DNA of 64,000 nt from an uncultured Bryobacterales bacterium (GTDB lineage Bacteria; Acidobacteriota; Terriglobia; Bryobacterales; UBA6623), in assembly GCA_958295955.1 (NCBI GenBank), contig OY282420.1:2246435-2310434 (forward strand). The letters are read 5' to 3'. The notes beneath the pieces were generated by a model. It ran no database searches, was not told where the DNA came from, and saw only the letters and a program-made list of their open reading frames with translations. Made by a program: the position numbers and the translations under genes. Positions 1-64,000 of the stretch are shown one piece after another. Positions within the stretch are counted from its first letter, which is position 1, and every line of letters starts with the position of its first letter.

Positions 1-67
1 AATCGAGGATGGCGCTTCCGATGAAGAGATCATGCAGAAGCTGCAAGGTCTCGGCTATCTCGAGTAG
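1..67 (+). CDS. C-terminal end of a phosphodiesterase/sulfatase-like protein (partial)
   Basis: Only the last 21 codons are inside the window; the frame is open from the window edge to TAG at 65-67. The tail reads EEIMQKLQGLGYLE. Tails of the form L-x-x-LGYL at the very C-terminus are familiar from alkaline-phosphatase/type I phosphodiesterase and sulfatase proteins of Acidobacteriota, so that family is the best guess, but no catalytic part is visible. The next gene starts 3 bases after this stop, so the two are probably co-transcribed and translationally coupled. Confidence 0.45.
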   Translation, partial: IEDGASDEEIMQKLQGLGYLE

Positions 68-70
68 GCC

Positions 71-886
71 GTGATCGTCGATCTGTTCAACGGCCTGCTG
101 CGCGCGCTCGTTGCGGGTTACTGCGGAATCTTCGCGGGACCGGGCCCCATGCCGGGGTTCGTGCTGCTGTCGATCATGATCGGCATCGCGATGCTCTGGG
201 TCGTGGGGAAAACTTCGAACCAACCCGCCCTCGAACGCGCCAAGAAACGGATGCAGGCGCACCTGTTGGAGATGCGCCTTTTCGGCGACGATCCCGGCCT
301 GCTGCTGCGGGCGCAGAAGGACCTGATCGTCAACAACGTCAAGTACGTCGCGCACATGCTCAGGCCCGCGCTTTTCCTGGCCGCGCCTATGGTCGTCCTC
401 TACGGCCATCTCGACGCCGTTTACGGGCGCCGCCCCCTGCGCGTCGGAGAAGCGGCGCTCGCGACGGCAAAAATGGACCTGTCGGGCGAGGCGCCGCGCC
501 TGACGGCTTCCGCCGGAGTCGCAGTCGAAACCCCCGCGGTTCGCGTGTGGCCCGCCGGCGAAGTCAGTTGGCGCGTGAGGGCTATCGGCGCCGGCGAAGC
601 CGAGTTGACCTTGCAGTCGCGGCACGGCGAGTTGCGCAAAAACGCCGCGGTCGGCGAGGGTTTCGGCTATGTGTCGCAACGCCGGGCGGGCGCATGGTGG
701 GAGCGGCTGTTCCTGGCGCCGGGCGAGGACGGATACGAGTCCACTGCAATCGAGTGGCTCGAAATCCGGTACCCCGAGCGGGAAATCGGCTTCGGTTCGT
801 GGACGACGCATTGGGTCGTCTGGTTCCTGCTCATCTCGATTCTGACGGCCTACCTGCTCAAGGGCTTCTTCGGCGTCGTCCTGTAG
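71..886 (+). CDS. uncharacterised three-helix membrane protein
   Basis: 271 residues from a GTG start placed 3 bases after the previous stop. Hydrophobic segments lie near residues 26-45, 97-112 and 246-268. Between the first two is a charged helical stretch (about 50-95), and between the second and third is a roughly 130-residue domain rich in beta-type sequence that is probably extracytoplasmic. The helix, charged coiled region, helix order recalls EMC3/YidC-like insertase topology, but I see no diagnostic motif and would not assign that function. Tight coupling to the upstream phosphodiesterase/sulfatase-like gene suggests a shared role at the membrane. Confidence 0.75.
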   Translation: MIVDLFNGLLRALVAGYCGIFAGPGPMPGFVLLSIMIGIAMLWVVGKTSNQPALERAKKRMQAHLLEMRLFGDDPGLLLRAQKDLIVNNVKYVAHMLRPALFLAAPMVVLYGHLDAVYGRRPLRVGEAALATAKMDLSGEAPRLTASAGVAVETPAVRVWPAGEVSWRVRAIGAGEAELTLQSRHGELRKNAAVGEGFGYVSQRRAGAWWERLFLAPGEDGYESTAIEWLEIRYPEREIGFGSWTTHWVVWFLLISILTAYLLKGFFGVVL

Positions 887-920
887 CCGTCTCTGCGCCT
901 TGCCGCCCCGCGCAAGCGGC

Positions 921-2246
921 TCACTTGCGTTTCAATTTCGAGCGCGCGACGATTGGCGTCCCCTCGAACCCGAAAGCAGCGCGCAGCCGATTGATCAGAT
1001 ACCGTTCCAGCCCGAAATGGAACGGCTCCGGCCGATTGGTAAAGAACACGAAAGTCGGCGGCGCGACGCCGGCCTGCGTGACATACGCGATCTTCGGCTT
1101 GCGGTAGCCCGGCACGGTTACGCGCTCGAAATCGACCTCGGCCAGAAAGCGGTTCAACTCGGCGGTGGGGATGCGCCGCCGCGCGGCGGCATTGCCTTTC
1201 AACACGAGCGGAAACAGGTTTTCGATGCGGTCGCCCGTGAGCGCCGAGACGAACGCGACCGGGGCGTAGTCGAGAAATTTGAGTTGCTCGCGGACATGCC
1301 GGCGGAATTCGGCCTGAGCGGTCTCGCTCAAGTCCCACTTGTTGACGACGATGACGCAAGCCTTGCCGGCTTCGTGCGCATAGCCGGCGATATTCGCGTC
1401 GAGCGCCGTGACGCCTTCCAGCGGCTCGACCAACAGCAGCGCCGCGTCGGCGAGACGCAGGTGGCGGCGCGCCATGACGACGCTGAGCTTCTCGGCCATT
1501 TGGGTCGTCTTGCCCTTGCGGCGGATTCCGGCGGTGTCCACGAACACAAAACGGCGCCCGCGGCGGACGACCTCGGCGTCGACCGCATCGCGGGTGGTGC
1601 CCGGGACTGCGGAAACAATGGCGTGCCCCTGCCCCGTAATGCGGTTCAGCAGCGTCGATTTGCCGGAGTTCGGCCGCCCGATGATCGCCACCCGGATCGG
1701 GCGGTCTTCCTCGCCGCTGTCTTCGGCGCGCGGAAACTCTTTCGTGGCCGCTTGCAGCAACCGCTCGATGCCGCGGCCGTGCTCCGCCGAAACGCCGACC
1801 ACGTCGGTGAAGCCCAACTCGTAAAACGAGACGGCAAGCCCGTCGAGAGCTTCGGTATCGCACTTGTTCACCGCGACCGTCACCGCGCGGCCCAAGCGCC
1901 GCAGGAATCCGGCAAGGTCGCGGTCGGCCGGCGTCAACTCGCTGCGGCCGTCCAGGACGAAAACCACGTGATCGGCCGCCGCGGCCGCGGCGCGGACCTG
2001 TTCGCCGACGAGTTGCGGAAAAACGCCTTCCTCGCCGAACGTCATGCCGCCCGTGTCGGTGATCTCGAACGGCTTGCCGTTCCAGGCCGCCGGCAGACGG
2101 ATGCGGTCGCGCGTGATGCCCGGTTCGTCGCCCGTGATCGAGCGCCGCGAACGGGTAATCCGGTTGAAAAGCGTGGACTTGCCGACATTCGGCCGCCCGA
2201 CAATGACTAACTGCGGACGCTCGGCGGCAGCCATTACCGGGATCAT
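921..2246 (-). CDS. der: ribosome-assembly GTPase Der (EngA)
   Basis: 441 residues with two tandem GTPase domains and a C-terminal KH-like domain, the defining Der layout. The first P-loop GRPNVGKST is at about 17-25, with DTGG at 64-67 and NKCD at 127-130. The second P-loop GRPNSGKST is at about 190-198. Der binds the 50S subunit and is needed for its maturation. Two ATGs are possible, at 2246 and at 2234 (MAAAERPQ); both leave the first G domain intact. The gene is convergent with the membrane protein gene at 71-886, 34 bases away. Confidence 0.97.
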   Translation of the reverse strand: MIPVMAAAERPQLVIVGRPNVGKSTLFNRITRSRRSITGDEPGITRDRIRLPAAWNGKPFEITDTGGMTFGEEGVFPQLVGEQVRAAAAAADHVVFVLDGRSELTPADRDLAGFLRRLGRAVTVAVNKCDTEALDGLAVSFYELGFTDVVGVSAEHGRGIERLLQAATKEFPRAEDSGEEDRPIRVAIIGRPNSGKSTLLNRITGQGHAIVSAVPGTTRDAVDAEVVRRGRRFVFVDTAGIRRKGKTTQMAEKLSVVMARRHLRLADAALLLVEPLEGVTALDANIAGYAHEAGKACVIVVNKWDLSETAQAEFRRHVREQLKFLDYAPVAFVSALTGDRIENLFPLVLKGNAAARRRIPTAELNRFLAEVDFERVTVPGYRKPKIAYVTQAGVAPPTFVFFTNRPEPFHFGLERYLINRLRAAFGFEGTPIVARSKLKRK

Positions 2247-2311
2247 AACACCGCATCGTCGATACGCTTGCGGGCCAACCCGGCGGCGCCATTGCCGTCA
2301 AGTAACGGCGC

Positions 2312-3757
2312 TCAGTCCGGCCGGTCGATCGCGCGGCGATCCGCCTCGACCGCTTCGAACCAGTTTTCAAGGTCCCTGAGCATCCGGCGCGCGCGGGCGG
2401 GGTGTTCCGCCGCGAGGTCGTTCGCTTCCCCGGGGTCCGCGGCCAAATTGTAGAGTTGCGGCGGTTCGGGCTCTTGCGGCTTCAGACGCGGCACGGGCAG
2501 GATGCGGTCGATGCCCGCCGGGTTCTCCTTGTGCTTGAGATCCGCTTCGACAAAGGCCGCCGTGCGGGCAATGTCTTCGTCGGATGCGCACAGATCGTCG
2601 CTGAAAAAGCGCGTGCCGCGAATCAGCGGCCGCACCAGTTTCCAGTCGCCGTCGCGCGCCGCCGCGTTCGTGCCGACATTCGGAAAGTAAAAATTCCATT
2701 GCCAGAACCGCCGCGGCTCGACTTCGAAAGGCTCGCCGCGCAGCAACGGCGAAAGATCGTGACCGTCCACCGCCGGCCCGGGCGGGCGCTCGCAGCCGCA
2801 CAGCGCCGGCAGAGTCGGCATCCAGTCGGTAAAATGCGTCAACGCGTCGCAAAACCGATGCGAGGCGATCCCGCCCGGCCAACGCGCGACCATCGGCACG
2901 CGGATGCCTCCTTCGTTGACCCAGCCTTTACTGCCCCGCATCCCTGCGTTGAAACGCTCGTTGAACGCCTCCTCGCCCGCTTCGAGCATGTAGGGAGGAT
3001 TGAAAAACGCCGGCCCGTTGTCGCTGGTGAAAGCAACGATCGTGTTTTCGGTCAAGCCCTCGCGGTCGAGCTTTTCGAGGATGCGGCCGACGCCTTCGTC
3101 CATGCGCTCGATCATGGCGTAGGTCGTCGCCACGATGCGGTTGAAGCCTTGCGAGCGGTAATGCGCGACGCGGTCCGCCGGCCCCTGAAACGGCGAATGC
3201 GGAGCGCTGTAAGGCAGGTAAAGGAAGAACGGGGCGTTGCGCTTGCGGTGGATGAAATCGACCGCTTCGGCGGTCAGCAGATCGGTGAGATACGTTCCGT
3301 CGGAAGGCGCGAGCGCGTCGTTGCGCCGCAGGTAATAGCGGTAGTAATCGGTCCAACCGCCGCAAAAACCCGTGAACTCGTCGAAGCCGCGCGCATTGGG
3401 CTCGTAGCGCCGGTCGAACGTTCCGTTGTGCCACTTGCCGACCAGTCCGGTAGCGTAACCGGCTGCGCGGAAGGCGTCGGCGATGGTCACCTCGCGCAGG
3501 GCGATGCGGTCGAGCCCGTGGATTTCATGCTGGGTAATCGCGCCGGTGCGGTGCGGATACCGCCCCGTAAGCAGCGCGGCCCGCGCCGGCGCGCAGATCG
3601 GCGACGCCGAGTAGTGCTGCCGAAAGCACGTTCCCTCGGCAACAAGCCGATCGAGATGGGGCGTTTTCACCAAGCCCTCGTTGAAAACGCCGAAATCGCC
3701 GTAGCCCATATCGTCGGCGAGAATCAGGATGACGTTGGGACGCGCGCGTGCGGGCAT
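2312..3757 (-). CDS. sulfatase (arylsulfatase family, formylglycine type)
   Basis: 481 residues. The N-terminus reads NVILILADDMGYGD, the metal-binding Asp pair of sulfatases. The formylglycine signature C-A-P-A-R is at residues 55-59, followed by AALLTGR, so Cys55 should be oxidised to formylglycine by a maturation enzyme not encoded here. Later motifs include GKWHNG and a FTSDNGP metal-site segment. No signal peptide precedes the catalytic domain at this start, unlike the other three sulfatases of the window, so it may be cytoplasmic or its start may lie upstream. Substrate not determinable; a sulfated sugar is likely. Divergent from rsmI across 109 bases. Confidence 0.93.
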   Translation of the reverse strand: MPARARPNVILILADDMGYGDFGVFNEGLVKTPHLDRLVAEGTCFRQHYSASPICAPARAALLTGRYPHRTGAITQHEIHGLDRIALREVTIADAFRAAGYATGLVGKWHNGTFDRRYEPNARGFDEFTGFCGGWTDYYRYYLRRNDALAPSDGTYLTDLLTAEAVDFIHRKRNAPFFLYLPYSAPHSPFQGPADRVAHYRSQGFNRIVATTYAMIERMDEGVGRILEKLDREGLTENTIVAFTSDNGPAFFNPPYMLEAGEEAFNERFNAGMRGSKGWVNEGGIRVPMVARWPGGIASHRFCDALTHFTDWMPTLPALCGCERPPGPAVDGHDLSPLLRGEPFEVEPRRFWQWNFYFPNVGTNAAARDGDWKLVRPLIRGTRFFSDDLCASDEDIARTAAFVEADLKHKENPAGIDRILPVPRLKPQEPEPPQLYNLAADPGEANDLAAEHPARARRMLRDLENWFEAVEADRRAIDRPD

Positions 3758-3866
3758 GAGCTTGTTTTCCGGCGCCGGCGGAGGCGTCTCCCCAGTGTAC
3801 GGAATCCGGCGAAACCCGCGCCCGGGGAACCGGCCGGCGTCCGTGCCATAGTGTGAAGCAGCACCT

Positions 3867-4700
3867 ATGGCGGGCGTGATTTATCTGGTCGCCACTCCCA
3901 TCGGCAACCTGGAAGACATCACCCTGCGCGCGCTGCGCACGCTGCGCGAAGTCGATCTCGTCGCCTGCGAAGACACTCGCCGCACCGGCCGCTTGCTGCG
4001 TCATTTCGAGATCGACAAGCCGCTGCTCGGCTACCGCGATCACAACGAGGCGGCGCGCGCCGCGGAGTTGATCCGGCGGGCGCAAGGCGGGGAGTCGATC
4101 GCGGTCGTCTGCGACGCCGGCACGCCGGGAATCTCCGACCCCGGTTTTCGCGTGGCGCGGACGGCGGTCGAGGCCGGCGTCCGGGTCGCGCCCATCCCCG
4201 GCGCGAGCGCCGCCTTGGCCGCGCTGACGGCTTCGGGCTTGCCGACTGACCGTTTTCGCTTCGAGGGTTTCCTGCCGTCGCGCAAGGCGAAACGCCGCGC
4301 CGCCCTGGAAGCGCTCCGCGCGGAGACGGCTACCGTCGTTCTCTACGAAGCCCCGCACAGAATCGTCGATGCTCTGCGGGATATCGCTGCGGTTCTCGGC
4401 GAGCGGACGCTCGTGCTGGCCCGCGAGTTGACCAAGCTGCACGAGGAATATCTGCGGGGAACGGCAGAGGAGCTCGCCGCCGAATGCGCAGGGCGCCCCG
4501 CGGTGAAAGGCGAGATCGTGCTGCTCATCGGCGGCGCCGAGGCCGCCGACGCGGACGGCCGCGCCCCCTTGGGCGCGCGAGTCGACGAACTGATCGGCGA
4601 AGGCGTTGACAGGATGGACGCCATCAAGCGCGCGGCCCGGGAACATGGCCTGAGCAAGCGCGACGCCTACCGGATTCTGGAGTCCCGGCGCGGCGGCTGA
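3867..4700 (+). CDS. rsmI: 16S rRNA (cytidine-1402 2'-O)-methyltransferase RsmI
   Basis: 277 residues, typical for the family. It starts with IYLVATPIGNLEDIT and carries the tetrapyrrole-methylase-type S-adenosylmethionine site VCDAGTPGISDPG (about 86-98) and the segment PIPGASAALAAL. RsmI methylates the ribose of C1402 in the decoding centre. The C-terminal region (about 235-277) is a helical extension. It starts about 109 bases from the divergent sulfatase and is followed 40 bases later by the DUF1080 gene on the same strand. Confidence 0.96.
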   Translation: MAGVIYLVATPIGNLEDITLRALRTLREVDLVACEDTRRTGRLLRHFEIDKPLLGYRDHNEAARAAELIRRAQGGESIAVVCDAGTPGISDPGFRVARTAVEAGVRVAPIPGASAALAALTASGLPTDRFRFEGFLPSRKAKRRAALEALRAETATVVLYEAPHRIVDALRDIAAVLGERTLVLARELTKLHEEYLRGTAEELAAECAGRPAVKGEIVLLIGGAEAADADGRAPLGARVDELIGEGVDRMDAIKRAAREHGLSKRDAYRILESRRGG

Positions 4701-4740
4701 CGCGGGCCGCCGCGCAGCGGCCTGATAGCATGAATGAGCA

Positions 4741-5391
4741 ATGAAACACCGCATGGGCATGATTGCCGTTTCCCTGCTGTTGGTTGCCGCGGGCGCGGCG
4801 CAGAACCGCCCCCGGCCGCGCGCGCTCGGCGCCGAGTGGCAGTCGTTGTTCAACGGCAAAGACCTGTCCGGCTGGAAAAAAGTCGGCAAAGAGCGGTGGG
4901 AAGTCGTCGACGGCGCGATCTTCGGTCAGGGGATCACCGACCAGTACGGCTACCTGGCCACTGAAAAGTCTTACCGCGACTTTCATCTGTCGCTGCGTTT
5001 CAAGTGCGAGGCCGACGGCAACAGCGGCGTCTATATCCACACCGCGTTCGAGGGCGATACGCCGAAAATCGTCGCCGGACGGCAAATCGAAATCGACCGC
5101 ACGCTGGGCCGGCACGTCGGTGGAATCTACGGCGACGGCAAAGGCTGGATCGCCTGGCCTTCGCCGCAATACGAGACGGTCATCCGTCCGTACGACTGGA
5201 ACGACATGCTGATCGCGGTCGAGGGCAACCATTACGTCGTCCATTTGAACGGCATCCGCGTGCTGGATTTCACCTATCCCTCTCCGGGCGCCGAAGAAGG
5301 GCTGATCGCGCTGCAGTTGCACTCCGGCGGCGAGGGCAAGATGCGCTTCAAGGATATTTTCGTGCGCGATCTTTCCCCCGACGGCCCGTGA
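4741..5391 (+). CDS. DUF1080 (3-keto-disaccharide hydrolase-like) secreted protein
   Basis: 216 residues. An N-terminal signal peptide (about 1-20, ending AAGAAQ) precedes one concanavalin-like beta-sandwich domain with the family hallmarks SLFNGKDLSGWK and NSGVYIHT. DUF1080 proteins are frequent in Planctomycetes and Acidobacteriota, and some are annotated as 3-keto-disaccharide hydrolases acting on oxidised glycosides. The exact substrate cannot be read from the sequence. It lies between rsmI and the convergent enolase-superfamily gene, fitting the sugar-catabolism theme of the window. Confidence 0.88.
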   Translation: MKHRMGMIAVSLLLVAAGAAQNRPRPRALGAEWQSLFNGKDLSGWKKVGKERWEVVDGAIFGQGITDQYGYLATEKSYRDFHLSLRFKCEADGNSGVYIHTAFEGDTPKIVAGRQIEIDRTLGRHVGGIYGDGKGWIAWPSPQYETVIRPYDWNDMLIAVEGNHYVVHLNGIRVLDFTYPSPGAEEGLIALQLHSGGEGKMRFKDIFVRDLSPDGP

Positions 5392-5410
5392 ACCGGCGCA
5401 GCGCAGCGGC

Positions 5411-6679
5411 CTAGCTGCCGAAGTACGTCGAGCCTTCCGCCAAGTGGCGGCGGCAGACTTCTTCGTTGAGCTCGATGCCGAGCCCCGGCTTGTCGTCGAG
5501 GACGTAATAACCGTCCCGATAGAACGGCTTCTCGCGCAGGATGAGGTCGTCCCAGTGCTCCAGTTCCACCGAATCCGATTCCAGGGCTACGAAGGAACGG
5601 ATCGAGGCGCAGACGTGCGCGTTCGCCACGGTGCCGACCGGCGTACACATGTTGTGGCAGGCAAAGGTGATGTAGTACTGGTCGGCCCAGTCGGCGATGC
5701 GCTTGGTCTCGAGCAGCCCGCCTGATTTTTGCGGGTCGGGCTGGATGATGTCGGCGGCTTGTTTCTCGATGAAAGGCCGGAACGAGTGGCGCGTATAGAG
5801 GTTTTCCCCCGTGCAGGTCGGAACCTTGCACTCCTGCGTGAACCGCGCCATGGCGTCGGCGTTTTGCGGCGGGATGGGGTCTTCGATGAACCACAGATTG
5901 AGGTCTTCGACCATGTATGAAAACTTCAGGGCGTCGGCGTAGTTGTAGTTGAAGTGCAGGTCGATGCCCAGCGGATAGTGCTCGCCGAGGCGCTTGCGAA
6001 CCGCGACCAGGATGTTGCGCCACTGCTCCATCTCGACGGTGGTGATGGCGCGGTTCCAAAGTTCCTGCCGGTAGCGGTAAGGCTGCCCGGCCATCGTCAT
6101 GCCGCGGCCTTCCCAATCCATGTCGAACTTGGTGGCGACGAAACCGTAATCGAGCGATTTCTCGGCCTCTGCGACCCAAGCCGCCGGATCGGGCGTTTTC
6201 GGCGAGCCGGTGTCGTGGTAAATCATGATCTTGTCGCGGAACCTTCCGCCCAGGAGCATGTAGACGGGGACGCCGAGTATCTTTCCGGCCAGGTCCCAGA
6301 GCGCGGTCTCGATGCCGCCGATTGCGCCGGCCAGCGAACCGGTCCACGAACCGTGCCCGAGTTGCGCCTCGGCCATCTTCACGGCGAGATAGTCGACCTG
6401 CAGCGGGTCTTCGCCGAGAAGCAGGTCTTCGAGGCCGCGGATGTGGTCGAGGATTCCGTGGCGGTTGTACGCTTCGCCGATGCCGTAAACGCCGGAGTCG
6501 GTTTCGATCTTCACCAGGTGCGCCGGGTACTTGATCATCACCGAAGCCGTTTTGACGGCGGTGATCTTGACCTTTCCCAGATGGCTCTGCGCCTGCGGAT
6601 AGGCGCGCAGCGCCTGCGGCCCTTCGGCCAGAAACGCGGCGCCCAGGGCGCTTTTCAAGAAAGAGCGGCGGTTCGGCAT
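5411..6679 (-). CDS. Tat-exported mandelate racemase/galactonate dehydratase-like enzyme
   Basis: 422 residues from the ATG at 6679. I chose this start because it gives an RR-containing Tat signal (MPNRRSFLKSALGAAFL) and avoids overlap with the helicase gene; the frame stays open upstream. This is an enolase-superfamily member. N-terminal capping domain about 36-150, then a barrel with a KxD pair (K184, D186), metal ligands D240, E266 and E292, and H342 as candidate base. Related enzymes dehydrate sugar acids. Export of such an enzyme is unusual outside Planctomycetes/Acidobacteriota. A second paralogue is at 51953-53191. Confidence 0.9.
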   Translation of the reverse strand: MPNRRSFLKSALGAAFLAEGPQALRAYPQAQSHLGKVKITAVKTASVMIKYPAHLVKIETDSGVYGIGEAYNRHGILDHIRGLEDLLLGEDPLQVDYLAVKMAEAQLGHGSWTGSLAGAIGGIETALWDLAGKILGVPVYMLLGGRFRDKIMIYHDTGSPKTPDPAAWVAEAEKSLDYGFVATKFDMDWEGRGMTMAGQPYRYRQELWNRAITTVEMEQWRNILVAVRKRLGEHYPLGIDLHFNYNYADALKFSYMVEDLNLWFIEDPIPPQNADAMARFTQECKVPTCTGENLYTRHSFRPFIEKQAADIIQPDPQKSGGLLETKRIADWADQYYITFACHNMCTPVGTVANAHVCASIRSFVALESDSVELEHWDDLILREKPFYRDGYYVLDDKPGLGIELNEEVCRRHLAEGSTYFGS

Positions 6680-6686
6680 GACTGCA

Positions 6687-9600
6687 TCATAGCGGACGGC
6701 TGCGGGCGACCGATCTTGCCCGGCTCGGGCCGTTTCGCGGCGCCGGCCCGCCCCTGCGGAATTCAAGTCCGCGCCGCTCCAGGCATCCTTTGGCAACCAG
6801 TTTCTCGACATTCTCCTCGACGCGCTTTCTCAAGTCGGCGCTTGTCGATTTGTAGCCGAACGCCCGCGCGGTCTCGACGGCGCAATCGGCGGCGTTCAGA
6901 GCGATGTTCTTCTCAACGGCCTCCAGGACGGCTGACTGAATCTCGCTCGGCGGGAGCATGTCCACTTTGCGCAGCGACGGCGACGCCGCATCGCTGCGAT
7001 CCCGCGCCGTTACGCCTTGCGAACCGTTGCAACATTCCAGGAACCGCCCGGACGAGTCGTCGGACCAACGGATGAGCTTGCGCCACACGGCTCTCTCCGC
7101 GGCCTGCCGCACGAGAGATTGAATGCGCTGCCCCGCCCGATTGTATCCCCAAAGGCGGCTCAGCCTGCGTCCGACCTCCTCGACATGGACCGGCGCCTCC
7201 GTCTCCACGATCTTGGTGACATACCGTTCCAGCCGCTCCAGCGGCATTTCGTGCAGTTTCATGAGCATACTCTCCGGAATCTCGAAAACAGCTTCCGCGT
7301 AGCGGCGGCGCTTGGGGTCGCGGTTCGGTGCGGTGGCGGCGCGCTCCACCACGGTCTCCGCGCGGGCCGTGGAGCGCGCGGAACCGGTTCCCGGCGCTTG
7401 GCCGGAACGGGCCCGCTCGATCGCCTCGAGCAGCTTCTGCATCTCGGCATCGCGCCGATAAAACCAGTCGGTGCTCCAGATCCGATGGATTTTCCAACCC
7501 TTCTGCTCGAGCACGATCTGCCGCAGCCGGTCCCTTTCGCGCGCCCAACTCGAAGAGTGGTAGCGGGCGCCGTCGCACTCGATCGCGAGCAGGAATCGGC
7601 CGGCGCAGTCCGGGTCGTACACGGCGAGATCAATGCGAAAGCCGGAAGACCCGACTTGCGCGGCGACGCGGTAGCCATGGCTTTGCAGTGCGCGGGCAAC
7701 GGCTTCTTCGAACGGGCTGTCCATCTCCGCCCCGGGCAGGAGAGGGATATCGAGTTCCCCGGTCTCGGCGAATTTTAAAAAGCGTTTGAGCACTCTGGGG
7801 CCGGCGTGCTTGGTCGCGTCGAGCCGGATGTCGTCGTGGCCGATCGTGGAGAAGACCCGGCACCGCGTCTTGGCGCGGGTGAACAGCACGTTCAAGCGGC
7901 GTTCCCCGCCTTCGCTGGAGACGGGGCCGAAGCTCTGCGACATGTAGCCGTTCGCGTCTTTGCCGTAGCCGACCGAAATGAAGATCACGTCCCGCTCGTC
8001 GCCCTGCACGTTCTCGAGATTTTTGACGAAGAAGGGATTGCTCTTGCTTTCCTTACAAAAGGCGTCGAGCTCGGGAAACTCGGAGCGCATGAACTCCAAC
8101 TTGTCGCGGATGGTGTCCCGCTGCGCGACGGAAAGCGTCACCACGCCGAGGGTTTCGTGCGGATGCTCGCGGGCGTGGGCGAGCACCTGCCAGGCAACCG
8201 CCGCGGCCTCCTGGGGGTTGTTCCGCTTCCGCCCGCGGTCGTACGTTCCCTCGACCTTGACCAACGTCAGCCCCGAGCTGCCGCCCGCCCCGTCGGGACT
8301 CGGCGGACATATGAGGCTGTTGTCGTAGAACTCGTGATTGGACACCTGAATCAGCGACGGATGCTTGGAGCGGTAGTGCCAGCGCAGCATGCCGCCCGCC
8401 ATGGACCGCGCCTCGCAGAGCGAAAGGATGCTCTCCATGTCTCCTACTTGCGCAGCCTGAATGTCCGCCGCCTCGTCGTGCTCGGCCTCGGCATCGTTGC
8501 CGGCGACCTGTCGATCGAAAAAAGAGGTGGGCGGCAACTGCTTCTGATCGCCGACGACAACAACCTGGCGGGCGCGCACAACTGCTCCGAGTCCGTCCGC
8601 GGGGCGGACCTGGCTGGCCTCGTCGATCAGTGCAAGATCGAACGTCAGGCCGCCGGGCCGCAGAAACTGCGCGACCGAGAGCGGACTCATCAAAAAGACC
8701 GGCTTGACAGCAGCTACGGCCTCTCCCGCCTTGTCGAGGAGTCTGCGCAACGGCATGTGTCTGGCTTTCTTGTTCGCTTCGCCGCGTACAATACCGATTT
8801 GCCCCGCTGAGCCGGCCGGCAGCGAGCGGAAATGCCGCAGCGCGATCTCCTGGGAAGCCAACCTCTGGAGCGCGCGGTCTAGCCGCTTGAATTCCTCCAC
8901 CTTGGCGCTGCGCTCTTCGCCGTCCACGTCCTCCAGTTCCGGCTCTTCCCGGCGCATGCGGTCCCAAACGGCCAGCGCGCGGACGAAGCGGAGGGTATTC
9001 TGCGCATGGCCCGCATCCAGGCGGCCGTCCGCCAATCGGCGGCGCAACTCTTCCAGACCGAGCGCCGAGGCGCGGCGCGCCGCCGCGCTCAACCTGTGCC
9101 AGCCGTCCATCGACTCGGTGCTCGATTCCCAGGACTCCAGGCGCTCGTGGAGGTCGGCCCAGGCAACGGATTCTACGCTGTCAGCGTTGAAGGCGGTTGC
9201 GCAGTCGAGCTTCAGCATGCCCGCAACCGCTTGCCAAGCGCCGCTCCACTCGACATGCGCGCTGCGCAACTCTCGCGCCATGCCCGCTAGGTCGGCGCCG
9301 GCGGGAATGCCGTCAACCTGCTGCTTCACGGAATGCCCGGAACCCAGCATGCGGGCTTGCGCTGCAACCCAGCGCAGCGCCGGGAGCAACGCTTTCGTGT
9401 CGGTGTCTGCGCCGCGCCAAAGCCGCCCGAGAGCGCTGCGACCGAAGGACTCGTCCTTGTCGAGTGCGCGGCTCATCCTGCGGAACTCGAGCAATCGATC
9501 GAGCACCGCCAGGCGCTCCTGCCATCCCTTGGGCAGCGCCGCGCGATGCACGGAGCGCAACCGCCCGACTGCGCTGCGGTAGCGGCCATTGAACCAGCGG

Positions 9601-11552
9601 AATAGAGACCCTCCGGACTGTCCGATGGCTAGGCGTTCTTCATGCCACGGCAGCTCGAGCGCGCTCTCGATTACGTCCCGCAGCAGGTCGGATTTCAGTT
9701 GCTGCAGCGCCGCAACGTTTTTGCAGATCTCCAGCGCCGCGTCGGGCTGTGCAGCCAACGTTGCCGACTCCAACAGGCCGGGAACCGCTTCCGGCATGGC
9801 GTCGAGCGCTTCCAACTGCACCGCCGCTGCGCCCGTCGCCGAGACGGTCCCGGCATCGCCGGTGCCTGCGGCGCGCACAGCCGGATACAGCAGGGCGCGC
9901 ATGGCCGCAAGGCGGGCCGCGGCAGCGGCAACCTGCGCGGCAAGCCGCCCCTGCTCAACTTGGTTCAACCGTTTCTGCGTGCCGCGCCAGATATGCTTCC
10001 GCTCGCTGCCGAACCGAACCGTGAGCGCAGCCAGATTTCCGGCCGCCTCAAGGCGTGCGTCGAACCCGTCGTTGTCCCAGAAGTCGGCTCCCGGAATCGA
10101 AAAATCCGGCCGGGGGCAATCGCCTTCACAAAGTCCGGCAATCTCGCCGATGATGCCGTACGGCGTTTCCCCGCTGGCTGCGTCCATCCTGTGCAGAAGC
10201 GAAGAGATGCGGTTGAGCTCGTCGCGGAGCCTGCGCACGCGCTCGTAATGTTCTTGGTGAACGCTCTTCGGTTCCCCCAACTCCAAGGTTTTCTTGAGGT
10301 CCGCGTACACGTGCTTTTTGTTGGCTTTGTGCGAATGCAGCTCGAGGCAGAGCGGACCGAGGCCGCACTTTTCGAGCCGCTCGTGAACCACGTCCAGCGC
10401 GGCGCGTTTCTCCGCCACGAACAGCACGCGCTTGCCGTCCGCGGCGGCTTCGGCAACGATGTTCGCAATCGTTTGCGACTTGCCGGTTCCGGGAGGCCCC
10501 TGAACCACCAGACTCCTACCGCCGCGCGCCGCGGCGATGACTTGGGCCTGCGAGGCGTCGGCATCCAGAATGTGCCTGAGTTCCCGGGGATCGGGGAATC
10601 GCCGGTCGAGGTTCTCGTCCGGGGCGAAGATGCTGCCGCTGGACGCGAAGCCGTTCACGAGCAGATCCTCGATGAGCGGGTTGCCCGCGTACCCCAAGCC
10701 GTCCGCCCACTCCTGGGCCGGGTCGAGATCGCGCCACATCAGGAACTTGGCGAACGAATAGAAGCTCAACTCCATCGTGTCGGGCGCGACGCGCCAACGC
10801 GACTGGGAAGACACCGCCGCACGCACGAGGTCGAAATACTCCGACGGCAGCCAATGCCCCCCTTCCGGGATAGCGGGCAACCGGAGATCGAAATCGCTGG
10901 CGAGCATGGCCTGTAACGACAGGTTCGTTTCCAGTTCCTGGTCACGGAATTCGAGCCGGAAGCGGCTGCGGGCGGTCTCGCGTTGGAGATCCACGGGCAG
11001 AAGGATGAGCGGGGCGAACCGCTCGGTGTCCGACGATTCGCTCTCGTACCAGCACAGGAAACCCATAGCCAGGAAGAGCACGCTGATGCCTTGCTCTTCT
11101 TCCAACGATTTGGCTTCGCGGAACAGGGACAGGAGCCGTTTCTGCAGGCGTTCCAGCGGCAGTCTGGTTTGCAGTTTCGAATCGACGTGATGCGCGGCGA
11201 GACTCTGACCGCGCTCGTCGTTTTCGCCCGGAACGTAGATTCTCTCCGCGTCGTCTTCCTTCGGCCCGCCCTCGGCAGGGGCGCCCCGCGACGGTTCGAA
11301 GGTCATCTTCATACCCTGCAGGTACAAGCGCTTGAAGACCTCGTCGGAGCGCTCGTCTTCGATATCCAGTTGATTGGCCCGGTTCTTCCCGAGCGGCGTA
11401 TTCGTCAACCGATTGCGCTTGCTGACGTCGAGCAATTGCTGGCGCAACCGGGCGACGGCAGTCTCCATGCCGGGCAGCAGTTCCAGAGCGGCTTCGGGGG
11501 AATGCATTCGGATTCGGGCCGGCGGCTGTGCAACGGAAGCGGCGCGTTCCAC
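6687..11552 (-). CDS. DUF4011 - superfamily 1 helicase - Vsr-like nuclease - DUF3320 protein
   Basis: 1621 residues, intact. In order: DUF4011-type N-terminus (about 30-300, with LLDVSKRNRLTN); helicase P-loop GPPGTGKS at 352-359; a long helical insert (about 400-950); Walker B LALIDEASQ (about 973-981) and GDQKQLPP (1001-1008); helicase motif NVQGDERDVI (1181-1190). A restriction-endonuclease-like domain (about 1279-1363) has D1308, E1325 and D1327 as candidate metal ligands. DUF3320 follows at about 1423-1490. This order matches large single-protein antiviral systems reported in defence surveys (DUF4011-helicase-Vsr, called Hhe). It presumably unwinds and cuts foreign DNA. No partner gene is adjacent, so it looks like a stand-alone system. 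Confidence 0.92.
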   Translation of the reverse strand: MERAASVAQPPARIRMHSPEAALELLPGMETAVARLRQQLLDVSKRNRLTNTPLGKNRANQLDIEDERSDEVFKRLYLQGMKMTFEPSRGAPAEGGPKEDDAERIYVPGENDERGQSLAAHHVDSKLQTRLPLERLQKRLLSLFREAKSLEEEQGISVLFLAMGFLCWYESESSDTERFAPLILLPVDLQRETARSRFRLEFRDQELETNLSLQAMLASDFDLRLPAIPEGGHWLPSEYFDLVRAAVSSQSRWRVAPDTMELSFYSFAKFLMWRDLDPAQEWADGLGYAGNPLIEDLLVNGFASSGSIFAPDENLDRRFPDPRELRHILDADASQAQVIAAARGGRSLVVQGPPGTGKSQTIANIVAEAAADGKRVLFVAEKRAALDVVHERLEKCGLGPLCLELHSHKANKKHVYADLKKTLELGEPKSVHQEHYERVRRLRDELNRISSLLHRMDAASGETPYGIIGEIAGLCEGDCPRPDFSIPGADFWDNDGFDARLEAAGNLAALTVRFGSERKHIWRGTQKRLNQVEQGRLAAQVAAAAARLAAMRALLYPAVRAAGTGDAGTVSATGAAAVQLEALDAMPEAVPGLLESATLAAQPDAALEICKNVAALQQLKSDLLRDVIESALELPWHEERLAIGQSGGSLFRWFNGRYRSAVGRLRSVHRAALPKGWQERLAVLDRLLEFRRMSRALDKDESFGRSALGRLWRGADTDTKALLPALRWVAAQARMLGSGHSVKQQVDGIPAGADLAGMARELRSAHVEWSGAWQAVAGMLKLDCATAFNADSVESVAWADLHERLESWESSTESMDGWHRLSAAARRASALGLEELRRRLADGRLDAGHAQNTLRFVRALAVWDRMRREEPELEDVDGEERSAKVEEFKRLDRALQRLASQEIALRHFRSLPAGSAGQIGIVRGEANKKARHMPLRRLLDKAGEAVAAVKPVFLMSPLSVAQFLRPGGLTFDLALIDEASQVRPADGLGAVVRARQVVVVGDQKQLPPTSFFDRQVAGNDAEAEHDEAADIQAAQVGDMESILSLCEARSMAGGMLRWHYRSKHPSLIQVSNHEFYDNSLICPPSPDGAGGSSGLTLVKVEGTYDRGRKRNNPQEAAAVAWQVLAHAREHPHETLGVVTLSVAQRDTIRDKLEFMRSEFPELDAFCKESKSNPFFVKNLENVQGDERDVIFISVGYGKDANGYMSQSFGPVSSEGGERRLNVLFTRAKTRCRVFSTIGHDDIRLDATKHAGPRVLKRFLKFAETGELDIPLLPGAEMDSPFEEAVARALQSHGYRVAAQVGSSGFRIDLAVYDPDCAGRFLLAIECDGARYHSSSWARERDRLRQIVLEQKGWKIHRIWSTDWFYRRDAEMQKLLEAIERARSGQAPGTGSARSTARAETVVERAATAPNRDPKRRRYAEAVFEIPESMLMKLHEMPLERLERYVTKIVETEAPVHVEEVGRRLSRLWGYNRAGQRIQSLVRQAAERAVWRKLIRWSDDSSGRFLECCNGSQGVTARDRSDAASPSLRKVDMLPPSEIQSAVLEAVEKNIALNAADCAVETARAFGYKSTSADLRKRVEENVEKLVAKGCLERRGLEFRRGGPAPRNGPSRARSVARSRPL

Positions 11553-11641
11553 CTCGATCGAGACTGCGGGCGCTGCGAAAACGGACGGGCTTTATTATAA
11601 GCCGCAATCGCGCCGGCGCGCCCCTGCGGAGGCCGCCGAGT

Positions 11642-13069
11642 TCAGGCTACGAGCTCGCGAATCAACTCGCCGCCGGTTTGGCTGAGTTGCTTGTCGCGGC
11701 CTTGGGCGAAATAGGTGAGCTTGGCGTCGTCGAGGCCGAGCAGTCGCAGCAGCGTTATGTGCAGGTTTTTGATCGGATGCACGGTTTCGACCGCGGTTCG
11801 CCCGGTTTCGTCGGTGGCGCCGACAATTTTACCGCGGGGAGCGTCGCCGCCGGCCATCCAGAAGGCCATCGCGGGCGCATTGTGGTCGCGGCCCCATGCC
11901 TTGTCCACGCCGCGGATGCCGTTGTCGGGCGAACGGCCGAACTCGCCGGCCCAGACGACCAGCGTCTCTTCGAGCAGGCCGCTGCGCTTGAGGTCTTTGA
12001 GCAGCGCGGCGATGGGTTGGTCGACGGCGTCCATGCGCGAGCCGTGGGCTTTTTCGATGTAATCGTGCGAATCCCAGCCGCTGGCCATCACCTGCACGAA
12101 GCGAACGCCGCGCTCCACCAGTCGCCGCGCGAGGAGGCAGCGCCTGCCCAAAGAGACGACATCGGCGTTCTCGCTGTTCAATCCGTAGAGCTCGCGCGTC
12201 GCTTCGGGCTCCGCGTCGAGATCGATGGCTTCGGGCATTTCGGCCTGCATCCGAAAGGCCAGCTCGTAGCTTTCGATGCGCGCGGCCAACTCGTCGTGCG
12301 CCGGGCGGCGTTCCATGTGCCGGCGGTTGAGCTCGCCGAGAAAGTCGAGATTCGCCCGCTGCTGCTCGCGGTCAACGTACTCCGGCGGATTCATGTCAAG
12401 CACCGGAGCGCCTTGCGAGCGCAGCGGCGTGCCCTGGAAATAGGCCGGCAGGAAACCGTTCGACCAGTTTCCCGCGCCGCCTTGCGGGTAGGCCAGGTCG
12501 GGCAGCACGACGAACCCCGGCAGGTTCTGATTTTCCGTCCCCAGCCCGTAGGTCACCCACGAACCCATGGCCGGGTCTCCGCCGAAACGGTTGCCGGTAT
12601 TGAGGTGGTAGAGCGCCGTCGGGTGATTGACCGACGTGGCTTGCAGGCCGCGGTAAAAGCAGACGTCGTCAACGCAGTCGGCGAAATGCCGAAATTTCTT
12701 GTTGATCTCGATGCCCAGCTTGCCGGCGCGCTGGAATGCGAACGGGCTGCGCACGAAGTAGCGCCGTCCGGTATTCATCGAGGCTTCGAACTTCGTCCGC
12801 TCCTTGACGAATTCCGTCATGTGCAGATCGATCAGCTTGTGCTTGGGGTCGAAGGTGTCGATGTGGCTGGGGCCGCCTTCCATCAACAGGAAAATACAGT
12901 TTTTAGCCTTCGCCCGATAGTGTCCCTGCTTCGGCGCGAGCACTCCCGCGCGGGCTTTCTCCCCATGGAGCATCGCCGTCAGCGCGAGCGCGCCCAGACC
13001 CATGCCGGAGTGGTAGAGAAACTCCCGGCGGGAGGGTTGCGCCGTGTGAACTTTTCGCTGCATGTTCAT
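11642..13069 (-). CDS. DUF1501 protein with Tat signal
   Basis: 475 residues. The N-terminus has SRREFLYHSGMGLGALALTA, a Tat-type signal, followed by the DUF1501 domain, a sulfatase/alkaline-phosphatase-like fold (LLMEGGPSHIDTFDPK near the start; WAGEFGRSP and GRDHN later). Biochemical role unknown. Genes of this family nearly always sit beside a PSCyt (DUF1549/DUF1553) gene, as here. The PSCyt gene lies directly upstream and its stop is 2 bases before this start, so the two are an operon. Confidence 0.92.
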   Translation of the reverse strand: MNMQRKVHTAQPSRREFLYHSGMGLGALALTAMLHGEKARAGVLAPKQGHYRAKAKNCIFLLMEGGPSHIDTFDPKHKLIDLHMTEFVKERTKFEASMNTGRRYFVRSPFAFQRAGKLGIEINKKFRHFADCVDDVCFYRGLQATSVNHPTALYHLNTGNRFGGDPAMGSWVTYGLGTENQNLPGFVVLPDLAYPQGGAGNWSNGFLPAYFQGTPLRSQGAPVLDMNPPEYVDREQQRANLDFLGELNRRHMERRPAHDELAARIESYELAFRMQAEMPEAIDLDAEPEATRELYGLNSENADVVSLGRRCLLARRLVERGVRFVQVMASGWDSHDYIEKAHGSRMDAVDQPIAALLKDLKRSGLLEETLVVWAGEFGRSPDNGIRGVDKAWGRDHNAPAMAFWMAGGDAPRGKIVGATDETGRTAVETVHPIKNLHITLLRLLGLDDAKLTYFAQGRDKQLSQTGGELIRELVA

Positions 13070-13071
13070 CC

Positions 13072-15699
13072 TCAGTACACGTAAACGAATTCATTGGAGT
13101 TGAACAACGCCAAGGCGATATCGGCCAATGCGCGGGTCTCGGGAGTCGCTTCGCTGGGGTGCGGGTTGTGCTCGTAATCGACTTTCAGGCGCGGTTGGGC
13201 GAACTGGTATTTCTCGCCGGTCAACTCGCTCGTAATCATCGCCACGATGGTTGGCTCCTCGCCGCGCGGCCGGGCCGGATGGGCGGCATGATGCTCGCAC
13301 ATTTTTGCGTAGTGGTCAAGCGCGAGAGCGAGCTCGTCGTCAGCGGGGGAGCGCCCGTAAGCCAGTTTGAACGCCCGCGCGATGCGCCGCGCCGGAGAAT
13401 CCGCTTCGGCCTCGACCCGCTGGGCCATGATCAGCGCCATGTCGTGCGATTGCTCGCCGTTCAACAAGGCGAACGCCTGCGTGGGCACGGTCGAAGACTC
13501 GCGGCGCTCGCAGGTCAGATCGGGGTTCGCGCCGTTGAACGCCTCGATCATGGGGTCGAGCAGGCTGCGCTGCTGGAAGCTGTAGATCGAACGGCGGTTT
13601 CTATCGCGCCGCTTCGGCGCCGGCTGATAGGCGGGCCGCAGCGAGCCTTGGGCGTGGCGCGGCTGTCGCGCTGCGTCCGAGTTGATCTGCGGATACGTTC
13701 CCGGGCCGCCCGTCGAGTCGCTGAGCTCCCCCGCAACCGCGAGCATGCTGTCGCGGATTTCCTCGGCTTCCAGACGCCGCGGCGAAAAACGCGCCAAGTA
13801 AAGGTTTTCAGGATCGGTTTGCTGCAGCGCGGCCGGCGTCGGGTGTTCCGCCGAGCGCCGATACGCCTCCGACAGCAAAATCACGCGGTGAACCGCCTTC
13901 ACGCTCCAGCCCTGCTCGACGAAGAACGCCGCCAGCCAATCGAGCAGTTGCGGATGGGTCGGCTTCTTGCCCATCTTGCCGAAATTGTTGGGGTTGGCGG
14001 CGATGCCGCGGCCGAAATGATACTGCCAGATACGGTTGACCATCACGCGCGCGGTCAGCGGGTTGCGCGGGTCGGCCACCCATTCGGCCAGCGCCCGCCG
14101 CCGCCCGGAGACGGTCTGCGGAATGTCCGCCGCGGGCAAAGCGGAGTAGCGGGCCACGGCTTCGAGCGCGCCGGGCGAAACGGGGTCGCTCGGCGCCTGC
14201 AGGTCGCCGCCGACGAGAACATGCGTCTGCGCGTTCGCGTAGTCGCCTTTCTGCATGTAGCTGTTGGCGCCGGAGGGGATGTCGTTCCAGGCTTTGACCA
14301 AACCGCTGCTGACCGCGGTCGCAATCGGGTTGAAACGCTGCGCCGAGCCCTGGTGCAGGGTTTTTTGCTTGCGCAGAAGCTTGAGCGTCTCGCCTTCTTC
14401 CTTGTCGAGATAGCGCTGCAGGGCGCCGCTCGCAGCCTTGGCCGCGGCCTCTTCGCCTTTCGCCGCGGCCAAGCGCACCCGCCCCCGCTCGTGCAGCAGG
14501 TCCATGCGGCGGTCGAGGTCGGCGATCGTGTCGCTGTAGTACTTCTCGCCCGCGGCGAATCCGGCCGTGGGCTCGTAGGGCTGGAAATCCAACGGTCGCC
14601 GGGCGAAGGCCGTCGAGGCGAACACCGCTTGCATGCGGTAGTAATCTTTCGTCGGAATCGGATCGAACTTGTGGTCGTGGCAGCGCGCGCAGCCGAGCGT
14701 GAGCCCGAGAAACGTCTGGCCGACGTGGTGCGTTACGTCGTCCAGAAACAATTGCCGGGTGACCGCCGCGACCGCCATTCCGGTATGCTCCCAGGGTCCC
14801 GTGCGCAGGAAACCGGTGGCCAGAATCGCTTCCGGATCGTCGGGGAAAATCTCATCGCCGGCGATTTGCTCCAGGATGAAGCGATCGTAGGGCTTATCGG
14901 CATTGAAGCTGCGAATGACGTAATCGCGGTAACGCCAAGCAGTCGGACGCTCGAAGTCGTTGGAGTAGCCGGACGTATCGGCATAGCGCGTGACGTCGAG
15001 CCAATGGCGCCCCCAGCGCTCGCCGTAGCGCGGCGAGGCGAGCAGGCGTTCGACGACTTTCTTGTACGCTCCCGCGTCCGTGTCGTCGAGGAACTCGCGC
15101 ACTTCCTGCGGGGTAGGCGGCAGCCCGGTCAGGTCGAACGTCACGCGGCGCAGCAGCGTCAGCTTATCCGCCCGCGGGCCGGGCGGCAAGTTTTTTTCGG
15201 CCAGCTTTTCGAGGATGAAGCGATCGACAGGCGTGCGAATTTTCATCTCCGTGTCTGCAATTTCGGGCGGCGCCGTTTTCTGCAGCGGGCGAAAAGCCCA
15301 CAGGTCTTCCTCGGCGTAGTCCCAAGCCGCTTCTGACGCAGCCGGGCCGTACGCCGCGCCGGCCGCGACCCACTCGCGAAATGCGCGTACCGTATCGGCG
15401 GGAAGCTTCTTCTCATCGCCGCCGGGCGGCATCTTCAGCTCGCCCGCATGCTCCAGGGCGGCGATCAGCGTCCCGGAACCGGGATCGCCGGCAACGACCG
15501 CCGCGCCGCGCAGCCCCCCCTTCAAGGCCCCGTCGCGCGTGCGCAGGTCGAGCTCGGCGAAGGTATTCCCCTCGCCGTGGCAGCCCAGGCACTGCTGCTT
15601 GAGCGTGGGCTGCACGATCTCGCGGAACAGATCTTCCCCGGCGCCGGCCGCCAGGCAAGTCAGCGGCAAGAGCGCCGCCGGAAGCAAACAGTTGCGCAT
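13072..15699 (-). CDS. PSCyt1/DUF1549/DUF1553 protein with a haem-binding motif
   Basis: 875 residues from the ATG at 15699, chosen for its signal peptide (MRNCLLPAALLPLTCLAAG); ATGs at 15729 and 15795 are alternatives in the same frame. The cytochrome-like domain has C37-L-G-C40-H41, a CxxCH c-type haem site. DUF1549 follows (about 140-350, with RRVTFDLTGLPPT), then a helical linker, then DUF1553 (about 515-790, with VNRIWQYHFGRGI). This architecture is characteristic of Planctomycetes and Bryobacterales and is proposed to act in extracytoplasmic polymer oxidation or degradation. Operon with the DUF1501 gene. Confidence 0.93.
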   Translation of the reverse strand: MRNCLLPAALLPLTCLAAGAGEDLFREIVQPTLKQQCLGCHGEGNTFAELDLRTRDGALKGGLRGAAVVAGDPGSGTLIAALEHAGELKMPPGGDEKKLPADTVRAFREWVAAGAAYGPAASEAAWDYAEEDLWAFRPLQKTAPPEIADTEMKIRTPVDRFILEKLAEKNLPPGPRADKLTLLRRVTFDLTGLPPTPQEVREFLDDTDAGAYKKVVERLLASPRYGERWGRHWLDVTRYADTSGYSNDFERPTAWRYRDYVIRSFNADKPYDRFILEQIAGDEIFPDDPEAILATGFLRTGPWEHTGMAVAAVTRQLFLDDVTHHVGQTFLGLTLGCARCHDHKFDPIPTKDYYRMQAVFASTAFARRPLDFQPYEPTAGFAAGEKYYSDTIADLDRRMDLLHERGRVRLAAAKGEEAAAKAASGALQRYLDKEEGETLKLLRKQKTLHQGSAQRFNPIATAVSSGLVKAWNDIPSGANSYMQKGDYANAQTHVLVGGDLQAPSDPVSPGALEAVARYSALPAADIPQTVSGRRRALAEWVADPRNPLTARVMVNRIWQYHFGRGIAANPNNFGKMGKKPTHPQLLDWLAAFFVEQGWSVKAVHRVILLSEAYRRSAEHPTPAALQQTDPENLYLARFSPRRLEAEEIRDSMLAVAGELSDSTGGPGTYPQINSDAARQPRHAQGSLRPAYQPAPKRRDRNRRSIYSFQQRSLLDPMIEAFNGANPDLTCERRESSTVPTQAFALLNGEQSHDMALIMAQRVEAEADSPARRIARAFKLAYGRSPADDELALALDHYAKMCEHHAAHPARPRGEEPTIVAMITSELTGEKYQFAQPRLKVDYEHNPHPSEATPETRALADIALALFNSNEFVYVY

Positions 15700-15804
15700 C
15701 GCCGACAAACGAAAAGTCCCCGCAAGCATTCTACCACCGACGCCGGTTGCCGTAAAACATATCGCGAAAATACCCGAACCGAAAAGTGCTTGCAACCGGG
15801 ACGG

Positions 15805-16890
15805 TCAGGTCGCGCCTGCCGCTTCGAGCAGCGCTATCGTTTCCGTATAGTTCCTGGATTGCGCGACCGTCAGGGGCGTTGAGCCTGTGCGTTTGGTTCG
15901 TATATTGGGATCGGCGCCGGCCGCAAGCAGGGCGCGGACAATTTCCGCGTGGCCGTTGCACGCCGCAGCGTACAGAGGCGTCGCGCCTGCGCGTGCGGTT
16001 CGCGTGTTGACATCGGCGCCGGCCTTGAGTAGAGCGCGGACAATTTCCGCGTGGCCGCGGAACGCCGCAGTGTACAGAGGCGTCGAGTTTGTGCGTGCGG
16101 TTCTCGCGTTGATATCCGCGTTGGACTGGAGCAGATCGCGGACCATTTCCGCGTGGCCGCCGCGCGCTGCATGGTACAGGGGCGTATAGCCTCCTTGTTC
16201 GGTTCGCACATTGGGATCGGCGCCGGCCTCAAGCAAAACACGAACAACCTTCGCGTGGCCGCGGAACGCCGCATAGTACAAAGACGTATAGCCCCCCGGT
16301 GCGGTTCGCTCGTTGACATTGGAAACCTCGGCCAAAATACGGGTCAAGTGCGCGTTTCCCCACCTTGCAGCACGGTGCAGCGGCCGCCGGCGGGCAAACT
16401 CGATCGGCGCATACGCCAAGATCAGATTCGAGAAACACAGACCTATCAGTAAAGCCCGGCCCGCATCCATAGTCCCAAGCCGCTTACGCCAAAAACGCCG
16501 CAATCGGTCAGCCGGCCGAGAGGGCTCCAAACGCGGCCCCGGCGCGATTGCAAAGCCCCCGGCATCCGCTCCGTCCCAAACCGGACCGGCGGGAGTCGGC
16601 GCCTTTTTTCTTTTCCAGTCACGCCACTTTGCCGTAAAGCTCTCTGCTATGAAAGCCACAGCCGCCAACCACGCCACCGAAGCCGTCAGTTGCAACGCAA
16701 GGACGTGCAGGCCGTACCAGTTTTCCCCGAGATCGTCGATGCCGAACAGCGCAGCCCAAACAACCGTCAAGCCGATCAGGCCCATCAGGTAAAGGCCAAG
16801 CGCAAAGCGCATGAGCTTGCGCAGCCAGGAAGCCCCCAAAGCTCGTGATCGAAGCTCCGACCGCGACCAAACCCAACGCTTCTTCCGCAT
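15805..16890 (-). CDS. membrane-anchored ankyrin-repeat protein
   Basis: 361 residues. Two N-terminal hydrophobic segments (about 26-48 and 64-84), a charged linker, a third hydrophobic segment (about 143-162), then six ankyrin repeats (about 167-361). The repeats have a 34-residue period with the core TPLYxAAxxGHAEIVRALL-x-AGAD. The coding DNA of repeats 2-5 is so alike that it forms near-identical direct repeats of about 102 bases. Ankyrin arrays bind other proteins; which side of the membrane they face is not evident. The partner is unknown. Divergent from the enoyl-CoA hydratase gene. Confidence 0.85.
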   Translation of the reverse strand: MRKKRWVWSRSELRSRALGASWLRKLMRFALGLYLMGLIGLTVVWAALFGIDDLGENWYGLHVLALQLTASVAWLAAVAFIAESFTAKWRDWKRKKAPTPAGPVWDGADAGGFAIAPGPRLEPSRPADRLRRFWRKRLGTMDAGRALLIGLCFSNLILAYAPIEFARRRPLHRAARWGNAHLTRILAEVSNVNERTAPGGYTSLYYAAFRGHAKVVRVLLEAGADPNVRTEQGGYTPLYHAARGGHAEMVRDLLQSNADINARTARTNSTPLYTAAFRGHAEIVRALLKAGADVNTRTARAGATPLYAAACNGHAEIVRALLAAGADPNIRTKRTGSTPLTVAQSRNYTETIALLEAAGAT

Positions 16891-16997
16891 CGTGGATCCG
16901 CCTCTGCACGGGGGCGCTTTGTCATTGTAACCATCGGCCCGCGAGAAATTCCGCCCGAATATACTATTGGCTTGCGCGCCTTCGCGCCAACGGACAA

Positions 16998-17804
16998 ATG
17001 GACGGCAGGCCGACAGCGGATGACGGGGACATTCGCGCGGAGCTTTCGCGGCTCAGCGGCGGCGCCCTTGTCGGCCGCATCGCCGTCGACCGGCCGGCCA
17101 AGCTCAACGTCCTCGACCGGCGGTTATGCGGGCGGTTGCGTGAAGCGGTCCAGGCGTTGGGCGCGCGCGAGGACGTGCGGGCGCTGGTGCTGAGCGGGGT
17201 CGGCGGCCGCGCGTTCATCGGCGGCGCGGACATCGCCGAGATGGCGGCGCTCGACCCCGTTTCCGCGCGCGGCTTCATCGGCGATCTGCACGCAGTCTGC
17301 CTGGCGGTGCGGGAAGCCCCGGTTCCGGTCATCGCGCGCATCGAGGGCTACTGCCTGGGCGGCGGCATGGAGATTGCGGCAAGCTGCGACATGCGCGCGG
17401 CGGCCGCCGGCGCGGTTTTCGGCATGCCGGAAGTGCGCGCAGGCATCCCATCGGTGATCGAAGCCGCCTTGCTGCCGCGCCTGATCGGCTGGGGCAAGAC
17501 GCGCGAACTGCTGCTTACCGGCAGAACGATCGACGCCGCCGAAGCGCTGTCTTGCGGCTTTATCGAGAAATTGACCGTCCGGGCGGAACTCGACGAAGCC
17601 GTCGAGCGCCGGCTCGAGGCGATCGCCGCCGCCGGGCCGCGGGCGGTGCGCATACAGAAGGCGCTGATCCGCAAATGGGAAATCTTGCCCCTCGACGCAG
17701 CAGTCGAGGCCGGCGTCGACGCTTTCGCGCAAGCGTACGCAACCGACGAGCCGAGGCGCATGATGGAGGCGTTTCTGAACCGTCCCCGGCAGCGCCGCGG
17801 TTAG
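16998..17804 (+). CDS. enoyl-CoA hydratase/isomerase family protein
   Basis: 268 residues from the ATG at 16998; the frame is open further upstream, but only this start gives a crotonase of normal length. Oxyanion-hole and active-site segments are visible: FIGGADIAEM, then CLGGGMEIAASCD, then FGMPEVRAGIPS. The two glutamates in GGGME and MPEV correspond to the catalytic pair of enoyl-CoA hydratases. It hydrates 2-enoyl-CoA or does a related crotonase reaction; the substrate is unclear. It is followed closely by a sulfatase gene with an unrelated function. Confidence 0.92.
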   Translation: MDGRPTADDGDIRAELSRLSGGALVGRIAVDRPAKLNVLDRRLCGRLREAVQALGAREDVRALVLSGVGGRAFIGGADIAEMAALDPVSARGFIGDLHAVCLAVREAPVPVIARIEGYCLGGGMEIAASCDMRAAAAGAVFGMPEVRAGIPSVIEAALLPRLIGWGKTRELLLTGRTIDAAEALSCGFIEKLTVRAELDEAVERRLEAIAAAGPRAVRIQKALIRKWEILPLDAAVEAGVDAFAQAYATDEPRRMMEAFLNRPRQRRG

Positions 17805-17850
17805 CCTGCGCCGCGCGCCCGAGTTGCCGGGCTGCTCTATCATATTCGTG

Positions 17851-19329
17851 ATGAGCCTTACCCGCCGCCGACTGATGCTTGCTTCGCTGGCCGCCGCGGC
17901 CTCGCGGGCGTCCGCCCAAGACAGGCGTCCGAACATCCTCTTGGCCATCGCCGACGATTGGGGATGGCCGCACGCCGGTGCCTACGGCTGCTCCTGGGTA
18001 CGCACGCCCGCCTTCGACCGGGTCGCCCGCGAAGGCGTCTTGTTTGCCAATTGCTTCACCTCGAACCCCAAATGCTCGCCCTGCCGCGCGAGCATCCTGA
18101 CCGGACGAAACAGTTGGCAGCTCGAGGAGGCAACCAACCATTTCGGCGTCTTTCCGGCCAAGTGGGCGGTCTTCCCCGACTTGTTCGAAAAGGCCGGTTA
18201 TCACGTCGGCCACACCGGCAAGGGCTGGGGGCCGGGCGATTACGAGGCCGGCGGTTTCAAGCGCAATCCGGCGGGGCCGAATTACGACAAGCACACGGCG
18301 CCGCCGAAGTTCCGCTACATGTCGAACAAGGACTATGCCCGCAATTTCGACCACTTTCTCGAAAGCCGCGGCGACCGGCCGTTCTGCTTCTGGTTCGGCA
18401 CGCACGAGCCGCACCGCGCCTACGAGGACGGCGCCGGCGAGCGCAGCGACAAACGCTACGAAGATGTCGATATCCCCAAGTTCTATCCCGATAACGAGAC
18501 GATCCGCCGCGATCTCGCCGACTATGCCGTCGAGAGCGAATGGTTCGACACGCACCTGGGCCGCATCCTCGAAAAGCTCGAGCGGATCGGCGAGCTCGAC
18601 AACACGCTGGTGTTGGTCACCTCCGACCACGGCATGCCGTTTCCGCGGGTCAAGGGGCAGATTTACGAGTACGGTTTCCACCTGCCCCTGGCGATGCGCT
18701 GGGGCGGGATGCAGGGCGGACGCAAGATCGACGACTTCATCAACGTCCGCGATTTCGCGCCGACGTTCCTCGAGCTCGCCGGCATCGACATTCCGGATTC
18801 GATGACGGGCAAAAGTTTTGCCGATGTGCTGCGCTCGGGCGATTCCGATCTGGTGGACAAGACGCGCAACCGCATGCTGATCGGCAAGGAGCGCCACGAC
18901 CTGGGCCGCCCCAACGACTGGGGCTACCCCGTGCGGGCGCTGCGCACGCCCGAGTTCCTCTACGTCCGCAACTATGAGCCCGACCGCTGGCCCGCCGGCA
19001 ACCCCGAGACCGGTTACCGCAACTGCGACGACAGCCCGACGAAGGCTCAGCTTTTGCGCGGATTCGACGAGTATTACCGCATGTCGTTCGGCAAGCGCCC
19101 CGCGGAGGAGTTGTATAAAATCCCCGAAGACAGCGATTGCGTCGAGAACCTGGCCGACGACCCCGCCCACGCCGAAACCAAGAAACGCATGCGCGCCGAA
19201 CTGGAACGCCGGCTCAAGGACGACGGCGACCCGCGCGCTCTGGGCCGGGGCTGGGTCTTCGACACTTACAAATACACCGGCGGACGCAGGCACGCCTTCG
19301 ACGCGTGGCTCGCCAACCATGCGCCGTAG
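17851..19329 (+). CDS. Tat-exported sulfatase
   Basis: 492 residues from the ATG at 17851, which directly begins a Tat signal (MSLTRRRLMLASLAAAAS). The sulfatase domain starts PNILLAIADDWGWP. The formylglycine signature C75-S-P-C-R79 is followed by ASILTGR, and a TSDHGMPFPRVKGQ segment supplies further active-site residues. The overall pattern resembles N-sulfoglucosamine sulfohydrolase-like sulfatases, but that substrate is a guess. It lies 46 bases after the enoyl-CoA hydratase gene and ahead of the EF-G paralogue. Confidence 0.93.
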   Translation: MSLTRRRLMLASLAAAASRASAQDRRPNILLAIADDWGWPHAGAYGCSWVRTPAFDRVAREGVLFANCFTSNPKCSPCRASILTGRNSWQLEEATNHFGVFPAKWAVFPDLFEKAGYHVGHTGKGWGPGDYEAGGFKRNPAGPNYDKHTAPPKFRYMSNKDYARNFDHFLESRGDRPFCFWFGTHEPHRAYEDGAGERSDKRYEDVDIPKFYPDNETIRRDLADYAVESEWFDTHLGRILEKLERIGELDNTLVLVTSDHGMPFPRVKGQIYEYGFHLPLAMRWGGMQGGRKIDDFINVRDFAPTFLELAGIDIPDSMTGKSFADVLRSGDSDLVDKTRNRMLIGKERHDLGRPNDWGYPVRALRTPEFLYVRNYEPDRWPAGNPETGYRNCDDSPTKAQLLRGFDEYYRMSFGKRPAEELYKIPEDSDCVENLADDPAHAETKKRMRAELERRLKDDGDPRALGRGWVFDTYKYTGGRRHAFDAWLANHAP

Positions 19330-19477
19330 GCAAGGCCCTCGCCGCGCTGCTTTTCAGCTTCGCCCAATGTGTATTAAACTGCGTTGACCGGCCTTTTTAA
19401 CGGCTCGACAACTCGGCGGGCGCGGCGGCAAGCCTCGCGCGCGGGGCCAAACTCACTCAATCAGAGGACGATGCGGG

Positions 19478-21559
19478 ATGAAAGTATATACAGGTAAGGA
19501 TGTGCGCAACGTTGGTCTTGTCGGCCACGGCGACTGCGGCAAGACGACGCTCGCGTCGGCGTTGCTCTACACCGCGGGCGCCGCCAACCGCCTCACGAGC
19601 GTGGACGAAGGCAACGCGGTCACCGATTATGACGAAGAGGAAATCAGCCGCAAGGTTTCTGTATCCTCAGCGCCGGCCTATGCGGAATGGGACGGCGTCA
19701 AGATCAACCTGATCGACACGCCGGGCTACAACATCTTCATCAACGACGCCAAAGCCGGCCTGTTGGCCGCCGACGCCGCGCTGGTAGTCGTCGACGCGGT
19801 CAACGGGATTGAGATTCAGACCGAGAAAACCTGGAAGTTTGCCGACGATTACGGCATTCCGCAAATGGTTTTCGCCAACAAGATGCACAAGGAGCGGGCG
19901 TCCGTCGCGGCCGTGGTCGATCAGATCAAAGAAGTTTTCGGCGTCACGGCCGTGCCGCTGCAGCACCCGCTCGGCGAAGGCAAGGACTTCGCGGGGGTCG
20001 TGGATCTGATCAGCATGAAGACCTATACGTACGCGCTGGACGGCAACGGCAAGGGAACGCCCGGCGGCGTCCCCGCGGACATCGCCGACGAAGTTGAAGA
20101 TGCGCGCACGCAGTTGATCGAAGCCGTAGCCGAGACCGACGAAGACTTGATGAACGAGTACTTCGACGAAGGCGCCCTGCCCGCAGACAAGATCGCCGCG
20201 GGCCTGAGGCGGGCCGTCGCGGCGGGCGAGGTCATTCCGCTGCTGTGCGGCTCCGCCTTGCACAACATCGCGATCGACCGGCTGCTCGATTTCCTCAAGA
20301 GCGCCGCGCCGTCGCCGGTCGACCGCGGCGAAATTGCAACCGAAGACGGCGCCCTCAAGGTCGATGACGGCGGCCCGCTCGCGTTGTTCGTCTGGAAGAC
20401 GGCGGCGGACGCTTTCGCCGGACGGGTGACCTATTTCAAGGTGGTTTCGGGCGTCCTGCAGAACGATGCGGCGGTTTACAACCACACGCGGTCGACCGGC
20501 GAAAAGTTCTCGCGCATCGGCGTCGCCCAGGGCAAGGAGCTCACCAACGCGGCCCGCTTCCATGCCGGCGATATCGGCGTGGTGGCGAAGCTCAAAGAGA
20601 CTCTCACGGGCGACAGCCTGGGCGCCAAAGACGCGCCGGTGACGTTCCCCAAGGCGAATATCCCGGTCCCGGCGATCTCGTTCGCCATTCAGCCCAAAAC
20701 CCGGCAAGACGAGGACCGTCTCAGCAGCGCGATCGCCAAGGTTCTCGAAGAAGACCTCGCGCTGAACTTCTACCGCGACCCGCAAACGAAAGAGTTCCTG
20801 CTTGCCGGCAACGGTCAGCAGCACCTCGACATCGTTTGCAGCAAATTGAAGAAGCGCTATAACGTCGAGGTCGAGCTCAAGGCGCCCAAGATTCCCTACC
20901 GCGAGACCATTCGCGGGACGGCCGATGTCCACGGACGGCACAAGAAACAGTCCGGCGGCCACGGTCAGTTCGGCGATTGCAAGATCAGGATGGCCCCACT
21001 CGAGCGCGGGCGGCAATTCGAGTTCGTCAGCGAGATTTTCGGCGGGGCCATTCCCAAGACGTACATCCCGGCCGTGGAAAAGGGCATTCTCGAAGCCGCC
21101 GAGAAGGGCTATCTGGCGGGCTATCCGGTGGTCGATTTCAAGGTAACGCTGTACGACGGTTCGCATCACGAGGTCGATTCGTCGGAGCTTGCTTTCAAGT
21201 TGGCCGGCAGCAAGGCGTTCAAGTTGGCGATGGCTCAGGCCGGGCCGGCGCTGCTCGAACCGGTGATGAAAGTGGAGGTCGTCGCGCCCATGGATTTCGC
21301 CGGAGACCTGATGGGCGATCTCAACAGCCGCCGGGGGCGCATCCAGGGCATGGACACCAAGGGCGCCAACCAGATCATCCGCGCCGAGGCGCCGATGGCC
21401 GAGATGCTGACCTACGCCAACGATCTGACGTCGATTACGCAGGGCAGGGGCTCGTTCACGATCGAGATGGGCCATTACGATTACGTGCCCCACGAGATTG
21501 CCGCCAAAATTATCGAAGCGGCCAAACGCGCCCGCGGCGGCGAAGAAGACGCCGATTAG
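19478..21559 (+). CDS. elongation factor G paralogue (EF-G2-like GTPase)
   Basis: 693 residues with all five EF-G domains. P-loop GHGDCGKT is at 16-23. Two GTPase motifs deviate. The G3 motif is D80-T-P-G-Y84, where classical EF-G has His in place of Tyr84. The G4 motif is N134-K-M-H137, where Asp normally reads guanine. The DTPGY form is known in EF-G2 paralogues; NKMH is not the usual state. It lacks rpsL/rpsG/tuf neighbours, so the canonical fusA is probably elsewhere. The role may be ribosome recycling or a stress-specific translation step. Confidence 0.9.
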   Translation: MKVYTGKDVRNVGLVGHGDCGKTTLASALLYTAGAANRLTSVDEGNAVTDYDEEEISRKVSVSSAPAYAEWDGVKINLIDTPGYNIFINDAKAGLLAADAALVVVDAVNGIEIQTEKTWKFADDYGIPQMVFANKMHKERASVAAVVDQIKEVFGVTAVPLQHPLGEGKDFAGVVDLISMKTYTYALDGNGKGTPGGVPADIADEVEDARTQLIEAVAETDEDLMNEYFDEGALPADKIAAGLRRAVAAGEVIPLLCGSALHNIAIDRLLDFLKSAAPSPVDRGEIATEDGALKVDDGGPLALFVWKTAADAFAGRVTYFKVVSGVLQNDAAVYNHTRSTGEKFSRIGVAQGKELTNAARFHAGDIGVVAKLKETLTGDSLGAKDAPVTFPKANIPVPAISFAIQPKTRQDEDRLSSAIAKVLEEDLALNFYRDPQTKEFLLAGNGQQHLDIVCSKLKKRYNVEVELKAPKIPYRETIRGTADVHGRHKKQSGGHGQFGDCKIRMAPLERGRQFEFVSEIFGGAIPKTYIPAVEKGILEAAEKGYLAGYPVVDFKVTLYDGSHHEVDSSELAFKLAGSKAFKLAMAQAGPALLEPVMKVEVVAPMDFAGDLMGDLNSRRGRIQGMDTKGANQIIRAEAPMAEMLTYANDLTSITQGRGSFTIEMGHYDYVPHEIAAKIIEAAKRARGGEEDAD

Positions 21560-21561
21560 AC

Positions 21562-21596
21562 GGCCGGTCTTGCGCCGCCGGCGCAACGGGCCGGCC
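21562..21596. terminator. nested GC-rich inverted repeat between convergent genes
   Basis: Inner stem TTGCGCC (21570-21576) / GGCGCAA (21580-21586) with a 3-base loop, inside an outer stem GGCCGG / CCGGCC at 21562-21567 and 21591-21596. It begins just after the EF-G paralogue stop and lies ahead of the convergent speA stop, so it could end transcription from both sides. There is no clear T-run. Confidence 0.4.
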
Positions 21597-21657
21597 CGCG
21601 GAACCCGCCGGACAATTGGATTGAGACAAGCGGCCGCTCGATTGCGACGGACGGCGC

Positions 21658-23592
21658 TTAATCCAGATAGGTGTAATCGTCCAGGACGCGCGAGAACGTC
21701 GCGAGCACTTCGTGCTCGTCATCGTCGCCGATCGCCCCTTGCAGCTTGCGCTCGGAAAGCCGCCGGGCGACGGCCTCGCGCAGTTGCTCGGCTTCGTGCC
21801 CCGTGTCGGCGAGCACGTCGCGAACATTGTCGCCGCGCTCGAGCTGCTCGATGCGGGCGGCCCCGCCGGCATCGACGACGATGTCCACTGCGGTGACGGC
21901 GCCGAAGAGATTATGCAGATCGCCCAGGGTCTCCTGGTACGCGCCCAGCATCAGAAAGCCGAGGTAATACGGCTCGCCCGGACGCAGCGCGTGGAGCTCC
22001 AGAGCTTCCTTGACGCGCCTGATGTCGACGAATTTGTCGATGGAGCCGTCGGAATCGCAGGTAATGTCGCAGAGCACGCCGCGTTCGGTAGGCAACTCGT
22101 TGAGCCGATGGATCGGCAGAATCGGGAACAACTGGTCGAACGCCCAAAAATCGGGCAGCGATTGAAACATCGAGAAGTTGCAGATGTATTTCGACGCGAG
22201 CAGCAGGTCGAGATCGTCGAATCCTCCCGGGCGGTGCTTCAGCGTCCGCGAAAGCCGGGCGGCCTTGCGGCAGATATCCCAGAATAACCACTCTCCCTTG
22301 GCCTTGTCGCGGAGATCGAGATACCCCAACTCGAAGAGAGAGATGAGATCGGCCCGCTGCTCCAGCGCACCGTGGTACGACTCGCGGAAGTTCTTGACAT
22401 TGATTTCAGCCGCGATATCGCGTAACTGCATGACGGGCGCGGATTCGGATTCAATCGCCTCGAGCGAATAATTGCCGGCGGACCCCGGTTCGAGCACCCT
22501 GCGCACGTCGGCGATGAGCAATGAGTGGTAGGCGGCCATCGCCCTGCCGTGCTCGGTGACGATGGTCGGCAGCGGCGCCTCTTCCTGGGAGCAGACTTCG
22601 CCCACGGTATGGATTACGTCGTTGGCGAATTCCTGAACCGAGTAATTCATCGAGAATTCGCTGGCGGTCTTGGAGCCGTCGTAGTCCACGCCGAGCCCGC
22701 CGCCGACGTTGAGATAGTCGATCGCGAAACCCATGCGGCGGGTCTTGGCGTACACGCGCGCGGCTTCTTTGAAAGCCTGCTTGGCGCGGCGAATGTCGTT
22801 GATCTGCGAGCCGATGTGGACGTGCAGCATCTTGAGCCGCTGCGCCGCGCCGCGCCGCTCGATGAGGTCGAGCGCGCTGACCAGGGCAACGATGCTCATG
22901 CCGAATTTGGCGAACTCGCCGCCCGATTCTTCCCATCTGCCGCTGCCGCGGGCGTAGAGCTTGAGGCGGATGCCCAAGTTCGGCTGCAGGCCGAGCTTGC
23001 TTGCCAGGTCGAGCGCCGTCTCGAGCTCTTCGATGTCTTCGACGACGATGACGGTGCGCCGGCAAAGTTTCTCGGCGAGGATCGCCATACGCAAAAAGAG
23101 TTGGTCTTTGAGCCCGTTGCAGACGATCAGCGCCTCGTCGGCCAGCGGCATGGCCAGCGCCGCCGCCAGTTCCGCTTTGCTGCCGACTTCCAGGCCGTAG
23201 TTGTAGCGGCGCCCCGACTCGACGAGCCGCTTGACGACCTCGGCCTGCTGATTGACCTTGACCGGATAGACGCCGACGTGCGCGCCGGCGTACTCGAACT
23301 CGGCGATAGCCCGGGCGAATGCCCGGTGCAAAGCCGACAGGCGCTCGTCGAGAATCTGCGGAAAACGCAATAAGAACGGCGGCGCATGCTGATCGGCAAC
23401 CAGGCCTTCGACGACCGCGAAGACGTCGATGGGCAGGTCGGCGATCTTGTGCGGGGTGACTTGCAGCCTGCCCGCGGCGTTGATGCCGAAATATCCGAAC
23501 CCCCATTGGTCGATCCCGTAGATTTTCGAGATCCGTTCCCTGACGTCGGTCCCGGCCAATGGAACCAGTGGATCGCGGACGCCGCTGCCCAT
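21658..23592 (-). CDS. speA: biosynthetic arginine decarboxylase
   Basis: 644 residues, the usual size of SpeA. PLP-dependent alanine-racemase-fold decarboxylase: the PLP lysine is K112 in YPVKVNQQ. Other family segments are GLEVGSKAEL, HVHIGSQI and the glycine-rich phosphate-binding LNVGGGLGVDYDG. Converts arginine to agmatine, the first step of putrescine/spermidine synthesis. The ATG at 23592 is followed immediately by family-like sequence. The upstream HAD phosphatase gene is on the same strand 36 bases away and may share its transcript. Confidence 0.96.
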   Translation of the reverse strand: MGSGVRDPLVPLAGTDVRERISKIYGIDQWGFGYFGINAAGRLQVTPHKIADLPIDVFAVVEGLVADQHAPPFLLRFPQILDERLSALHRAFARAIAEFEYAGAHVGVYPVKVNQQAEVVKRLVESGRRYNYGLEVGSKAELAAALAMPLADEALIVCNGLKDQLFLRMAILAEKLCRRTVIVVEDIEELETALDLASKLGLQPNLGIRLKLYARGSGRWEESGGEFAKFGMSIVALVSALDLIERRGAAQRLKMLHVHIGSQINDIRRAKQAFKEAARVYAKTRRMGFAIDYLNVGGGLGVDYDGSKTASEFSMNYSVQEFANDVIHTVGEVCSQEEAPLPTIVTEHGRAMAAYHSLLIADVRRVLEPGSAGNYSLEAIESESAPVMQLRDIAAEINVKNFRESYHGALEQRADLISLFELGYLDLRDKAKGEWLFWDICRKAARLSRTLKHRPGGFDDLDLLLASKYICNFSMFQSLPDFWAFDQLFPILPIHRLNELPTERGVLCDITCDSDGSIDKFVDIRRVKEALELHALRPGEPYYLGFLMLGAYQETLGDLHNLFGAVTAVDIVVDAGGAARIEQLERGDNVRDVLADTGHEAEQLREAVARRLSERKLQGAIGDDDEHEVLATFSRVLDDYTYLD

Positions 23593-23628
23593 GGACCCTC
23601 ATTCTCTCCCAAGAGGCGGCGGCGTGCG

Positions 23629-24288
23629 TCAACGGCTGCGCAAGGCGTCGATCTTCGGCGCCCATTGCTCGAGCGCTTCCGCGAGTCGGGCGGGCGCCGC
23701 GAGGCGATGCACGGTCATCCCCGCGGCGGCGGCCGAAGCGACTCCGGTCGCGGAGTCCTCGAACACGAGGCAGTCGCCGGCATGCTCGATGCCCGCATGC
23801 TCGCGGAGCTTTTCGAGGGCAAGAAGATAGGGCATGGGGTCGGGCTTGAGTCGGGCGACGTGGTCGCCGCAGATCACGAATTGCAGCGGGTCGGCGATGC
23901 CGTATCGTTCGAGCGTCGGCACGACGTCCGCAACCGCGCTGGACGACACGACGCCCAGAGGCGCTTGCGGCGCCGCCGCGCGGATCCACTCCACCACCCG
24001 CTCGTCGACGGTCAGCTCGACCCGGCTGCGGCGGCGGTAGCACTGCTGCTTGCGCAGGCATCCGGCGGTTATCGCCTCGTCGGTGGGCTCGCGTCCGGCC
24101 TTTTCGAGAAGGAATCTGCAGGCGTTGCGGTCGCTGATGCCGACGAAGCGCCGTGCGTACTCCTCCCAGCCGACCGCCGCGCCCCAATCTGCGGCAGCTT
24201 CGAGCCAGGTCTCGTGATGGAGATACTCGCTGTCGGACAACGTGCCGTCGAAGTCGAACAGAACGGCGCGAATGATTTCCGCGGCCAT
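23629..24288 (-). CDS. HAD-superfamily phosphatase (beta-phosphoglucomutase-like)
   Basis: 219 residues. Motif I is DFDGTLSDSE near residue 11, with the nucleophile Asp and acid/base Asp. Motif II is the VVSSS segment, motif III the KPDP lysine, and motif IV FEDSATGV. The cap insert after motif I places it with subclass IA enzymes such as beta-phosphoglucomutase and phosphoglycolate phosphatase. The substrate cannot be told. Its start faces the divergent octanucleotide-repeat locus. Confidence 0.9.
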   Translation of the reverse strand: MAAEIIRAVLFDFDGTLSDSEYLHHETWLEAAADWGAAVGWEEYARRFVGISDRNACRFLLEKAGREPTDEAITAGCLRKQQCYRRRSRVELTVDERVVEWIRAAAPQAPLGVVSSSAVADVVPTLERYGIADPLQFVICGDHVARLKPDPMPYLLALEKLREHAGIEHAGDCLVFEDSATGVASAAAAGMTVHRLAAPARLAEALEQWAPKIDALRSR

Positions 24289-24347
24289 CCTCTATTTTAG
24301 CGGCGGGCTCCCGCGGCGTTCGTCTTTTCGGCCCGCGCCGCGGCTTT

Positions 24348-24380
24348 GCTATCCACTATCCGCCGGCCGCGCCGGCCGCG
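24348..24380. repeat. palindromic intergenic element, copy A
   Basis: Reads GCTATCCACTATCCGCCGG followed by CCGCGCCGGCCGCG. It belongs to the dispersed element family described under copy C (35301-35345), in opposite orientation. It lies in the divergent spacer between the HAD phosphatase and the octanucleotide array. Confidence 0.6.
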
Positions 24381-24406
24381 AAAAACCCGGTCCGCGCATT
24401 CTGCCC

Positions 24407-24436
24407 TTGACAAGGCGGCGGCGGATGGGATATATT
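24407..24436 (+). promoter_or_regulatory. sigma-70-type promoter P1 of the NHL locus
   Basis: A perfect -35 box TTGACA (24407-24412), an 18-base spacer, and -10 box TATATT (24431-24436). Expected transcription start is about 24443, practically at the ATG at 24445, so the transcript would be leaderless. It is one of the few near-consensus promoters in this very GC-rich window. Confidence 0.65.
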
Positions 24437-24444
24437 CGTTTTCT

Positions 24445-24819
24445 ATGAGCGGCACGCAGCAGAACGATTCCCTTTCGATGCAAAAAGATTGGCGCGAGCC
24501 CTTGACGCGGTTCTTGACCAATCCTTATAATAAAGAAAGGTCAATCCGTCAATCCGTCAATCCGTCAATCCGTCAATCCGTCAATCCGTCAATCCGTCAA
24601 TCCGTCAATCCGTCAATCCGTCAATCCGTCAATCCGTCAATCCGTCAATCCGTCAATCCGTCAATCCGTCAATCCGTCAATCCGTCAATCCGTCAATCCG
24701 TCAATCCGTCAATCCGTCAATCCGTCAATCCGTCAATCCGTCAATCCGTCAATCCGTCAATCCGTCAATCCGTCAATCCGTCAATCCGTCAATCCGTCAA
24801 TCCGTCAATCCGTCAATAA
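24445..24819 (+). CDS. upstream reading frame running into the octanucleotide array
   Basis: ATG at 24445, about 32 non-repetitive codons (MSGTQQND...), then the array read as the octapeptide SIRQSVNP about 11 times, and a TAA stop at 24817-24819 directly after the array. A second in-frame ATG is at 24478. No Shine-Dalgarno precedes 24445; promoter P1 ends 8 bases before it, so start could be leaderless. On its own it resembles no protein I know. I interpret it as the 5' part of the downstream NHL gene, out of frame in this copy number. Whether it is translated is unproven. Confidence 0.4.
   Translation: MSGTQQNDSLSMQKDWREPLTRFLTNPYNKERSIRQSVNPSIRQSVNPSIRQSVNPSIRQSVNPSIRQSVNPSIRQSVNPSIRQSVNPSIRQSVNPSIRQSVNPSIRQSVNPSIRQSVNPSIRQ
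24502..24531 (+). promoter_or_regulatory. sigma-70-type promoter P2 abutting the octanucleotide array
   Basis: TTGACG (24502-24507), 18-base spacer, and perfect TATAAT (24526-24531). Predicted start is near 24538-24540, exactly where the repeat array begins, so a P2 transcript would carry the whole array as its 5' leader. Confidence 0.6.
24541..24817 (+). repeat. octanucleotide tandem repeat, 34 copies of TCAATCCG
   Basis: 34 perfect units (24541-24812) plus a partial unit TCAAT. Because 8 is not a multiple of 3, all three plus-strand frames read the same octapeptide SIRQSVNP without stops. The minus strand meets a TGA every 24 bases. Directly after the array, frame 1 meets TAA (24817) and frame 2 meets TAG (24827), while the third frame runs on for 3.3 kb as the NHL protein. 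A purine-rich AAGAGGAG (24819-24826) follows. Perfect arrays of this size mutate by strand slippage. Confidence 0.97.
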
Positions 24820-27800
24820 AGAGGAGTAGCGCGCTCTGCGCGCTCTCCGTTTTCCGCTCTTTTGTCTCCCTTCCCGGACTCGGCTCTCTTCTCTTCTTCA
24901 AGTTCTCCGCTCTTGCCGCCCCGTTCAGGCGGTCTTGCTCTGCGCTGGTCCTCGCCGCGCTGTCGGCGGCGGTTGCCGGGGCGCAGCCTGCGGACGACTG
25001 GGTCATCGAGACGGTCGCGGGGGGCGGCAATTCCATCGGGGACGGCGGCGCGGCTACGGCGGCGCTACTGAGCGCCCCCTCCGGCGTGGCTGTGGACGGA
25101 GCGGGCAACCTGTACATCGCCGATTTTAACAACCACCGCATCCGCAAGGTGAACTCTGCGGGGGTGATCTCCACCGTGGCGGGAACCGGCACGGCGGGCT
25201 TCAGCGGAGACGGCGGCGCGGCCACTTCGGCGCAACTGCGCAACCCCCAAGACGTGGTGCTGGACGCAGCGGGCAACCTGTACATCGCCGATACGGGCGA
25301 CCACCGCATCCGCAAGGTGAACTCTGCGGGGGTGATCTCCACGGTGGCGGGTAGCGGGGCGCAAGGCTTCAGCGGGGACGGCGGCGCGGCTACGGCGGCG
25401 CAACTCAACCAGCCCAGGGGCGTGGCGCTGGACGGCGCGGGCAACCTGTACATCGCCGATTGGTTCAACCAGCGCATCCGCAAGGTGGACACTGATGGGG
25501 ATATCTCCACGGTGGCGGGAACCGGGACTGCCGGCTTCAGCGGGGACGGCGGCGCGGCCACTTCGGCGCAACTGGACAACCCCTATGGCGTGGCAGTGGA
25601 CGGCGCGGGCAACCTGTACATCGCCGACGATAACAACAACCGCATCCGCAAGGTGAACTCTGCGGGGAACATCTCCACGGTGGCGGGAACCGGGACTGCC
25701 GGCTTCAGCGGAGACGGCGGCGCGGCCACTTCGGCGCAACTGGACAACCCCTATGTCGTGGCGCTGGACGGCGCGGGCAACCTGTACATCGCCGATGGTG
25801 GCAACCACCGCATCCGCAAGGTGAACTCTGCGGGGGTGATCTCCACGGTGGCGGGTAGCGGGGCGCAAGGCTTCAGCGGAGACGGCGGCGCGGCCACAGC
25901 GGCGCTACTGAACTTCCCCATCGACGTGGCGCCGGACGCTTTGGGCAACCTGTACATCGCCGAATGGGTCAACAACCGCATCCGCAAGGTGGACTCTGCG
26001 GGGGTAATCACCACGGTGGCGGGTAGAGAGCAACTGAACGCCCCCCGCAGCGTGGCGCCGGACGGAGCGGGCAACCTGTACATCGCCGACACGGGCAACA
26101 ACCGCATCCACAAGGTGGACTCTGCGGGGGTGATCTCCACGGTGGCGGGTAGCGGCACGGCGGGCTTCAGCGGGGATGGCGGCGCGGCTACGGCGGCGCA
26201 ACTCAACCAGCCCAGGGGCGTGGCGCCGGACGGAGCGGGCAACCTGTACATCGCCGATAGGGGCAACCAACGCATCCGCAAGGTGGACTCTGCGGGCGTG
26301 ATCTCCACAGTAGCGGGTAACGGCGCGGCGGGCTACAGCGGGGACAGCGGCGCGGCCACTGCGGCGCAACTGTGGGACCCCTATGGCGTGGCGTTGGACG
26401 GAGCGGGCAACCTGTACATCGCCGATAGATCCAACCACCGCATCCGCAAGGTGGACTCCTCGGGGGATATCTCCACGGTGGCGGGTAGCGGCACGCAAGG
26501 CTACAGCGGGGACGGCGGCGCGGCCACTGCGGCACTACTGAGCGGCCCCGCAGGCGTGGCGCTGGACGGAGCGGGCAACCTGTACATTGCCGATAATAAC
26601 AACCACCGCATCCGCAAGGTGAACTCTGCGGGGGTGATTTCCACGGTGGCGGGTAGCGGCACGGCGGGCTACAGCGGGGACGGCGGCGCGGCTATGGCGG
26701 CGCAACTGAACTTCCCCACCGGCGTGGCGCTGGACGGAGCGGGCAACCTGTACATCGCCGATGAGAACAACCGCCGCATCCGCAAGATAGAAACCGTACC
26801 GGGCTTTTCTGCCGGAATTCTTTCAACGGGGATGATCACCACGGTGGCGGGCGACGGGGCGCAAGGCTACGGCGGGGACGGCGGCGCGGCTGTTGCGGCG
26901 CAACTCAACCAGCCCTTTGGCGTGGCGCTGGACGGAGCGGGCAACCTGTACATCGCCGATACGGGCAACAACCGCATCCGCAAGGTGGGGCCGCCCCCGC
27001 CGCCGCCCGCGCGGCCCCGCGAGCCGGAACCGACGGTGGAGCCGGTGGGCGTTTTCGAGTTGTCGTTCACGCCGGCGGCGGAAGCCGACCCGTCGGAGCC
27101 GATGTCGCAGACGCTCATGCTGCGCGCCGAAGGCGGGGCGGCGGAGTTCGAGGTGCTGCCCAGCGCGCGCTGGATCGAGGTCTCGCGCTGGAGCGGGAGC
27201 GCATCGTGGAAGGGGAGCTTGGCCGCGGGCGAGACGATTACGCTGCGGGTTACGGTGAATCCTCTGGGGCTGCGTCCGGGAACGCACCGCGGCTATGTGT
27301 ATATCCGCTCCGGGGGGCGCGCGTCGCGGGTGCGCATCGTGTTGGAGGTGGCGCCGCCGACGGGTCCGGACGTGACCGAGAGCGGGGGCGTGCTCAACGC
27401 GGCGCGGATGAGCGCTTACGGCGAGGCGGGGCTGTTCGGGCCGCCGGCGCTGCCGTTGACGCCGGGATCGCTGGTCGTGGTGCAGGGCGTGAACTTCCTC
27501 GCGGGCGAACCGATTGGGGCCGCTGGTTTTCCGTTGCCGACGAGCCTGGAGGGAGTGCGCGTGCTGTTCGACGGTCTGGAGGCGCCGCTGTTTGCGGTAG
27601 GGCCGCAGCGCATCGAGGCGCAGTTGCCCTCGGCGTTGGGCGGGGAGTCTCTGGCAGCGGGCGGCCTGGCCGTGGCGGAGGTGGTCGTGGAGGCGGGGGG
27701 CAAGAGCAGCTATCCGCGGCGCTTCTGGGTGGGGGCGTATGGGCCTGGGGTGTTCACGGCGTCGGGCGCGGGCAGCGGCCAGGCGATAGCCTTGTTCGCC

Positions 27801-28193
27801 GGTACGACGGCGTTGGCCGCCCCGAGCGGTTTCGGCGCCGGGAGCCGGCCGGCGCGGGCCGGGGAGGTGCTGGAGATTTACGCGACGGGGCTGGGGCCGG
27901 TGGATCCGCCGTTGGCCGACGGGATGAACTCGTGCTTGCCGGCGGGCATCTGTCTGGCGGACGGGTCGAACGTAGTGCTGCGGCATACGACGGAGCGCCC
28001 GCGGGTAAGCATCGGCGGCGTGGCGGTCGCTGCGGACGGCGTGCTGTTTTCGGGTTCGGCGCCGACGCTGGTGGCGGTGGACATGGTGCTGGTCGAAGTT
28101 CCCGCAGGCATTGAGCCGTCCGCCGCGGCGGAGGTGCTCATCGCCATCGGCGGCAGAGCGAGTCAACCCGGCGTCACCGTCGCCGTGGAGTGA
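24813..28193 (+). CDS. secreted NHL-repeat protein with BACON-like and Solibacter-type C-terminal domains
   Basis: The frame is open from 24534 through the array to TGA at 28191-28193, but it contains no ATG, GTG or TTG before GTG 25086, which is already inside the first NHL unit; CTG at 24945 is the only earlier near-start. The coordinates here therefore mark the coding frame, not a proven start. After the array comes a hydrophobic export-like stretch (to AAVAGAQ near 24990), then 12 NHL units (core DGAGNLYIAD-x(4)-RIRKV) able to form two six-bladed propellers. A proline linker (about 26990), a BACON-like domain (27030-27355) and the TIGR03437-type C-terminal domain (27360-28193) follow. Likely secreted or cell-surface; ligand unknown. 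Confidence 0.85.
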   Translation, partial: SIKRSSALCALSVFRSFVSLPGLGSLLFFKFSALAAPFRRSCSALVLAALSAAVAGAQPADDWVIETVAGGGNSIGDGGAATAALLSAPSGVAVDGAGNLYIADFNNHRIRKVNSAGVISTVAGTGTAGFSGDGGAATSAQLRNPQDVVLDAAGNLYIADTGDHRIRKVNSAGVISTVAGSGAQGFSGDGGAATAAQLNQPRGVALDGAGNLYIADWFNQRIRKVDTDGDISTVAGTGTAGFSGDGGAATSAQLDNPYGVAVDGAGNLYIADDNNNRIRKVNSAGNISTVAGTGTAGFSGDGGAATSAQLDNPYVVALDGAGNLYIADGGNHRIRKVNSAGVISTVAGSGAQGFSGDGGAATAALLNFPIDVAPDALGNLYIAEWVNNRIRKVDSAGVITTVAGREQLNAPRSVAPDGAGNLYIADTGNNRIHKVDSAGVISTVAGSGTAGFSGDGGAATAAQLNQPRGVAPDGAGNLYIADRGNQRIRKVDSAGVISTVAGNGAAGYSGDSGAATAAQLWDPYGVALDGAGNLYIADRSNHRIRKVDSSGDISTVAGSGTQGYSGDGGAATAALLSGPAGVALDGAGNLYIADNNNHRIRKVNSAGVISTVAGSGTAGYSGDGGAAMAAQLNFPTGVALDGAGNLYIADENNRRIRKIETVPGFSAGILSTGMITTVAGDGAQGYGGDGGAAVAAQLNQPFGVALDGAGNLYIADTGNNRIRKVGPPPPPPARPREPEPTVEPVGVFELSFTPAAEADPSEPMSQTLMLRAEGGAAEFEVLPSARWIEVSRWSGSASWKGSLAAGETITLRVTVNPLGLRPGTHRGYVYIRSGGRASRVRIVLEVAPPTGPDVTESGGVLNAARMSAYGEAGLFGPPALPLTPGSLVVVQGVNFLAGEPIGAAGFPLPTSLEGVRVLFDGLEAPLFAVGPQRIEAQLPSALGGESLAAGGLAVAEVVVEAGGKSSYPRRFWVGAYGPGVFTASGAGSGQAIALFAGTTALAAPSGFGAGSRPARAGEVLEIYATGLGPVDPPLADGMNSCLPAGICLADGSNVVLRHTTERPRVSIGGVAVAADGVLFSGSAPTLVAVDMVLVEVPAGIEPSAAAEVLIAIGGRASQPGVTVAVE
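25008..26989 (+). repeat. DNA-level tandem repeat encoding 12 NHL units
   Basis: Units of about 165-168 bases, most differing at few positions, each including the block GGCAACCTGTACATCGCCGA. One unit (around 25990-26090) is about 45 bases shorter: its TVAG is followed directly by a divergent REQLNAPR, without the FSGDGGAAT segment. The eleventh unit carries an insertion (PGFSAGILSTG). Such sequence likeness permits unequal recombination within the gene. Confidence 0.9.
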
Positions 28194-28206
28194 CGGGCGC
28201 CGCGGG

Positions 28207-28452
28207 ATGACTGCGGAAGAGATCCGCGCGGTCAACGGCAAGTCCAGGTTTCTGGACGATCATCACGGCAAGCGCTCGTCGATGCGGCTGACGAGTCTGT
28301 TGGCGCTCGCGGCGGCGTTCGTGTTCGGACTGATTACGCTGCTCTGTCCGCAGGCCGACGACGAGAAGGGTTTGTATCTTTCCGCCTTTTTCCTGATCGC
28401 GGCCTTCGCGCCAAAGGTGATCCAAAAGTTCGCCGAAGCCAAATTTCAGTAG
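28207..28452 (+). CDS. small two-helix membrane protein
   Basis: 81 residues from the ATG at 28207, 13 bases after the NHL stop, so probably on the same transcript. The N-terminal 27 residues are charged (FLDDHHGKRSSMRL), followed by two hydrophobic helices (about 28-46 and 53-70) and a charged tail. A soluble head followed by SSMRL and two helices recalls small phage-holin-like or uncharacterised membrane proteins. No phage genes are near, so I do not assign a holin role. Confidence 0.7.
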   Translation: MTAEEIRAVNGKSRFLDDHHGKRSSMRLTSLLALAAAFVFGLITLLCPQADDEKGLYLSAFFLIAAFAPKVIQKFAEAKFQ

Positions 28453-28503
28453 AAAACGCGCTCGATGACCGGCGGCGTTGCTCTCGCGGCTGCGCTGCAT
28501 TCC

Positions 28504-28536
28504 GCAGCACAGCGGTCTTGCCATCCGCCGGCCGCG
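28504..28536. repeat. palindromic intergenic element, copy B
   Basis: Reverse complement begins CGCGGCCGGCGGATGGCAAG and continues ACCGCTG, matching copy C apart from loss of one GGATAGC unit. It lies between the small membrane protein gene and tctC. Confidence 0.65.
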
Positions 28537-28580
28537 CGGCGCGCCTTGCGCCGGTCGAGGGGTTCCACTATGCTATCGGC

Positions 28581-29534
28581 ATGCTGCGGGTCATTGCCGC
28601 CGCGACGGTGCTGCTGGGGGGGGCGTGCGGCCCGGCCGACGGCCCTTACCCGTCCAGAGAGATCAAGTTGATCGTGCAAGCCTCGCCGGGGGGCACGTCC
28701 GACACGGTTTCGCGGGTGATGGCCGGTCTTGCCGAGGAGGATTTGGGCGCGCCCATCGTTTGCGAGAACAAGCCCGGAGCCAGCGGAGCGCTGGCATTTT
28801 CGTATGTCGCCCGCCGCCCCGCAGACGGCTACACCATCGGCCACGCGCCAGTGGAGATCGCGGTGGTGCGCTCGCTCGGTTACGCCGATATCGGGCCGTC
28901 GGACGTTTCGCTGATCTGCATGGTCTCGAAGACCGCTCCGGCGCTGGTCGTGCGCGCGGATTCGCCCTGGAAAACGTTCGAGGAATTCGTCGCCGGCGCG
29001 AGGCGGGAGCCCGGCCGCATTGTCATGGCCAATTCGGGCATCGGGTCGATCTGGCACTTCAACGTCTTGTTGCTGGAGCAGGGTTCCGGCGCGCGGTTCA
29101 CGCATTTGCCCTACGCGGGCTCTTCCGGGGCGCTGGTGTCGCTGATCGGCGGGCATTCCGACGCCGCGGTCGCCGGCGTGGGCGAGGTCGTTGCGCACGT
29201 GCAGTCGGGGAGCCTGCGGCCGCTTGCCGTGTTCGACGCCGGCCGCTCCGGCGTTTTCCCAGACGTGCCGACAACGCACGAGTTGGGTTACGAGATCGGG
29301 GCGCCGGCCTGGAGCGGATTTTTCGGACCCGCCGGCTTGCCCGAGCAAGCCGTGGCGAAGCTGGCGTCCGCTTTCAAGAGAGCGTTCCAGACCCCCGAAT
29401 GGGAGAAGCTGTGCGCCGAGCGCGGCATGGAAGCCCTCTATCTCGACCATGAGCAGTTCGAGCGGTTCGCGCTGGAGCAGCAGAAGTTTTTCGGCGACGC
29501 CATTCCCAAGCTCGTTCGCCTGGGGGCCGGCTGA
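28581..29534 (+). CDS. tctC: tripartite tricarboxylate transporter substrate-binding lipoprotein (TctC/Bug)
   Basis: 317 residues from the ATG at 28581, chosen because it directly begins a lipoprotein signal with lipobox LLGGAC (Cys about 16). The frame is open upstream. The Bug-family body shows PSREIKLIVQASPGGTSDT, ENKPGASGALA and GRIVMANSGIGS. It binds a carboxylate in the periplasm and delivers it to TctAB. tctB starts directly after its stop, and tctA follows: a complete tctCBA operon. Confidence 0.9.
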   Translation: MLRVIAAATVLLGGACGPADGPYPSREIKLIVQASPGGTSDTVSRVMAGLAEEDLGAPIVCENKPGASGALAFSYVARRPADGYTIGHAPVEIAVVRSLGYADIGPSDVSLICMVSKTAPALVVRADSPWKTFEEFVAGARREPGRIVMANSGIGSIWHFNVLLLEQGSGARFTHLPYAGSSGALVSLIGGHSDAAVAGVGEVVAHVQSGSLRPLAVFDAGRSGVFPDVPTTHELGYEIGAPAWSGFFGPAGLPEQAVAKLASAFKRAFQTPEWEKLCAERGMEALYLDHEQFERFALEQQKFFGDAIPKLVRLGAG

Positions 29535-29957
29535 ATGCATCGAGCGGATGGCGTAACCGCGGCGGCGTTTGCCGCTCTGGGGGCGTATCTGGTCGCTAGC
29601 GGGGGCGGTTTCCCGGCCGGCGCCGGCGGCTTGCCGGGCGCGGGTTTCTTTCCGCAGACGATCGGCGCGCTCATGGTCGTATTGGCGCTCGGCTTGCTCT
29701 TCAAAGCGCGGCAGCGCGGCGGAACCGCCGGGTTTGCCTTCGCCAACGCGACGCAGACGGCCGGCGCCGCGGGGATGCTGCTGGTCTATCTTGCCCTTTG
29801 GGGAACGGGCTTTTTCCCGCTGCGGACCGTCTTGTTCCTGACCTTGCTCTTGAAATTTCTGGGGCAGCGGTGGCGCTCCGCGGCGGGCGCCGCGCTCGTG
29901 CTGACGACGCTGGCGACCGCCGCCTTCCAATACGGCTTGAATGTTTCGCTGGAGTAG
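29535..29957 (+). CDS. tctB: tripartite tricarboxylate transporter small membrane subunit TctB
   Basis: 140 residues with four hydrophobic segments (about 8-26, 40-58, 75-92, 98-133 as a pair), the size and topology of TctB. It begins directly after the tctC stop, with no spacer, which implies coupled translation. Sequence is poorly conserved in this family, so the assignment rests on size, topology and position between tctC and tctA. Confidence 0.88.
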   Translation: MHRADGVTAAAFAALGAYLVASGGGFPAGAGGLPGAGFFPQTIGALMVVLALGLLFKARQRGGTAGFAFANATQTAGAAGMLLVYLALWGTGFFPLRTVLFLTLLLKFLGQRWRSAAGAALVLTTLATAAFQYGLNVSLE

Positions 29958-29968
29958 GAGGAACGGCG

Positions 29969-31453
29969 TTGGGCGCTGAGTTGCTTGCCGGGCTGACGGC
30001 CGTGCTCGATTGGGAAGTGCTGGGCTTCCTGACCGCCGGCGTGACGCTGGGCGCGATTTTCGGGGCGCTGCCCGGATTGACCGCCACCATGGGCGTCGCG
30101 GTGCTGACCCCGCTGACCTTCTGGGTTTCCGCCGAGCAGGGACTGGCCATGCTGCTGGGCATTTACTGCGGCGCCATCCCGGCAGGCGGCATCCCCGCGA
30201 TTCTGATCAACGTTCCCGGAACGCCGGCCTCGATCGCCACGTCCTGGGACGGCTACGCGCTGGCGCGCCAAGGCCGGGCCGGGCTGGCGCTGGGCATCAA
30301 CGCGTTGCTGTCCGCGGTCGGCCAACTCACCAGCATTTTGTTCCTGGCGCTGCTGGCCTTCCCCATCGCCGGATTCGCCTTGAAGTTCGGGCCGGCCGAA
30401 TACTTCGGCTTGGCGCTGTTCGGCATCAGCCTGATGGCGGGCATTTCCAAGGGCCGGGTGCTCAAGGGCTTGCTGGCCGGAACGTTGGGCCTCGCGCTGG
30501 CCCTCGTCGGGCTCGACCCGATGACGGCCTATCCGCGCTATACCTTCGGCATGTCGGAGTTCCTCGACGGCATTTCGTTCGTGCCCGTCATGATCGGACT
30601 CTTCGGGCTGGCCGAGGTGTTCGTGCAGATTTCCGAGCGCCACTCGATCCGCGAACTGCCGGTCAAGGCATTGGGGCGCATCCTGCCGCGTCGCGATGAG
30701 TGGAAGAAGATGTTGCCGTCGATGCTGAGCGGCGCCGGGCTGGGCACGATCGTGGGCGCGATCCCGGCATCCGGCGGCGACATCGGCTCGGTGATCGCCT
30801 GGGAACAGGCCCGCCGAATTTCGCCGGACAAGGAAGAGTTCGGCAAAGGCTCTCTGCGCGGGCTCGCCGCGAGCTGCGCCGCCTGCAACGGCGCGATCGG
30901 CGGCGCCATGACGACCATGCTGACCCTGGGTATCCCGGGCGACGCCGTATCGGCCATCCTGATCGGGGCGCTGTTGATCCACGGCATCCAGCCCGGTCCG
31001 CTGCTGTTCCAGAACAACCGGGCCTTCGTATTTTCCATCGTGTTCCTGTTGGTCTTCGCCTCGCTGCTGATCATGCTGATCGGCTTGGTCGGGGCCAGGC
31101 CGCTGGCCGGCATCCTGCGCATTCCCTCTCCGTGGCTGTGGGCGGGGATCGTCCTGTTCGGAACGGTCGGGGCCTATGCGCTCAACAACGCGGTCGTTGA
31201 CATCTGGGTCATGTTCGCCGCGGGCATTGCCGGGTTTTTTTTCCGCAAGGCGCAGATACCGCTCGGGTCGCTGGTGTTGGGCTTGATCCTCGGTCCCATG
31301 ATGGAAGCCAACCTGCGCCGGGCGCTGATTATCGGCCGCGGCGACTGGAGCGGCATTCCGACGCGGCCGATCGTGTTGTTTTTCCTGATCGCGGCGGTGC
31401 TCTTGCCGGTTTTGCCCTGGATCCGGTCGAAGCTGTTCAAGCGGGGGGAATGA
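29969..31453 (+). CDS. tctA: tripartite tricarboxylate transporter large permease TctA
   Basis: 494 residues from TTG at 29969. This start is supported by a strong Shine-Dalgarno, AGGAGG at 29956-29961, overlapping the tctB stop, 7 bases before the TTG; longer versions would run through tctB. About 11-12 membrane helices. Family segments include GALPGLTATMGVA, GIYCGAIPAGGIPAILINVPGTP and GIPGDAVSAILIGALLIHGIQPGP. Channel subunit for carboxylate uptake. It ends 17 bases before the convergent rsmA stop. Confidence 0.95.
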   Translation: MGAELLAGLTAVLDWEVLGFLTAGVTLGAIFGALPGLTATMGVAVLTPLTFWVSAEQGLAMLLGIYCGAIPAGGIPAILINVPGTPASIATSWDGYALARQGRAGLALGINALLSAVGQLTSILFLALLAFPIAGFALKFGPAEYFGLALFGISLMAGISKGRVLKGLLAGTLGLALALVGLDPMTAYPRYTFGMSEFLDGISFVPVMIGLFGLAEVFVQISERHSIRELPVKALGRILPRRDEWKKMLPSMLSGAGLGTIVGAIPASGGDIGSVIAWEQARRISPDKEEFGKGSLRGLAASCAACNGAIGGAMTTMLTLGIPGDAVSAILIGALLIHGIQPGPLLFQNNRAFVFSIVFLLVFASLLIMLIGLVGARPLAGILRIPSPWLWAGIVLFGTVGAYALNNAVVDIWVMFAAGIAGFFFRKAQIPLGSLVLGLILGPMMEANLRRALIIGRGDWSGIPTRPIVLFFLIAAVLLPVLPWIRSKLFKRGE

Positions 31454-31470
31454 CGGCCTGCGCCGGCGCC

Positions 31471-32241
31471 TCATTCTTGCCGTGCGGAAAGGCGGCGCCA
31501 CATCGCCGTCAGTTCTTCCAGGCTCAATTGCTGCGCCCGCAGCCCCCCGCAGGGGTCGGCCGCCAGAGCCTCCGCCGCGAATCGCCCGCACAGGTTGTTG
31601 CGCAGCATCTTGCGCGGAGCGCGGAAACAATCGCCGAGAAAATCGAGCAGCCCGTCCGCGAGCGGCGCGCTGTCGATGGACATCGAAATCACGGCCGAGC
31701 TCACCTTGGGCTGCGGGCGGAAAGCGTCCGGCGGCACGATGAAAAGCTTTTGCGGGACGCCGCAAAGCCGGGCAAGGCAACTCAAATAGCCGTAGTCCCG
31801 GCTCCCCGGTCCGGCGACGATGCGGTCGGCCACTTCTTCCTGAAGCAGAAAGACGCACTGCCCGCACACGTCCCGCGCGGCCCATACCTTGCGCAAGATC
31901 GGGGAGGTGATGTAGTAGGGCAAGTTGCCGACAACAACGGCCCGCTGCGCCGTTCGCGTCCGGATCAGCCCGGGCAGATCGACGCGCAGCACGTCGCCGC
32001 GAATGACCTCGAGCCGCTCGGAGCGGCCGCAGCGGCCGGGCAGCGCCGCGGCAAGTTCGGCATCCAATTCGATGGCGACGACCTGCCGGGACCGAGCCGA
32101 CAGGCGTTGCGTCAGCGCGCCCCGCCCCGGGCCGATCTCGATTGCCAGGCCGCAATTCTCCGGGACGGCGGCGGCAATCCGGTTCAGGATGTCGTCGTCC
32201 ACGAGAAAGTGCTGCCCCAGCTTGGGCCTTTTCGCCAACAC
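31471..32241 (-). CDS. rsmA: 16S rRNA dimethyladenosine methyltransferase RsmA (KsgA)
   Basis: 256 residues. It begins with KRPKLGQHFLVD and has the S-adenosylmethionine motif IEIGPGRGALTQ, the acidic residue in VAIELD, and the catalytic NLPYYITSPIL. It dimethylates A1518 and A1519 of 16S rRNA. Divergent from tig. Confidence 0.96.
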   Translation of the reverse strand: MLAKRPKLGQHFLVDDDILNRIAAAVPENCGLAIEIGPGRGALTQRLSARSRQVVAIELDAELAAALPGRCGRSERLEVIRGDVLRVDLPGLIRTRTAQRAVVVGNLPYYITSPILRKVWAARDVCGQCVFLLQEEVADRIVAGPGSRDYGYLSCLARLCGVPQKLFIVPPDAFRPQPKVSSAVISMSIDSAPLADGLLDFLGDCFRAPRKMLRNNLCGRFAAEALAADPCGGLRAQQLSLEELTAMWRRLSARQE

Positions 32242-32338
32242 GCCAGTTTAACGAGACGCCGACCGCCGCGCCGCGACTGCTAAGATGGGGGTTTCCGATT
32301 CGTTACGACGCGGGAGTTCCTCAAGCGGAGAGTTGGCA

Positions 32339-33658
32339 TTGGCTGATACCGAGAGTTGCACAAGCGAACTCAAAATCGAAATCCCTTGGGCAGAAGTTGA
32401 GAAAGAGTCCGACAAGGCGCTCAAGAGCCTGTCGAAAGGCGTCCGCGTACCCGGGTTCCGCAAGGGAAAGGCGCCCAAGTCGGTCTTGCAGCTTCGTTTC
32501 AAGGAAGAAATCGAGATCGAAGTCCTGGACCGTTTGGTGCCGAAGTATTTCCGGCAGGCGGCCGAAACCGAAAATCTCAAAGTCGTCGGCGATCCCGATG
32601 TCACCGACCTGCAATTCGAAGCGAACGAGCCGGTTCGCTTCAAGGCGGTCTTCGAGGTTTTCCCGGAGTATGAGTTGGGCGCATACCGCCGGATCGAGAC
32701 GCCCTATATGGAGCCGGTCGTCGAAGACTTCGCAGTGGACGAAGAATTGGAGCGCCTGCGGGAGCGCCACGCAAGCCATCGCAATCTCGACCCCCGTCCG
32801 CTTGAGAACGGCGATGTTGCCGTGCTGTCGCTGAAGAGCGAGCCGGTGGACGATGCGCCGCAAATCGACGAGCCCGAAACGACTCTGACCATCGGCGACG
32901 ACCAGACTCTGCCGGATTTCAACGATGCTCTGCTCGGCAGGAGCCCGAGCGAAGAGATCGATTTCGAGGTGGCTTATCCCGACGACTTCGGCAATAAGCT
33001 CTTGGAGGGCAAGCGCATCCCGTTTCACGCCAAGATTCTCGGAATCCGCAAGAAGGAACTGCCCGCGCTCGACGACGATTTCGCCGGCGAGGTCGATGAG
33101 CAGTGCAAGACGCTCGACGATCTCAAGACCCGCATTCGCGAAGGCATGCTCGACATGCGCCGCGCCGACGCGACACGGCAGGCCAAGGAAAATCTGGTCG
33201 ATCGACTGGTCGAGGCGCATGATTTCCCGCTCCCGAAGAAACTCGTCGATCGACAGATAGGCTCTCGACTGGAGAGCATCGCGCGTTCTTTGGCGCAACG
33301 GGGAATGGACATCAAGAATCTCGACCTCGACTGGGAAAAAATCAGCGAGTCGGAACGTCCGCGCGCCGAACGCGATGTCAAGGCAGGGCTGTTGCTCGGG
33401 CGGATCGCCGAGGTCGAGAACATCCGGGCGGACGATGCCGCGATCGAAGCCGAAATCGAAAACTACGCCCGAGAGCATCAACTCTCGGTCGGCGGCGCGC
33501 GCAAGAAACTGACGGAGGACGGCGCTCTCGAGCGGATGCGGACGTTCTACCGCAACGAGAAGGTGCTGAACTTTCTATTCGACGAGGCCGAAAAAGTCGA
33601 TCCTCCCGAAGAAGAACCGGAGGAAACGGAAGAGGCCGCGGAAAAAAGCGAAGAATAA
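32339..33658 (+). CDS. tig: trigger factor
   Basis: 439 residues from TTG at 32339, or 457 from ATG at 32285. I prefer the TTG because GGAG (32327-32330) lies 8 bases before it and the protein then starts close to the conserved [12 protein letters not shown]; the ATG has no ribosome site. The ribosome-binding signature [11 protein letters not shown] is present, followed by the FKBP-type isomerase domain (about 150-240) and the helical C-terminal chaperone domain with an acidic tail. It binds nascent chains at the ribosome exit. clpP follows 4 bases later, a frequent tig-clpP pairing. Confidence 0.95.
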
Positions 33659-33662
33659 AGCC

Positions 33663-34280
33663 ATGTCGAAGATTCACGAAGCGTATGCAGGGCTTGTTCC
33701 GATGGTGGTTGAGCAGACCAGCCGCGGCGAGCGGGCCTACGACATTTACTCGCGGCTGCTGCGTGACAACATCATCTTCGTCGGCTATCCGATCGACGAC
33801 ACGATCGCCAATCTGATCACCGCCCAGATGTTGTTTCTCGAAGCCGAAAACCCGGAGCGGGATATCTGGCTTTACATCAACTCGCCCGGCGGATCGATCA
33901 CGGCCGGCATGGCGATTTACGACACGATGCAGTTCGTGCGGCCGGACATTACGACCGTCTGCATCGGACAGGCCGCGTCGATGGCCGCCGTGCTGATGGC
34001 GGCCGGGGCCAAGGGCAAGCGCTATGCGCTTCCGAATTCGCGGTTTCTGCTGCACCAGCCGTCGATGTCGGGACTGGCGGGGCAGGCGACCGATATCGAC
34101 ATCCACGCCAAGGAGATTCTGCGCATGCGCGAGAACCTCAACACGATTCTGGCCGGCCATACGCAACAGCCGGTCGAGAAAATCGAGCGGGATGTCGAGC
34201 GCGATTTTATTCTCGATGCCGGTCAGGCCAGGGAATACGGCATCATCGACGAAATCATCACCAAGAAAGAGGCGGCGTAA
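33663..34280 (+). CDS. clpP: ATP-dependent Clp protease proteolytic subunit
   Basis: 205 residues, standard length. Catalytic triad S106 (in GQAASMAA), H131 (in LLHQPS) and D180 (in ERDF) are all present, with the oxyanion strand NSPGGSIT. Forms the tetradecameric barrel fed by ClpX or ClpA/C, which are not in this window. Located 4 bases after tig. Confidence 0.97.
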
Positions 34281-34313
34281 AGGCCGCTGCGCGCGTCTGT
34301 TACCCTACTGCGC

Positions 34314-35291
34314 ATGAAGGCTTGGCAAGTCACTCATTACGGCGAACCGGAGGAAATGTCCTATGCGGACGTTGCCGTGCCGTCGCCGGGCGCAGGCCAA
34401 GCGCTCATCCGCAATCGCGCTTGCGGCCTCAACTTTTTCGACTTGCTGCAGTGTCAAGGCAAGTACCAGTCCAAGCCGGCTTTCCCCTTCACCATCGGAG
34501 CGGAAGTTTCGGGAACCGTGGAAGCCGTCTCTCCCGACGTGCAGGGCATCGCCGTAGGAGACCGCGTGGTTGCGCTGCCGCGCGGCGGCGGGTTCGCCGA
34601 GTACACGATCGCCGCCGCCGCGCGGACTTTCCCCATTCCCGCAAGCATGTCGTTCGAGCAGGCGGCGGCGCTGCCGGTGGTCTATCAGACGTCGTATTTC
34701 GCGCTCGATTACCGCGCCAAGCTGCAAGCCGGCGAGTGGCTGCTGGTTCATGCCGGGGCCGGCGGCGTCGGAACCGCAGCCATTCAACTCGGCAAGGCGA
34801 TGGGCGCCCGCATCGTCGCCACGGCCGGCAGCCAACGAAAGCTCGACTTCTGCCGCAAGCAGGGGGCGGAGCACGCAATCGACTACCGCGACGGCTCGTG
34901 GGTCGAAACGGTGAAGGCGCTCACCGCCAAGCGCGGCGTTGATGTCATCTACGATCCGGTGGGCGGCGACGTATTCGATCTGTCAACGAAAGTGATCGCG
35001 CCCGGAGGCCGCTTGCTGGTAATCGGCTTTGCCGGCGGACGCATCCCCTCGCTTGCCGCCAACCGCGCGCTGCTCAAGAACATGGCTCTGGTCGGCGCCT
35101 TTTGGGGGCGCCACTGCGAAGAGAACCCCGGTTACATGGAATCGCTGCACCACATTCTCATCGGGCTTTTCCAGGACGGCAAGATCGATCCGCCGGTGGG
35201 CGCGTCCTATCCGCTGGAAGAGGCGCCCCGAGGCATCCGCGACTTGGCTAACCGAAAAATTGCCGGGAAGGCCGTGCTCACGATAGGCTGA
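34314..35291 (+). CDS. zinc-free NADPH:quinone oxidoreductase-like MDR protein
   Basis: 325 residues. Medium-chain dehydrogenase fold: GroES-like N-terminal half (EVSGTVEAVSPDVQG) and Rossmann half with VHAGAGGVGTAAIQLGKAMGA near 140-160. The catalytic zinc ligands of alcohol dehydrogenases are absent, which places it with quinone oxidoreductase/zeta-crystallin proteins. It probably reduces quinones or enones with NADPH. Follows clpP by 33 bases. Confidence 0.92.
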   Translation: MKAWQVTHYGEPEEMSYADVAVPSPGAGQALIRNRACGLNFFDLLQCQGKYQSKPAFPFTIGAEVSGTVEAVSPDVQGIAVGDRVVALPRGGGFAEYTIAAAARTFPIPASMSFEQAAALPVVYQTSYFALDYRAKLQAGEWLLVHAGAGGVGTAAIQLGKAMGARIVATAGSQRKLDFCRKQGAEHAIDYRDGSWVETVKALTAKRGVDVIYDPVGGDVFDLSTKVIAPGGRLLVIGFAGGRIPSLAANRALLKNMALVGAFWGRHCEENPGYMESLHHILIGLFQDGKIDPPVGASYPLEEAPRGIRDLANRKIAGKAVLTIG

Positions 35292-35300
35292 GCGCCGCTT

Positions 35301-35345
35301 GCGCGGCCGGCGGATAGCGGATAGCAAGACCGCTGCGCCGGCCGC
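35301..35345. repeat. palindromic intergenic element, copy C (reference copy)
   Basis: A perfect 10-base inverted repeat, GCGGCCGGCG (35303-35312) and CGCCGGCCGC (35336-35345), surrounds a 23-base centre with two GGATAGC-like units and GCAAGACCGCTG. It sits between convergent genes and could form a strong hairpin. At least six related copies exist in the window, all at gene borders, so it is a REP-like dispersed element. Confidence 0.75.
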
Positions 35346-35374
35346 ACTTTCCGGCTGCTGCTGCGATTCCTGTT

Positions 35375-37660
35375 TTAGCGCGGCGCCGGGCCGGCGACCG
35401 TGTAGCTTTCACCCGCCTGCGTCGGCAGGATCTGCAGTTCGTCCGACCCGGCAATGCGGATGCGGCATTCTTTCCCAAGCTTTGAAACGATCGTTGCGCT
35501 CCGGAGCGTTCCGTCCGCCCAATCCATCGCCACTTCGAAGCCGCCGCGCGCCTTCAGTCCCTTGACCGAGCCGCGGCTCCAGGCGGCGGGCAAGGCGGGC
35601 AGCAGGTGCAACTCGCCGCCGTGGGATTGCAGCAGCATCTCGGCGACCGCGGCGGTTCCGCCGAAGTTGCCGTCGATCTGAAACGGCGGATGGGTATCGA
35701 AGAGGTTGTCGAGCGTCGATTCGGCCAGCAGCAGCTTGAGATTTTCATACGCTTTTTCGGCGTCCTCGAGCCTGGCCCAGAGGTTGATCAGCCAAGCGCG
35801 GCTCCAGCCGGTGTGGCCGCCGCCGTTCGCCAGGCGATGCTCGATGGATTTGCGGCCGGCGGCGGCGAGCTCGGGCGTTCCCCGCAAGGTGAACTGCTCG
35901 CCGGGGTGCAGGCCGAACGCATGCGAGATATGGCGGTGGCCGGGGTTGGCTTCAGCGAACTCCTCGGGCCACTCCATCAGCCGGCCGTCGCCGCCGATTT
36001 GAGGGCCGGCCAGTCGGCCGAGTTTTTCCCGCACCTCTGCCGTGAAACCGTCTTCGATGCCCAATTCACCGGCGGCGGAAAGGACGTTGGTGAAAAGATC
36101 CCAAATAATCTGCTGCTCCATCGCCGGCCCCATGGTCATTCGCGCGCGGCGCCCGTCTGCGGTGAGAAAGACGTTCTCGGGCGAAGTTGCAGGGCCGCTG
36201 ACGAGCTTGCCGGTCTTGGGGTTTTCAACCAACCAGTCCAGGAAGAACTCGGCGGCTTCTTTCAGGATCGGCCAGGCGCGGCGCTCCAAAAACTCCTTGT
36301 TGCCGTTGAAAAGGTAAGACTCCCAGAGATGCCGCGCGGTCCAGGCGGCGCCGGTGGGCCACATTCCGTACTGGGCGCGGCCGATCGGGCTGGTCCACCA
36401 CCAGGCATCGGTCGTATGGTGAGCCACGAAGCCCCGCGCGTTGTAAACGTCCTTCGCGGTCTTGCGGCCGCGCGCGCGGAGATTGTCGAGCAGGTCCCAC
36501 AGAGGCTCCTGAAGTTCGGACAGGTTGGTTACATCCGCCGGCCAATAGTTCATCTGGACGTTGATGTTGATGTGGTAATCGGCATTCCAGGGGGCGTCGA
36601 TATGATGGCTCCAGATGCCCTGCAGGTTGGCCGGCATGGCGCCCGGACGGGAGGAAGCCATCAGCAGATAGCGGCCGTATTGGAAATATGCGGCCAACAG
36701 GTCGGGGTCGTCCGCGCCCATGCGCACGGCGCGCAGGCGAGCGTCGGTGGGGTTGCTGCGCTCGTGCTCGCCGCCCAGGTCCAGCGAGACGCGGCGGAAC
36801 AGCGCGCGGTGGTCTGCGACGTGGCTTTTCCTGAGCTCGGCGTAGCCGACGCCCGCGGCCGCCGCCAACTGCTGCGCCGCCGCGGCTGCCGGGTCGCGGC
36901 CGCGGTAGTCCGTCGCGGCGGCCAGAATCAGCGTCGCCGAGTCGGCGGTCTCGATGATCAGAGAGGAACCGTCGGCGCGCATCGATCCGCCGTTGGCTTG
37001 CGCTTGCAGCCGCGCTTCGAAACGGACGCCGGGATGCTTGCCTGCGTGACTTGCGCGGCCGCGCAGAACCAACTCGCCGCCTGCCGCCGTCGTCTCGGCG
37101 TCCGCGACCCGATTCAGGCGGACCCGGCGCGAGATCATGCCCGGCCGATCGGCCGCGATATGCACGACGATGACCTGATGCGGCGCGCTCGAAAAAACCT
37201 CGCGGCTGAAGCGAACTCCCCGCTCGGTCCATTGCGTGCGCGCGATGCCCGTGTCGAGGTCCAGCTCGCGGCGATAGTTGCGCAGGCTTTGGGGCGGGTC
37301 CGCGTCGATCCACAGGTCGCCGAGAGTCTGATAACCCCGCGGATAGATGCGCTCGCCCAGGATTTTCTCCTCAATCATGCGCTCGGCTTCGACGTACTTG
37401 CCGTCGAACAGCATCCGCCGGATCTGCGGGAGATGCCTGTAAGCGCCCTTGACATCGCGCTCGACGGGCGACCCCGCCCAAACCGTGTCTTCATTGAGTT
37501 GGATGCGCTCGTCCTCGATGCGGCCGAACGCCATTGCGCCGAGGCGGCCGTTGCCGACGGGCAGAGCCTCGGTCCATTGCCCGGCCGGGCGGTCGTACCA
37601 CAGCAGCGGCTCGGCAAACGCGGGAGAGGCCAGAAGGGATGCAAGCGCGAGGAGTCTCAT
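35375..37660 (-). CDS. glycoside hydrolase family 95 (alpha-L-fucosidase-like), secreted
   Basis: 761 residues with a signal peptide ([16 protein letters not shown]). The start of the mature part, [20 protein letters not shown], and the stretches [19 protein letters not shown] and [18 protein letters not shown] are hallmarks of GH95. N-terminal beta-sandwich, (alpha/alpha)6 catalytic barrel (about 290-640) and a C-terminal beta-domain. The family removes terminal alpha-1,2-linked L-fucose; some members act on L-galactose. Together with the sulfatases it suggests fucose-containing sulfated glycans as substrates. Confidence 0.93.
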
Positions 37661-37818
37661 TGCCGATTATGAGTATAAGCGGCGGGCCAGTCGGACCGGG
37701 CGGAAATCGAGAGATCGCTTGAGCGTCCGCGCCGGCAGGGCTTGCTCGAAGCTATCCGCACGAGCCTTTTTTCGACCGAGTCCGGCAACTCGCGGCAAGA
37801 CCGCTGCGGCGGGCGTCT

Positions 37819-38997
37819 TCAGAGTCGGAACGCGCCGGCCCGCGGGCGCAAAACGAGCTCCACTTGCAACTCTTCGCCGTCGCGGACGATGGTCAGCTTG
37901 ACGGTATCGCCGGCCAGTTTCAGAGCAAGCGCTTCGCTGAGCGTGCTCTTGGCGGCAATCGGCCGGTCATCGACGGCGACGATGAAATCGCCGCCCCAGG
38001 GAATGATGTAATTGCCGAGGACGATTTCTTCGCGGGCGCCGCGCAGATCCTTCTCGGCGGCGACCGAGCCCTGCGCGACGGCCGTAACGAGATGTCCGGG
38101 GGAAGGCAGCTTCAACGCTCGGATGAAGCGGGACGGCACGAAAAAGCCTTCGATGCCGATTTCCTCCGGCGGTTCGGCGCCGCCCTTGACAAAGCGCAAC
38201 AGCGGCTGCGCGCGGCTGATCGGCATGGCGAAGCCGATGCCGATATTCCCGCTGGGGCCGTAGATCGCGGTGTTGATGCCGATGACGTTGCCGCTGGAGT
38301 CGAGCAGCGGGCCGCCGCTGTTGCCGGGGTTGATCGCCGCGTCCGTCTGAATGAGATCGCGCAAAACGCCCGAGCGGTCCTGGATCGACCGGCCGACCGA
38401 GCTGACTACGCCCGTGGTGAACGTGCCTTCCAGTCCGAAAGGGTTGCCGATGGCAAGCACTTTCTGGCCGACCCGCACCCTGTCGGACTTGCCGAGAGGC
38501 AAATACGGCAGGGGATTCCCGGCTTGGATTTTTATCAGCGCGAGGTCGTTCGGCGGATCGACGGCCAGAACCTTCGCCCGGTAGCGGGGGCTGTCGGCTT
38601 CCTCGCTCAGCAGCGCCACTTCGAGTTGGGCGCTGCCTCTGACGACGTGATGGTTAGTCAGGATGTGCCCTTCGGCGTCGATCAGAAACCCCGATCCCGT
38701 GGATTCCTGCGGGTAGATTTCCAGGAACCAGTCGCGATGCAAAACCGTGCTCGTGATATGCACCGTCGCGGGGTAAGACTTGTCGTAGATGGCTATGTTC
38801 GACAACTCTTCGGGGGTGAGCGTCGAATCGGCTTCGGTCCAGAAAAGCTCGTCGGGGTGAAGCGACGAGACGCCGGCGCGGCCGAATGAAAACAGGTCGG
38901 GCGCGCTAGTCCAAACGACAAATGCCGCCGCGAACAGCATCGCCAGGATCGCCCGGCGCCGGCCAAAGGAATCGGTTTCGCGCATTGCCATCAACAA
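37819..38997 (-). CDS. HtrA/DegP-like serine protease with one PDZ domain
   Basis: 392 residues. One N-terminal membrane helix (about 15-31) anchors a trypsin-like domain whose triad is visible: H117 in TNHHVV, D151 in PNDLALI, S227 in GNSGGP. A single PDZ-type domain occupies about 265-380. This resembles DegS-type anchored proteases, which act in envelope stress sensing. Its start overlaps the end of coaE by 7 bases, implying coupled translation. The ATG at 38985 is an alternative start. Confidence 0.93.
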   Translation of the reverse strand: MLMAMRETDSFGRRRAILAMLFAAAFVVWTSAPDLFSFGRAGVSSLHPDELFWTEADSTLTPEELSNIAIYDKSYPATVHITSTVLHRDWFLEIYPQESTGSGFLIDAEGHILTNHHVVRGSAQLEVALLSEEADSPRYRAKVLAVDPPNDLALIKIQAGNPLPYLPLGKSDRVRVGQKVLAIGNPFGLEGTFTTGVVSSVGRSIQDRSGVLRDLIQTDAAINPGNSGGPLLDSSGNVIGINTAIYGPSGNIGIGFAMPISRAQPLLRFVKGGAEPPEEIGIEGFFVPSRFIRALKLPSPGHLVTAVAQGSVAAEKDLRGAREEIVLGNYIIPWGGDFIVAVDDRPIAAKSTLSEALALKLAGDTVKLTIVRDGEELQVELVLRPRAGAFRL

Positions 38998-39617
38998 ACC
39001 TCCGACCGGACGCCGCGGGCCTCGTTTCTCAACTTATGGTAAATGTCCCGCACGCGGGCCAGGGTTGCGGCTTTGCCGCCGGAAGTGTCGATAACGAAGT
39101 CGGCGTATTGCAGCTTCTCCTCCAGCGGCATCTGGCGGGCCAGGCGGGCCTCGGCTTCCGCGGCAGAGGCGCGCTCGCGTTTGACAAACCGCGCGATCTG
39201 CATCTCGCGCGGACATGCGGCCACGATCAGCCGGTCGTAACGCTTGTAGCTGCCGCTTTCGATCATGATGGCCGCCTCGACGACCGCCGCGGCGCCGGGG
39301 TCGTCCGCCTCGACGGCGGCGAAAAACCGCTGCTGTCCGGCGAATACGTGCGGATGCACGAGCGCGTTCAACCGCTTGAGCTTTTCGGGGTCGTTGAAGA
39401 CGATTGCCGCGAGCTTCCCGCGGTCGATCGTCTTGTCGGCGGCGAGGATTTCCCTGCCGAATAATTCGACCGCCGCAGCGTACGCTTCGCCGTTGGGCAT
39501 CAGCGCCGCGTGGCCGAGCTTATCGGCGTGGAGGACGCGGGCGCCCAATCGCTCAAGTTCGGCGGCGATGAAACTCTTCCCGCTCGCCAAGCCGCCGGTC
39601 AGTCCGACTTTCAGCAT
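38991..39617 (-). CDS. coaE: dephospho-CoA kinase
   Basis: 208 residues. P-loop GLTGGLASGKS at 6-16, followed by HADKLGH with the substrate-binding Asp, and the lid region KRERASAAEAEARLARQMP. Catalyses the last step of coenzyme A synthesis. It overlaps the downstream protease gene by 7 bases and is preceded by tRNA-Gln on the same strand. Confidence 0.95.
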   Translation of the reverse strand: MLKVGLTGGLASGKSFIAAELERLGARVLHADKLGHAALMPNGEAYAAAVELFGREILAADKTIDRGKLAAIVFNDPEKLKRLNALVHPHVFAGQQRFFAAVEADDPGAAAVVEAAIMIESGSYKRYDRLIVAACPREMQIARFVKRERASAAEAEARLARQMPLEEKLQYADFVIDTSGGKAATLARVRDIYHKLRNEARGVRSEVC

Positions 39618-39654
39618 CCGGCAGCGGCTCCGCCGGGCGGCGGATCGGGGAAAT

Positions 39655-39728
39655 TGGTTGGCCGGGGAGGATTCGAACCTCCATAGCGGGCGTCAAAGGC
39701 CCGTGTCCTGCCATTAGACGACCAGCCA
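39655..39728 (-). tRNA. tRNA-Gln (anticodon TTG), CCA encoded
   Basis: The minus strand folds as a cloverleaf: acceptor TGGCTGG pairs with CCGGCCA; anticodon stem CGGGC/GCCCG encloses loop CTTTGAC with anticodon TTG; T arm GGAGG-TTCGAAT-CCTCC. The discriminator A is followed by an encoded CCA (39655-39657). Reads CAA and CAG glutamine codons. Located just upstream of coaE. Confidence 0.95.
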
Positions 39729-39766
39729 TCCATGCGTCTTGGACTCAGTTTAACACGCCGGTTTGC

Positions 39767-40216
39767 TTACCCGCCCGGGCGAACGATCCGGCCGAACTGA
39801 TTGCCGCCGACGTCGCCGTGCCACCAGGCGCCGGCGTAATGGTCTCTGTAAAAAAGCACGCGGGCGGTAAAAGTCCCCAGCCCCGGAATGCTGACATCCG
39901 TCAGGCTGACCATCGGCGTATCCCCGGCCCACAGCAGCTTGACCGGAACCGGCAGGGTTACATCGCGGCCGCCGTACTGAATGCGCGAGTGGAAAGCCCA
40001 GATGTCGCCGCCGACCTTGACGACCTTCTCGATCTCGTAGCGTTCGGCGCGGAGCTTGCTCTCTTCGCGTCCGGCGATGGTGAAGTTTCCTTCGAGGACG
40101 ACTCCGCGCATGGACTCGGCAAAGGCCTCCTCGCGGGCCTGTTGCTCGGCGGCGTCGGGAACCGCCGTCGAAGAGCAGCCGCAGAAAATCAGGAATGCAG
40201 GAATCGCCAAGCGCAT
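39767..40216 (-). CDS. uncharacterised lipoprotein
   Basis: 149 residues. A short signal ends in a lipobox (LIFCGC, Cys at about 14), so a lipid-anchored envelope protein is expected. The body is a small beta-rich domain with GVVLEGNFTIAGRE and a C-terminal YRDHYAGAWWHGDVGG, where aromatic residues and His cluster. Homologous lipoproteins of unknown function occur in Planctomycetes and Acidobacteriota, as far as I can recall. It stands alone between tRNA-Gln and the ABC transporter. Confidence 0.8.
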   Translation of the reverse strand: MRLAIPAFLIFCGCSSTAVPDAAEQQAREEAFAESMRGVVLEGNFTIAGREESKLRAERYEIEKVVKVGGDIWAFHSRIQYGGRDVTLPVPVKLLWAGDTPMVSLTDVSIPGLGTFTARVLFYRDHYAGAWWHGDVGGNQFGRIVRPGG

Positions 40217-40293
40217 GGATATTACAGTACGCTTTTTCGGCGCCGGGCGCCAGTGGCGCGTTGCGCGGCGGGCGCCGCCGGAGTCGGCCGCGG

Positions 40294-41031
40294 TTACCGG
40301 CCCTTCTTGCCGGTCAGGGCGAGACTCAGGAAAACGTCTTCGAACGGGTCGTCGGGCATGCCTGCCGCGGCGCGGATCTCCGCCGGCGTTCCTTCTGCAA
40401 CCACCGCGCCCTCGCGCAGAATGAGGCAGCGTTCGCAGACGCGTTCGACGAAACTCATCAGATGCGAGCTGAGCACGACGGTCGAACCCTCGGCGCGCAG
40501 CCGTTCCAGCCGCAGCCGCACCAAGCGCATGCTCTCGGCGTCGAGTCCGTTCAGCGGCTCATCCAGCAGTAAAAGCGGCGGATTGCCCAGCCATGCGGCG
40601 ACGATGCCGATTTTCTTGCGCATGCCGAACGAGTACTCGCGGATCAGGAAGTCGGACTTGCCGGTCAGATCGAAATAGTCCAGGTCGGCGTCGATCTGCG
40701 CGGAAGCGTCGATTCCCTTGATGCCCGCAACGAATTGCAGGAACTCCCGGCCGGTGAGGAGGTCGTAGAGAACCAGTTCTTCGGGCAGGTAGCCGATTTT
40801 GCGCTTCGCTTCGACGGGGTCGCGCCGCGGGTTCGTTCCGGCCACGGTTACGGCGCCCGCGTCCGGCCGAACCAAGCCCAGAACGGCTTTGAGCAGTGTC
40901 GATTTGCCCGCGCCGTTGGCGCCCAGGAGGCCGCATATCTCCCGGTCGGCAGTGAGCGAGACTCCGTTGACGGCAACGGCGCTTCCGAAGCGCTTGGTCA
41001 AGCCTTCGATTGCTAACGCCGGCGCGCTCAA
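40294..41031 (-). CDS. ABC transporter ATP-binding protein
   Basis: 245 residues from TTG at 41031. The longer open frame would run antisense to nothing but through the permease gene, so I place the start at the TTGA overlap, where the permease stop TGA (41028-41030) overlaps this TTG. Walker A GANGAGKST, signature YSFGMRKKIG, Walker B LLLLDEP and the switch His in SSH are all present. The type is that of ABC-2 exporter ATPases. It forms a transporter with the upstream membrane gene; substrate unknown. Confidence 0.93.
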   Translation of the reverse strand: MSAPALAIEGLTKRFGSAVAVNGVSLTADREICGLLGANGAGKSTLLKAVLGLVRPDAGAVTVAGTNPRRDPVEAKRKIGYLPEELVLYDLLTGREFLQFVAGIKGIDASAQIDADLDYFDLTGKSDFLIREYSFGMRKKIGIVAAWLGNPPLLLLDEPLNGLDAESMRLVRLRLERLRAEGSTVVLSSHLMSFVERVCERCLILREGAVVAEGTPAEIRAAAGMPDDPFEDVFLSLALTGKKGR

Positions 41032-42314
41032 AGCGGCGGCCCCCCGACGCGGGCGGCCGTTTGCCGCGCGCGGTTGGCCAGGACATGGAGCGCATAGGCG
41101 TGCAGCAGTCCGACCCACGGCAGGTATTCCCAAAAGAGAACGTACGATCCCGCGAATCCGCAACCAAGCAGTCCCGCCTGCGTCAGTCCCAGCGCCGGGC
41201 GGTCGGCGGCCTCGAACATCAGCAGCGCGACGGCGGACGACACGGCGAGGACGACAAGCAGCGCCTGCGCCGCCAAAACCGCGAAGTTTTCGCCGGGCAG
41301 CGAAGCGAGCGCGGGGGCCGCGGCCAACGCCGGCGGAATCGAAACCAGCGACGCATACCAGACTTTCGTCTTCCAGATGGAATCCGCTTGGACGGGCGAA
41401 GAGCGTTCGAGCCAAAACCGGGGGATTTGCAGGCGAAGCAGCAGCGGCGCGAGGGAGCTCAGCGCCAGCGCGGCGAGCGCGCAGCCGGCGAGAACGATTG
41501 GAGCGGACCAGCGGGCGCCGGCGCTGTCGCGCAGGGTCCAGGCCGAGGACAAGGCGGCGAGCGCCCCCGCCGCAGCGAAAAACACCGCGGGCGAAAAGAA
41601 GCGCCGAGTCAACAGCAGATCGCGCAGGAGTTGCGGGCGAATCTCATCCGGCAGGCGGAGCATGGAAAGACCGCCGCGCCGGCGCCGCGGCGCGGACCGC
41701 GGCGCAGTCTGCCGGTGTCCGCCGCTCAACCACCGGGCCGCCGCCCACGCCGCCGCTGCGGCCAGGATTCCGGGGAAAGCCGTCCAGGCGGCGGCCGCCG
41801 CCGCGGTCAGGCCGAGACCCAGAACCGCGGCGGCGGCCTTCCCCTTGGAGAGGTAAATCGAAACCAGCGCAAGTTGCAGCCCCGCCGCCGACGCCGCAAA
41901 AACGTACGGCGCCGGTCCGCGCAGAGATGCAGGCGCCCAGAGGGCAAGAAGCAGCGCGGCAAAACCCGCATTCCGCAAGAACTGCGCCGCGAAAGCAACG
42001 TGAAACCGCGCCGCCGCCGGAACCGGCAGAGCGTCGAGACAGGCCGCCGCGCCGCCCGCCGGGGCGGTCTCTCTGACCGCACTCGGCCAGAAAGCCGCTG
42101 TCCATGCCGCAAGTCCGAGCGCGGTCAAGAGGAGCTGTTCGACGAACGACCGGCCGGACCACTGCACCCTTTCGGCAAGCATGGCGGCGGCCGGCTGGAG
42201 CGTATAGAAAACTCCTCCCAGAATCAGCGGCGCAAGCACGAACAACGTGAAGAAACGGTCCCGCAGCAGGCGCAAGAAGATTCGCAGGCGGTAGCGGAGT
42301 AGCAGGAGCGTCAC
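41028..42314 (-). CDS. ABC transporter membrane subunit
   Basis: 428 residues from GTG at 42314. About ten hydrophobic segments, with a charged break near 200-225 (SAPRRRRGG). The sequence is extremely rich in Ala and Leu and shows no family motif beyond ABC-2-like topology. Its end overlaps the ATP-binding gene by 4 bases, the best evidence that the two form one transporter. No substrate-binding protein is present, so export rather than import is likely. Confidence 0.85.
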   Translation of the reverse strand: MTLLLLRYRLRIFLRLLRDRFFTLFVLAPLILGGVFYTLQPAAAMLAERVQWSGRSFVEQLLLTALGLAAWTAAFWPSAVRETAPAGGAAACLDALPVPAAARFHVAFAAQFLRNAGFAALLLALWAPASLRGPAPYVFAASAAGLQLALVSIYLSKGKAAAAVLGLGLTAAAAAAWTAFPGILAAAAAWAAARWLSGGHRQTAPRSAPRRRRGGLSMLRLPDEIRPQLLRDLLLTRRFFSPAVFFAAAGALAALSSAWTLRDSAGARWSAPIVLAGCALAALALSSLAPLLLRLQIPRFWLERSSPVQADSIWKTKVWYASLVSIPPALAAAPALASLPGENFAVLAAQALLVVLAVSSAVALLMFEAADRPALGLTQAGLLGCGFAGSYVLFWEYLPWVGLLHAYALHVLANRARQTAARVGGPPL

Positions 42315-42429
42315 GGACCGACGGGCTGAATCCTCATGGTAACCGTTAAAAAATTTTCAGCGGGAGATCGTCTTGGTCCAATGCAAAACGAGGCTGAAGG
42401 AGGGGAGCATTGGGCTGGGGCTGGGGCAA

Positions 42430-42450
42430 GCCGCGGACGCATTCCGCGGC
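42430..42450 (-). terminator. hairpin 3' of rpe
   Basis: Perfect 8-base stem GCCGCGGA / TCCGCGGC with a 5-base loop, 13 bases past the rpe stop on the minus strand. There is no T-run after it, so it is only a candidate terminator or RNA-stability stem. Confidence 0.4.
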
Positions 42451-42463
42451 CAAGTATGGATTA

Positions 42464-43138
42464 TTACGCGCGGGCCGCGCCCGGCGGGTTTGTGAACCGT
42501 ATCATCGAACGCACGGCCTCGGCCGGGTCGGCGGCGCCGAATAGGCCCGAGCCGGAGACAAGAATGTCGCAGCCCGCGGCGGCAATCGCGGCGGCGTTCG
42601 ACAGATCGACTCCGCCGTCGACTTCGATGCGGAAATCGAGCCTGCGCTCGGCGCGGACGCCGGCCAGCGCCCCGACCTTTTCGACCGCCGCGGGAATGAG
42701 CTTCTGCCCGCCGAAGCCGGGGTTGACGCTCATAATCAGCACGAAATCGACAAGGGGAAGAACTTCGTCGAGGACGTGCAGCGGGGTTGCCGGGTTGAGC
42801 GCGACGCCCGCCTGCGCGCCGAGGTCCCGGATGCGGCGGATATCGCGGTCGAGATGCGGGCATGCCTCCTGGTGAACTGAAATCATCCGCGCGCCTGCCT
42901 TGGCGAAGGCTTCGACGTATCTCCCCGGCTCGACGATCATCAGGTGGCAATCGAGCGTCAAGTCGGTCGCGGCGCGCAAAGATTCGACGACCGGAACGCC
43001 GATCGAAATGTTGGGCACGAACCGCCCGTCCATCACGTCGATGTGCAGCATTTCTGCTCCGCCCCGCTCGACGGCTGCGACCTGCTCGCCCAGACGGGCG
43101 AAGTCCGCGGCCAGGATGGAGGGCGCGATTCGAGTCAT
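42464..43138 (-). CDS. rpe: ribulose-phosphate 3-epimerase
   Basis: 224 residues. TIM-barrel with the expected pieces in order: IAPSILAADFARLG, MLHIDVMDGRFVPN (metal-binding His and Asp), DCHLMI, VNPGFGGQK, and the second catalytic Asp in EVDGGV. Interconverts ribulose-5-phosphate and xylulose-5-phosphate in the pentose phosphate pathway. Divergent from the Nramp-like transporter. Confidence 0.96.
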   Translation of the reverse strand: MTRIAPSILAADFARLGEQVAAVERGGAEMLHIDVMDGRFVPNISIGVPVVESLRAATDLTLDCHLMIVEPGRYVEAFAKAGARMISVHQEACPHLDRDIRRIRDLGAQAGVALNPATPLHVLDEVLPLVDFVLIMSVNPGFGGQKLIPAAVEKVGALAGVRAERRLDFRIEVDGGVDLSNAAAIAAAGCDILVSGSGLFGAADPAEAVRSMIRFTNPPGAARA

Positions 43139-43253
43139 GGCCGGCGGCGAAGAGAAAACATCGACGATCCCGAATCTCCAGCTTATCAGTCCGTTGCGGC
43201 CATCCGTTGCGGATCGCGGCCCGCAACTTCGTTATGCTGGGGAACCGACTGCG

Positions 43254-44465
43254 ATGGAAACCGAAACCCCGAAGCTCAGCCGGTTCCGCGTAATCGCTCC
43301 CGGCATCCTGCTGGCGGCGACCGGCGTCGGCGCGGGAGACCTGCTGACCGGCACGCTGGCCGGCAGCGAAGTCGGGGTGAGCCTGCTTTGGGCGGTAGTC
43401 GTCGGGGCCGGATTGAAATACGTCCTGACCGAAGGCATCGCTCGCTGGCAGTTGGCGACGGGCATGACGCTTCTCGACGGCTGGCGCCTCAAGCTGGGGC
43501 GTTGGGTGCGCTGGGGTTTTTTGATTTACCTGACGCTGTTTACGGTGATCGTCGGGCGGGCGCTGGCCGCCGCCTGCGGGACGGCGGGCACGGCGATCTA
43601 TCCGCTCGGCGGCCCGCAAGCGTCGGTGACGATCTGGGCCGTCATTCATTCCCTCCTTGGCGTCGCTCTGGTTTTGGTAGGCAATTTTCGGGCGTTCGAA
43701 TCGATCATGGCCGCTCTGGTCGGGCTGATGTTCGTAACCGTGGTCGGCGCCGCGGCGGTAGTTGCGCCGCCCATCGGCGAAGTGCTGGCCGGATTCGTGC
43801 CGTCCATCCCGGAGAGCGGAACCCGCTGGGTGCTGGCCGTGCTCGGCGGGGTCGGCGGAACGGTGACCCTGCTTTCGTACGGGTACTGGATTCAGGAGCA
43901 GGGCCGGCGCGGCAAGGCGATGCTGCCGGTATGCAAGACCGATTTGGCGGTCGGCAACGGCATGACCGGGATCTTCGGCCTGTCGGTGGTCGTGATCGGC
44001 TCGCAAATCGACGTCGAGTCGGGCGGCGCGGCGCTGGCGGCGCAAATGGCCGACCGCCTGGCCGAGGCCGTCGGGCCGCTCGGCCGCATCGTGTTTCTGG
44101 CCGGCTTTTGGGGCGCCGTATTTTCGAGCCTGCTGGGAGTTTGGCAGAGCATTCCGTACATGTTCGCGGACTGCATCCGTTTGCAGGACGGAACCGCGCA
44201 AGAGTTGCGCCGGACGACGGCGTACCGCTGCTGGCTGTTCCTGATCGCGGTCGTCCCGCTGTTTCTGTTGAACGCCTCGGTCAAGCAGATTCAACTGGTT
44301 TACGGCGTATTCGGGGCGCTGTTCCTGCCGCTGCTGGCGCTCGCGTTGCTGCTGATGAACAACCGGCTCGAATGGGTCGGCAAAGCGTTCAAGAACCCGC
44401 CGTGGATCAACGTCGTGCTGGCGGCGGCAGTCGTTTTCTTCGCTTGGCTTGGCTTCGCCGGATAG
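43254..44465 (+). CDS. Nramp-family transporter with non-canonical metal site
   Basis: 403 residues from the ATG at 43254; the open frame extends upstream antisense to rpe, so the shorter start is preferred. About 11 membrane helices. The helix-1 motif, normally DPGN, reads GAGDLLTG (about 26-33), and the helix-6 region, normally containing MPH, reads GGVGGTVTLLSYG. The metal-binding methionine therefore appears absent, as in Nramp-related magnesium transporters. Its ion cannot be stated. It ends in a palindrome shared with the convergent nadK gene. Confidence 0.87.
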   Translation: METETPKLSRFRVIAPGILLAATGVGAGDLLTGTLAGSEVGVSLLWAVVVGAGLKYVLTEGIARWQLATGMTLLDGWRLKLGRWVRWGFLIYLTLFTVIVGRALAAACGTAGTAIYPLGGPQASVTIWAVIHSLLGVALVLVGNFRAFESIMAALVGLMFVTVVGAAAVVAPPIGEVLAGFVPSIPESGTRWVLAVLGGVGGTVTLLSYGYWIQEQGRRGKAMLPVCKTDLAVGNGMTGIFGLSVVVIGSQIDVESGGAALAAQMADRLAEAVGPLGRIVFLAGFWGAVFSSLLGVWQSIPYMFADCIRLQDGTAQELRRTTAYRCWLFLIAVVPLFLLNASVKQIQLVYGVFGALFLPLLALALLLMNNRLEWVGKAFKNPPWINVVLAAAVVFFAWLGFAG

Positions 44466-44492
44466 CAATCTTGCTATCCGCCGGCCGCGCCG
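44460..44492. repeat. palindromic intergenic element, copy D, with perfect 9-base stem
   Basis: GGATAGCAA (44460-44468) and TTGCTATCC (44471-44479) form a perfect stem with a 2-base spacer. The TAG stop of the Nramp-like gene lies inside it. The following GCCGGCCGCG matches the element family of copy C. Between convergent genes it may act as a two-way terminator. Confidence 0.65.
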
Positions 44493-44495
44493 CTC

Positions 44496-45344
44496 TCACC
44501 AGCCCATTTTCGTGCGCAGAACGTCGAAAAAGCGCACGTTGCGCGGTTGCACGATCTTCACCGCGTGATCGGCCTTCCAGGCGCGCACGCGGTCATTGGG
44601 TTTGAGCTTGACGCCGACTTGGCCGTCCACGCTGAGAAAGTTGTTGTCGTCGCCGCCGGAAACCTTCACCTCGATGCGCGCCGCCGCCGGCAAGACGACG
44701 CTCCGCTTCGAGATCGTGTGCGGACAAATCGGCGTGAGGCAGATCGCCGACACCGCCGGCGTCATCACGGGGCCGCCCGCCGCGAGCGAATACGCCGTGG
44801 AGCCCGTGGGCGTCGAGACGATCAGTCCGTCGGAATGATAAGCGCAGATGTATTCGCCGTCGGCGTATGCCTGGAGGTGCAACAGCCGGGCGACCGCGGC
44901 CTTGGTGACGACGATATCGTTGAGCGCAAGGAAACTGCCGACCGTTTCGCCCGCGCGCTCGACTTGGGCGGCGAGCACCATGCGCGAGTCGAGATCGTAG
45001 TTGCCTTGCGCGACGTCTTCGAGCGCCACCGCGAGCTCGCTCGGGCTGGTGGTCATCATGAATCCCAGTCCGCCCATGTTGACCGCCAGAATGGGGATTT
45101 CCGCATCGCCGACGCCGCGCGCCGCCGAGAGCAGCGTGCCGTCCCCCCCCAGCACGATTACGAGGTCGCAGCCGGCGGCGACGCGGGCGCGCGCGACGCC
45201 GCCGGGGAGGTCGATATAAGCGGCCGTGGCCTCATCGGCCCGGACGGCGATGCCCCGCCCGTCGAGCCAAGTTGTCAGTTGGCGGAGCAGCGGCGGAATG
45301 TCCGCGTGTCCGGGCTTGCTGACGATGCCGACTCGTTGGATCAT
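44496..45344 (-). CDS. nadK: NAD kinase
   Basis: 282 residues. The GGDGT motif (VLGGDGTLLSAA), NDIVV and TGSTAYSLAAGGP identify NAD kinase, which makes NADP. Its ATG overlaps the tlyA stop by 4 bases (45341-45344), so the two are translationally coupled; tlyA-nadK neighbours are common in bacteria. Confidence 0.96.
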   Translation of the reverse strand: MIQRVGIVSKPGHADIPPLLRQLTTWLDGRGIAVRADEATAAYIDLPGGVARARVAAGCDLVIVLGGDGTLLSAARGVGDAEIPILAVNMGGLGFMMTTSPSELAVALEDVAQGNYDLDSRMVLAAQVERAGETVGSFLALNDIVVTKAAVARLLHLQAYADGEYICAYHSDGLIVSTPTGSTAYSLAAGGPVMTPAVSAICLTPICPHTISKRSVVLPAAARIEVKVSGGDDNNFLSVDGQVGVKLKPNDRVRAWKADHAVKIVQPRNVRFFDVLRTKMGW

Positions 45345-46081
45345 TGCGCAGACCGTTGCAGCGCCCCGGCATAGAGCAGGAATTCCTTGTTGCCCGCGGC
45401 GCCGAGGATGGGGCTATCGATGGCTTCGACGGCCGAGAAGCCCAGCGCGATGACGGCGCGGCGCACTTTCTCGACAGCGCGGGCGCGCAGGGCGGCGGAG
45501 CGCACGATGCCGCCTTTGCCGACCTCGCCTTTCTCGACTTCGAACTGCGGCTTCGCCAGAACCACCATTTGCGCGCCGGACGCGAGCAGCGCCGGAAGAC
45601 GCGGAAGAATCATCGTGCATGAAATGAAGCTCACGTCGCAACAGACAAAATCGACGGGCTCGGGGACGTGCTCGACCGCGAGGAAGCGGGCGTTCGTTTT
45701 TTCGAGGACCGTCACGCGCGCGTCCCGGCGGATGCGCCAGTGGAGTTGCGCGGTTCCCGCATCGACGGCGTAAACGCGCGCCGCGCCGCGCTGCAAGAGA
45801 CAGTCGGTAAAACCGCCGGTCGAAGCGCCGATGTCGAGGCATACCGCGCCGCGCGCGTCGATGGCGAAACGGTCGAGCGCGGCATCGAGTTTCAGTCCGC
45901 CGCGGCTGACGAAGCGGGACCGCCTGCCGACGAGACGGACCGCCGCCGCCGCCGCGACCTGCCTGCCGGGCTTCTCGGCCTTCTGCCCGTCGATCAGGAC
46001 TTCCCCCGCCAGCACCATCGCCTGAGCCTTATGGCGGGAGTCCGCGAGACCCCGCTCGACCAGCAGCAGATCGACCCGCAT
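45341..46081 (-). CDS. tlyA: TlyA family rRNA 2'-O-methyltransferase
   Basis: 246 residues from the ATG at 46081, chosen because it starts directly with the S4 RNA-binding domain (MRVDLLLVERGLADSRHKAQ). Then the FtsJ-type methyltransferase domain: FVSRGGLKLDAALD, the SAM site CLDIGASTGGFTDCLLQRG, CDVSFISC, and VVLAKPQFEVEK. Methylates rRNA riboses in ribosomal subunits. The frame is open upstream for 43 more codons without family-like sequence. Overlaps nadK by 4 bases. Confidence 0.93.
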   Translation of the reverse strand: MRVDLLLVERGLADSRHKAQAMVLAGEVLIDGQKAEKPGRQVAAAAAVRLVGRRSRFVSRGGLKLDAALDRFAIDARGAVCLDIGASTGGFTDCLLQRGAARVYAVDAGTAQLHWRIRRDARVTVLEKTNARFLAVEHVPEPVDFVCCDVSFISCTMILPRLPALLASGAQMVVLAKPQFEVEKGEVGKGGIVRSAALRARAVEKVRRAVIALGFSAVEAIDSPILGAAGNKEFLLYAGALQRSAQ

Positions 46082-46259
46082 GCGCTCTTGGGCAGGCAAC
46101 GTTCTATTATGGCGCGGCGCCGGGGGGACAGGGCTATCAAGCCGCTCAACGGGGAATCGCCCATGTTTGGGCTGATGTCCGCCAATGGCCGAGGCGTTCT
46201 CCAAGACCAAGATTTGCGGATTGGGAGTACGAGGCCGAACCGCCTTATTCAGACTTTCC

Positions 46260-46460
46260 CTAGACGCTCGGCCTGCCCGCGAACAAACGGGCGGGCAGCG
46301 CGATGATCGACCGGAGAAGCTCGAAAACTCCGCCGACTACGATCCCCAGCAAACGGAAAGGGAGCAACAGCAGCCAAACGATGGGATAGACGATCAGGGC
46401 CAGGAGTGCAAGCGGCCAACACAGAACGAACAACAACAGCCAAAGCAGAAATGTAAGCAT
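46260..46460 (-). CDS. small hydrophobic membrane protein
   Basis: 66 residues, almost entirely hydrophobic: one segment at about 3-33 and a second at about 36-60, rich in Leu and Trp. A strong ribosome-binding site, AAGGAGG, lies about 9 bases before the ATG, which supports a real gene. No known family recognised. Spacers of 178 bases (to tlyA) and 152 bases (to the next sulfatase) flank it, and I see nothing else in them. Confidence 0.7.
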   Translation of the reverse strand: MLTFLLWLLLFVLCWPLALLALIVYPIVWLLLLPFRLLGIVVGGVFELLRSIIALPARLFAGRPSV

Positions 46461-46612
46461 TTTCCCGTGCCTCCTTGTTTCCTACGCAGCGAACGGCGGA
46501 ACGCGCCAAAGAGAACCCCCCGGCGCCGAAAAACCCGCGGCGCGCGCGGCTTCCGTTATTGCATACGAGCGTAGGGCCGCGTTTGTTCCCGCTTTCCAGC
46601 GACGAGGCGGTT

Positions 46613-48160
46613 TCAGGGCCCGCTGTTTCCGGTACGGCCCTCCTGCAATTGCCCGAGCGCCGCGGCCCGCGCCTGCTTGCGTTTGAAATCCGCGGCGGTT
46701 TCCGACGGGTTCCAATACCAGGGATGGTCGACGTGCGCGCTTGCCATGACCGCTTCGATTCGTTTGACGATTTGGGGGTAAGCGTCGGCAAGATCGCGGT
46801 CCCCGTGGATGTCCTCCTCGATGAGGTACAACTCGGTTTTTCGCTCCGGGCTTTTGCGGTAGGCTTTCCAGGGCCCCATGCGGACGGCTTGTTCCCGGTC
46901 GGCGGCCCAGTAGAGCGGCCGGTCAGCGGGGAAGTCGGCTGCGTTTCCTTGCAGCAGCGGGGTCAGGCTCTCGCCGTCGACGGCGTGAGCCGGCTTGGCG
47001 CCGGCGAGGTCGGCTAAAGTCGGCATCAGGTCGATCAGCCACACGGGAACGCCGGAGACCGCGGCGGCGATTTTTTTCGGCTGGTGCATGAAGAACGGAA
47101 CGCGAATGCCGCCTTCCAGCACCGAGAATTTGCCGCCCCGGAACGGGCCTTTGTTACGGAAAAACGGGTCGTCCGGCCAGTTCGCGGCAGCGTTTCCCCG
47201 CGCCGTGTAGCCGCACATGGAGTAGCCGTTGTCGGAAGCGAAGACGATCAGGGTGTCGTCGTAGAGGTCGAGTCGCTTGAGCAGCCCGACCAGTCGGCCG
47301 GCGAAGGCGTCGAGCCGCGCGACCATCGCCGCCCACTCCCTGTGAGCGACGGTCGGGAAATCGTCGCGCCGGTTGAAGTCGCCGAGACTGTCGACGATCA
47401 GCGGTCCGTGCGGCAATTGCGTTGCGAAGTAGAGGAAAAACGGATTGCTCCGGCGCTGCCTGACGAATTGCAGCGCGCGTTCCTCGATGACCGCTTGCGA
47501 ATAAACCGCTTGGGCAGGATCCGCGACGCCCGGCGGGATGAGCGCGCCGTCGGCGGTGTAATGCTTGTGGGTATCGCGGACTTCGGGCTTCGTGCGGTTG
47601 TCGAGATACATATGGTCCATGTCGAAGCCGTCATTGCCCGGGTAGTCGATTCTTTCGGCATTGGCGTAGAGGTAGCGGGGAAAAAACGTGTGCGCGCGGC
47701 GCTGGTCGTAGAAACCGAACGCAACGTCGAAGCCTTGCTTGTCCGGCGTGCCCGGGGTGCCGGGCAGGCCGATTCCCCACTTGCCGAAAAAGCCTGTTGC
47801 ATAGCCCGCCCGCTTGAGCGTTTCGGCCAGCGTGATGTCCTCGGGGTAGAGGTGATCTTGCCCGCGCGCGCTCCTGTTGCTGCGGATCGGCGCATGGCCG
47901 ACGTGCAGGCCGGTCATCAGCGTGCCGCGCGAGGGGGCGCACTCGGGAGCTCCGGCGTAGGCTTGCGTGAAGCGAACGCCCGCGGCCGCCAGGGCATCGA
48001 GATGGGGCGTGCGGAACTTGTCCTGCCCCCAGATGCCGAGGTCCCGGAAGCTGAGATCATCCGCCAGGATCAGAACGATATTCGGCTTCGAGCCGCTTAG
48101 GGGCGATTGACCCCAAGCGGCGGCGGCCGACAGCAGAAGGAAGGGGACGATGCGCTGCAT
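46613..48160 (-). CDS. secreted sulfatase
   Basis: 515 residues from the ATG at 48160, chosen for its signal peptide (MQRIVPFLLLSAAAAWGQ). The sulfatase core begins PNIVLILADDLSFRDLG; formylglycine signature C74-A-P-S-R78 is followed by GTLMTG. Later segments are GFFGKWGIGLPGTPG and FASDNGYSMCGY. Of the four sulfatases here it is the closest to the standard arylsulfatase pattern. It is divergent from the next sulfatase gene across 77 bases, so the two may share a regulatory region. Confidence 0.94.
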   Translation of the reverse strand: MQRIVPFLLLSAAAAWGQSPLSGSKPNIVLILADDLSFRDLGIWGQDKFRTPHLDALAAAGVRFTQAYAGAPECAPSRGTLMTGLHVGHAPIRSNRSARGQDHLYPEDITLAETLKRAGYATGFFGKWGIGLPGTPGTPDKQGFDVAFGFYDQRRAHTFFPRYLYANAERIDYPGNDGFDMDHMYLDNRTKPEVRDTHKHYTADGALIPPGVADPAQAVYSQAVIEERALQFVRQRRSNPFFLYFATQLPHGPLIVDSLGDFNRRDDFPTVAHREWAAMVARLDAFAGRLVGLLKRLDLYDDTLIVFASDNGYSMCGYTARGNAAANWPDDPFFRNKGPFRGGKFSVLEGGIRVPFFMHQPKKIAAAVSGVPVWLIDLMPTLADLAGAKPAHAVDGESLTPLLQGNAADFPADRPLYWAADREQAVRMGPWKAYRKSPERKTELYLIEEDIHGDRDLADAYPQIVKRIEAVMASAHVDHPWYWNPSETAADFKRKQARAAALGQLQEGRTGNSGP

Positions 48161-48237
48161 GACGACGCAACTCAGCGTAGCACCCGGCGCGCCGGCGCTT
48201 GACACGCTTATCCGGCCGGTGACATGCTAGCGCGCAG

Positions 48238-49626
48238 ATGCTCAGCCGCCGAGACTTCTTGGTCGGGGCCGCCGCCGGAGCCTGGGCCGGCGCTTGCGGA
48301 TACCCGCAACTCCCCCGCCCCAACATCCTGGTGCTGATGCCGGACCAGTGGCGCGGGATGGATCTGGGGATCTTGGGCCATCCGGATGTCCATACGCCGA
48401 ACATCGACCGTTTGGCGGGCGACGGCGTTTTGTTGACCAACACGTCGGCGAATTGCCCGGTATGCTGCCCGGCCCGCGGCACGCTGCTCACGGGCCGTTA
48501 CGGTCATGAGCACGGCGTCGATGTCAACGACGCGCCGCTGCCGGATGCCGAGATCACGATCGCCGAGACCGCCAAGGAGCACGGATATCGAACCGGCTTC
48601 ATCGGCAAATGGCATCTCGAAGGCGGGAAGCGGCTGCCGGGCTTCGTGCGGCCCGAGCGGCGGCAGGGGTTCGAATTCTGGGCCGCCAACATCTGCTCGC
48701 ACAATTACTGGAACATGCATTACTTCCGGGATTCCCCGGAGCCGATCGCAATGGACGGGTACTCGGCGAGTTTTTTCACCGACGAGGCCGTCTCTTTCAT
48801 CACCGCCGATGCGCAAGCCCCGTTTCTGGCTTACGTGCAATGGGGGCCGCCGCACAACCCCTATGTCGCGCCGCCCGAATACATGAACATGTACGACCCC
48901 GATGCGCTGACCATGCGCGAGAACTGGAGCGGAGGGGTCGAGCGGGCGCGCGGCCGCTACATGGGCGGCCGCAACGATATTGCCGGCTACTACGCGGCGA
49001 TCACCTTTATCGACGACGAGGTCGGGCGCATCGTCGATGCGCTGAAGCAGACCGGCCAATTCGAGAATACGATTCTTTTCATCACGTCCGATCACGGCGA
49101 CATGCTCGGGTCGCAGGGAACGTATCTCAAGCGGAAGCCGTGGGCGGAGTCGATCAACGTGCCGGGCATCCTGCACTATCCGGCGGGAGTCCGCGCGGGC
49201 GTCGAGACGAACCTGCCGTTTTCGCACGTGGATGTCGTGCCGACCCTGCTGGGGCTGGCGCGCCTGCCGATCCCGCAAGGCGTGTCGGGGCGCGATCTGT
49301 CGCGGCGGATGTTCGTCGAGGAGCAAGGCGGCGCGCCGCAAGAAGCGGCCGCTGTCGAGTCCGTTTACCTGCAGAGCTATACCCCGACGGAACAGTCCGA
49401 ATTTCCGGCTTGGCGCGGGGTGCGCACCGAGCGCTATACCTATGCGCGGCGCGAGCAGGGCGCATGGCTGCTTTACGACAACGAGGCGGATCCGTTCCAG
49501 AAAGACAATCTGGCCGGCAAGCCCGAGCGCCGGGAACTGCAAGCGAAGCTGGACGGAATGACGATGGATTGGTTCGAGCGGACGGGCGATAGCTGGCGCG
49601 AGCGGAGCGATTTGCCCTACCGCTAG
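48238..49626 (+). CDS. Tat-exported sulfatase, possible lipoprotein
   Basis: 462 residues. The N-terminus SRRDFLVGAAAGAWAGAC is a Tat signal ending in a Cys that could be a lipobox. The core begins PNILVLMPDQWRGMDLG, typical of sulfatases with MPDQWR in place of ADDxG. Signature C76-C-P-A-R80 is followed by GTLLTGR. Segments IGKWHLEG and TSDHGDMLGSQG complete the active site. Followed by the DUF3311/symporter pair, which could import the product. Confidence 0.94.
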   Translation: MLSRRDFLVGAAAGAWAGACGYPQLPRPNILVLMPDQWRGMDLGILGHPDVHTPNIDRLAGDGVLLTNTSANCPVCCPARGTLLTGRYGHEHGVDVNDAPLPDAEITIAETAKEHGYRTGFIGKWHLEGGKRLPGFVRPERRQGFEFWAANICSHNYWNMHYFRDSPEPIAMDGYSASFFTDEAVSFITADAQAPFLAYVQWGPPHNPYVAPPEYMNMYDPDALTMRENWSGGVERARGRYMGGRNDIAGYYAAITFIDDEVGRIVDALKQTGQFENTILFITSDHGDMLGSQGTYLKRKPWAESINVPGILHYPAGVRAGVETNLPFSHVDVVPTLLGLARLPIPQGVSGRDLSRRMFVEEQGGAPQEAAAVESVYLQSYTPTEQSEFPAWRGVRTERYTYARREQGAWLLYDNEADPFQKDNLAGKPERRELQAKLDGMTMDWFERTGDSWRERSDLPYR

Positions 49627-49640
49627 GCGCGCCGGACGCG

Positions 49641-49696
49641 CCGGCGGTTGGTGGATAGTGACATAGTGGATAGCAGGACCGCGGACGCCGGCCGCG
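49641..49696. repeat. palindromic intergenic element, copy E
   Basis: Contains GTGGATAGTG, then GTGGATAGCAGGACCGCGGA and CGCCGGCCGCG, matching the right half of copy C with changed spacing. Lies between the sulfatase and the DUF3311 gene. Confidence 0.6.
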
Positions 49697-49712
49697 CTTC
49701 GAAGAACGACTC

Positions 49713-49922
49713 ATGAAGATATCAGTCTATCGCCGGCCGCTCGCGGCGCTGGCATTGCTCGCGGCTGCGTTTTTCAACCCGGCGGCTTGGGACAACGACA
49801 GGCTGTTGGCGGGAATTCCTCTCAACCTGGTCTATCACTCCGGGCTGTGCGTTGCCGCCGCCCTGGCCATGTGGGCGGTCGTGCGCAAGGCATGGCCGGA
49901 TTACCTCGACCGCGGCGAATAA
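49713..49922 (+). CDS. DUF3311-like small membrane protein
   Basis: 69 residues with two hydrophobic helices (about 8-25 and 36-60) separated by WDNDRLLAGIPLNLVYHSG. Size, the GIP-x-(F/L)-x-x-(W/Y) type hairpin and its position 16 bases before a sodium:solute symporter gene match DUF3311 proteins, which are small partners encoded next to such symporters. Probably a symporter accessory subunit. Confidence 0.75.
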   Translation: MKISVYRRPLAALALLAAAFFNPAAWDNDRLLAGIPLNLVYHSGLCVAAALAMWAVVRKAWPDYLDRGE

Positions 49923-49938
49923 TCGAGCGCGAACGAAC

Positions 49939-51402
49939 ATGATCCTGACGGTAGTCGCCGTTTACCTCTCGCTGGTAACTTTCGTCGGCTTGGCCGGACG
50001 CCGCCTTTTCAAGGGGACGGGCGAAGACTACTTTGTCGCCAGCCGTTCGATCGGGCCGGCCGTCTTGCTGCTGACGCTGGTCGGAACGAATATGACGGCG
50101 TTCACCATGCTGGGATTGTCGGGAGAAGCCTACAACCGCGGGGTCGTGGTCTTTGCCTTCGTGGGCTCGAGTTCGGCGCTTCTCGTTCCGTTTATTTTCT
50201 ATTACCTGGGCACGCGCTGCTGGTGGCTGGGCAAGCGCCACGGGTACGTGACGCAGGTCCAACTCATTCGCGACCGCTACCGGTCCGGGGCGCTGGGAAC
50301 GCTGCTGTTCGTGGTGATCGTCCTGCTGATGCTGCCCTACATCCTGATCGGCGTGAAGGGCGGGGGCGATGCGTTAAACGCCATTACCGGCGGCGCGGAC
50401 GGCGGCATGCCGCCGTGGGTCGGCAGCTTGGCCGTTTGCGTCGTGACGTTTCTCTATGTCACTTACGGCGGAATGCGCAGCACGTCGTGGGTGAATACGT
50501 TTCAGACGGCGGTCTTCATGACGGTCTCGGCGGCGGCGTTTTTTGCCATCCTGCACGAATTCGGCGGCGTGGAAACGGCCATGCAGTCGCTTCGGGAACG
50601 GCACAGGGAACTGGTGGTGTTCGACACGGACCCGTCCTCGCGGCTGCGCTTGCTTTCGTACTTTCTCATCCCCTTGTGTACGGGCGCGTTTCCCCATCTT
50701 TACGCCCATTGGCTGTCGGCGAAAGAGTCTCGTACTTTCCGCACGGTGCTGGTTTTCTACCCGCTCTGTTTCCTGGTCGTAAATTTCCCGATTGTGATTC
50801 TCGGCATGGTCGGACGGCTGGCCTTCGAGCCTCCTCTCGACGGGCCGATCCTGGTGAAATTGATCGTCGGCTACACGGGCGGCCTGCTGGCCGGTTGTCT
50901 TGCGGCGGGAGTCTTTGCGGCAATCATGTCGTCGCTCGACTCGCAGAGCCTTGCGCTGGGGGCGATGTTCACCGAAGATATCGTGCGCTATTACGGGTTC
51001 GACGATCGGCTTTCGGAACGGCAACAGGTCATGTTCGGCAGGATTTTCGTGGCGGTTTTTCTGGCTTTGGCTTTTGTCTGCTCGCTGTTTGCCGATCAGT
51101 CGATTTTTGCCCTCGGCACTTGGTCGCTGACCGGCTTTGCGGGCTTGTTGCCGGTGTTCGCGGCCTCGCTCTATTGGCGGCGGAGCGCCAAGGCCGGAGC
51201 GGCGGCCGCGATTGGCGCGGTCGCCGGGCTGTGGGCATACTTTTTCGTGGATTCGCTCGGCGTGGACGGGCCGTACAGCATTGCCGGGTCGGGCTTGCTG
51301 CCGATTGCGGTAATCGTCCCGGCGTCGGCTGTTGCGATGATCGTTGTGTCCCTGCTGTCGCGGCCGCCGGCGGATACCGCCCGGTTTTTCCCTGAAAATT
51401 GA
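49939..51402 (+). CDS. sodium:solute symporter family protein
   Basis: 487 residues from the ATG at 49939; the longer frame would overlap the DUF3311 gene. About 13 membrane helices. SSS-family segments: GEDYFVASRSIGPAVLLLTL, TYGGMRSTSWVNTFQT and AGVFAAIMSSLDSQSLALG. Takes up an organic solute with sodium; the partner genes suggest a sugar or organic acid, but the sequence does not tell. Confidence 0.93.
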   Translation: MILTVVAVYLSLVTFVGLAGRRLFKGTGEDYFVASRSIGPAVLLLTLVGTNMTAFTMLGLSGEAYNRGVVVFAFVGSSSALLVPFIFYYLGTRCWWLGKRHGYVTQVQLIRDRYRSGALGTLLFVVIVLLMLPYILIGVKGGGDALNAITGGADGGMPPWVGSLAVCVVTFLYVTYGGMRSTSWVNTFQTAVFMTVSAAAFFAILHEFGGVETAMQSLRERHRELVVFDTDPSSRLRLLSYFLIPLCTGAFPHLYAHWLSAKESRTFRTVLVFYPLCFLVVNFPIVILGMVGRLAFEPPLDGPILVKLIVGYTGGLLAGCLAAGVFAAIMSSLDSQSLALGAMFTEDIVRYYGFDDRLSERQQVMFGRIFVAVFLALAFVCSLFADQSIFALGTWSLTGFAGLLPVFAASLYWRRSAKAGAAAAIGAVAGLWAYFFVDSLGVDGPYSIAGSGLLPIAVIVPASAVAMIVVSLLSRPPADTARFFPEN

Positions 51403-51417
51403 TGCGCTCCGCTGCGG

Positions 51418-51810
51418 CTACCGCTTCTCGACGAACTCGAGCGGATGCGCGAGGGAGAAGACCACGCGGGTTTCCGAACGAATGACGGCGTCGTCGCCGC
51501 GAGTGGCCGCGACCGTTCCGCCGCCTGCCCCGGCTCCGCCGGTGGCGCCGATCGCAGATCCCTTGCCGCCGCCGACGATGGCGCCTGCCGCGGCTCCGAT
51601 TCCGGTCAGGATGCCGACTTTTACGGCGTCTTACTTGACCGTGGATTTCGCCGTGTGCTCGTGCGGCGCGGTCGATATCTCAATTTTTTGTCCATCCGCG
51701 GCGTGCAGGCGGACCAGCACGACTTTCGGCGACTGCTGAAAGATGAGCGCGCCGAGCAGCGCGGCGATTACGAACAGCAGAACCAGAATTCCGATTTGTA
51801 TGCCTTTCAT
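51418..51810 (-). pseudogene. glycine-zipper membrane protein gene interrupted by an in-frame stop
   Basis: ATG at 51810 after GGAGG; 59 codons with an N-terminal membrane helix (KGIQIGILVLLFVIAALLG) and a small beta-type stretch, then TAA at 51631-51633. The same frame continues without another stop for 70 codons: VGILTGIGAAAGAIVGGGKG, further GG-rich sequence, and RVVFSLAHPLEFVEKR, to TAG at 51418. The second half is plainly coding (glycine-zipper followed by the usual LAxPLE ending of Acidobacteriota proteins). One base change would restore 129 codons. It may be a young pseudogene, a sequencing error, or a recoded stop. Confidence 0.7.
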
Positions 51811-51952
51811 GCCAACCTCCGCGGGCGTCTTTTTCCTAAAGACGCGGCGAACTGCCTGAGAGTTGCACGATATTGGTGGCGCTTGCGGCCGAGGCGGACG
51901 GCGCCCGTGTATACTCGTACCCGCGCCGGCAGAGTGAAGAAGGATGCCTGCG

Positions 51953-53191
51953 ATGAATCGACGTTACTTTTTGTTTTCCCTGGGCGCGGCGAATCCTCTG
52001 CGGGCAGCCGCCCGCAAGCCGGTGAAAATCCGCCGTATCGTGCTGACGCCCATTCAGGGCCGCTTTCACAAATTCGTCACGGTGAACGCCTACGACAAGG
52101 CTCCGAAGGGGCATACCTACGACACGACGCTCGTGCGCATCCAGACCGACCAGGGCGTCGAAGGCGTGGGAACCATGAGCTACGGCCTTCCCGACGACGC
52201 CTTTCTCCGGGACATTCGGGCGCTCTTGGGTGCGGACCCGCTTGCGCTCTACGAAATGGAGAGCGGGCGGGTCGTCCGCCGCGCGGCGCCGCATGAGTCT
52301 CTGTTGCGCAAGTACAAGCACCTCGACAGCGGGCTGTTCGACCTGATCGGCAAGCTGCAAGGAGTCCCCTGCTGGAAGCTGCTCGGCGCTGCCGTGCGCG
52401 AAAAAATCGAGGTTTACGACGGCACGGCTCTTTTCAGCGATGTCTGGTTCCGCGACCGCGGCGTGCGCGCCGTAGTGGAAGAGGCCGAGGAAGCCGCGCG
52501 CATGGGTTATCTCGGAGTGAAGTTCAAGGTAGGCCGCGGTTGGCGCTGGATGGAAAAAGAAGACGGACTGCGGCGCGACATCGAAGTGATGCAGGCGGTG
52601 CGTCAAGCCGTCGGGCCGGAGTTCAAAATTCTCGCGGATGCGAACAACGGCTACGAAGGAGACTTCGAGCGGGCCTGGCGGTTTCTGCGGGAGACAAGCG
52701 GCGCGAACCTGTTCTGGATCGAGGAGATCTTTCGGGAGAACGTGGAAAATTACGCCCGGCTGCGCGAACGCATGGCGGAAGCCGGCCTCGCAACCTTGAT
52801 CGCCGATGGGGAATCCGTCAGGGATGTTGACGCCTTCGATCCCTATTTGCAGCCCCGCCGGCTCGTCGACGTGCTGCAGATGGATATCCGCCGCGGCGGG
52901 TTTGTCGCCATTCGGGAAATGGCGCGCCGCAGTCGGGCCGCCGGAGCGGTCTGCGTGCCGCATAACTGGGGCTCGCAGATCGGGTTGTTGATGGGGCTGC
53001 ACGTCGCCAAGGCGGTCGAAAACGTGACGTTCGCCGAAGACGACCGCTCCACCTGCGATGCGATCGTAGCCGAGGGCTACGCTTTCGCTAACGGCCGGTA
53101 CAGCGTTCCCGACGCCCCGGGACTGGGCATTCGGGTCAACGAGGAAGTTTACCGCCAAAAGTATCGGGACAAAGAGGTCGTGGCGGCGTAG
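51953..53191 (+). CDS. exported mandelate racemase/enolase-superfamily enzyme
   Basis: 412 residues from the ATG at 51953, with AAGGA about 10 bases before it; the ATG at 51944 is nearly on top of that site. A short RR-type signal (MNRRYFLFSLGAANPL) is followed by the enolase-superfamily fold: KFK catalytic lysines (GVKFKVGRG), metal ligands in LADANNG, WIEEIF and ADGES, and a His in VPHNWGSQ. Probably dehydrates or epimerises a sugar acid. Paralogue of the gene at 5411-6679, but with a KxK rather than a KxD motif, so the two should differ in reaction. A TATACT at 51910-51915 may be its -10 box. Confidence 0.9.
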   Translation: MNRRYFLFSLGAANPLRAAARKPVKIRRIVLTPIQGRFHKFVTVNAYDKAPKGHTYDTTLVRIQTDQGVEGVGTMSYGLPDDAFLRDIRALLGADPLALYEMESGRVVRRAAPHESLLRKYKHLDSGLFDLIGKLQGVPCWKLLGAAVREKIEVYDGTALFSDVWFRDRGVRAVVEEAEEAARMGYLGVKFKVGRGWRWMEKEDGLRRDIEVMQAVRQAVGPEFKILADANNGYEGDFERAWRFLRETSGANLFWIEEIFRENVENYARLRERMAEAGLATLIADGESVRDVDAFDPYLQPRRLVDVLQMDIRRGGFVAIREMARRSRAAGAVCVPHNWGSQIGLLMGLHVAKAVENVTFAEDDRSTCDAIVAEGYAFANGRYSVPDAPGLGIRVNEEVYRQKYRDKEVVAA

Positions 53192-53240
53192 CGCGGAGAC
53201 GGCGGGCGGTCTCGTTGCAGCCGGCATTGGACGCGGACGG

Positions 53241-53420
53241 CAACGCAAGAACGGCCTCAAGTTTTTCGACAGCATTACTAATGGCTGGATTGACTACGCG
53301 CACAATCTCGTTTTGGCGAAACTTTTTTCACATGCCCTTGTTTCGTCCGAGACCGGTCATATAACTGCACTTGACAAGGTCAAGGAAGACATCGCTCTAT
53401 TGAAGCAATCGAACGGTTGA
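53241..53420 (+). pseudogene. possible 3' remnant of an unknown gene
   Basis: The 298-base spacer 53192-53489 is clearly AT-richer than its surroundings. One frame encodes an orderly stretch: LKFFDSITNGWIDYAHNLVL, then AKLFSHALVSSETG and a charged KVKEDIALLKQSNG before TGA at 53418-53420. No start codon or ribosome site is found in frame. Composition unlike the neighbours and a protein-like C-terminus suggest the tail of a foreign gene. Family not recognised. Confidence 0.4.
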
Positions 53421-53489
53421 TCCAATCCACGGCAGCGCGATTATCGTCGCGCTGCGGGAACGCCCGGACAGTGAGAAGCGCAAGCGCCC

Positions 53490-55130
53490 CTACCGCTTGC
53501 GGTAGGGGATATCCGGCTCTTCCTTGGTGATGAACTCGAGCAGCGCCGGGCGGCCTTCTTTGGTGCAACGGATGCCGCGCTCGAGCGCCGGGCGAATGTC
53601 CCGCGGCTGCTCGACCCGTTCGCTGTAGGCGCCCAGCCCTTTGGCGACCTCGCTGTAATTGCCGCTGGTGAACCGCGTGCCGTACTTCGCCGACGCCTTC
53701 GGGATGTGGCGGTCGTAGTTGCCCATCGCCGAGTTGTTCAGCAGCACGGTGAGGATCGGAATCTGCTCGCGAACGGCCGTCTCGAGGTCCATGCCGACCA
53801 TGCCGAACGCCGTGTCGCCGCTGAAGTTCGCCACGAGCTTTTCCGGACAGGCCAGCTTGGCGCCCATCGCCGCGCCGAGCGAGAAGCCGAGTTGCGTCGA
53901 GTGCCCCCAGCCGATGTAGCCGCGCGGCGTCACCGACGCGTACAGCGGAACCAACTGATCGCGGGCCCCGCCCGACTCGTGCGTCACGATCGTTTCGGCC
54001 GCGTTCGTTGCGTCCATGAACTCCCTCATCACGCGGTACGGATTCAGCGGCGTCTCATTGGAAGTCTGCTTCGCAATCCAGCGCTCCAGCCAGGGCTTCT
54101 TGACCGCGGCGACGTATGCCTCTACCTCAGCCAACCCGGCGCGGCCCCGCCCGCCGGTCTGCGCGCGGATTTCCTCGGCGATCTGCGCCAGCACGAGCTT
54201 GGCGTCGCCGACCAGCCCCACGTCTGCCGCGCAGTCCTTGTTGATGTCCGCCGGGTCGTTCGTCGCGTGAACGATTCGCGGCGCCGCGGGAATCGCCGAG
54301 CCGAAAATCGTCTTGGTCAAGCTCGTGCCGATCGCCAGCAGCGCATCGCAGCGGCCCAGATAATCGGGAACCGGCGCGGCCTCTGAGAGCGACCCCGTGC
54401 CCAATGCCAGGGGGTGCGACTCGTCGAAAGCGCTCTTGCCCAGCAAAGTGGTCATCACCGGCGCCGCCAGCAACCGGGCGGCCGCGGTCAACTCGGCGCT
54501 CGCCCGCGCATAAAGCACGCCCTGCCCGCAGCGGATCATCGGCCGCTCGGCGGCGAGCAAAAGCTTGACCGCCTCGCGCACCGCGGCCGGGTCGGCGGCC
54601 GCGCGGAGCGGCGCCACCGGCCGGTAGTCGAGACCGCCCCGTAACTCGCCGAGCGCAATGTCGCGGGGAATCTCCACCAGCGCCGGCCCCGGCCGGCCGC
54701 TGCGCAGCGCGGTATAGGCCCGCCGCATGTGCTCTGAAACCGCATGCACGGTCGGAATGCGTGACGCATACTTGGTTACGCCGCGGAAATTTTCCACCGC
54801 GTCGAACGTGGGGTGGACGCCCGCGCGGTCCCGGCCGGGGTGCCCCGGCAGAAAAAGGATCGGACTCGAATCGGTCTTCGCCTGGGCGATGCCGGCGAAC
54901 CCGTTCTCTGCGCCGGCGCTGTCCTGAACGGAAACGACGCCGATTTTCTTGCCGCACGACGCTCTGGAAAAACCGTCGGCCATATTCTCGGCGACGCGCT
55001 CCTGACGCGCCACGATCGGGCGGATGTCCTCGTCGGCAAGGGCTTCCAGCAAAGGCGTCAAGGGGAAACAGAACACCTGCTCAACCCCTTCGAGCTTCAG
55101 AATGCGGGCAATGGCTTGGGCCCCGGTCAA
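53490..55130 (-). CDS. thiamine-pyrophosphate-dependent enzyme (acetolactate synthase-like)
   Basis: 546 residues with three TPP-enzyme domains. The activating glutamate is E44 in ARQERVAENMADG; the C-terminal cofactor motif starts GDTAFGMVGMDLETA and ends in LLNNSAMGNYD. The middle domain has LLAIGTSL. The family includes acetolactate synthase, oxalyl-CoA decarboxylase and benzoylformate decarboxylase; the motif ARQERV and TFDAVENF do not single one out. No ilvN/ilvH regulatory subunit is adjacent, so branched-chain synthesis is unlikely. It lies 12 bases downstream of ppdK, likely co-transcribed, and may use pyruvate. Confidence 0.88.
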   Translation of the reverse strand: MTGAQAIARILKLEGVEQVFCFPLTPLLEALADEDIRPIVARQERVAENMADGFSRASCGKKIGVVSVQDSAGAENGFAGIAQAKTDSSPILFLPGHPGRDRAGVHPTFDAVENFRGVTKYASRIPTVHAVSEHMRRAYTALRSGRPGPALVEIPRDIALGELRGGLDYRPVAPLRAAADPAAVREAVKLLLAAERPMIRCGQGVLYARASAELTAAARLLAAPVMTTLLGKSAFDESHPLALGTGSLSEAAPVPDYLGRCDALLAIGTSLTKTIFGSAIPAAPRIVHATNDPADINKDCAADVGLVGDAKLVLAQIAEEIRAQTGGRGRAGLAEVEAYVAAVKKPWLERWIAKQTSNETPLNPYRVMREFMDATNAAETIVTHESGGARDQLVPLYASVTPRGYIGWGHSTQLGFSLGAAMGAKLACPEKLVANFSGDTAFGMVGMDLETAVREQIPILTVLLNNSAMGNYDRHIPKASAKYGTRFTSGNYSEVAKGLGAYSERVEQPRDIRPALERGIRCTKEGRPALLEFITKEEPDIPYRKR

Positions 55131-55142
55131 GCGGAAGCTCCT

Positions 55143-57812
55143 TCAGGCGGTCGCCGACTCTGCCTCGATCGCCGTCCGCGCGGCCGCCAGCTTGGCGATG
55201 GGCACGCGGTAGGGCGAGCAACTGACGTAGTTTAGCCCCGCATTGACGCAAAACGCCACCGACTTCGGATCGCCGCCGTGCTCGCCGCAGATGCCGACCT
55301 CGATATCGGGCCGCGTCTTGCGCCCCTTCTCCAGCGCGATCTCGATCAACCGGCCCACGCCGGAAGCGTCCAGCACCTGAAACGGATCTTCCTGCATGAT
55401 GCCCTTGTCCAGGTAATCGCCGATGAACGCCCCGGAGTCGTCGCGGCTGAAGCCGAACGTCGTCTGCGTCAAATCGTTCGTTCCGAAGCTGAAGAACTCG
55501 GCATGCCGGGCGACCTCGTCGGCCGTCAGCGCCCCGCGCGGCACCTCGATCATCGTGCCGACCATGTATTTTACGCGCCGGCCTTGAGCCGCGAACACCG
55601 CCTCGGCGGTATCCGTCACGATCTTCTTCTGGTTCTCGAGCTCCTTATGATTGCCGACCAGGGGAATCATGACCTCGGGAATCACCTCGACGCCTTTCTT
55701 GGCGCACTGCACGGCGGCCTCGAAGATCGCCTGCGCCTGCATCTGCGTGATTTCGGGGAAGGTGATGCCCAGCCGGCAGCCGCGGTGGCCGAGCATCGGA
55801 TTGAACTCGTGCAATTCTTCCACGCGCTCCAGCAGATCGGCAATCTCCTTCTGCTTTCCGTTGTCTTCGCCCGCGGCGCGCAACTCGGCGAGTTGCACCA
55901 TGAGTTCCTCGCGCTTGGGCAGGAACTCGTGCAGCGGCGGGTCGAGAGTGCGCACGATCACCGGATAGCCGTCCATCGTCTCGAACAGCGCCGCGAAGTC
56001 CTCGCGCTGCATCGGCAGCAGTTGCCGCAGCGCGGCCTTGCGCGTTGTCTCGTCCTGGGCCAGGATCATCTGCCGGACATGGTCGATGCGCCCATCCTCG
56101 AAGAACATGTGCTCGGTGCGGCACAGCCCGATTCCTTCCGCGCCGAACTTGCGCGCCGCGGCGGCGTCGCGCGGCGTCTCCGCGTTGGTGCGCACGCCGA
56201 CCGTGCGGTAGCGGTTGACGTACTCCATGAACTGCGCGAACTCGCCGGAACTCGGATCGGGGTCGATCGTCACGGCCTGCCCGGCAAACACTTCGCCGGT
56301 CGAACCGTCGATCGAAATCCAGTCGCCTTCCTTGAGCACGGCGCCCTTGCAGCCGACCGTGCCGCTCTTGTGGTTGACGTTCAACTCGCCGGCGCCGGCA
56401 ACGCACGGAGCGCCCATGCCGCGGGCAACCACGGCCGCGTGCGAGGTCATGCCGCCGCGCGAGGTGAGAATGCCTTTCGCGGCCTCCATGCCGTGGATGT
56501 CCTCCGGCGTCGTCTCGGCGCGGACCAAAACAACGGGATTGCCCTTTGCGGCTTCGGCTACGGCGTGGTCCGCGCTGAAAACGATGCGGCCCACGGCGGC
56601 GCCGGGCGATGCGGGCAGCCCCACGGTGAGCGTCTTCAGCGCGCTCTTCGAGCCGGGTTCGATGACCGGGTGCAAAAGCTGGTCCAGATGCTGCGGCTCG
56701 ACGCGCGTCACGGCTTCTTTCGGAGTGATCAGCCCCTCCTCGACCATGTCCACGGCAAACTTGACTGCCGCCGCGCCGGCCCGTTTCCCGTTGCGCGTCT
56801 GCAGCATGTAGAGCTTGCTCTCTTCGACGGTGAACTCGAAGTCCTGCACGTCGCGGTAGTGCTGCTCGAGCCGCGCCGTGATTTCCCGCAGCTCGTTGTA
56901 GGCCGCCGGAAGAACGCCCTCCAATTCCGCAATCGGGCGCGGAGTGCGAATGCCCGCGACCACGTCCTCGCCCTGGGCATTGACCAGAAACTCGCCGTAA
57001 AAGACCTTCTTGCCGGTCGCGGGGTCGCGGGTGAAGCCGACGCCCGTGGCCGACGTTTCGCCCAGGTTGCCGAAAACCATCGCCTGCACGTTGACCGCGG
57101 TGCCGAGGTCGTGCGGGATGTCGTTCATCTTGCGGTAGTGGTTCGCGCGCGGGTTGTCCCAGGAGCGGAAGACCGCGTCGCGCGCCGCCTTGAGCTGCTC
57201 GTGGGCGTCCTGCGGGAAGTCGCTGCCGAGGCGCTTCCTGTAGTGCGCCTGGAACGCCTCGACCACTTCGGCAAGCTGACCGGCGGTGAGATCCATGTCG
57301 TTCTCGGCCCCGTGCCGGTGCTTGATTTCTTCGAGGATTTCTTCGAATTCGCTTTTCGAGACTTCCATCACCACGTCGGCGAACATCATGATGAAGCGGC
57401 GGTAGCAATCCAGCGCGAACTCCCGTTTGCCGCTGAGCGCGGCAAGGCCCTCGACCGCCTCGTCGTTGAGACCCAGGTTGAGAATCGTATCCATCATCCC
57501 GGGCATCGAAAACTTTGAGCCCGAGCGCACCGAGAGCAGCAGCGGGTTCTTTGCGTCGCCGAGCTTCTTGCCCATGTCGTTTTCCAGCCGCGCCAGCGCT
57601 TCCGCCATCTGCTCCTCGACGTCGTCGGGAACCTTGTTTCCACCCGCGAGGTACATGTTGCAGACCTGCGTCGAAACCGTAAATCCCGGCGGTACGGGCG
57701 CCCCGGCCAGCGCCATCTCGGCAAGGTTCGCGCCCTTGCCGCCGAGAGTGTCGCGCATGCTCCGATCGCCTTCGGTTTTCGAACCGCCGAATGAGTAAAC
57801 CTGCTTTGCCAT
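55143..57812 (-). CDS. ppdK: pyruvate, phosphate dikinase
   Basis: 889 residues, the canonical length. The N-terminal ATP-grasp domain starts VYSFGGSKTEGD and LGGKGANLAEM; the swivelling domain has the phospho-accepting H458 in RGGMTSHAAVV; the C-terminal PEP/pyruvate barrel ends with GICGEHGGDP and the active-site CSPYRVP. Interconverts pyruvate and PEP using ATP and phosphate, for gluconeogenesis or PPi-linked glycolysis. First gene of a two-gene unit with the TPP enzyme. Confidence 0.97.
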   Translation of the reverse strand: MAKQVYSFGGSKTEGDRSMRDTLGGKGANLAEMALAGAPVPPGFTVSTQVCNMYLAGGNKVPDDVEEQMAEALARLENDMGKKLGDAKNPLLLSVRSGSKFSMPGMMDTILNLGLNDEAVEGLAALSGKREFALDCYRRFIMMFADVVMEVSKSEFEEILEEIKHRHGAENDMDLTAGQLAEVVEAFQAHYRKRLGSDFPQDAHEQLKAARDAVFRSWDNPRANHYRKMNDIPHDLGTAVNVQAMVFGNLGETSATGVGFTRDPATGKKVFYGEFLVNAQGEDVVAGIRTPRPIAELEGVLPAAYNELREITARLEQHYRDVQDFEFTVEESKLYMLQTRNGKRAGAAAVKFAVDMVEEGLITPKEAVTRVEPQHLDQLLHPVIEPGSKSALKTLTVGLPASPGAAVGRIVFSADHAVAEAAKGNPVVLVRAETTPEDIHGMEAAKGILTSRGGMTSHAAVVARGMGAPCVAGAGELNVNHKSGTVGCKGAVLKEGDWISIDGSTGEVFAGQAVTIDPDPSSGEFAQFMEYVNRYRTVGVRTNAETPRDAAAARKFGAEGIGLCRTEHMFFEDGRIDHVRQMILAQDETTRKAALRQLLPMQREDFAALFETMDGYPVIVRTLDPPLHEFLPKREELMVQLAELRAAGEDNGKQKEIADLLERVEELHEFNPMLGHRGCRLGITFPEITQMQAQAIFEAAVQCAKKGVEVIPEVMIPLVGNHKELENQKKIVTDTAEAVFAAQGRRVKYMVGTMIEVPRGALTADEVARHAEFFSFGTNDLTQTTFGFSRDDSGAFIGDYLDKGIMQEDPFQVLDASGVGRLIEIALEKGRKTRPDIEVGICGEHGGDPKSVAFCVNAGLNYVSCSPYRVPIAKLAAARTAIEAESATA

Positions 57813-57972
57813 TCTTCTTCCCTATCCTTCTTGTCCGCTGATCGTTCCGCGATCGAGGCTTGGGGCGCCGGCCGCTGCACGCATTCAAGGCGAATCTTCG
57901 AGCCGGAGCGCTTGGGCGGAGCGGGATGTTGCCCCCGCCCCCAACCTCGTGGAACCGAACTTCTATCTTAAC

Positions 57973-58020
57973 AGCGGATAGCGGATAGTGAATAGTGGGC
58001 CGGCGAAGCCGTTGCCGGCG
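57973..58020. repeat. palindromic intergenic element, copy F
   Basis: Three 7-base units GGATAGC-GGATAGT-GAATAGT, then GGGCCGGCGAAGCC and GTTGCCGGCG. Related to copy C with one extra unit and a weaker right arm. It occupies the divergent spacer 57813-58029 between ppdK and rsmD; the rest of that spacer shows no recognisable site. Confidence 0.55.
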
Positions 58021-58029
58021 CCCTTTCCC

Positions 58030-58560
58030 ATGCGCGTCATCGCCGGAAAATACCGCCGCCGCAAGCTCGCCTCTCTCGACGGGAGCGCGACCCGGCCCAT
58101 GCCCGACCGCATGCGCGAAGCCCTCTTCAACATCCTGCAGGGCCGTATCGCCGGCCGCGCCGTCGCCGACTTGTTCGCCGGCACGGGCGCAGTCGGCATC
58201 GAGGCGCTCAGCCGCGGCGCCGGCCGGGCCGTCTTCGTCGAGAGCAACCCCGCAGCCGCGGGCGTTATCCGCAAAAACTTGGCGAGCGTAGGAGCGGAAG
58301 CGGACGCCGAGGTGCTCGCGGCGCCGGTCGAGCGCGTCCTGCCCGCAATCGCGGCCGACATTTATTTCGTCACGCCGCCCTATTCCGCCGTCCGGGCCTA
58401 CGCGGACACGTTGGCCGCTCTCGCCGAAAAAGAGCACGACACGGTTGCCGCGCAACATGCCCGCTCGCTGGAGTTGGCCGAAGCCTACGGCGCCATGCGC
58501 AAGTTCCGCGCGATCGACTTCGGTTCGAATCGGCTGTCGCTGTACCGCCGCGCCGGCTGA
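58030..58560 (+). CDS. rsmD: 16S rRNA m2G966 methyltransferase (RsmD family) with altered catalytic motif
   Basis: 176 residues from the ATG at 58030, the normal RsmD start (MRVIAGKYRRRKL). The SAM motif DLFAGTGAVGIEALSRGA is at 47-64 and ESNPAA follows. The catalytic motif IV, almost always DPPY in RsmD, reads T115-P-P-Y118 in DIYFVTPPYSA. RsmD methylates G966 of 16S rRNA. The Asp to Thr change may weaken or abolish activity, although the fold looks intact. Divergent from ppdK and convergent with bioA. Confidence 0.88.
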   Translation: MRVIAGKYRRRKLASLDGSATRPMPDRMREALFNILQGRIAGRAVADLFAGTGAVGIEALSRGAGRAVFVESNPAAAGVIRKNLASVGAEADAEVLAAPVERVLPAIAADIYFVTPPYSAVRAYADTLAALAEKEHDTVAAQHARSLELAEAYGAMRKFRAIDFGSNRLSLYRRAG

Positions 58561-58567
58561 CCGGCGC

Positions 58568-59893
58568 CTATGCCCGACGCGCGAACGTTTCCTCGAGGAC
58601 TTCGTCGATTTGGCCCAGCGCCCAAGCCGTCTCGTCGTCGGTAATCGCATACGGCGGCATGAAGTAAAGCACGTTGCCCAGCGGCCTCAGCAACAAACCT
58701 CTATCGAGAAACGCCCGCGCCAGCCGGGGGCCGACGTCGGCCAGATATCCCGATTCGCTCTCCGCCAGTTCCAAAATGCCGACGCCGCCGATCTGGCGCA
58801 CGTCTTGCACATAGGGGCGGCCGACATACTGCAGCAACGCCCCGCGCACCTGCGCTTCGAGCCGGCGGATGCGCTCGAGGACTCCTTCTTCGGCGAAGAT
58901 GTTCAGCCCTTCGAGCGCCACCGCGCAACCGAGCGGGTTCGCCGTGAAAGAGTGTCCGTGAAAAAACGTTTTGCGGCGGTCGTCGCTCCAGAACGCGGCG
59001 TACACGTCTTCGGCGGCGACCGTCACCGAGAGCGGCAGATAGCCGGCCGTCAACCCCTTCGAGAAGCAGGCGATATCCGGTATGACGGGGCCGTGCTCGC
59101 AGGCGAACATGCGGCCCGTGCGCCCGAACCCGGTGAGCACTTCGTCGGCAATCAACAATAGGTCGTGGCGGTCGCAAAGCGCCCGCAGCTTGCGCAGAAA
59201 TTCGGCCTTCCAAACGAGCATGCCGCCCACCGCTTGCAGCATCGGCTCCACGATAATGCCCGCGATTTCGTTGCCCCGTTCTTCGAGCAGCGCTTCCAGA
59301 GCGGCAAGAGGCTCGCGCGCCGCGCCGTCGTTCGCCGGATCCAACGACGCGCGGTAATCCGCCGGCGCGCTCACCCGCTCGACTTGGAACAGCAGCGGCG
59401 CATACGACGCAGTGAAAAGCGAATCGTGGCTTACCGACATCGCTCCGACGGTATCGCCGTGATAGGCATTTTCGAAAGCGATGAAAGTCCGCCGCCGGTC
59501 GTCGCCGCGGTTGGTCCAATACTGGTAGGCCATCTTCAGCGCCACCTCGACCGCCGTCGAGCCGTTGTCGGAATAAAACACCCGATTCAGCCGTTCGGGC
59601 AGCAGCGCGCACAGCCGTTCCGCCAACTCCACCGCCGGCGGATGCGTACACCCGGCGAAGATCACGTGCTCCAACGTCTCGGCCTGAAGCCGCAGCGCGC
59701 GATTGATCCGCGGGTTGCTGTGGCCGTGAACGTTCACCCACCACGAGGAGATGCCGTCCAGCAACCGCCGGCCGTCCTCGGTAAACAGATAGACTCCGTC
59801 GGCGCGCACGATAGGCAGCGGATCGGGCGCGGTCTTCATTTGCGTGAACGGGTGCCAAAGATGCGCGCGGTCGCGCTCGACTAACGTGGCCAT
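58568..59893 (-). CDS. bioA: adenosylmethionine-8-amino-7-oxononanoate aminotransferase
   Basis: 441 residues, class III aminotransferase. BioA-type start HLWHPFTQMKTA and ISSWWVNVHGHSNP, PLP phosphate-binding GSTAVEVALKMAYQYW, DEVLTGFGRTG with the ring-binding Asp, and the Schiff-base lysine in SKGLTAGYLPLS. Transfers an amino group from S-adenosylmethionine in biotin synthesis. No other bio gene is in the window. Divergent from the M24 peptidase across 38 bases. Confidence 0.95.
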   Translation of the reverse strand: MATLVERDRAHLWHPFTQMKTAPDPLPIVRADGVYLFTEDGRRLLDGISSWWVNVHGHSNPRINRALRLQAETLEHVIFAGCTHPPAVELAERLCALLPERLNRVFYSDNGSTAVEVALKMAYQYWTNRGDDRRRTFIAFENAYHGDTVGAMSVSHDSLFTASYAPLLFQVERVSAPADYRASLDPANDGAAREPLAALEALLEERGNEIAGIIVEPMLQAVGGMLVWKAEFLRKLRALCDRHDLLLIADEVLTGFGRTGRMFACEHGPVIPDIACFSKGLTAGYLPLSVTVAAEDVYAAFWSDDRRKTFFHGHSFTANPLGCAVALEGLNIFAEEGVLERIRRLEAQVRGALLQYVGRPYVQDVRQIGGVGILELAESESGYLADVGPRLARAFLDRGLLLRPLGNVLYFMPPYAITDDETAWALGQIDEVLEETFARRA

Positions 59894-59931
59894 CGGCTTT
59901 CAGGTTAACCGACGCGCTAATCTGAAACGCA

Positions 59932-61215
59932 ATGCCCCTACTGCGCGTTTTGATGTTTTCGGCGGCGGCCTGCGCGCTGTTCGGCGCCGGCCCCGCCGTC
60001 GACCCCGCCCTGCTGCGGCAGCGCATCGACGAGTTGCTTCCCGCGGCGATGGAAACCCACGATGTCGATCTCTGGCTGGTCTTCACCCGCGAGGAAGCCA
60101 AAGACCCACTGGCCGCCGATCTCGCCGGCGGCTCGGCGGTAGCGCGCATGGCCTTGCTCTTCGCGCGAACCGCCGGCGGCCTGCGTAAAACCGCCGTCGC
60201 CGCCAGTTACGATGTCACGCCGCTGCAGGAAAGCGGCATCTACGACGCAATCGTCGGTTACAAAAGCGAGGGCGTCAAACCGCATTTGCAACGCGCGGTC
60301 GAAGAGTTGGACCCCGCGCGGATCGCCGTCAATACCTCCCGCGACATGCCGGTCGCCGACGGCCTGACCGCCGGCATGAGGGCCTACCTGGTGGAAACGC
60401 TGGGGCCGCGGTACGCCGCAAGATTCGTCTCGTCCGAGCCGTTGGTCGCGTCGTTCCGCGGGCGGCGGCTGCCCGCCGAGGTCGCCATCCTGCGCGAAGC
60501 CGCGCTCTACACCGACAAGATCATCCGCGAATCGCTCTCGGCGCAAGTAATCCGGCCCGGCCGGACGACCGAGAACGACGTCGCCGACTATCTCAAGCGC
60601 AAGACCGCGGAAATCGGCGCCTCGGTTCCCTTCATCAGCGTCGTTGCCGGACCCGCCCGCGGCCACGCCGAGCCCGGCGCCCGCGTCATCGGCGAAGGCG
60701 ATCTCGTGCGCATCGACTTCGGCATTGCCTACAAAGGCTATGCGACCGACATTCAGCGCACGGCCTACGTCCTGCGCGCCAACGAGCGACAGCCGCCCGC
60801 CGAGGTGCGAAAAATGTGGGCCGTCGCCCGCCTCGCCGCCGACCGCCAGATCGCCGCGATGAAGCCCGGCGTCTCCGGCAACGCAATCGACGCCATCGGC
60901 CGCGGAACGTTAACCGCAGCCGGGTACGACGAACCCCCGCACGGCACCGGCCACGCGATCGGCTTCGCCGTCCACGACGTGGGTCCGCTGCTCGGACCCG
61001 ATTGGCCGGAACGCTACGGATCGACGGTCTTTCTCAAAATGGAAATCGGCCAGACTTTCGCCGTCGAGCCGATACTCTACGCCCGCTACGAACCCTCCGG
61101 CGGCGAAATCCATATCGGTTTGGAGGAAGATGTCGTCATCGCTGCGGACGGCGCCGAGCGCCTCCATCCGCGTCAGGACGAGTTGATACTCATCGCCCCG
61201 CCGCCCGCGCCATAG
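59932..61215 (+). CDS. exported M24-family metallopeptidase (Xaa-Pro aminopeptidase-like)
   Basis: 427 residues with a signal peptide (about 1-18, ending LFGAGP). N-terminal creatinase-like domain, then a pita-bread domain from about 185. The five metal ligands can be seen: two Asp in RIDFGIAYKGYATDIQ, His in HGTGHAIGF, Glu in AVEPILY and Glu in GLEEDVVI. It removes N-terminal residues ahead of proline, or acts as a related peptidase, in the periplasm. Convergent with the anti-sigma gene, 15 bases apart. Confidence 0.92.
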   Translation: MPLLRVLMFSAAACALFGAGPAVDPALLRQRIDELLPAAMETHDVDLWLVFTREEAKDPLAADLAGGSAVARMALLFARTAGGLRKTAVAASYDVTPLQESGIYDAIVGYKSEGVKPHLQRAVEELDPARIAVNTSRDMPVADGLTAGMRAYLVETLGPRYAARFVSSEPLVASFRGRRLPAEVAILREAALYTDKIIRESLSAQVIRPGRTTENDVADYLKRKTAEIGASVPFISVVAGPARGHAEPGARVIGEGDLVRIDFGIAYKGYATDIQRTAYVLRANERQPPAEVRKMWAVARLAADRQIAAMKPGVSGNAIDAIGRGTLTAAGYDEPPHGTGHAIGFAVHDVGPLLGPDWPERYGSTVFLKMEIGQTFAVEPILYARYEPSGGEIHIGLEEDVVIAADGAERLHPRQDELILIAPPPAP

Positions 61216-61230
61216 CCCCGCGGCAGCGGG

Positions 61231-61908
61231 CTAGGCAACCGGCTCGTTCTCGATGCGTTGGAACAGGATGACGATTCTCCCCGGCTTCGGCCGGCCGAAG
61301 TTCATGGCCGGCTGGAACTGACTCATCAGCAGCGCATTGCCGATTTGTCCGCGGGAGCGCGCGTCCAGCAACTCGTCCTCGGCAACCTCGAAATCGTACA
61401 CTTCGCCTGCGGCATTGATGTACGCCAAAACCGTGAAGTCCCGATCCACCGGATACGGCGAGCGCATCTTCATCACCGGCTCCGACAGGAAAGCGTTGCT
61501 CAGGAACTTGACCGGGATGTCGTCCGCATACACGCTCGGCGTCATCCACAAGGCCGAGAGCAGCGCGGTCACCAACAGCAGCGCCGACAGCATGCCGCCG
61601 ATCGCCGGCACGGCCAAGGGACGCATCAAGTCGCCGATGCGCATCTTGAGCAGGCTCCATTGCCGGTTCGGCTTCGCCCGCCGCGCCAATTCCACGGAAA
61701 GGGCCGACCGGATCTGCACTCCCAGATGCAGCGGCGGCGCCGGAACCCCAACGCCGCGGATCATCGAGCCGATCGGATCCATGCGTTCATAAATCTCCAG
61801 GCACCGCGGGCACTCCGCAAGGTGCATGCGCAGCATGAATGCCTCCGGGCGGCTCAACTCGTTTTCCAGGTACTTCGCGATTCGATTTTGTGTCCAGTGG
61901 CAGATCAT
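61231..61908 (-). CDS. anti-sigma factor with zinc-finger and TonB-like C-terminal part
   Basis: 225 residues. The N-terminal ZAS zinc site is C3, H29, C33 and C36 (HLAECPRC). One membrane helix at about 97-121. The extracytoplasmic C-terminus (about 130-225) ends SRGQIGNALLMSQFQPAMNF and GRIVILFQRIE, reminiscent of a TonB C-terminal fold. It should hold the sigma factor at the membrane until an envelope signal is sensed. It starts 4 bases after the sigma gene stop, the usual sigma/anti-sigma coupling. Confidence 0.9.
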   Translation of the reverse strand: MICHWTQNRIAKYLENELSRPEAFMLRMHLAECPRCLEIYERMDPIGSMIRGVGVPAPPLHLGVQIRSALSVELARRAKPNRQWSLLKMRIGDLMRPLAVPAIGGMLSALLLVTALLSALWMTPSVYADDIPVKFLSNAFLSEPVMKMRSPYPVDRDFTVLAYINAAGEVYDFEVAEDELLDARSRGQIGNALLMSQFQPAMNFGRPKPGRIVILFQRIENEPVA

Positions 61909-61912
61909 GGCG

Positions 61913-62551
61913 CTATTCCATCTGCAGCGACCACCCCTTGGGCGCGAGAGCGGGCAGGCGGTGCTGCAATCTCTTTTTCAGGGCTTCTCGTCCGCGCAAG
62001 ATGCGGGATTTCACCGTGCCGGGGGCAATCCCCAGCGTCTCGGCAATTTCGTTGTAGGCGAGTCCTTCGATATCGCGTAGAACCACGGCCTGACGCAGGC
62101 GCTCATCGAGCTCGCGCAGTCCGCATTCCAGGGCCATGCGCACTTCCCGGCGCTGCATCGAATCGAACGGCGTCTCGACCGAAGCGGCCGGCAACTCCCA
62201 ATCTCGGCCGGCGCCGCCGTCCCGGGCGCCGTTGGCGACCTCGCGGAGGCGGCGCCGCGCGAACCAGCGCCGCCGGTTGGCGGCCTCATGGACCGCAATG
62301 CGGTAAATCCAGGTCTTCAGGCTCGCATCCTCGCGGAACTCCCCGATCTTGCGAAAAACCTTCAGGAAAACTTCTTGCGTTACGTCAGGCGCTTCGCTGG
62401 GGTCGTCCAGCAAGCGATAGACGAAGGAATAAATCGAGTTCTGATAGCGTTCGAGCAATTGCTCGAAACTGTGCGCCGAGCCGCATTTGAGGCCGCGGAC
62501 GAGGGCGGAATCGGGATCCGCGCGGACAGCGTCGAGTTTCAGTTCCGGCAC
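61913..62551 (-). CDS. ECF-type RNA polymerase sigma factor
   Basis: 212 residues from GTG at 62551, supported by AAGGAG 7 bases upstream; longer frames run through the wrecked NHL gene. Region 2 at about 27-95 (FEQLLERYQNSIYSFVYRLL, DVTQEVFLKVFRKI), region 4 at about 138-195 with the helix-turn-helix YNEIAETLGIAPGTVKSRI. Partner of the anti-sigma factor encoded directly downstream. Target promoters unknown. Confidence 0.94.
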   Translation of the reverse strand: MPELKLDAVRADPDSALVRGLKCGSAHSFEQLLERYQNSIYSFVYRLLDDPSEAPDVTQEVFLKVFRKIGEFREDASLKTWIYRIAVHEAANRRRWFARRRLREVANGARDGGAGRDWELPAASVETPFDSMQRREVRMALECGLRELDERLRQAVVLRDIEGLAYNEIAETLGIAPGTVKSRILRGREALKKRLQHRLPALAPKGWSLQME

Positions 62552-62703
62552 TCGTTTCTCCTTGCCTCTCTGCCTCTGCCTTTCGCTCCGCTTCAGCGTA
62601 CCAGCCGGGGAGCCGGCGAACAACCCTTCGTTCCGGCCCGGCGTAACTAGAGACACCGCCAAGCCTCGATTGGTTCCCTGAAAGCGGAATGGAGCCGCCG
62701 CCA

Positions 62704-62746
62704 CGGCCGGTGAATAGCGGCCGGCGGATAGCAAAATCGCGGCTAT
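62704..62746. repeat. palindromic intergenic element, copy G
   Basis: CGGCCGGTGAATAG followed by CGGCCGGCGGATAGCAAAAT and CGCGGCTATTA. It carries the core GCGGCCGGCGGATAGCAA and a partial second arm. It sits at the 3' end of the wrecked NHL gene. The rest of the spacer 62552-62745 is pyrimidine-rich and shows no gene. Confidence 0.6.
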
Positions 62747-63463
62747 TACTCCACGGCAACGGTCACGCCGGCTTGGCTCGTTCTGCCGCCGATGGCGATG
62801 GGCGCCTCCGCCGCGGCGGACGGCGCGATGTCTGCGGGAACTTCGACCAGCACCATGTCCACCGCCGCCGGCGTCGGCGCCGAACCTGAAAACAGCACGC
62901 CGCCCGCAGCGACCGCCACGCTGCCGATGCTTACCCGCGGGCGCTCCGCCGTGACCGTAACCACCGCCTCTTCGTCTTCGCGCAGGCTGCCGCTCGCCGG
63001 AGATCCAACGCTGCGCGGGCTGCGCGCGGAAATCCACAGCGCCGTTCTCGGCGTACAAGACGACCTCCTGCGCCGCCGGCGCGTCGTTTTGCCGCAGCAC
63101 GAACGCCAACTCCAAGGTTCGCGCGCGCCGCGGCCTTGCGGATGCGCTGGTTGTTGCGATCGGCGATGTAGCAGGTTGCCCGCTCAGTCCAGCGCCAAGC
63201 CAAAGGGGTAGTTCAGTTGCGCGCCCACGGCCGCGCCGCCGTCCCCGCTGTAGCCTTCCGTCCCGTTTCCCGCCACCGTGGAGATCACCCCCGCGGCGTC
63301 CACCTTGCGGATGCGGTGGTTGTCGGTATCTGCGATGTACAGGTTGCCCGCGCCGTCCGGCGCCACGCCGACGGGGTTGTTCAGTTGCGCCGCCGCGGCC
63401 GCGCCGCCGTCCCCGCTGAAGCCTTGCGTCCCGCCCCCCACGACCGTCTCGGCATGCATCTGA
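62746..63463 (-). pseudogene. decayed NHL-repeat/Solibacter-type C-terminal domain gene
   Basis: Reading from 63463 down: intact NHL sequence (GFSGDGGAAAAAQLNNPVGV, DGAGNLYIADTDNHRIRKVD, a second unit ending FGLALD) stops at a TGA near 63184. A further NHL piece (YIADRNNQRIRK), then a BACON-like piece (QEVVLYAENGAVDF) in another frame, then only the last 70 or so residues of the C-terminal domain (ERPRVSIGSVAVAAGGVLFS to GVTVAVE), nearly identical to 27978-28193. At least two frameshifts and a large internal deletion have destroyed the gene. A remnant copy of the gene at 24813-28193. Confidence 0.85.
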
Positions 63464-63534
63464 GCCGGCCGAGAGAGCTTCCGCCGGCTGCATACAGGCC
63501 GCGCGCTTTGGATGCGACCCCTGCTGCGCGCTGC

Positions 63535-64000
63535 TCAAGGCGCGCTATCGACCCGCTCGATCTTGTCTTTGCCGTTGAGCTCGTAAACGTATCCCCGCCA
63601 GGCGATGCGGCGGGTGAGGCTCGAGCGGACGAGGCTGTAGAGCCATACCCAGGTGGCGATCGGGGTCATCCAGAAGTACGCCCAGCCGTATGCCGCGAGC
63701 CGGTCTTCGCGGTCGGGGAACATCAATGCCGCGGCGTAGCCTCGCATGCCTCCCTTGGCCATGCCGGAAACCAGAACGATTACCAGCACGGCGAGGCCGA
63801 GCAGGTTGCCCGCGGCCAGTTGGACGAGCGAGAGGAGCATCGCCGCGCAATAGACGACGTGGCCGATGAAAGCAGGCAGCCAGAGGTCGAAGCGGTAAAC
63901 CCTGGTAATGACCAGTTGGCGCGCGGCCCAGCGCAGAAACTCCCGGGCGCTGCATTGACCGGTAGTCGCCACCATCGCTTCGGGGACGAAGCGGATGCCC
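63535..64000 (-). CDS. C-terminal part of a glycosyltransferase family 2 (ceramide glucosyltransferase-like) protein (partial)
   Basis: The frame is open from the window end (GIRFVPEAMVATTGQCS) to the stop at 63535, about 154 residues visible. The segment ATTGQCSAREFLRWAARQLVITRVYR matches the conserved end of the catalytic domain ((Q/R)xxRW-like FLRWAARQ) of ceramide glucosyltransferase/HpnI-type enzymes. Three to four membrane helices follow (about 35-60, 65-85, 100-125 of the visible part), as in that family. The product may be a glycolipid or hopanoid; the donor site lies outside the window. Confidence 0.75.
   Translation of the reverse strand, partial: GIRFVPEAMVATTGQCSAREFLRWAARQLVITRVYRFDLWLPAFIGHVVYCAAMLLSLVQLAAGNLLGLAVLVIVLVSGMAKGGMRGYAAALMFPDREDRLAAYGWAYFWMTPIATWVWLYSLVRSSLTRRIAWRGYVYELNGKDKIERVDSAP

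Follow-up and report, generated by a model that had tools for sequence, protein, structure and literature searches.

The octanucleotide array at the 5' end of an NHL-repeat gene in the window (the whole stretch of 64,000 nucleotides that was analysed) is, on balance, just probably a translational contingency locus, in which changes in repeat number would make expression phase-variable, and the best reading of the sequence comparisons is that such loci form a small family in this genome. Positions 24541-24812 (features lie on the forward strand unless stated) hold 34 perfect TCAATCCG units followed by a partial TCAAT up to 24817, as read directly and as recovered by TRF (34.8 copies, 100% matches), that is, a perfect tandem array of a short unit whose length is not divisible by three, as in SSR loci. 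With a unit of this length, the NHL frame, that of a predicted secreted protein, can be reached from the ATG at 24445-24447 only at copy numbers divisible by three.

As the original prediction had it, the frame of this ATG, which includes another ATG at 24478, runs through the array to the TAA at 24817-24819, the frame in use at 35 copies ends at the TAG at 24827-24829, and the NHL frame, start-less at 34 copies, is open from 24819 to 28193, its first ATG, GTG or TTG being GTG 25086, past the signal-peptide-like stretch. The predicted ON states were reproduced in silico: the array separates the start codon from the main part of the frame, and among 31 to 37 copies only 33 (1246 aa) and 36 (1254 aa) are in frame, 31, 32, 34, 35 and 37 copies giving truncated products of 116-132 aa. 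The unit does encode the same octapeptide, cyclic IRQSVNPS, in all three forward frames, as had also been claimed.

The array is flanked by several recognisable elements. The first 30 or so codons of a gene on the reverse strand (23629-24288), assigned to the HAD-family phosphatases, occupy 24199-24288, and 24199 is also the left border of a stretch common to the window, to two sister loci with 50 and 5 copies and to the array-less paralogue L080. A promoter-like TTGACA-N18-TATATT (24407-24436, 11 of 12 matches) lies 8 nt upstream of ATG 24445, which by its position would be leaderless; each of the eight array-less paralogues has a comparable stretch ahead of its ATG region, and in L083, L084 and L086 the first hexamer of that stretch is altered. 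A second promoter-like motif, TTGACG-N18-TATAAT (24502-24531), adjoins the array and both of its hexamers recur in the 50-copy and 5-copy loci; transcripts from this site would lack ATG 24445. At the start of the array stands the seed TAAAGAAAGGTCAATCC (24531-24547), one of six exact matches to TRAARAAAGGNCANNCC in the genome. Past the array there is an SD-like AGGAG at 24822-24826 and, directly after the OFF stops, a GC hairpin with a weak T-tail (AGCGCGC-TCT-GCGCGCT, 24828-24844), recovered in a scan that found three terminator-like sites in the region against 1.1 expected from shuffles. A signal-peptide-like stretch, RRSCSALVLAALSAAVAGA, which precedes QPADDW, is placed at 24927-24983 by hydropathy and motif.

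The ATG at 24445 is probably an inherited start, because an ATG that shares the frame of the signal peptide and the NHL repeats is present in each of the eight array-less paralogues whose upstream DNA is homologous, and in five of them (L080, two in L081, L085 and L086) this ATG is the homologue of ATG 24445. The in-frame ATG of L084 lies 27 nt downstream of that homologue, and in L082 and L083 the in-frame ATG is a proximal one (the L083 row was left out of the leader alignment and its leader read separately; short weak matches of at most 59 bits, L064 and L066-L079, were left out of the paralogue count). The leaders of the two L081 paralogues differ by a +1 change and a compensating -1 change, and L084 carries an imperfect 14-nt 2x7 repeat at the array position and is in the ON frame.

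Two more TCAATCCG arrays of at least three units, with 50 and 5 copies, occupy the identical position in NHL paralogues of the source genome, whose assembly is 95.5% complete and which is the single genome of its genus. Repeat number therefore varies among paralogues of one genome (5, 34 and 50, as assembled). All three arrays stand between the same conserved ATG and the NHL frame, and all three loci are free of ATG and GTG from the array to the hydrophobic core; at the 50-copy locus a single in-frame TTG lies past the array and before the core. The 140-nt leaders of the 50-copy and 5-copy loci are identical at 139 of 140 positions and their copy numbers are very different, while the window leader matches them at 122/140 and 121/140, respectively, and the arrays are 100% matches in TRF. 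Upstream of its array the 5-copy gene resembles the 50-copy gene, and downstream it resembles the window gene. The three loci are not independent events, since one duplicated stretch is the ancestor of all of them. All three are OFF as assembled, which under random phase has a chance of (2/3)^3 = 0.30, and those with 50 and 5 copies share a phase. The proposal of a translational phase switch at the window locus stands in part: the frame arithmetic and the start at ATG 24445, seen in paralogues, speak for it, and the uniformly OFF TCAATCCG loci speak against it.

Profile matches identify NHL/teneurin-NHL propeller repeats in the frame at 24819-28193 (PF01436, 237.1 bits, cutoff 20) and a TIGR03437 Soli_cterm domain at 27453-28187 (127.5 bits, cutoff 29.05). 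Comparison of the window and 5-copy ORFs scored 86.8 changes as synonymous and 117.2 as nonsynonymous (dN/dS 0.49, binomial p 1.3e-6), with neither a stop nor a frameshift in about 1,115 codons and about 204 changes, and a dN/dS of 0.31 in the C-terminal part. Judged from these substitutions, purifying selection acts on an intact NHL frame, with the proviso that gene conversion could hold dead frames open. Codon-level constraint is absent from the pre-array segment in comparisons of the window with the 5-copy locus (11 nonsynonymous and 2 synonymous changes, dN/dS 1.35) and the 50-copy locus (10 and 2, dN/dS 1.21). The last 1.2 kb of the window gene share 91-92% identity with two paralogues whose leaders are of another kind, which suggests conversion or recombination, and an NHL query finds 102 matching stretches in the source genome. 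With 33 copies the first residue of the best hydrophobic 15-mer is 162, and with 51 copies it is 213, against residues 28-76 in the eight array-less paralogues, and in modelled ON states the end of the cleavage motif moves from residue 100 (3 copies) to residue 228 (51 copies).

The array is not a product of chance: in 464 kb (the window and 20 further stretches, each of 20 kb), perfect arrays with a period of 4-9 and four copies or more number only two, each of them at the 5' end of an NHL gene. Each of the six exact genome matches to the seed TRAARAAAGGNCANNCC starts a tandem array (reversed-pattern control, 0), five of the six arrays precede NHL genes, and arrays built of other hepta- or octamer units also begin with this seed. 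Five one-mismatch matches were not counted, as the DNA around them holds no arrays and the reversed control gave 8 at up to one mismatch. Across the order, the anchored NCANNCCG pattern, which would miss other units, was found in 1 of 257 genomes, the source genome itself; the reversed-pattern control of the array scan gave 0 forward and 15 reverse matches at up to two mismatches, and 0 and 0 at zero mismatches. NHL-like matches to an N-terminal NHL query are present in 61 of 61 genomes (the source and 60 relatives), and no array of period 5, 7, 8, 10 or 11 with at least three copies was found in 29 relatives' loci within about 1.5 kb on each side of a match, a span that may miss the 5' end of the gene. 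A contig scan across genomes for AAAGG+(NCANNCCG)x3, in which records near the source genome may be left out, matched three ACAACCCG units in Paraburkholderia tagetis and three non-identical units in a Chromatiaceae MAG, both rejected for their unrelated context, and viral contigs held one 3-copy TCAATCCG locus, also set aside because its flanks differ.

If the window locus is a contingency locus, its copy number would change rapidly, either through slippage during replication or through unequal exchange among the paralogous arrays. At copy numbers divisible by three, ribosomes starting at ATG 24445 would translate the IRQSVNPS repeats and continue into the signal peptide and the NHL propeller; at other copy numbers they would stop at the TAA or TAG right past the array, in which case the hairpin (24828-24844) may contribute transcriptional polarity. 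We counted in favour of the contingency reading the common placement of the three TCAATCCG arrays, the in-frame ATGs of the array-less paralogues, the compensated leader change in L081, the whole-frame dN/dS, the near-identical leaders that nevertheless carry 50 and 5 units, the ON frame of L084 and the restriction of arrays in 464 kb to NHL 5' ends; against it we counted the OFF state of every TCAATCCG locus, the shared phase of the 50-copy and 5-copy loci, the pre-array dN/dS above 1, the second promoter-like site, the common ancestry of the loci, the in-frame TTG of the 50-copy locus and the possibility that gene conversion from intact paralogues keeps dead frames open. A signal peptide as deep as residue 160 or so at 33 copies, compared with 28-76 in array-less paralogues, means that the ON protein might be exported poorly. 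A broader proposal, which we regard as rather doubtful, is a multi-locus "phasome" in which different hepta- and octamer arrays share one seed grammar, TRAARAAAGG-NCANNCC (read as [M/I/L]KKG[QH][ST]), NHL paralogues switch independently and units turn over. Contraction followed by re-expansion of a mutated unit would produce a locus-specific repeat, and shared arrays would double as joints for recombination between paralogues, as the mosaic 5-copy gene might illustrate.

A serious rival, though one we think unlikely to be correct, is neutral microsatellite expansion in redundant, decaying NHL paralogues: slippage would have broken one copy, which was then duplicated, and the frames would look intact because they were duplicated recently and are restored by gene conversion. 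All three loci being OFF, the redundancy made plausible by 102 NHL-matching stretches, the dN/dS above 1 ahead of the array, the burial of the signal peptide far inside the protein by large arrays and the C-terminal identity to differently led paralogues all fit such decay, which is harder to reconcile with the constraint on the whole and C-terminal frame, the long stop-free alignment, the confinement of arrays in 464 kb to NHL 5' ends and the in-frame compensation in L081. It is improbable that the protein is made in any phase, from ATA 24530 right ahead of the array, from the post-array TTG of the 50-copy locus, by frameshifting within the array or by re-initiation after TAA or TAG. ATA would be in frame at copy numbers of 2 mod 3, as it is at both the 50-copy and the 5-copy locus (IIKKGQSVNPS...), the corresponding place reads ATGAAGAAAGG in L090 and ATGAAAAAAGG in L088, the TTG precedes the hydrophobic core and an SD-like AGGAG is at hand; however, the window locus with its 34 copies is outside the ATA frame, has no post-array ATG, GTG or TTG until GTG 25086 and, in the NHL frame, none at normal spacing from the AGGAG, and ATA starts are very inefficient.

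Slightly less probable still is a tuning role for the array in place of switching, in which changes in copy number would alter the 5' leader or the N-terminal extension and thereby transcript stability, attenuation at the 24828-24844 hairpin or export efficiency. The promoter-like site adjoining the array, the terminator-like hairpin after it and the shifting end of the modelled cleavage motif agree with tuning, but an 8-nt unit makes an effect on frame unavoidable if ATG 24445 is in use, and the hairpin has a weak tail in a region where shuffles already average 1.1 such sites. We give very little credence to an assembly misestimate, by which the true copy number would be fixed at a multiple of three and the gene an ordinary one with a coding repeat: assembly is prone to error in perfect arrays as long as 272-400 bp, but the misestimate would have to affect each of three separate loci, the 5-copy array, at 40 bp, poses little difficulty for reads, and the main contig of 4.44 Mb suggests long reads across the arrays.

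Returning to the contingency reading, the closest known systems are the SSR loci of Haemophilus influenzae, which include tetranucleotide arrays, hepta-, octa- and nonanucleotide arrays upstream of hmw1A/hmw2A and a heptanucleotide array within the HI1369 homologue, the unit types at the hmw loci differing among strains with documented between-strain variation (PMC2651432). The original prediction had confined contingency arrays to tetra- to heptanucleotides, which is too narrow, as octanucleotide arrays have been proposed for H. influenzae (PMC2651432). As in H. influenzae, the window has a short tandem array in which a change of length would shift the frame, or the leader, of a protein of the surface or secreted kind; unlike the hmw arrays it lies inside the frame rather than upstream of the gene, and it belongs to another phylum, as the TIGR03437 domain name suggests, and to the NHL family, at a locus known from one assembly. 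The window protein resembles TIGR03437 (Soli_cterm) NHL-repeat proteins in joining an NHL propeller to a Soli_cterm C-terminus, and differs from the NHL-like loci of relatives by the array at its 5' end, the 29 relatives' loci being without one (gene starts were perhaps missed). The literature search, by title or the start of the abstract, found no paper on SSR switching in Acidobacteriota, and none on secreted NHL-repeat proteins of "Acidobacteri-" taxa or on paralogous NHL genes of Solibacter.

Most of what is known of contingency loci comes from host-adapted bacteria. If the switch is real, a large paralogous family of proteins predicted to be secreted would carry hypermutable frame switches in what is, by its TIGR03437 domain, probably an Acidobacteriota. 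The seed common to arrays of different units bears on how such arrays are born. The switch would also offer a direct test of the role of NHL/Soli_cterm proteins, for which bet-hedging against phage, predators or neighbours may be offered as guesses.

As claimed in the original prediction, 34 perfect TCAATCCG units separate ATG 24445 from the NHL frame. They occupy positions 24541-24812, with a partial unit running on to 24817, and the earliest ATG, GTG or TTG of the NHL frame is GTG 25086. The stops also lie where they had been placed, TAA 24817 ending the frame of ATG 24445 at 34 copies and TAG 24827 at 35, and when 33 or 36 copies are set in silico this ATG and the NHL protein share one unbroken frame that ends at 28193, giving 1246 or 1254 residues. 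The window protein combines NHL repeats with a TIGR03437 Soli_cterm domain. From this layout we infer that array length would switch the NHL frame. Translation would begin without a leader at ATG 24445, which a promoter-like site with 11/12 matches precedes by 8 nt (two such sites in the region versus 0.3 in shuffles); ribosomes would be released at the OFF stops, which a GC hairpin closely follows, possibly with polarity.

In this genome (95.5% complete), TCAATCCG at three copies or more occurs at three sites, the window included. The other two arrays, of 50 copies (C1:369072-369471, genome contig coordinates) and 5 copies (C1:2001022-2001061; 4023-4062 of locus L022), occupy the same position in NHL paralogues, with the same ATGAGCGGC... 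before and the same TCAATAAAGAGRAGTAGCGCG... after, and, read from the shared ATG, all three copy numbers (34, 50 and 5) leave the frame OFF. The 50- and 5-copy loci are 45 units apart, yet identical at 139/140 positions immediately upstream (the window leader matches that of the 50-copy locus at 122/140), and the match across all three arrays is 100%; copy number therefore probably changes rapidly in comparison with point mutation, through what would be slippage or exchange between arrays.

The left border at window position 24199, inside a HAD phosphatase gene that is whole in the window, is common to the 50-copy locus, the 5-copy locus and the array-less locus L080, so these three trace back to a single duplicated stretch and do not count as independent events. 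They resemble one another left of this junction, which probably makes the window the parent of the four. The 50-copy locus is 86.6% identical to the window, array included. The 5-copy gene is a mosaic, 50-copy-like in the 140 nt before the array (139 positions, against 121 matching the window) and window-like after it (93.7% identity), and the array may have been the recombination joint. The C-terminal 1.2 kb of the window gene (27008-28204) has 91-92% identity to L087 and L088, paralogues with quite different leaders, which suggests that NHL genes have swapped domains or converted one another.

The start codon was considered in eight array-less NHL paralogues with upstream DNA homologous to that of the window, counting matches that precede NHL frames. 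Each of the eight has an ATG from which signal peptide and NHL can be read in frame; in 5/8 this ATG corresponds to ATG 24445 and follows the same promoter-like stretch closely. In L084 it lies 27 nt beyond that homologue, and the array position holds a 14-nt imperfect 2x7 repeat with the frame ON; L082 and L083 use a proximal ATG where the array loci have AATAAAG. The two copies in L081 differ from each other by a +1 and a -1 change close together in the leader, so that the frame is restored. Among 17 signal-bearing frames, the window and 5-copy loci are the only ones that lack any ATG, GTG or TTG ahead of the hydrophobic core; a single TTG is present at the 50-copy locus, and in L088 and L089 the candidates are limited to TTG or GTG. 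L089 also carries a 14-base poly-C tract (1567-1580 of the reverse-complemented locus, the orientation of the gene) within the N-terminal portion of its NHL gene, which has TTG starts only, a possible further slippage site.

The NHL frame itself is maintained. Between the window and the 5-copy gene, dS is 0.103, dN 0.050 and dN/dS 0.49 over the whole frame (propeller 0.57, C-terminal part 0.31), with a synonymous excess at p = 1.3e-6 (87/204 changes, rounded). For the post-array N-terminus this pair gives 0.31, from 5 synonymous and 4 nonsynonymous changes, window versus 50-copy 0.74 and 5-copy versus 50-copy 0.39. The pre-array segment bears no sign of constraint, with dN/dS of 1.35 (window versus 5-copy) and 1.21 (window versus 50-copy), which is evidence against its having been coding for long.

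Other arrays lie near the 5' ends of NHL genes: heptamer TCAGTCG in L087 (3 copies) and L088 (16 copies), and octamer CCAAACCG in L090 (16 copies). These are less clear cases because alternative starts or mixed frames exist: in L088 all three ATGs are OFF, but TTG/GTG codons stand in frame; in L087 the first ATG is ON and the second and third are OFF; and in L090 the array-side ATG is OFF, with a normal ATG downstream. In L094 (C1:3654000-3666500), 29 copies of GCACACCG separate an NHL gene from an unrelated one. They lie within an open frame that starts at ATG 3632 (3632-4321 of L094) and ends in a TGA overlapping the ATG of the following gene, which is not an NHL gene (MTNFQLDLTGFEF...), so that translational coupling at 29 copies is possible. 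A 15-bp perfect repeat, ATATGGAACAATCGA x3.9, whose unit is frame-neutral, stands a short way upstream of another NHL gene (L092:7702-7760), and TRF reports an imperfect 102-bp tandem repeat of 4.4 copies at window 15871-16316.

Several arrays share a seed (24531-24547 in the window) that reads [M/I/L]-K-K-G-[QH]-[ST] in codons. TRAARAAAGGNCANNCC has six exact sites in 4.58 Mb, every one an array start and three of them the duplicated TCAATCCG loci, and the reversed pattern has no exact site. At up to one mismatch there are 11 sites versus 8 in the control, so that information comes from exact matches alone. AAAGG+(NCANNCCG)x3 has five exact sites, each an array, and its reversed control none at zero and 15 at up to two mismatches. 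A survey of 464 kb, made up of the window and twenty 20-kb stretches at about 220 kb spacing (one moved off the window; some held NHL genes by chance), gave only two perfect arrays with a period of 4-9 and four or more copies, those of the window and L088.

Relatives do not help with the switch reading, because the genus is one genome, TCAATCCG-type arrays occur in 1/257 genomes of the order and 0/29 of the relatives' loci carry an array. The candidate would work like the Haemophilus SSR contingency loci, which include hepta- and octanucleotide examples (PMC2651432). The modelled export signal falls near residue 160 at 33 copies and near 213 at 51, versus 28-76 in the eight array-less paralogues; the long N-terminal extension may weaken export, and for that reason short arrays may be the useful ones.
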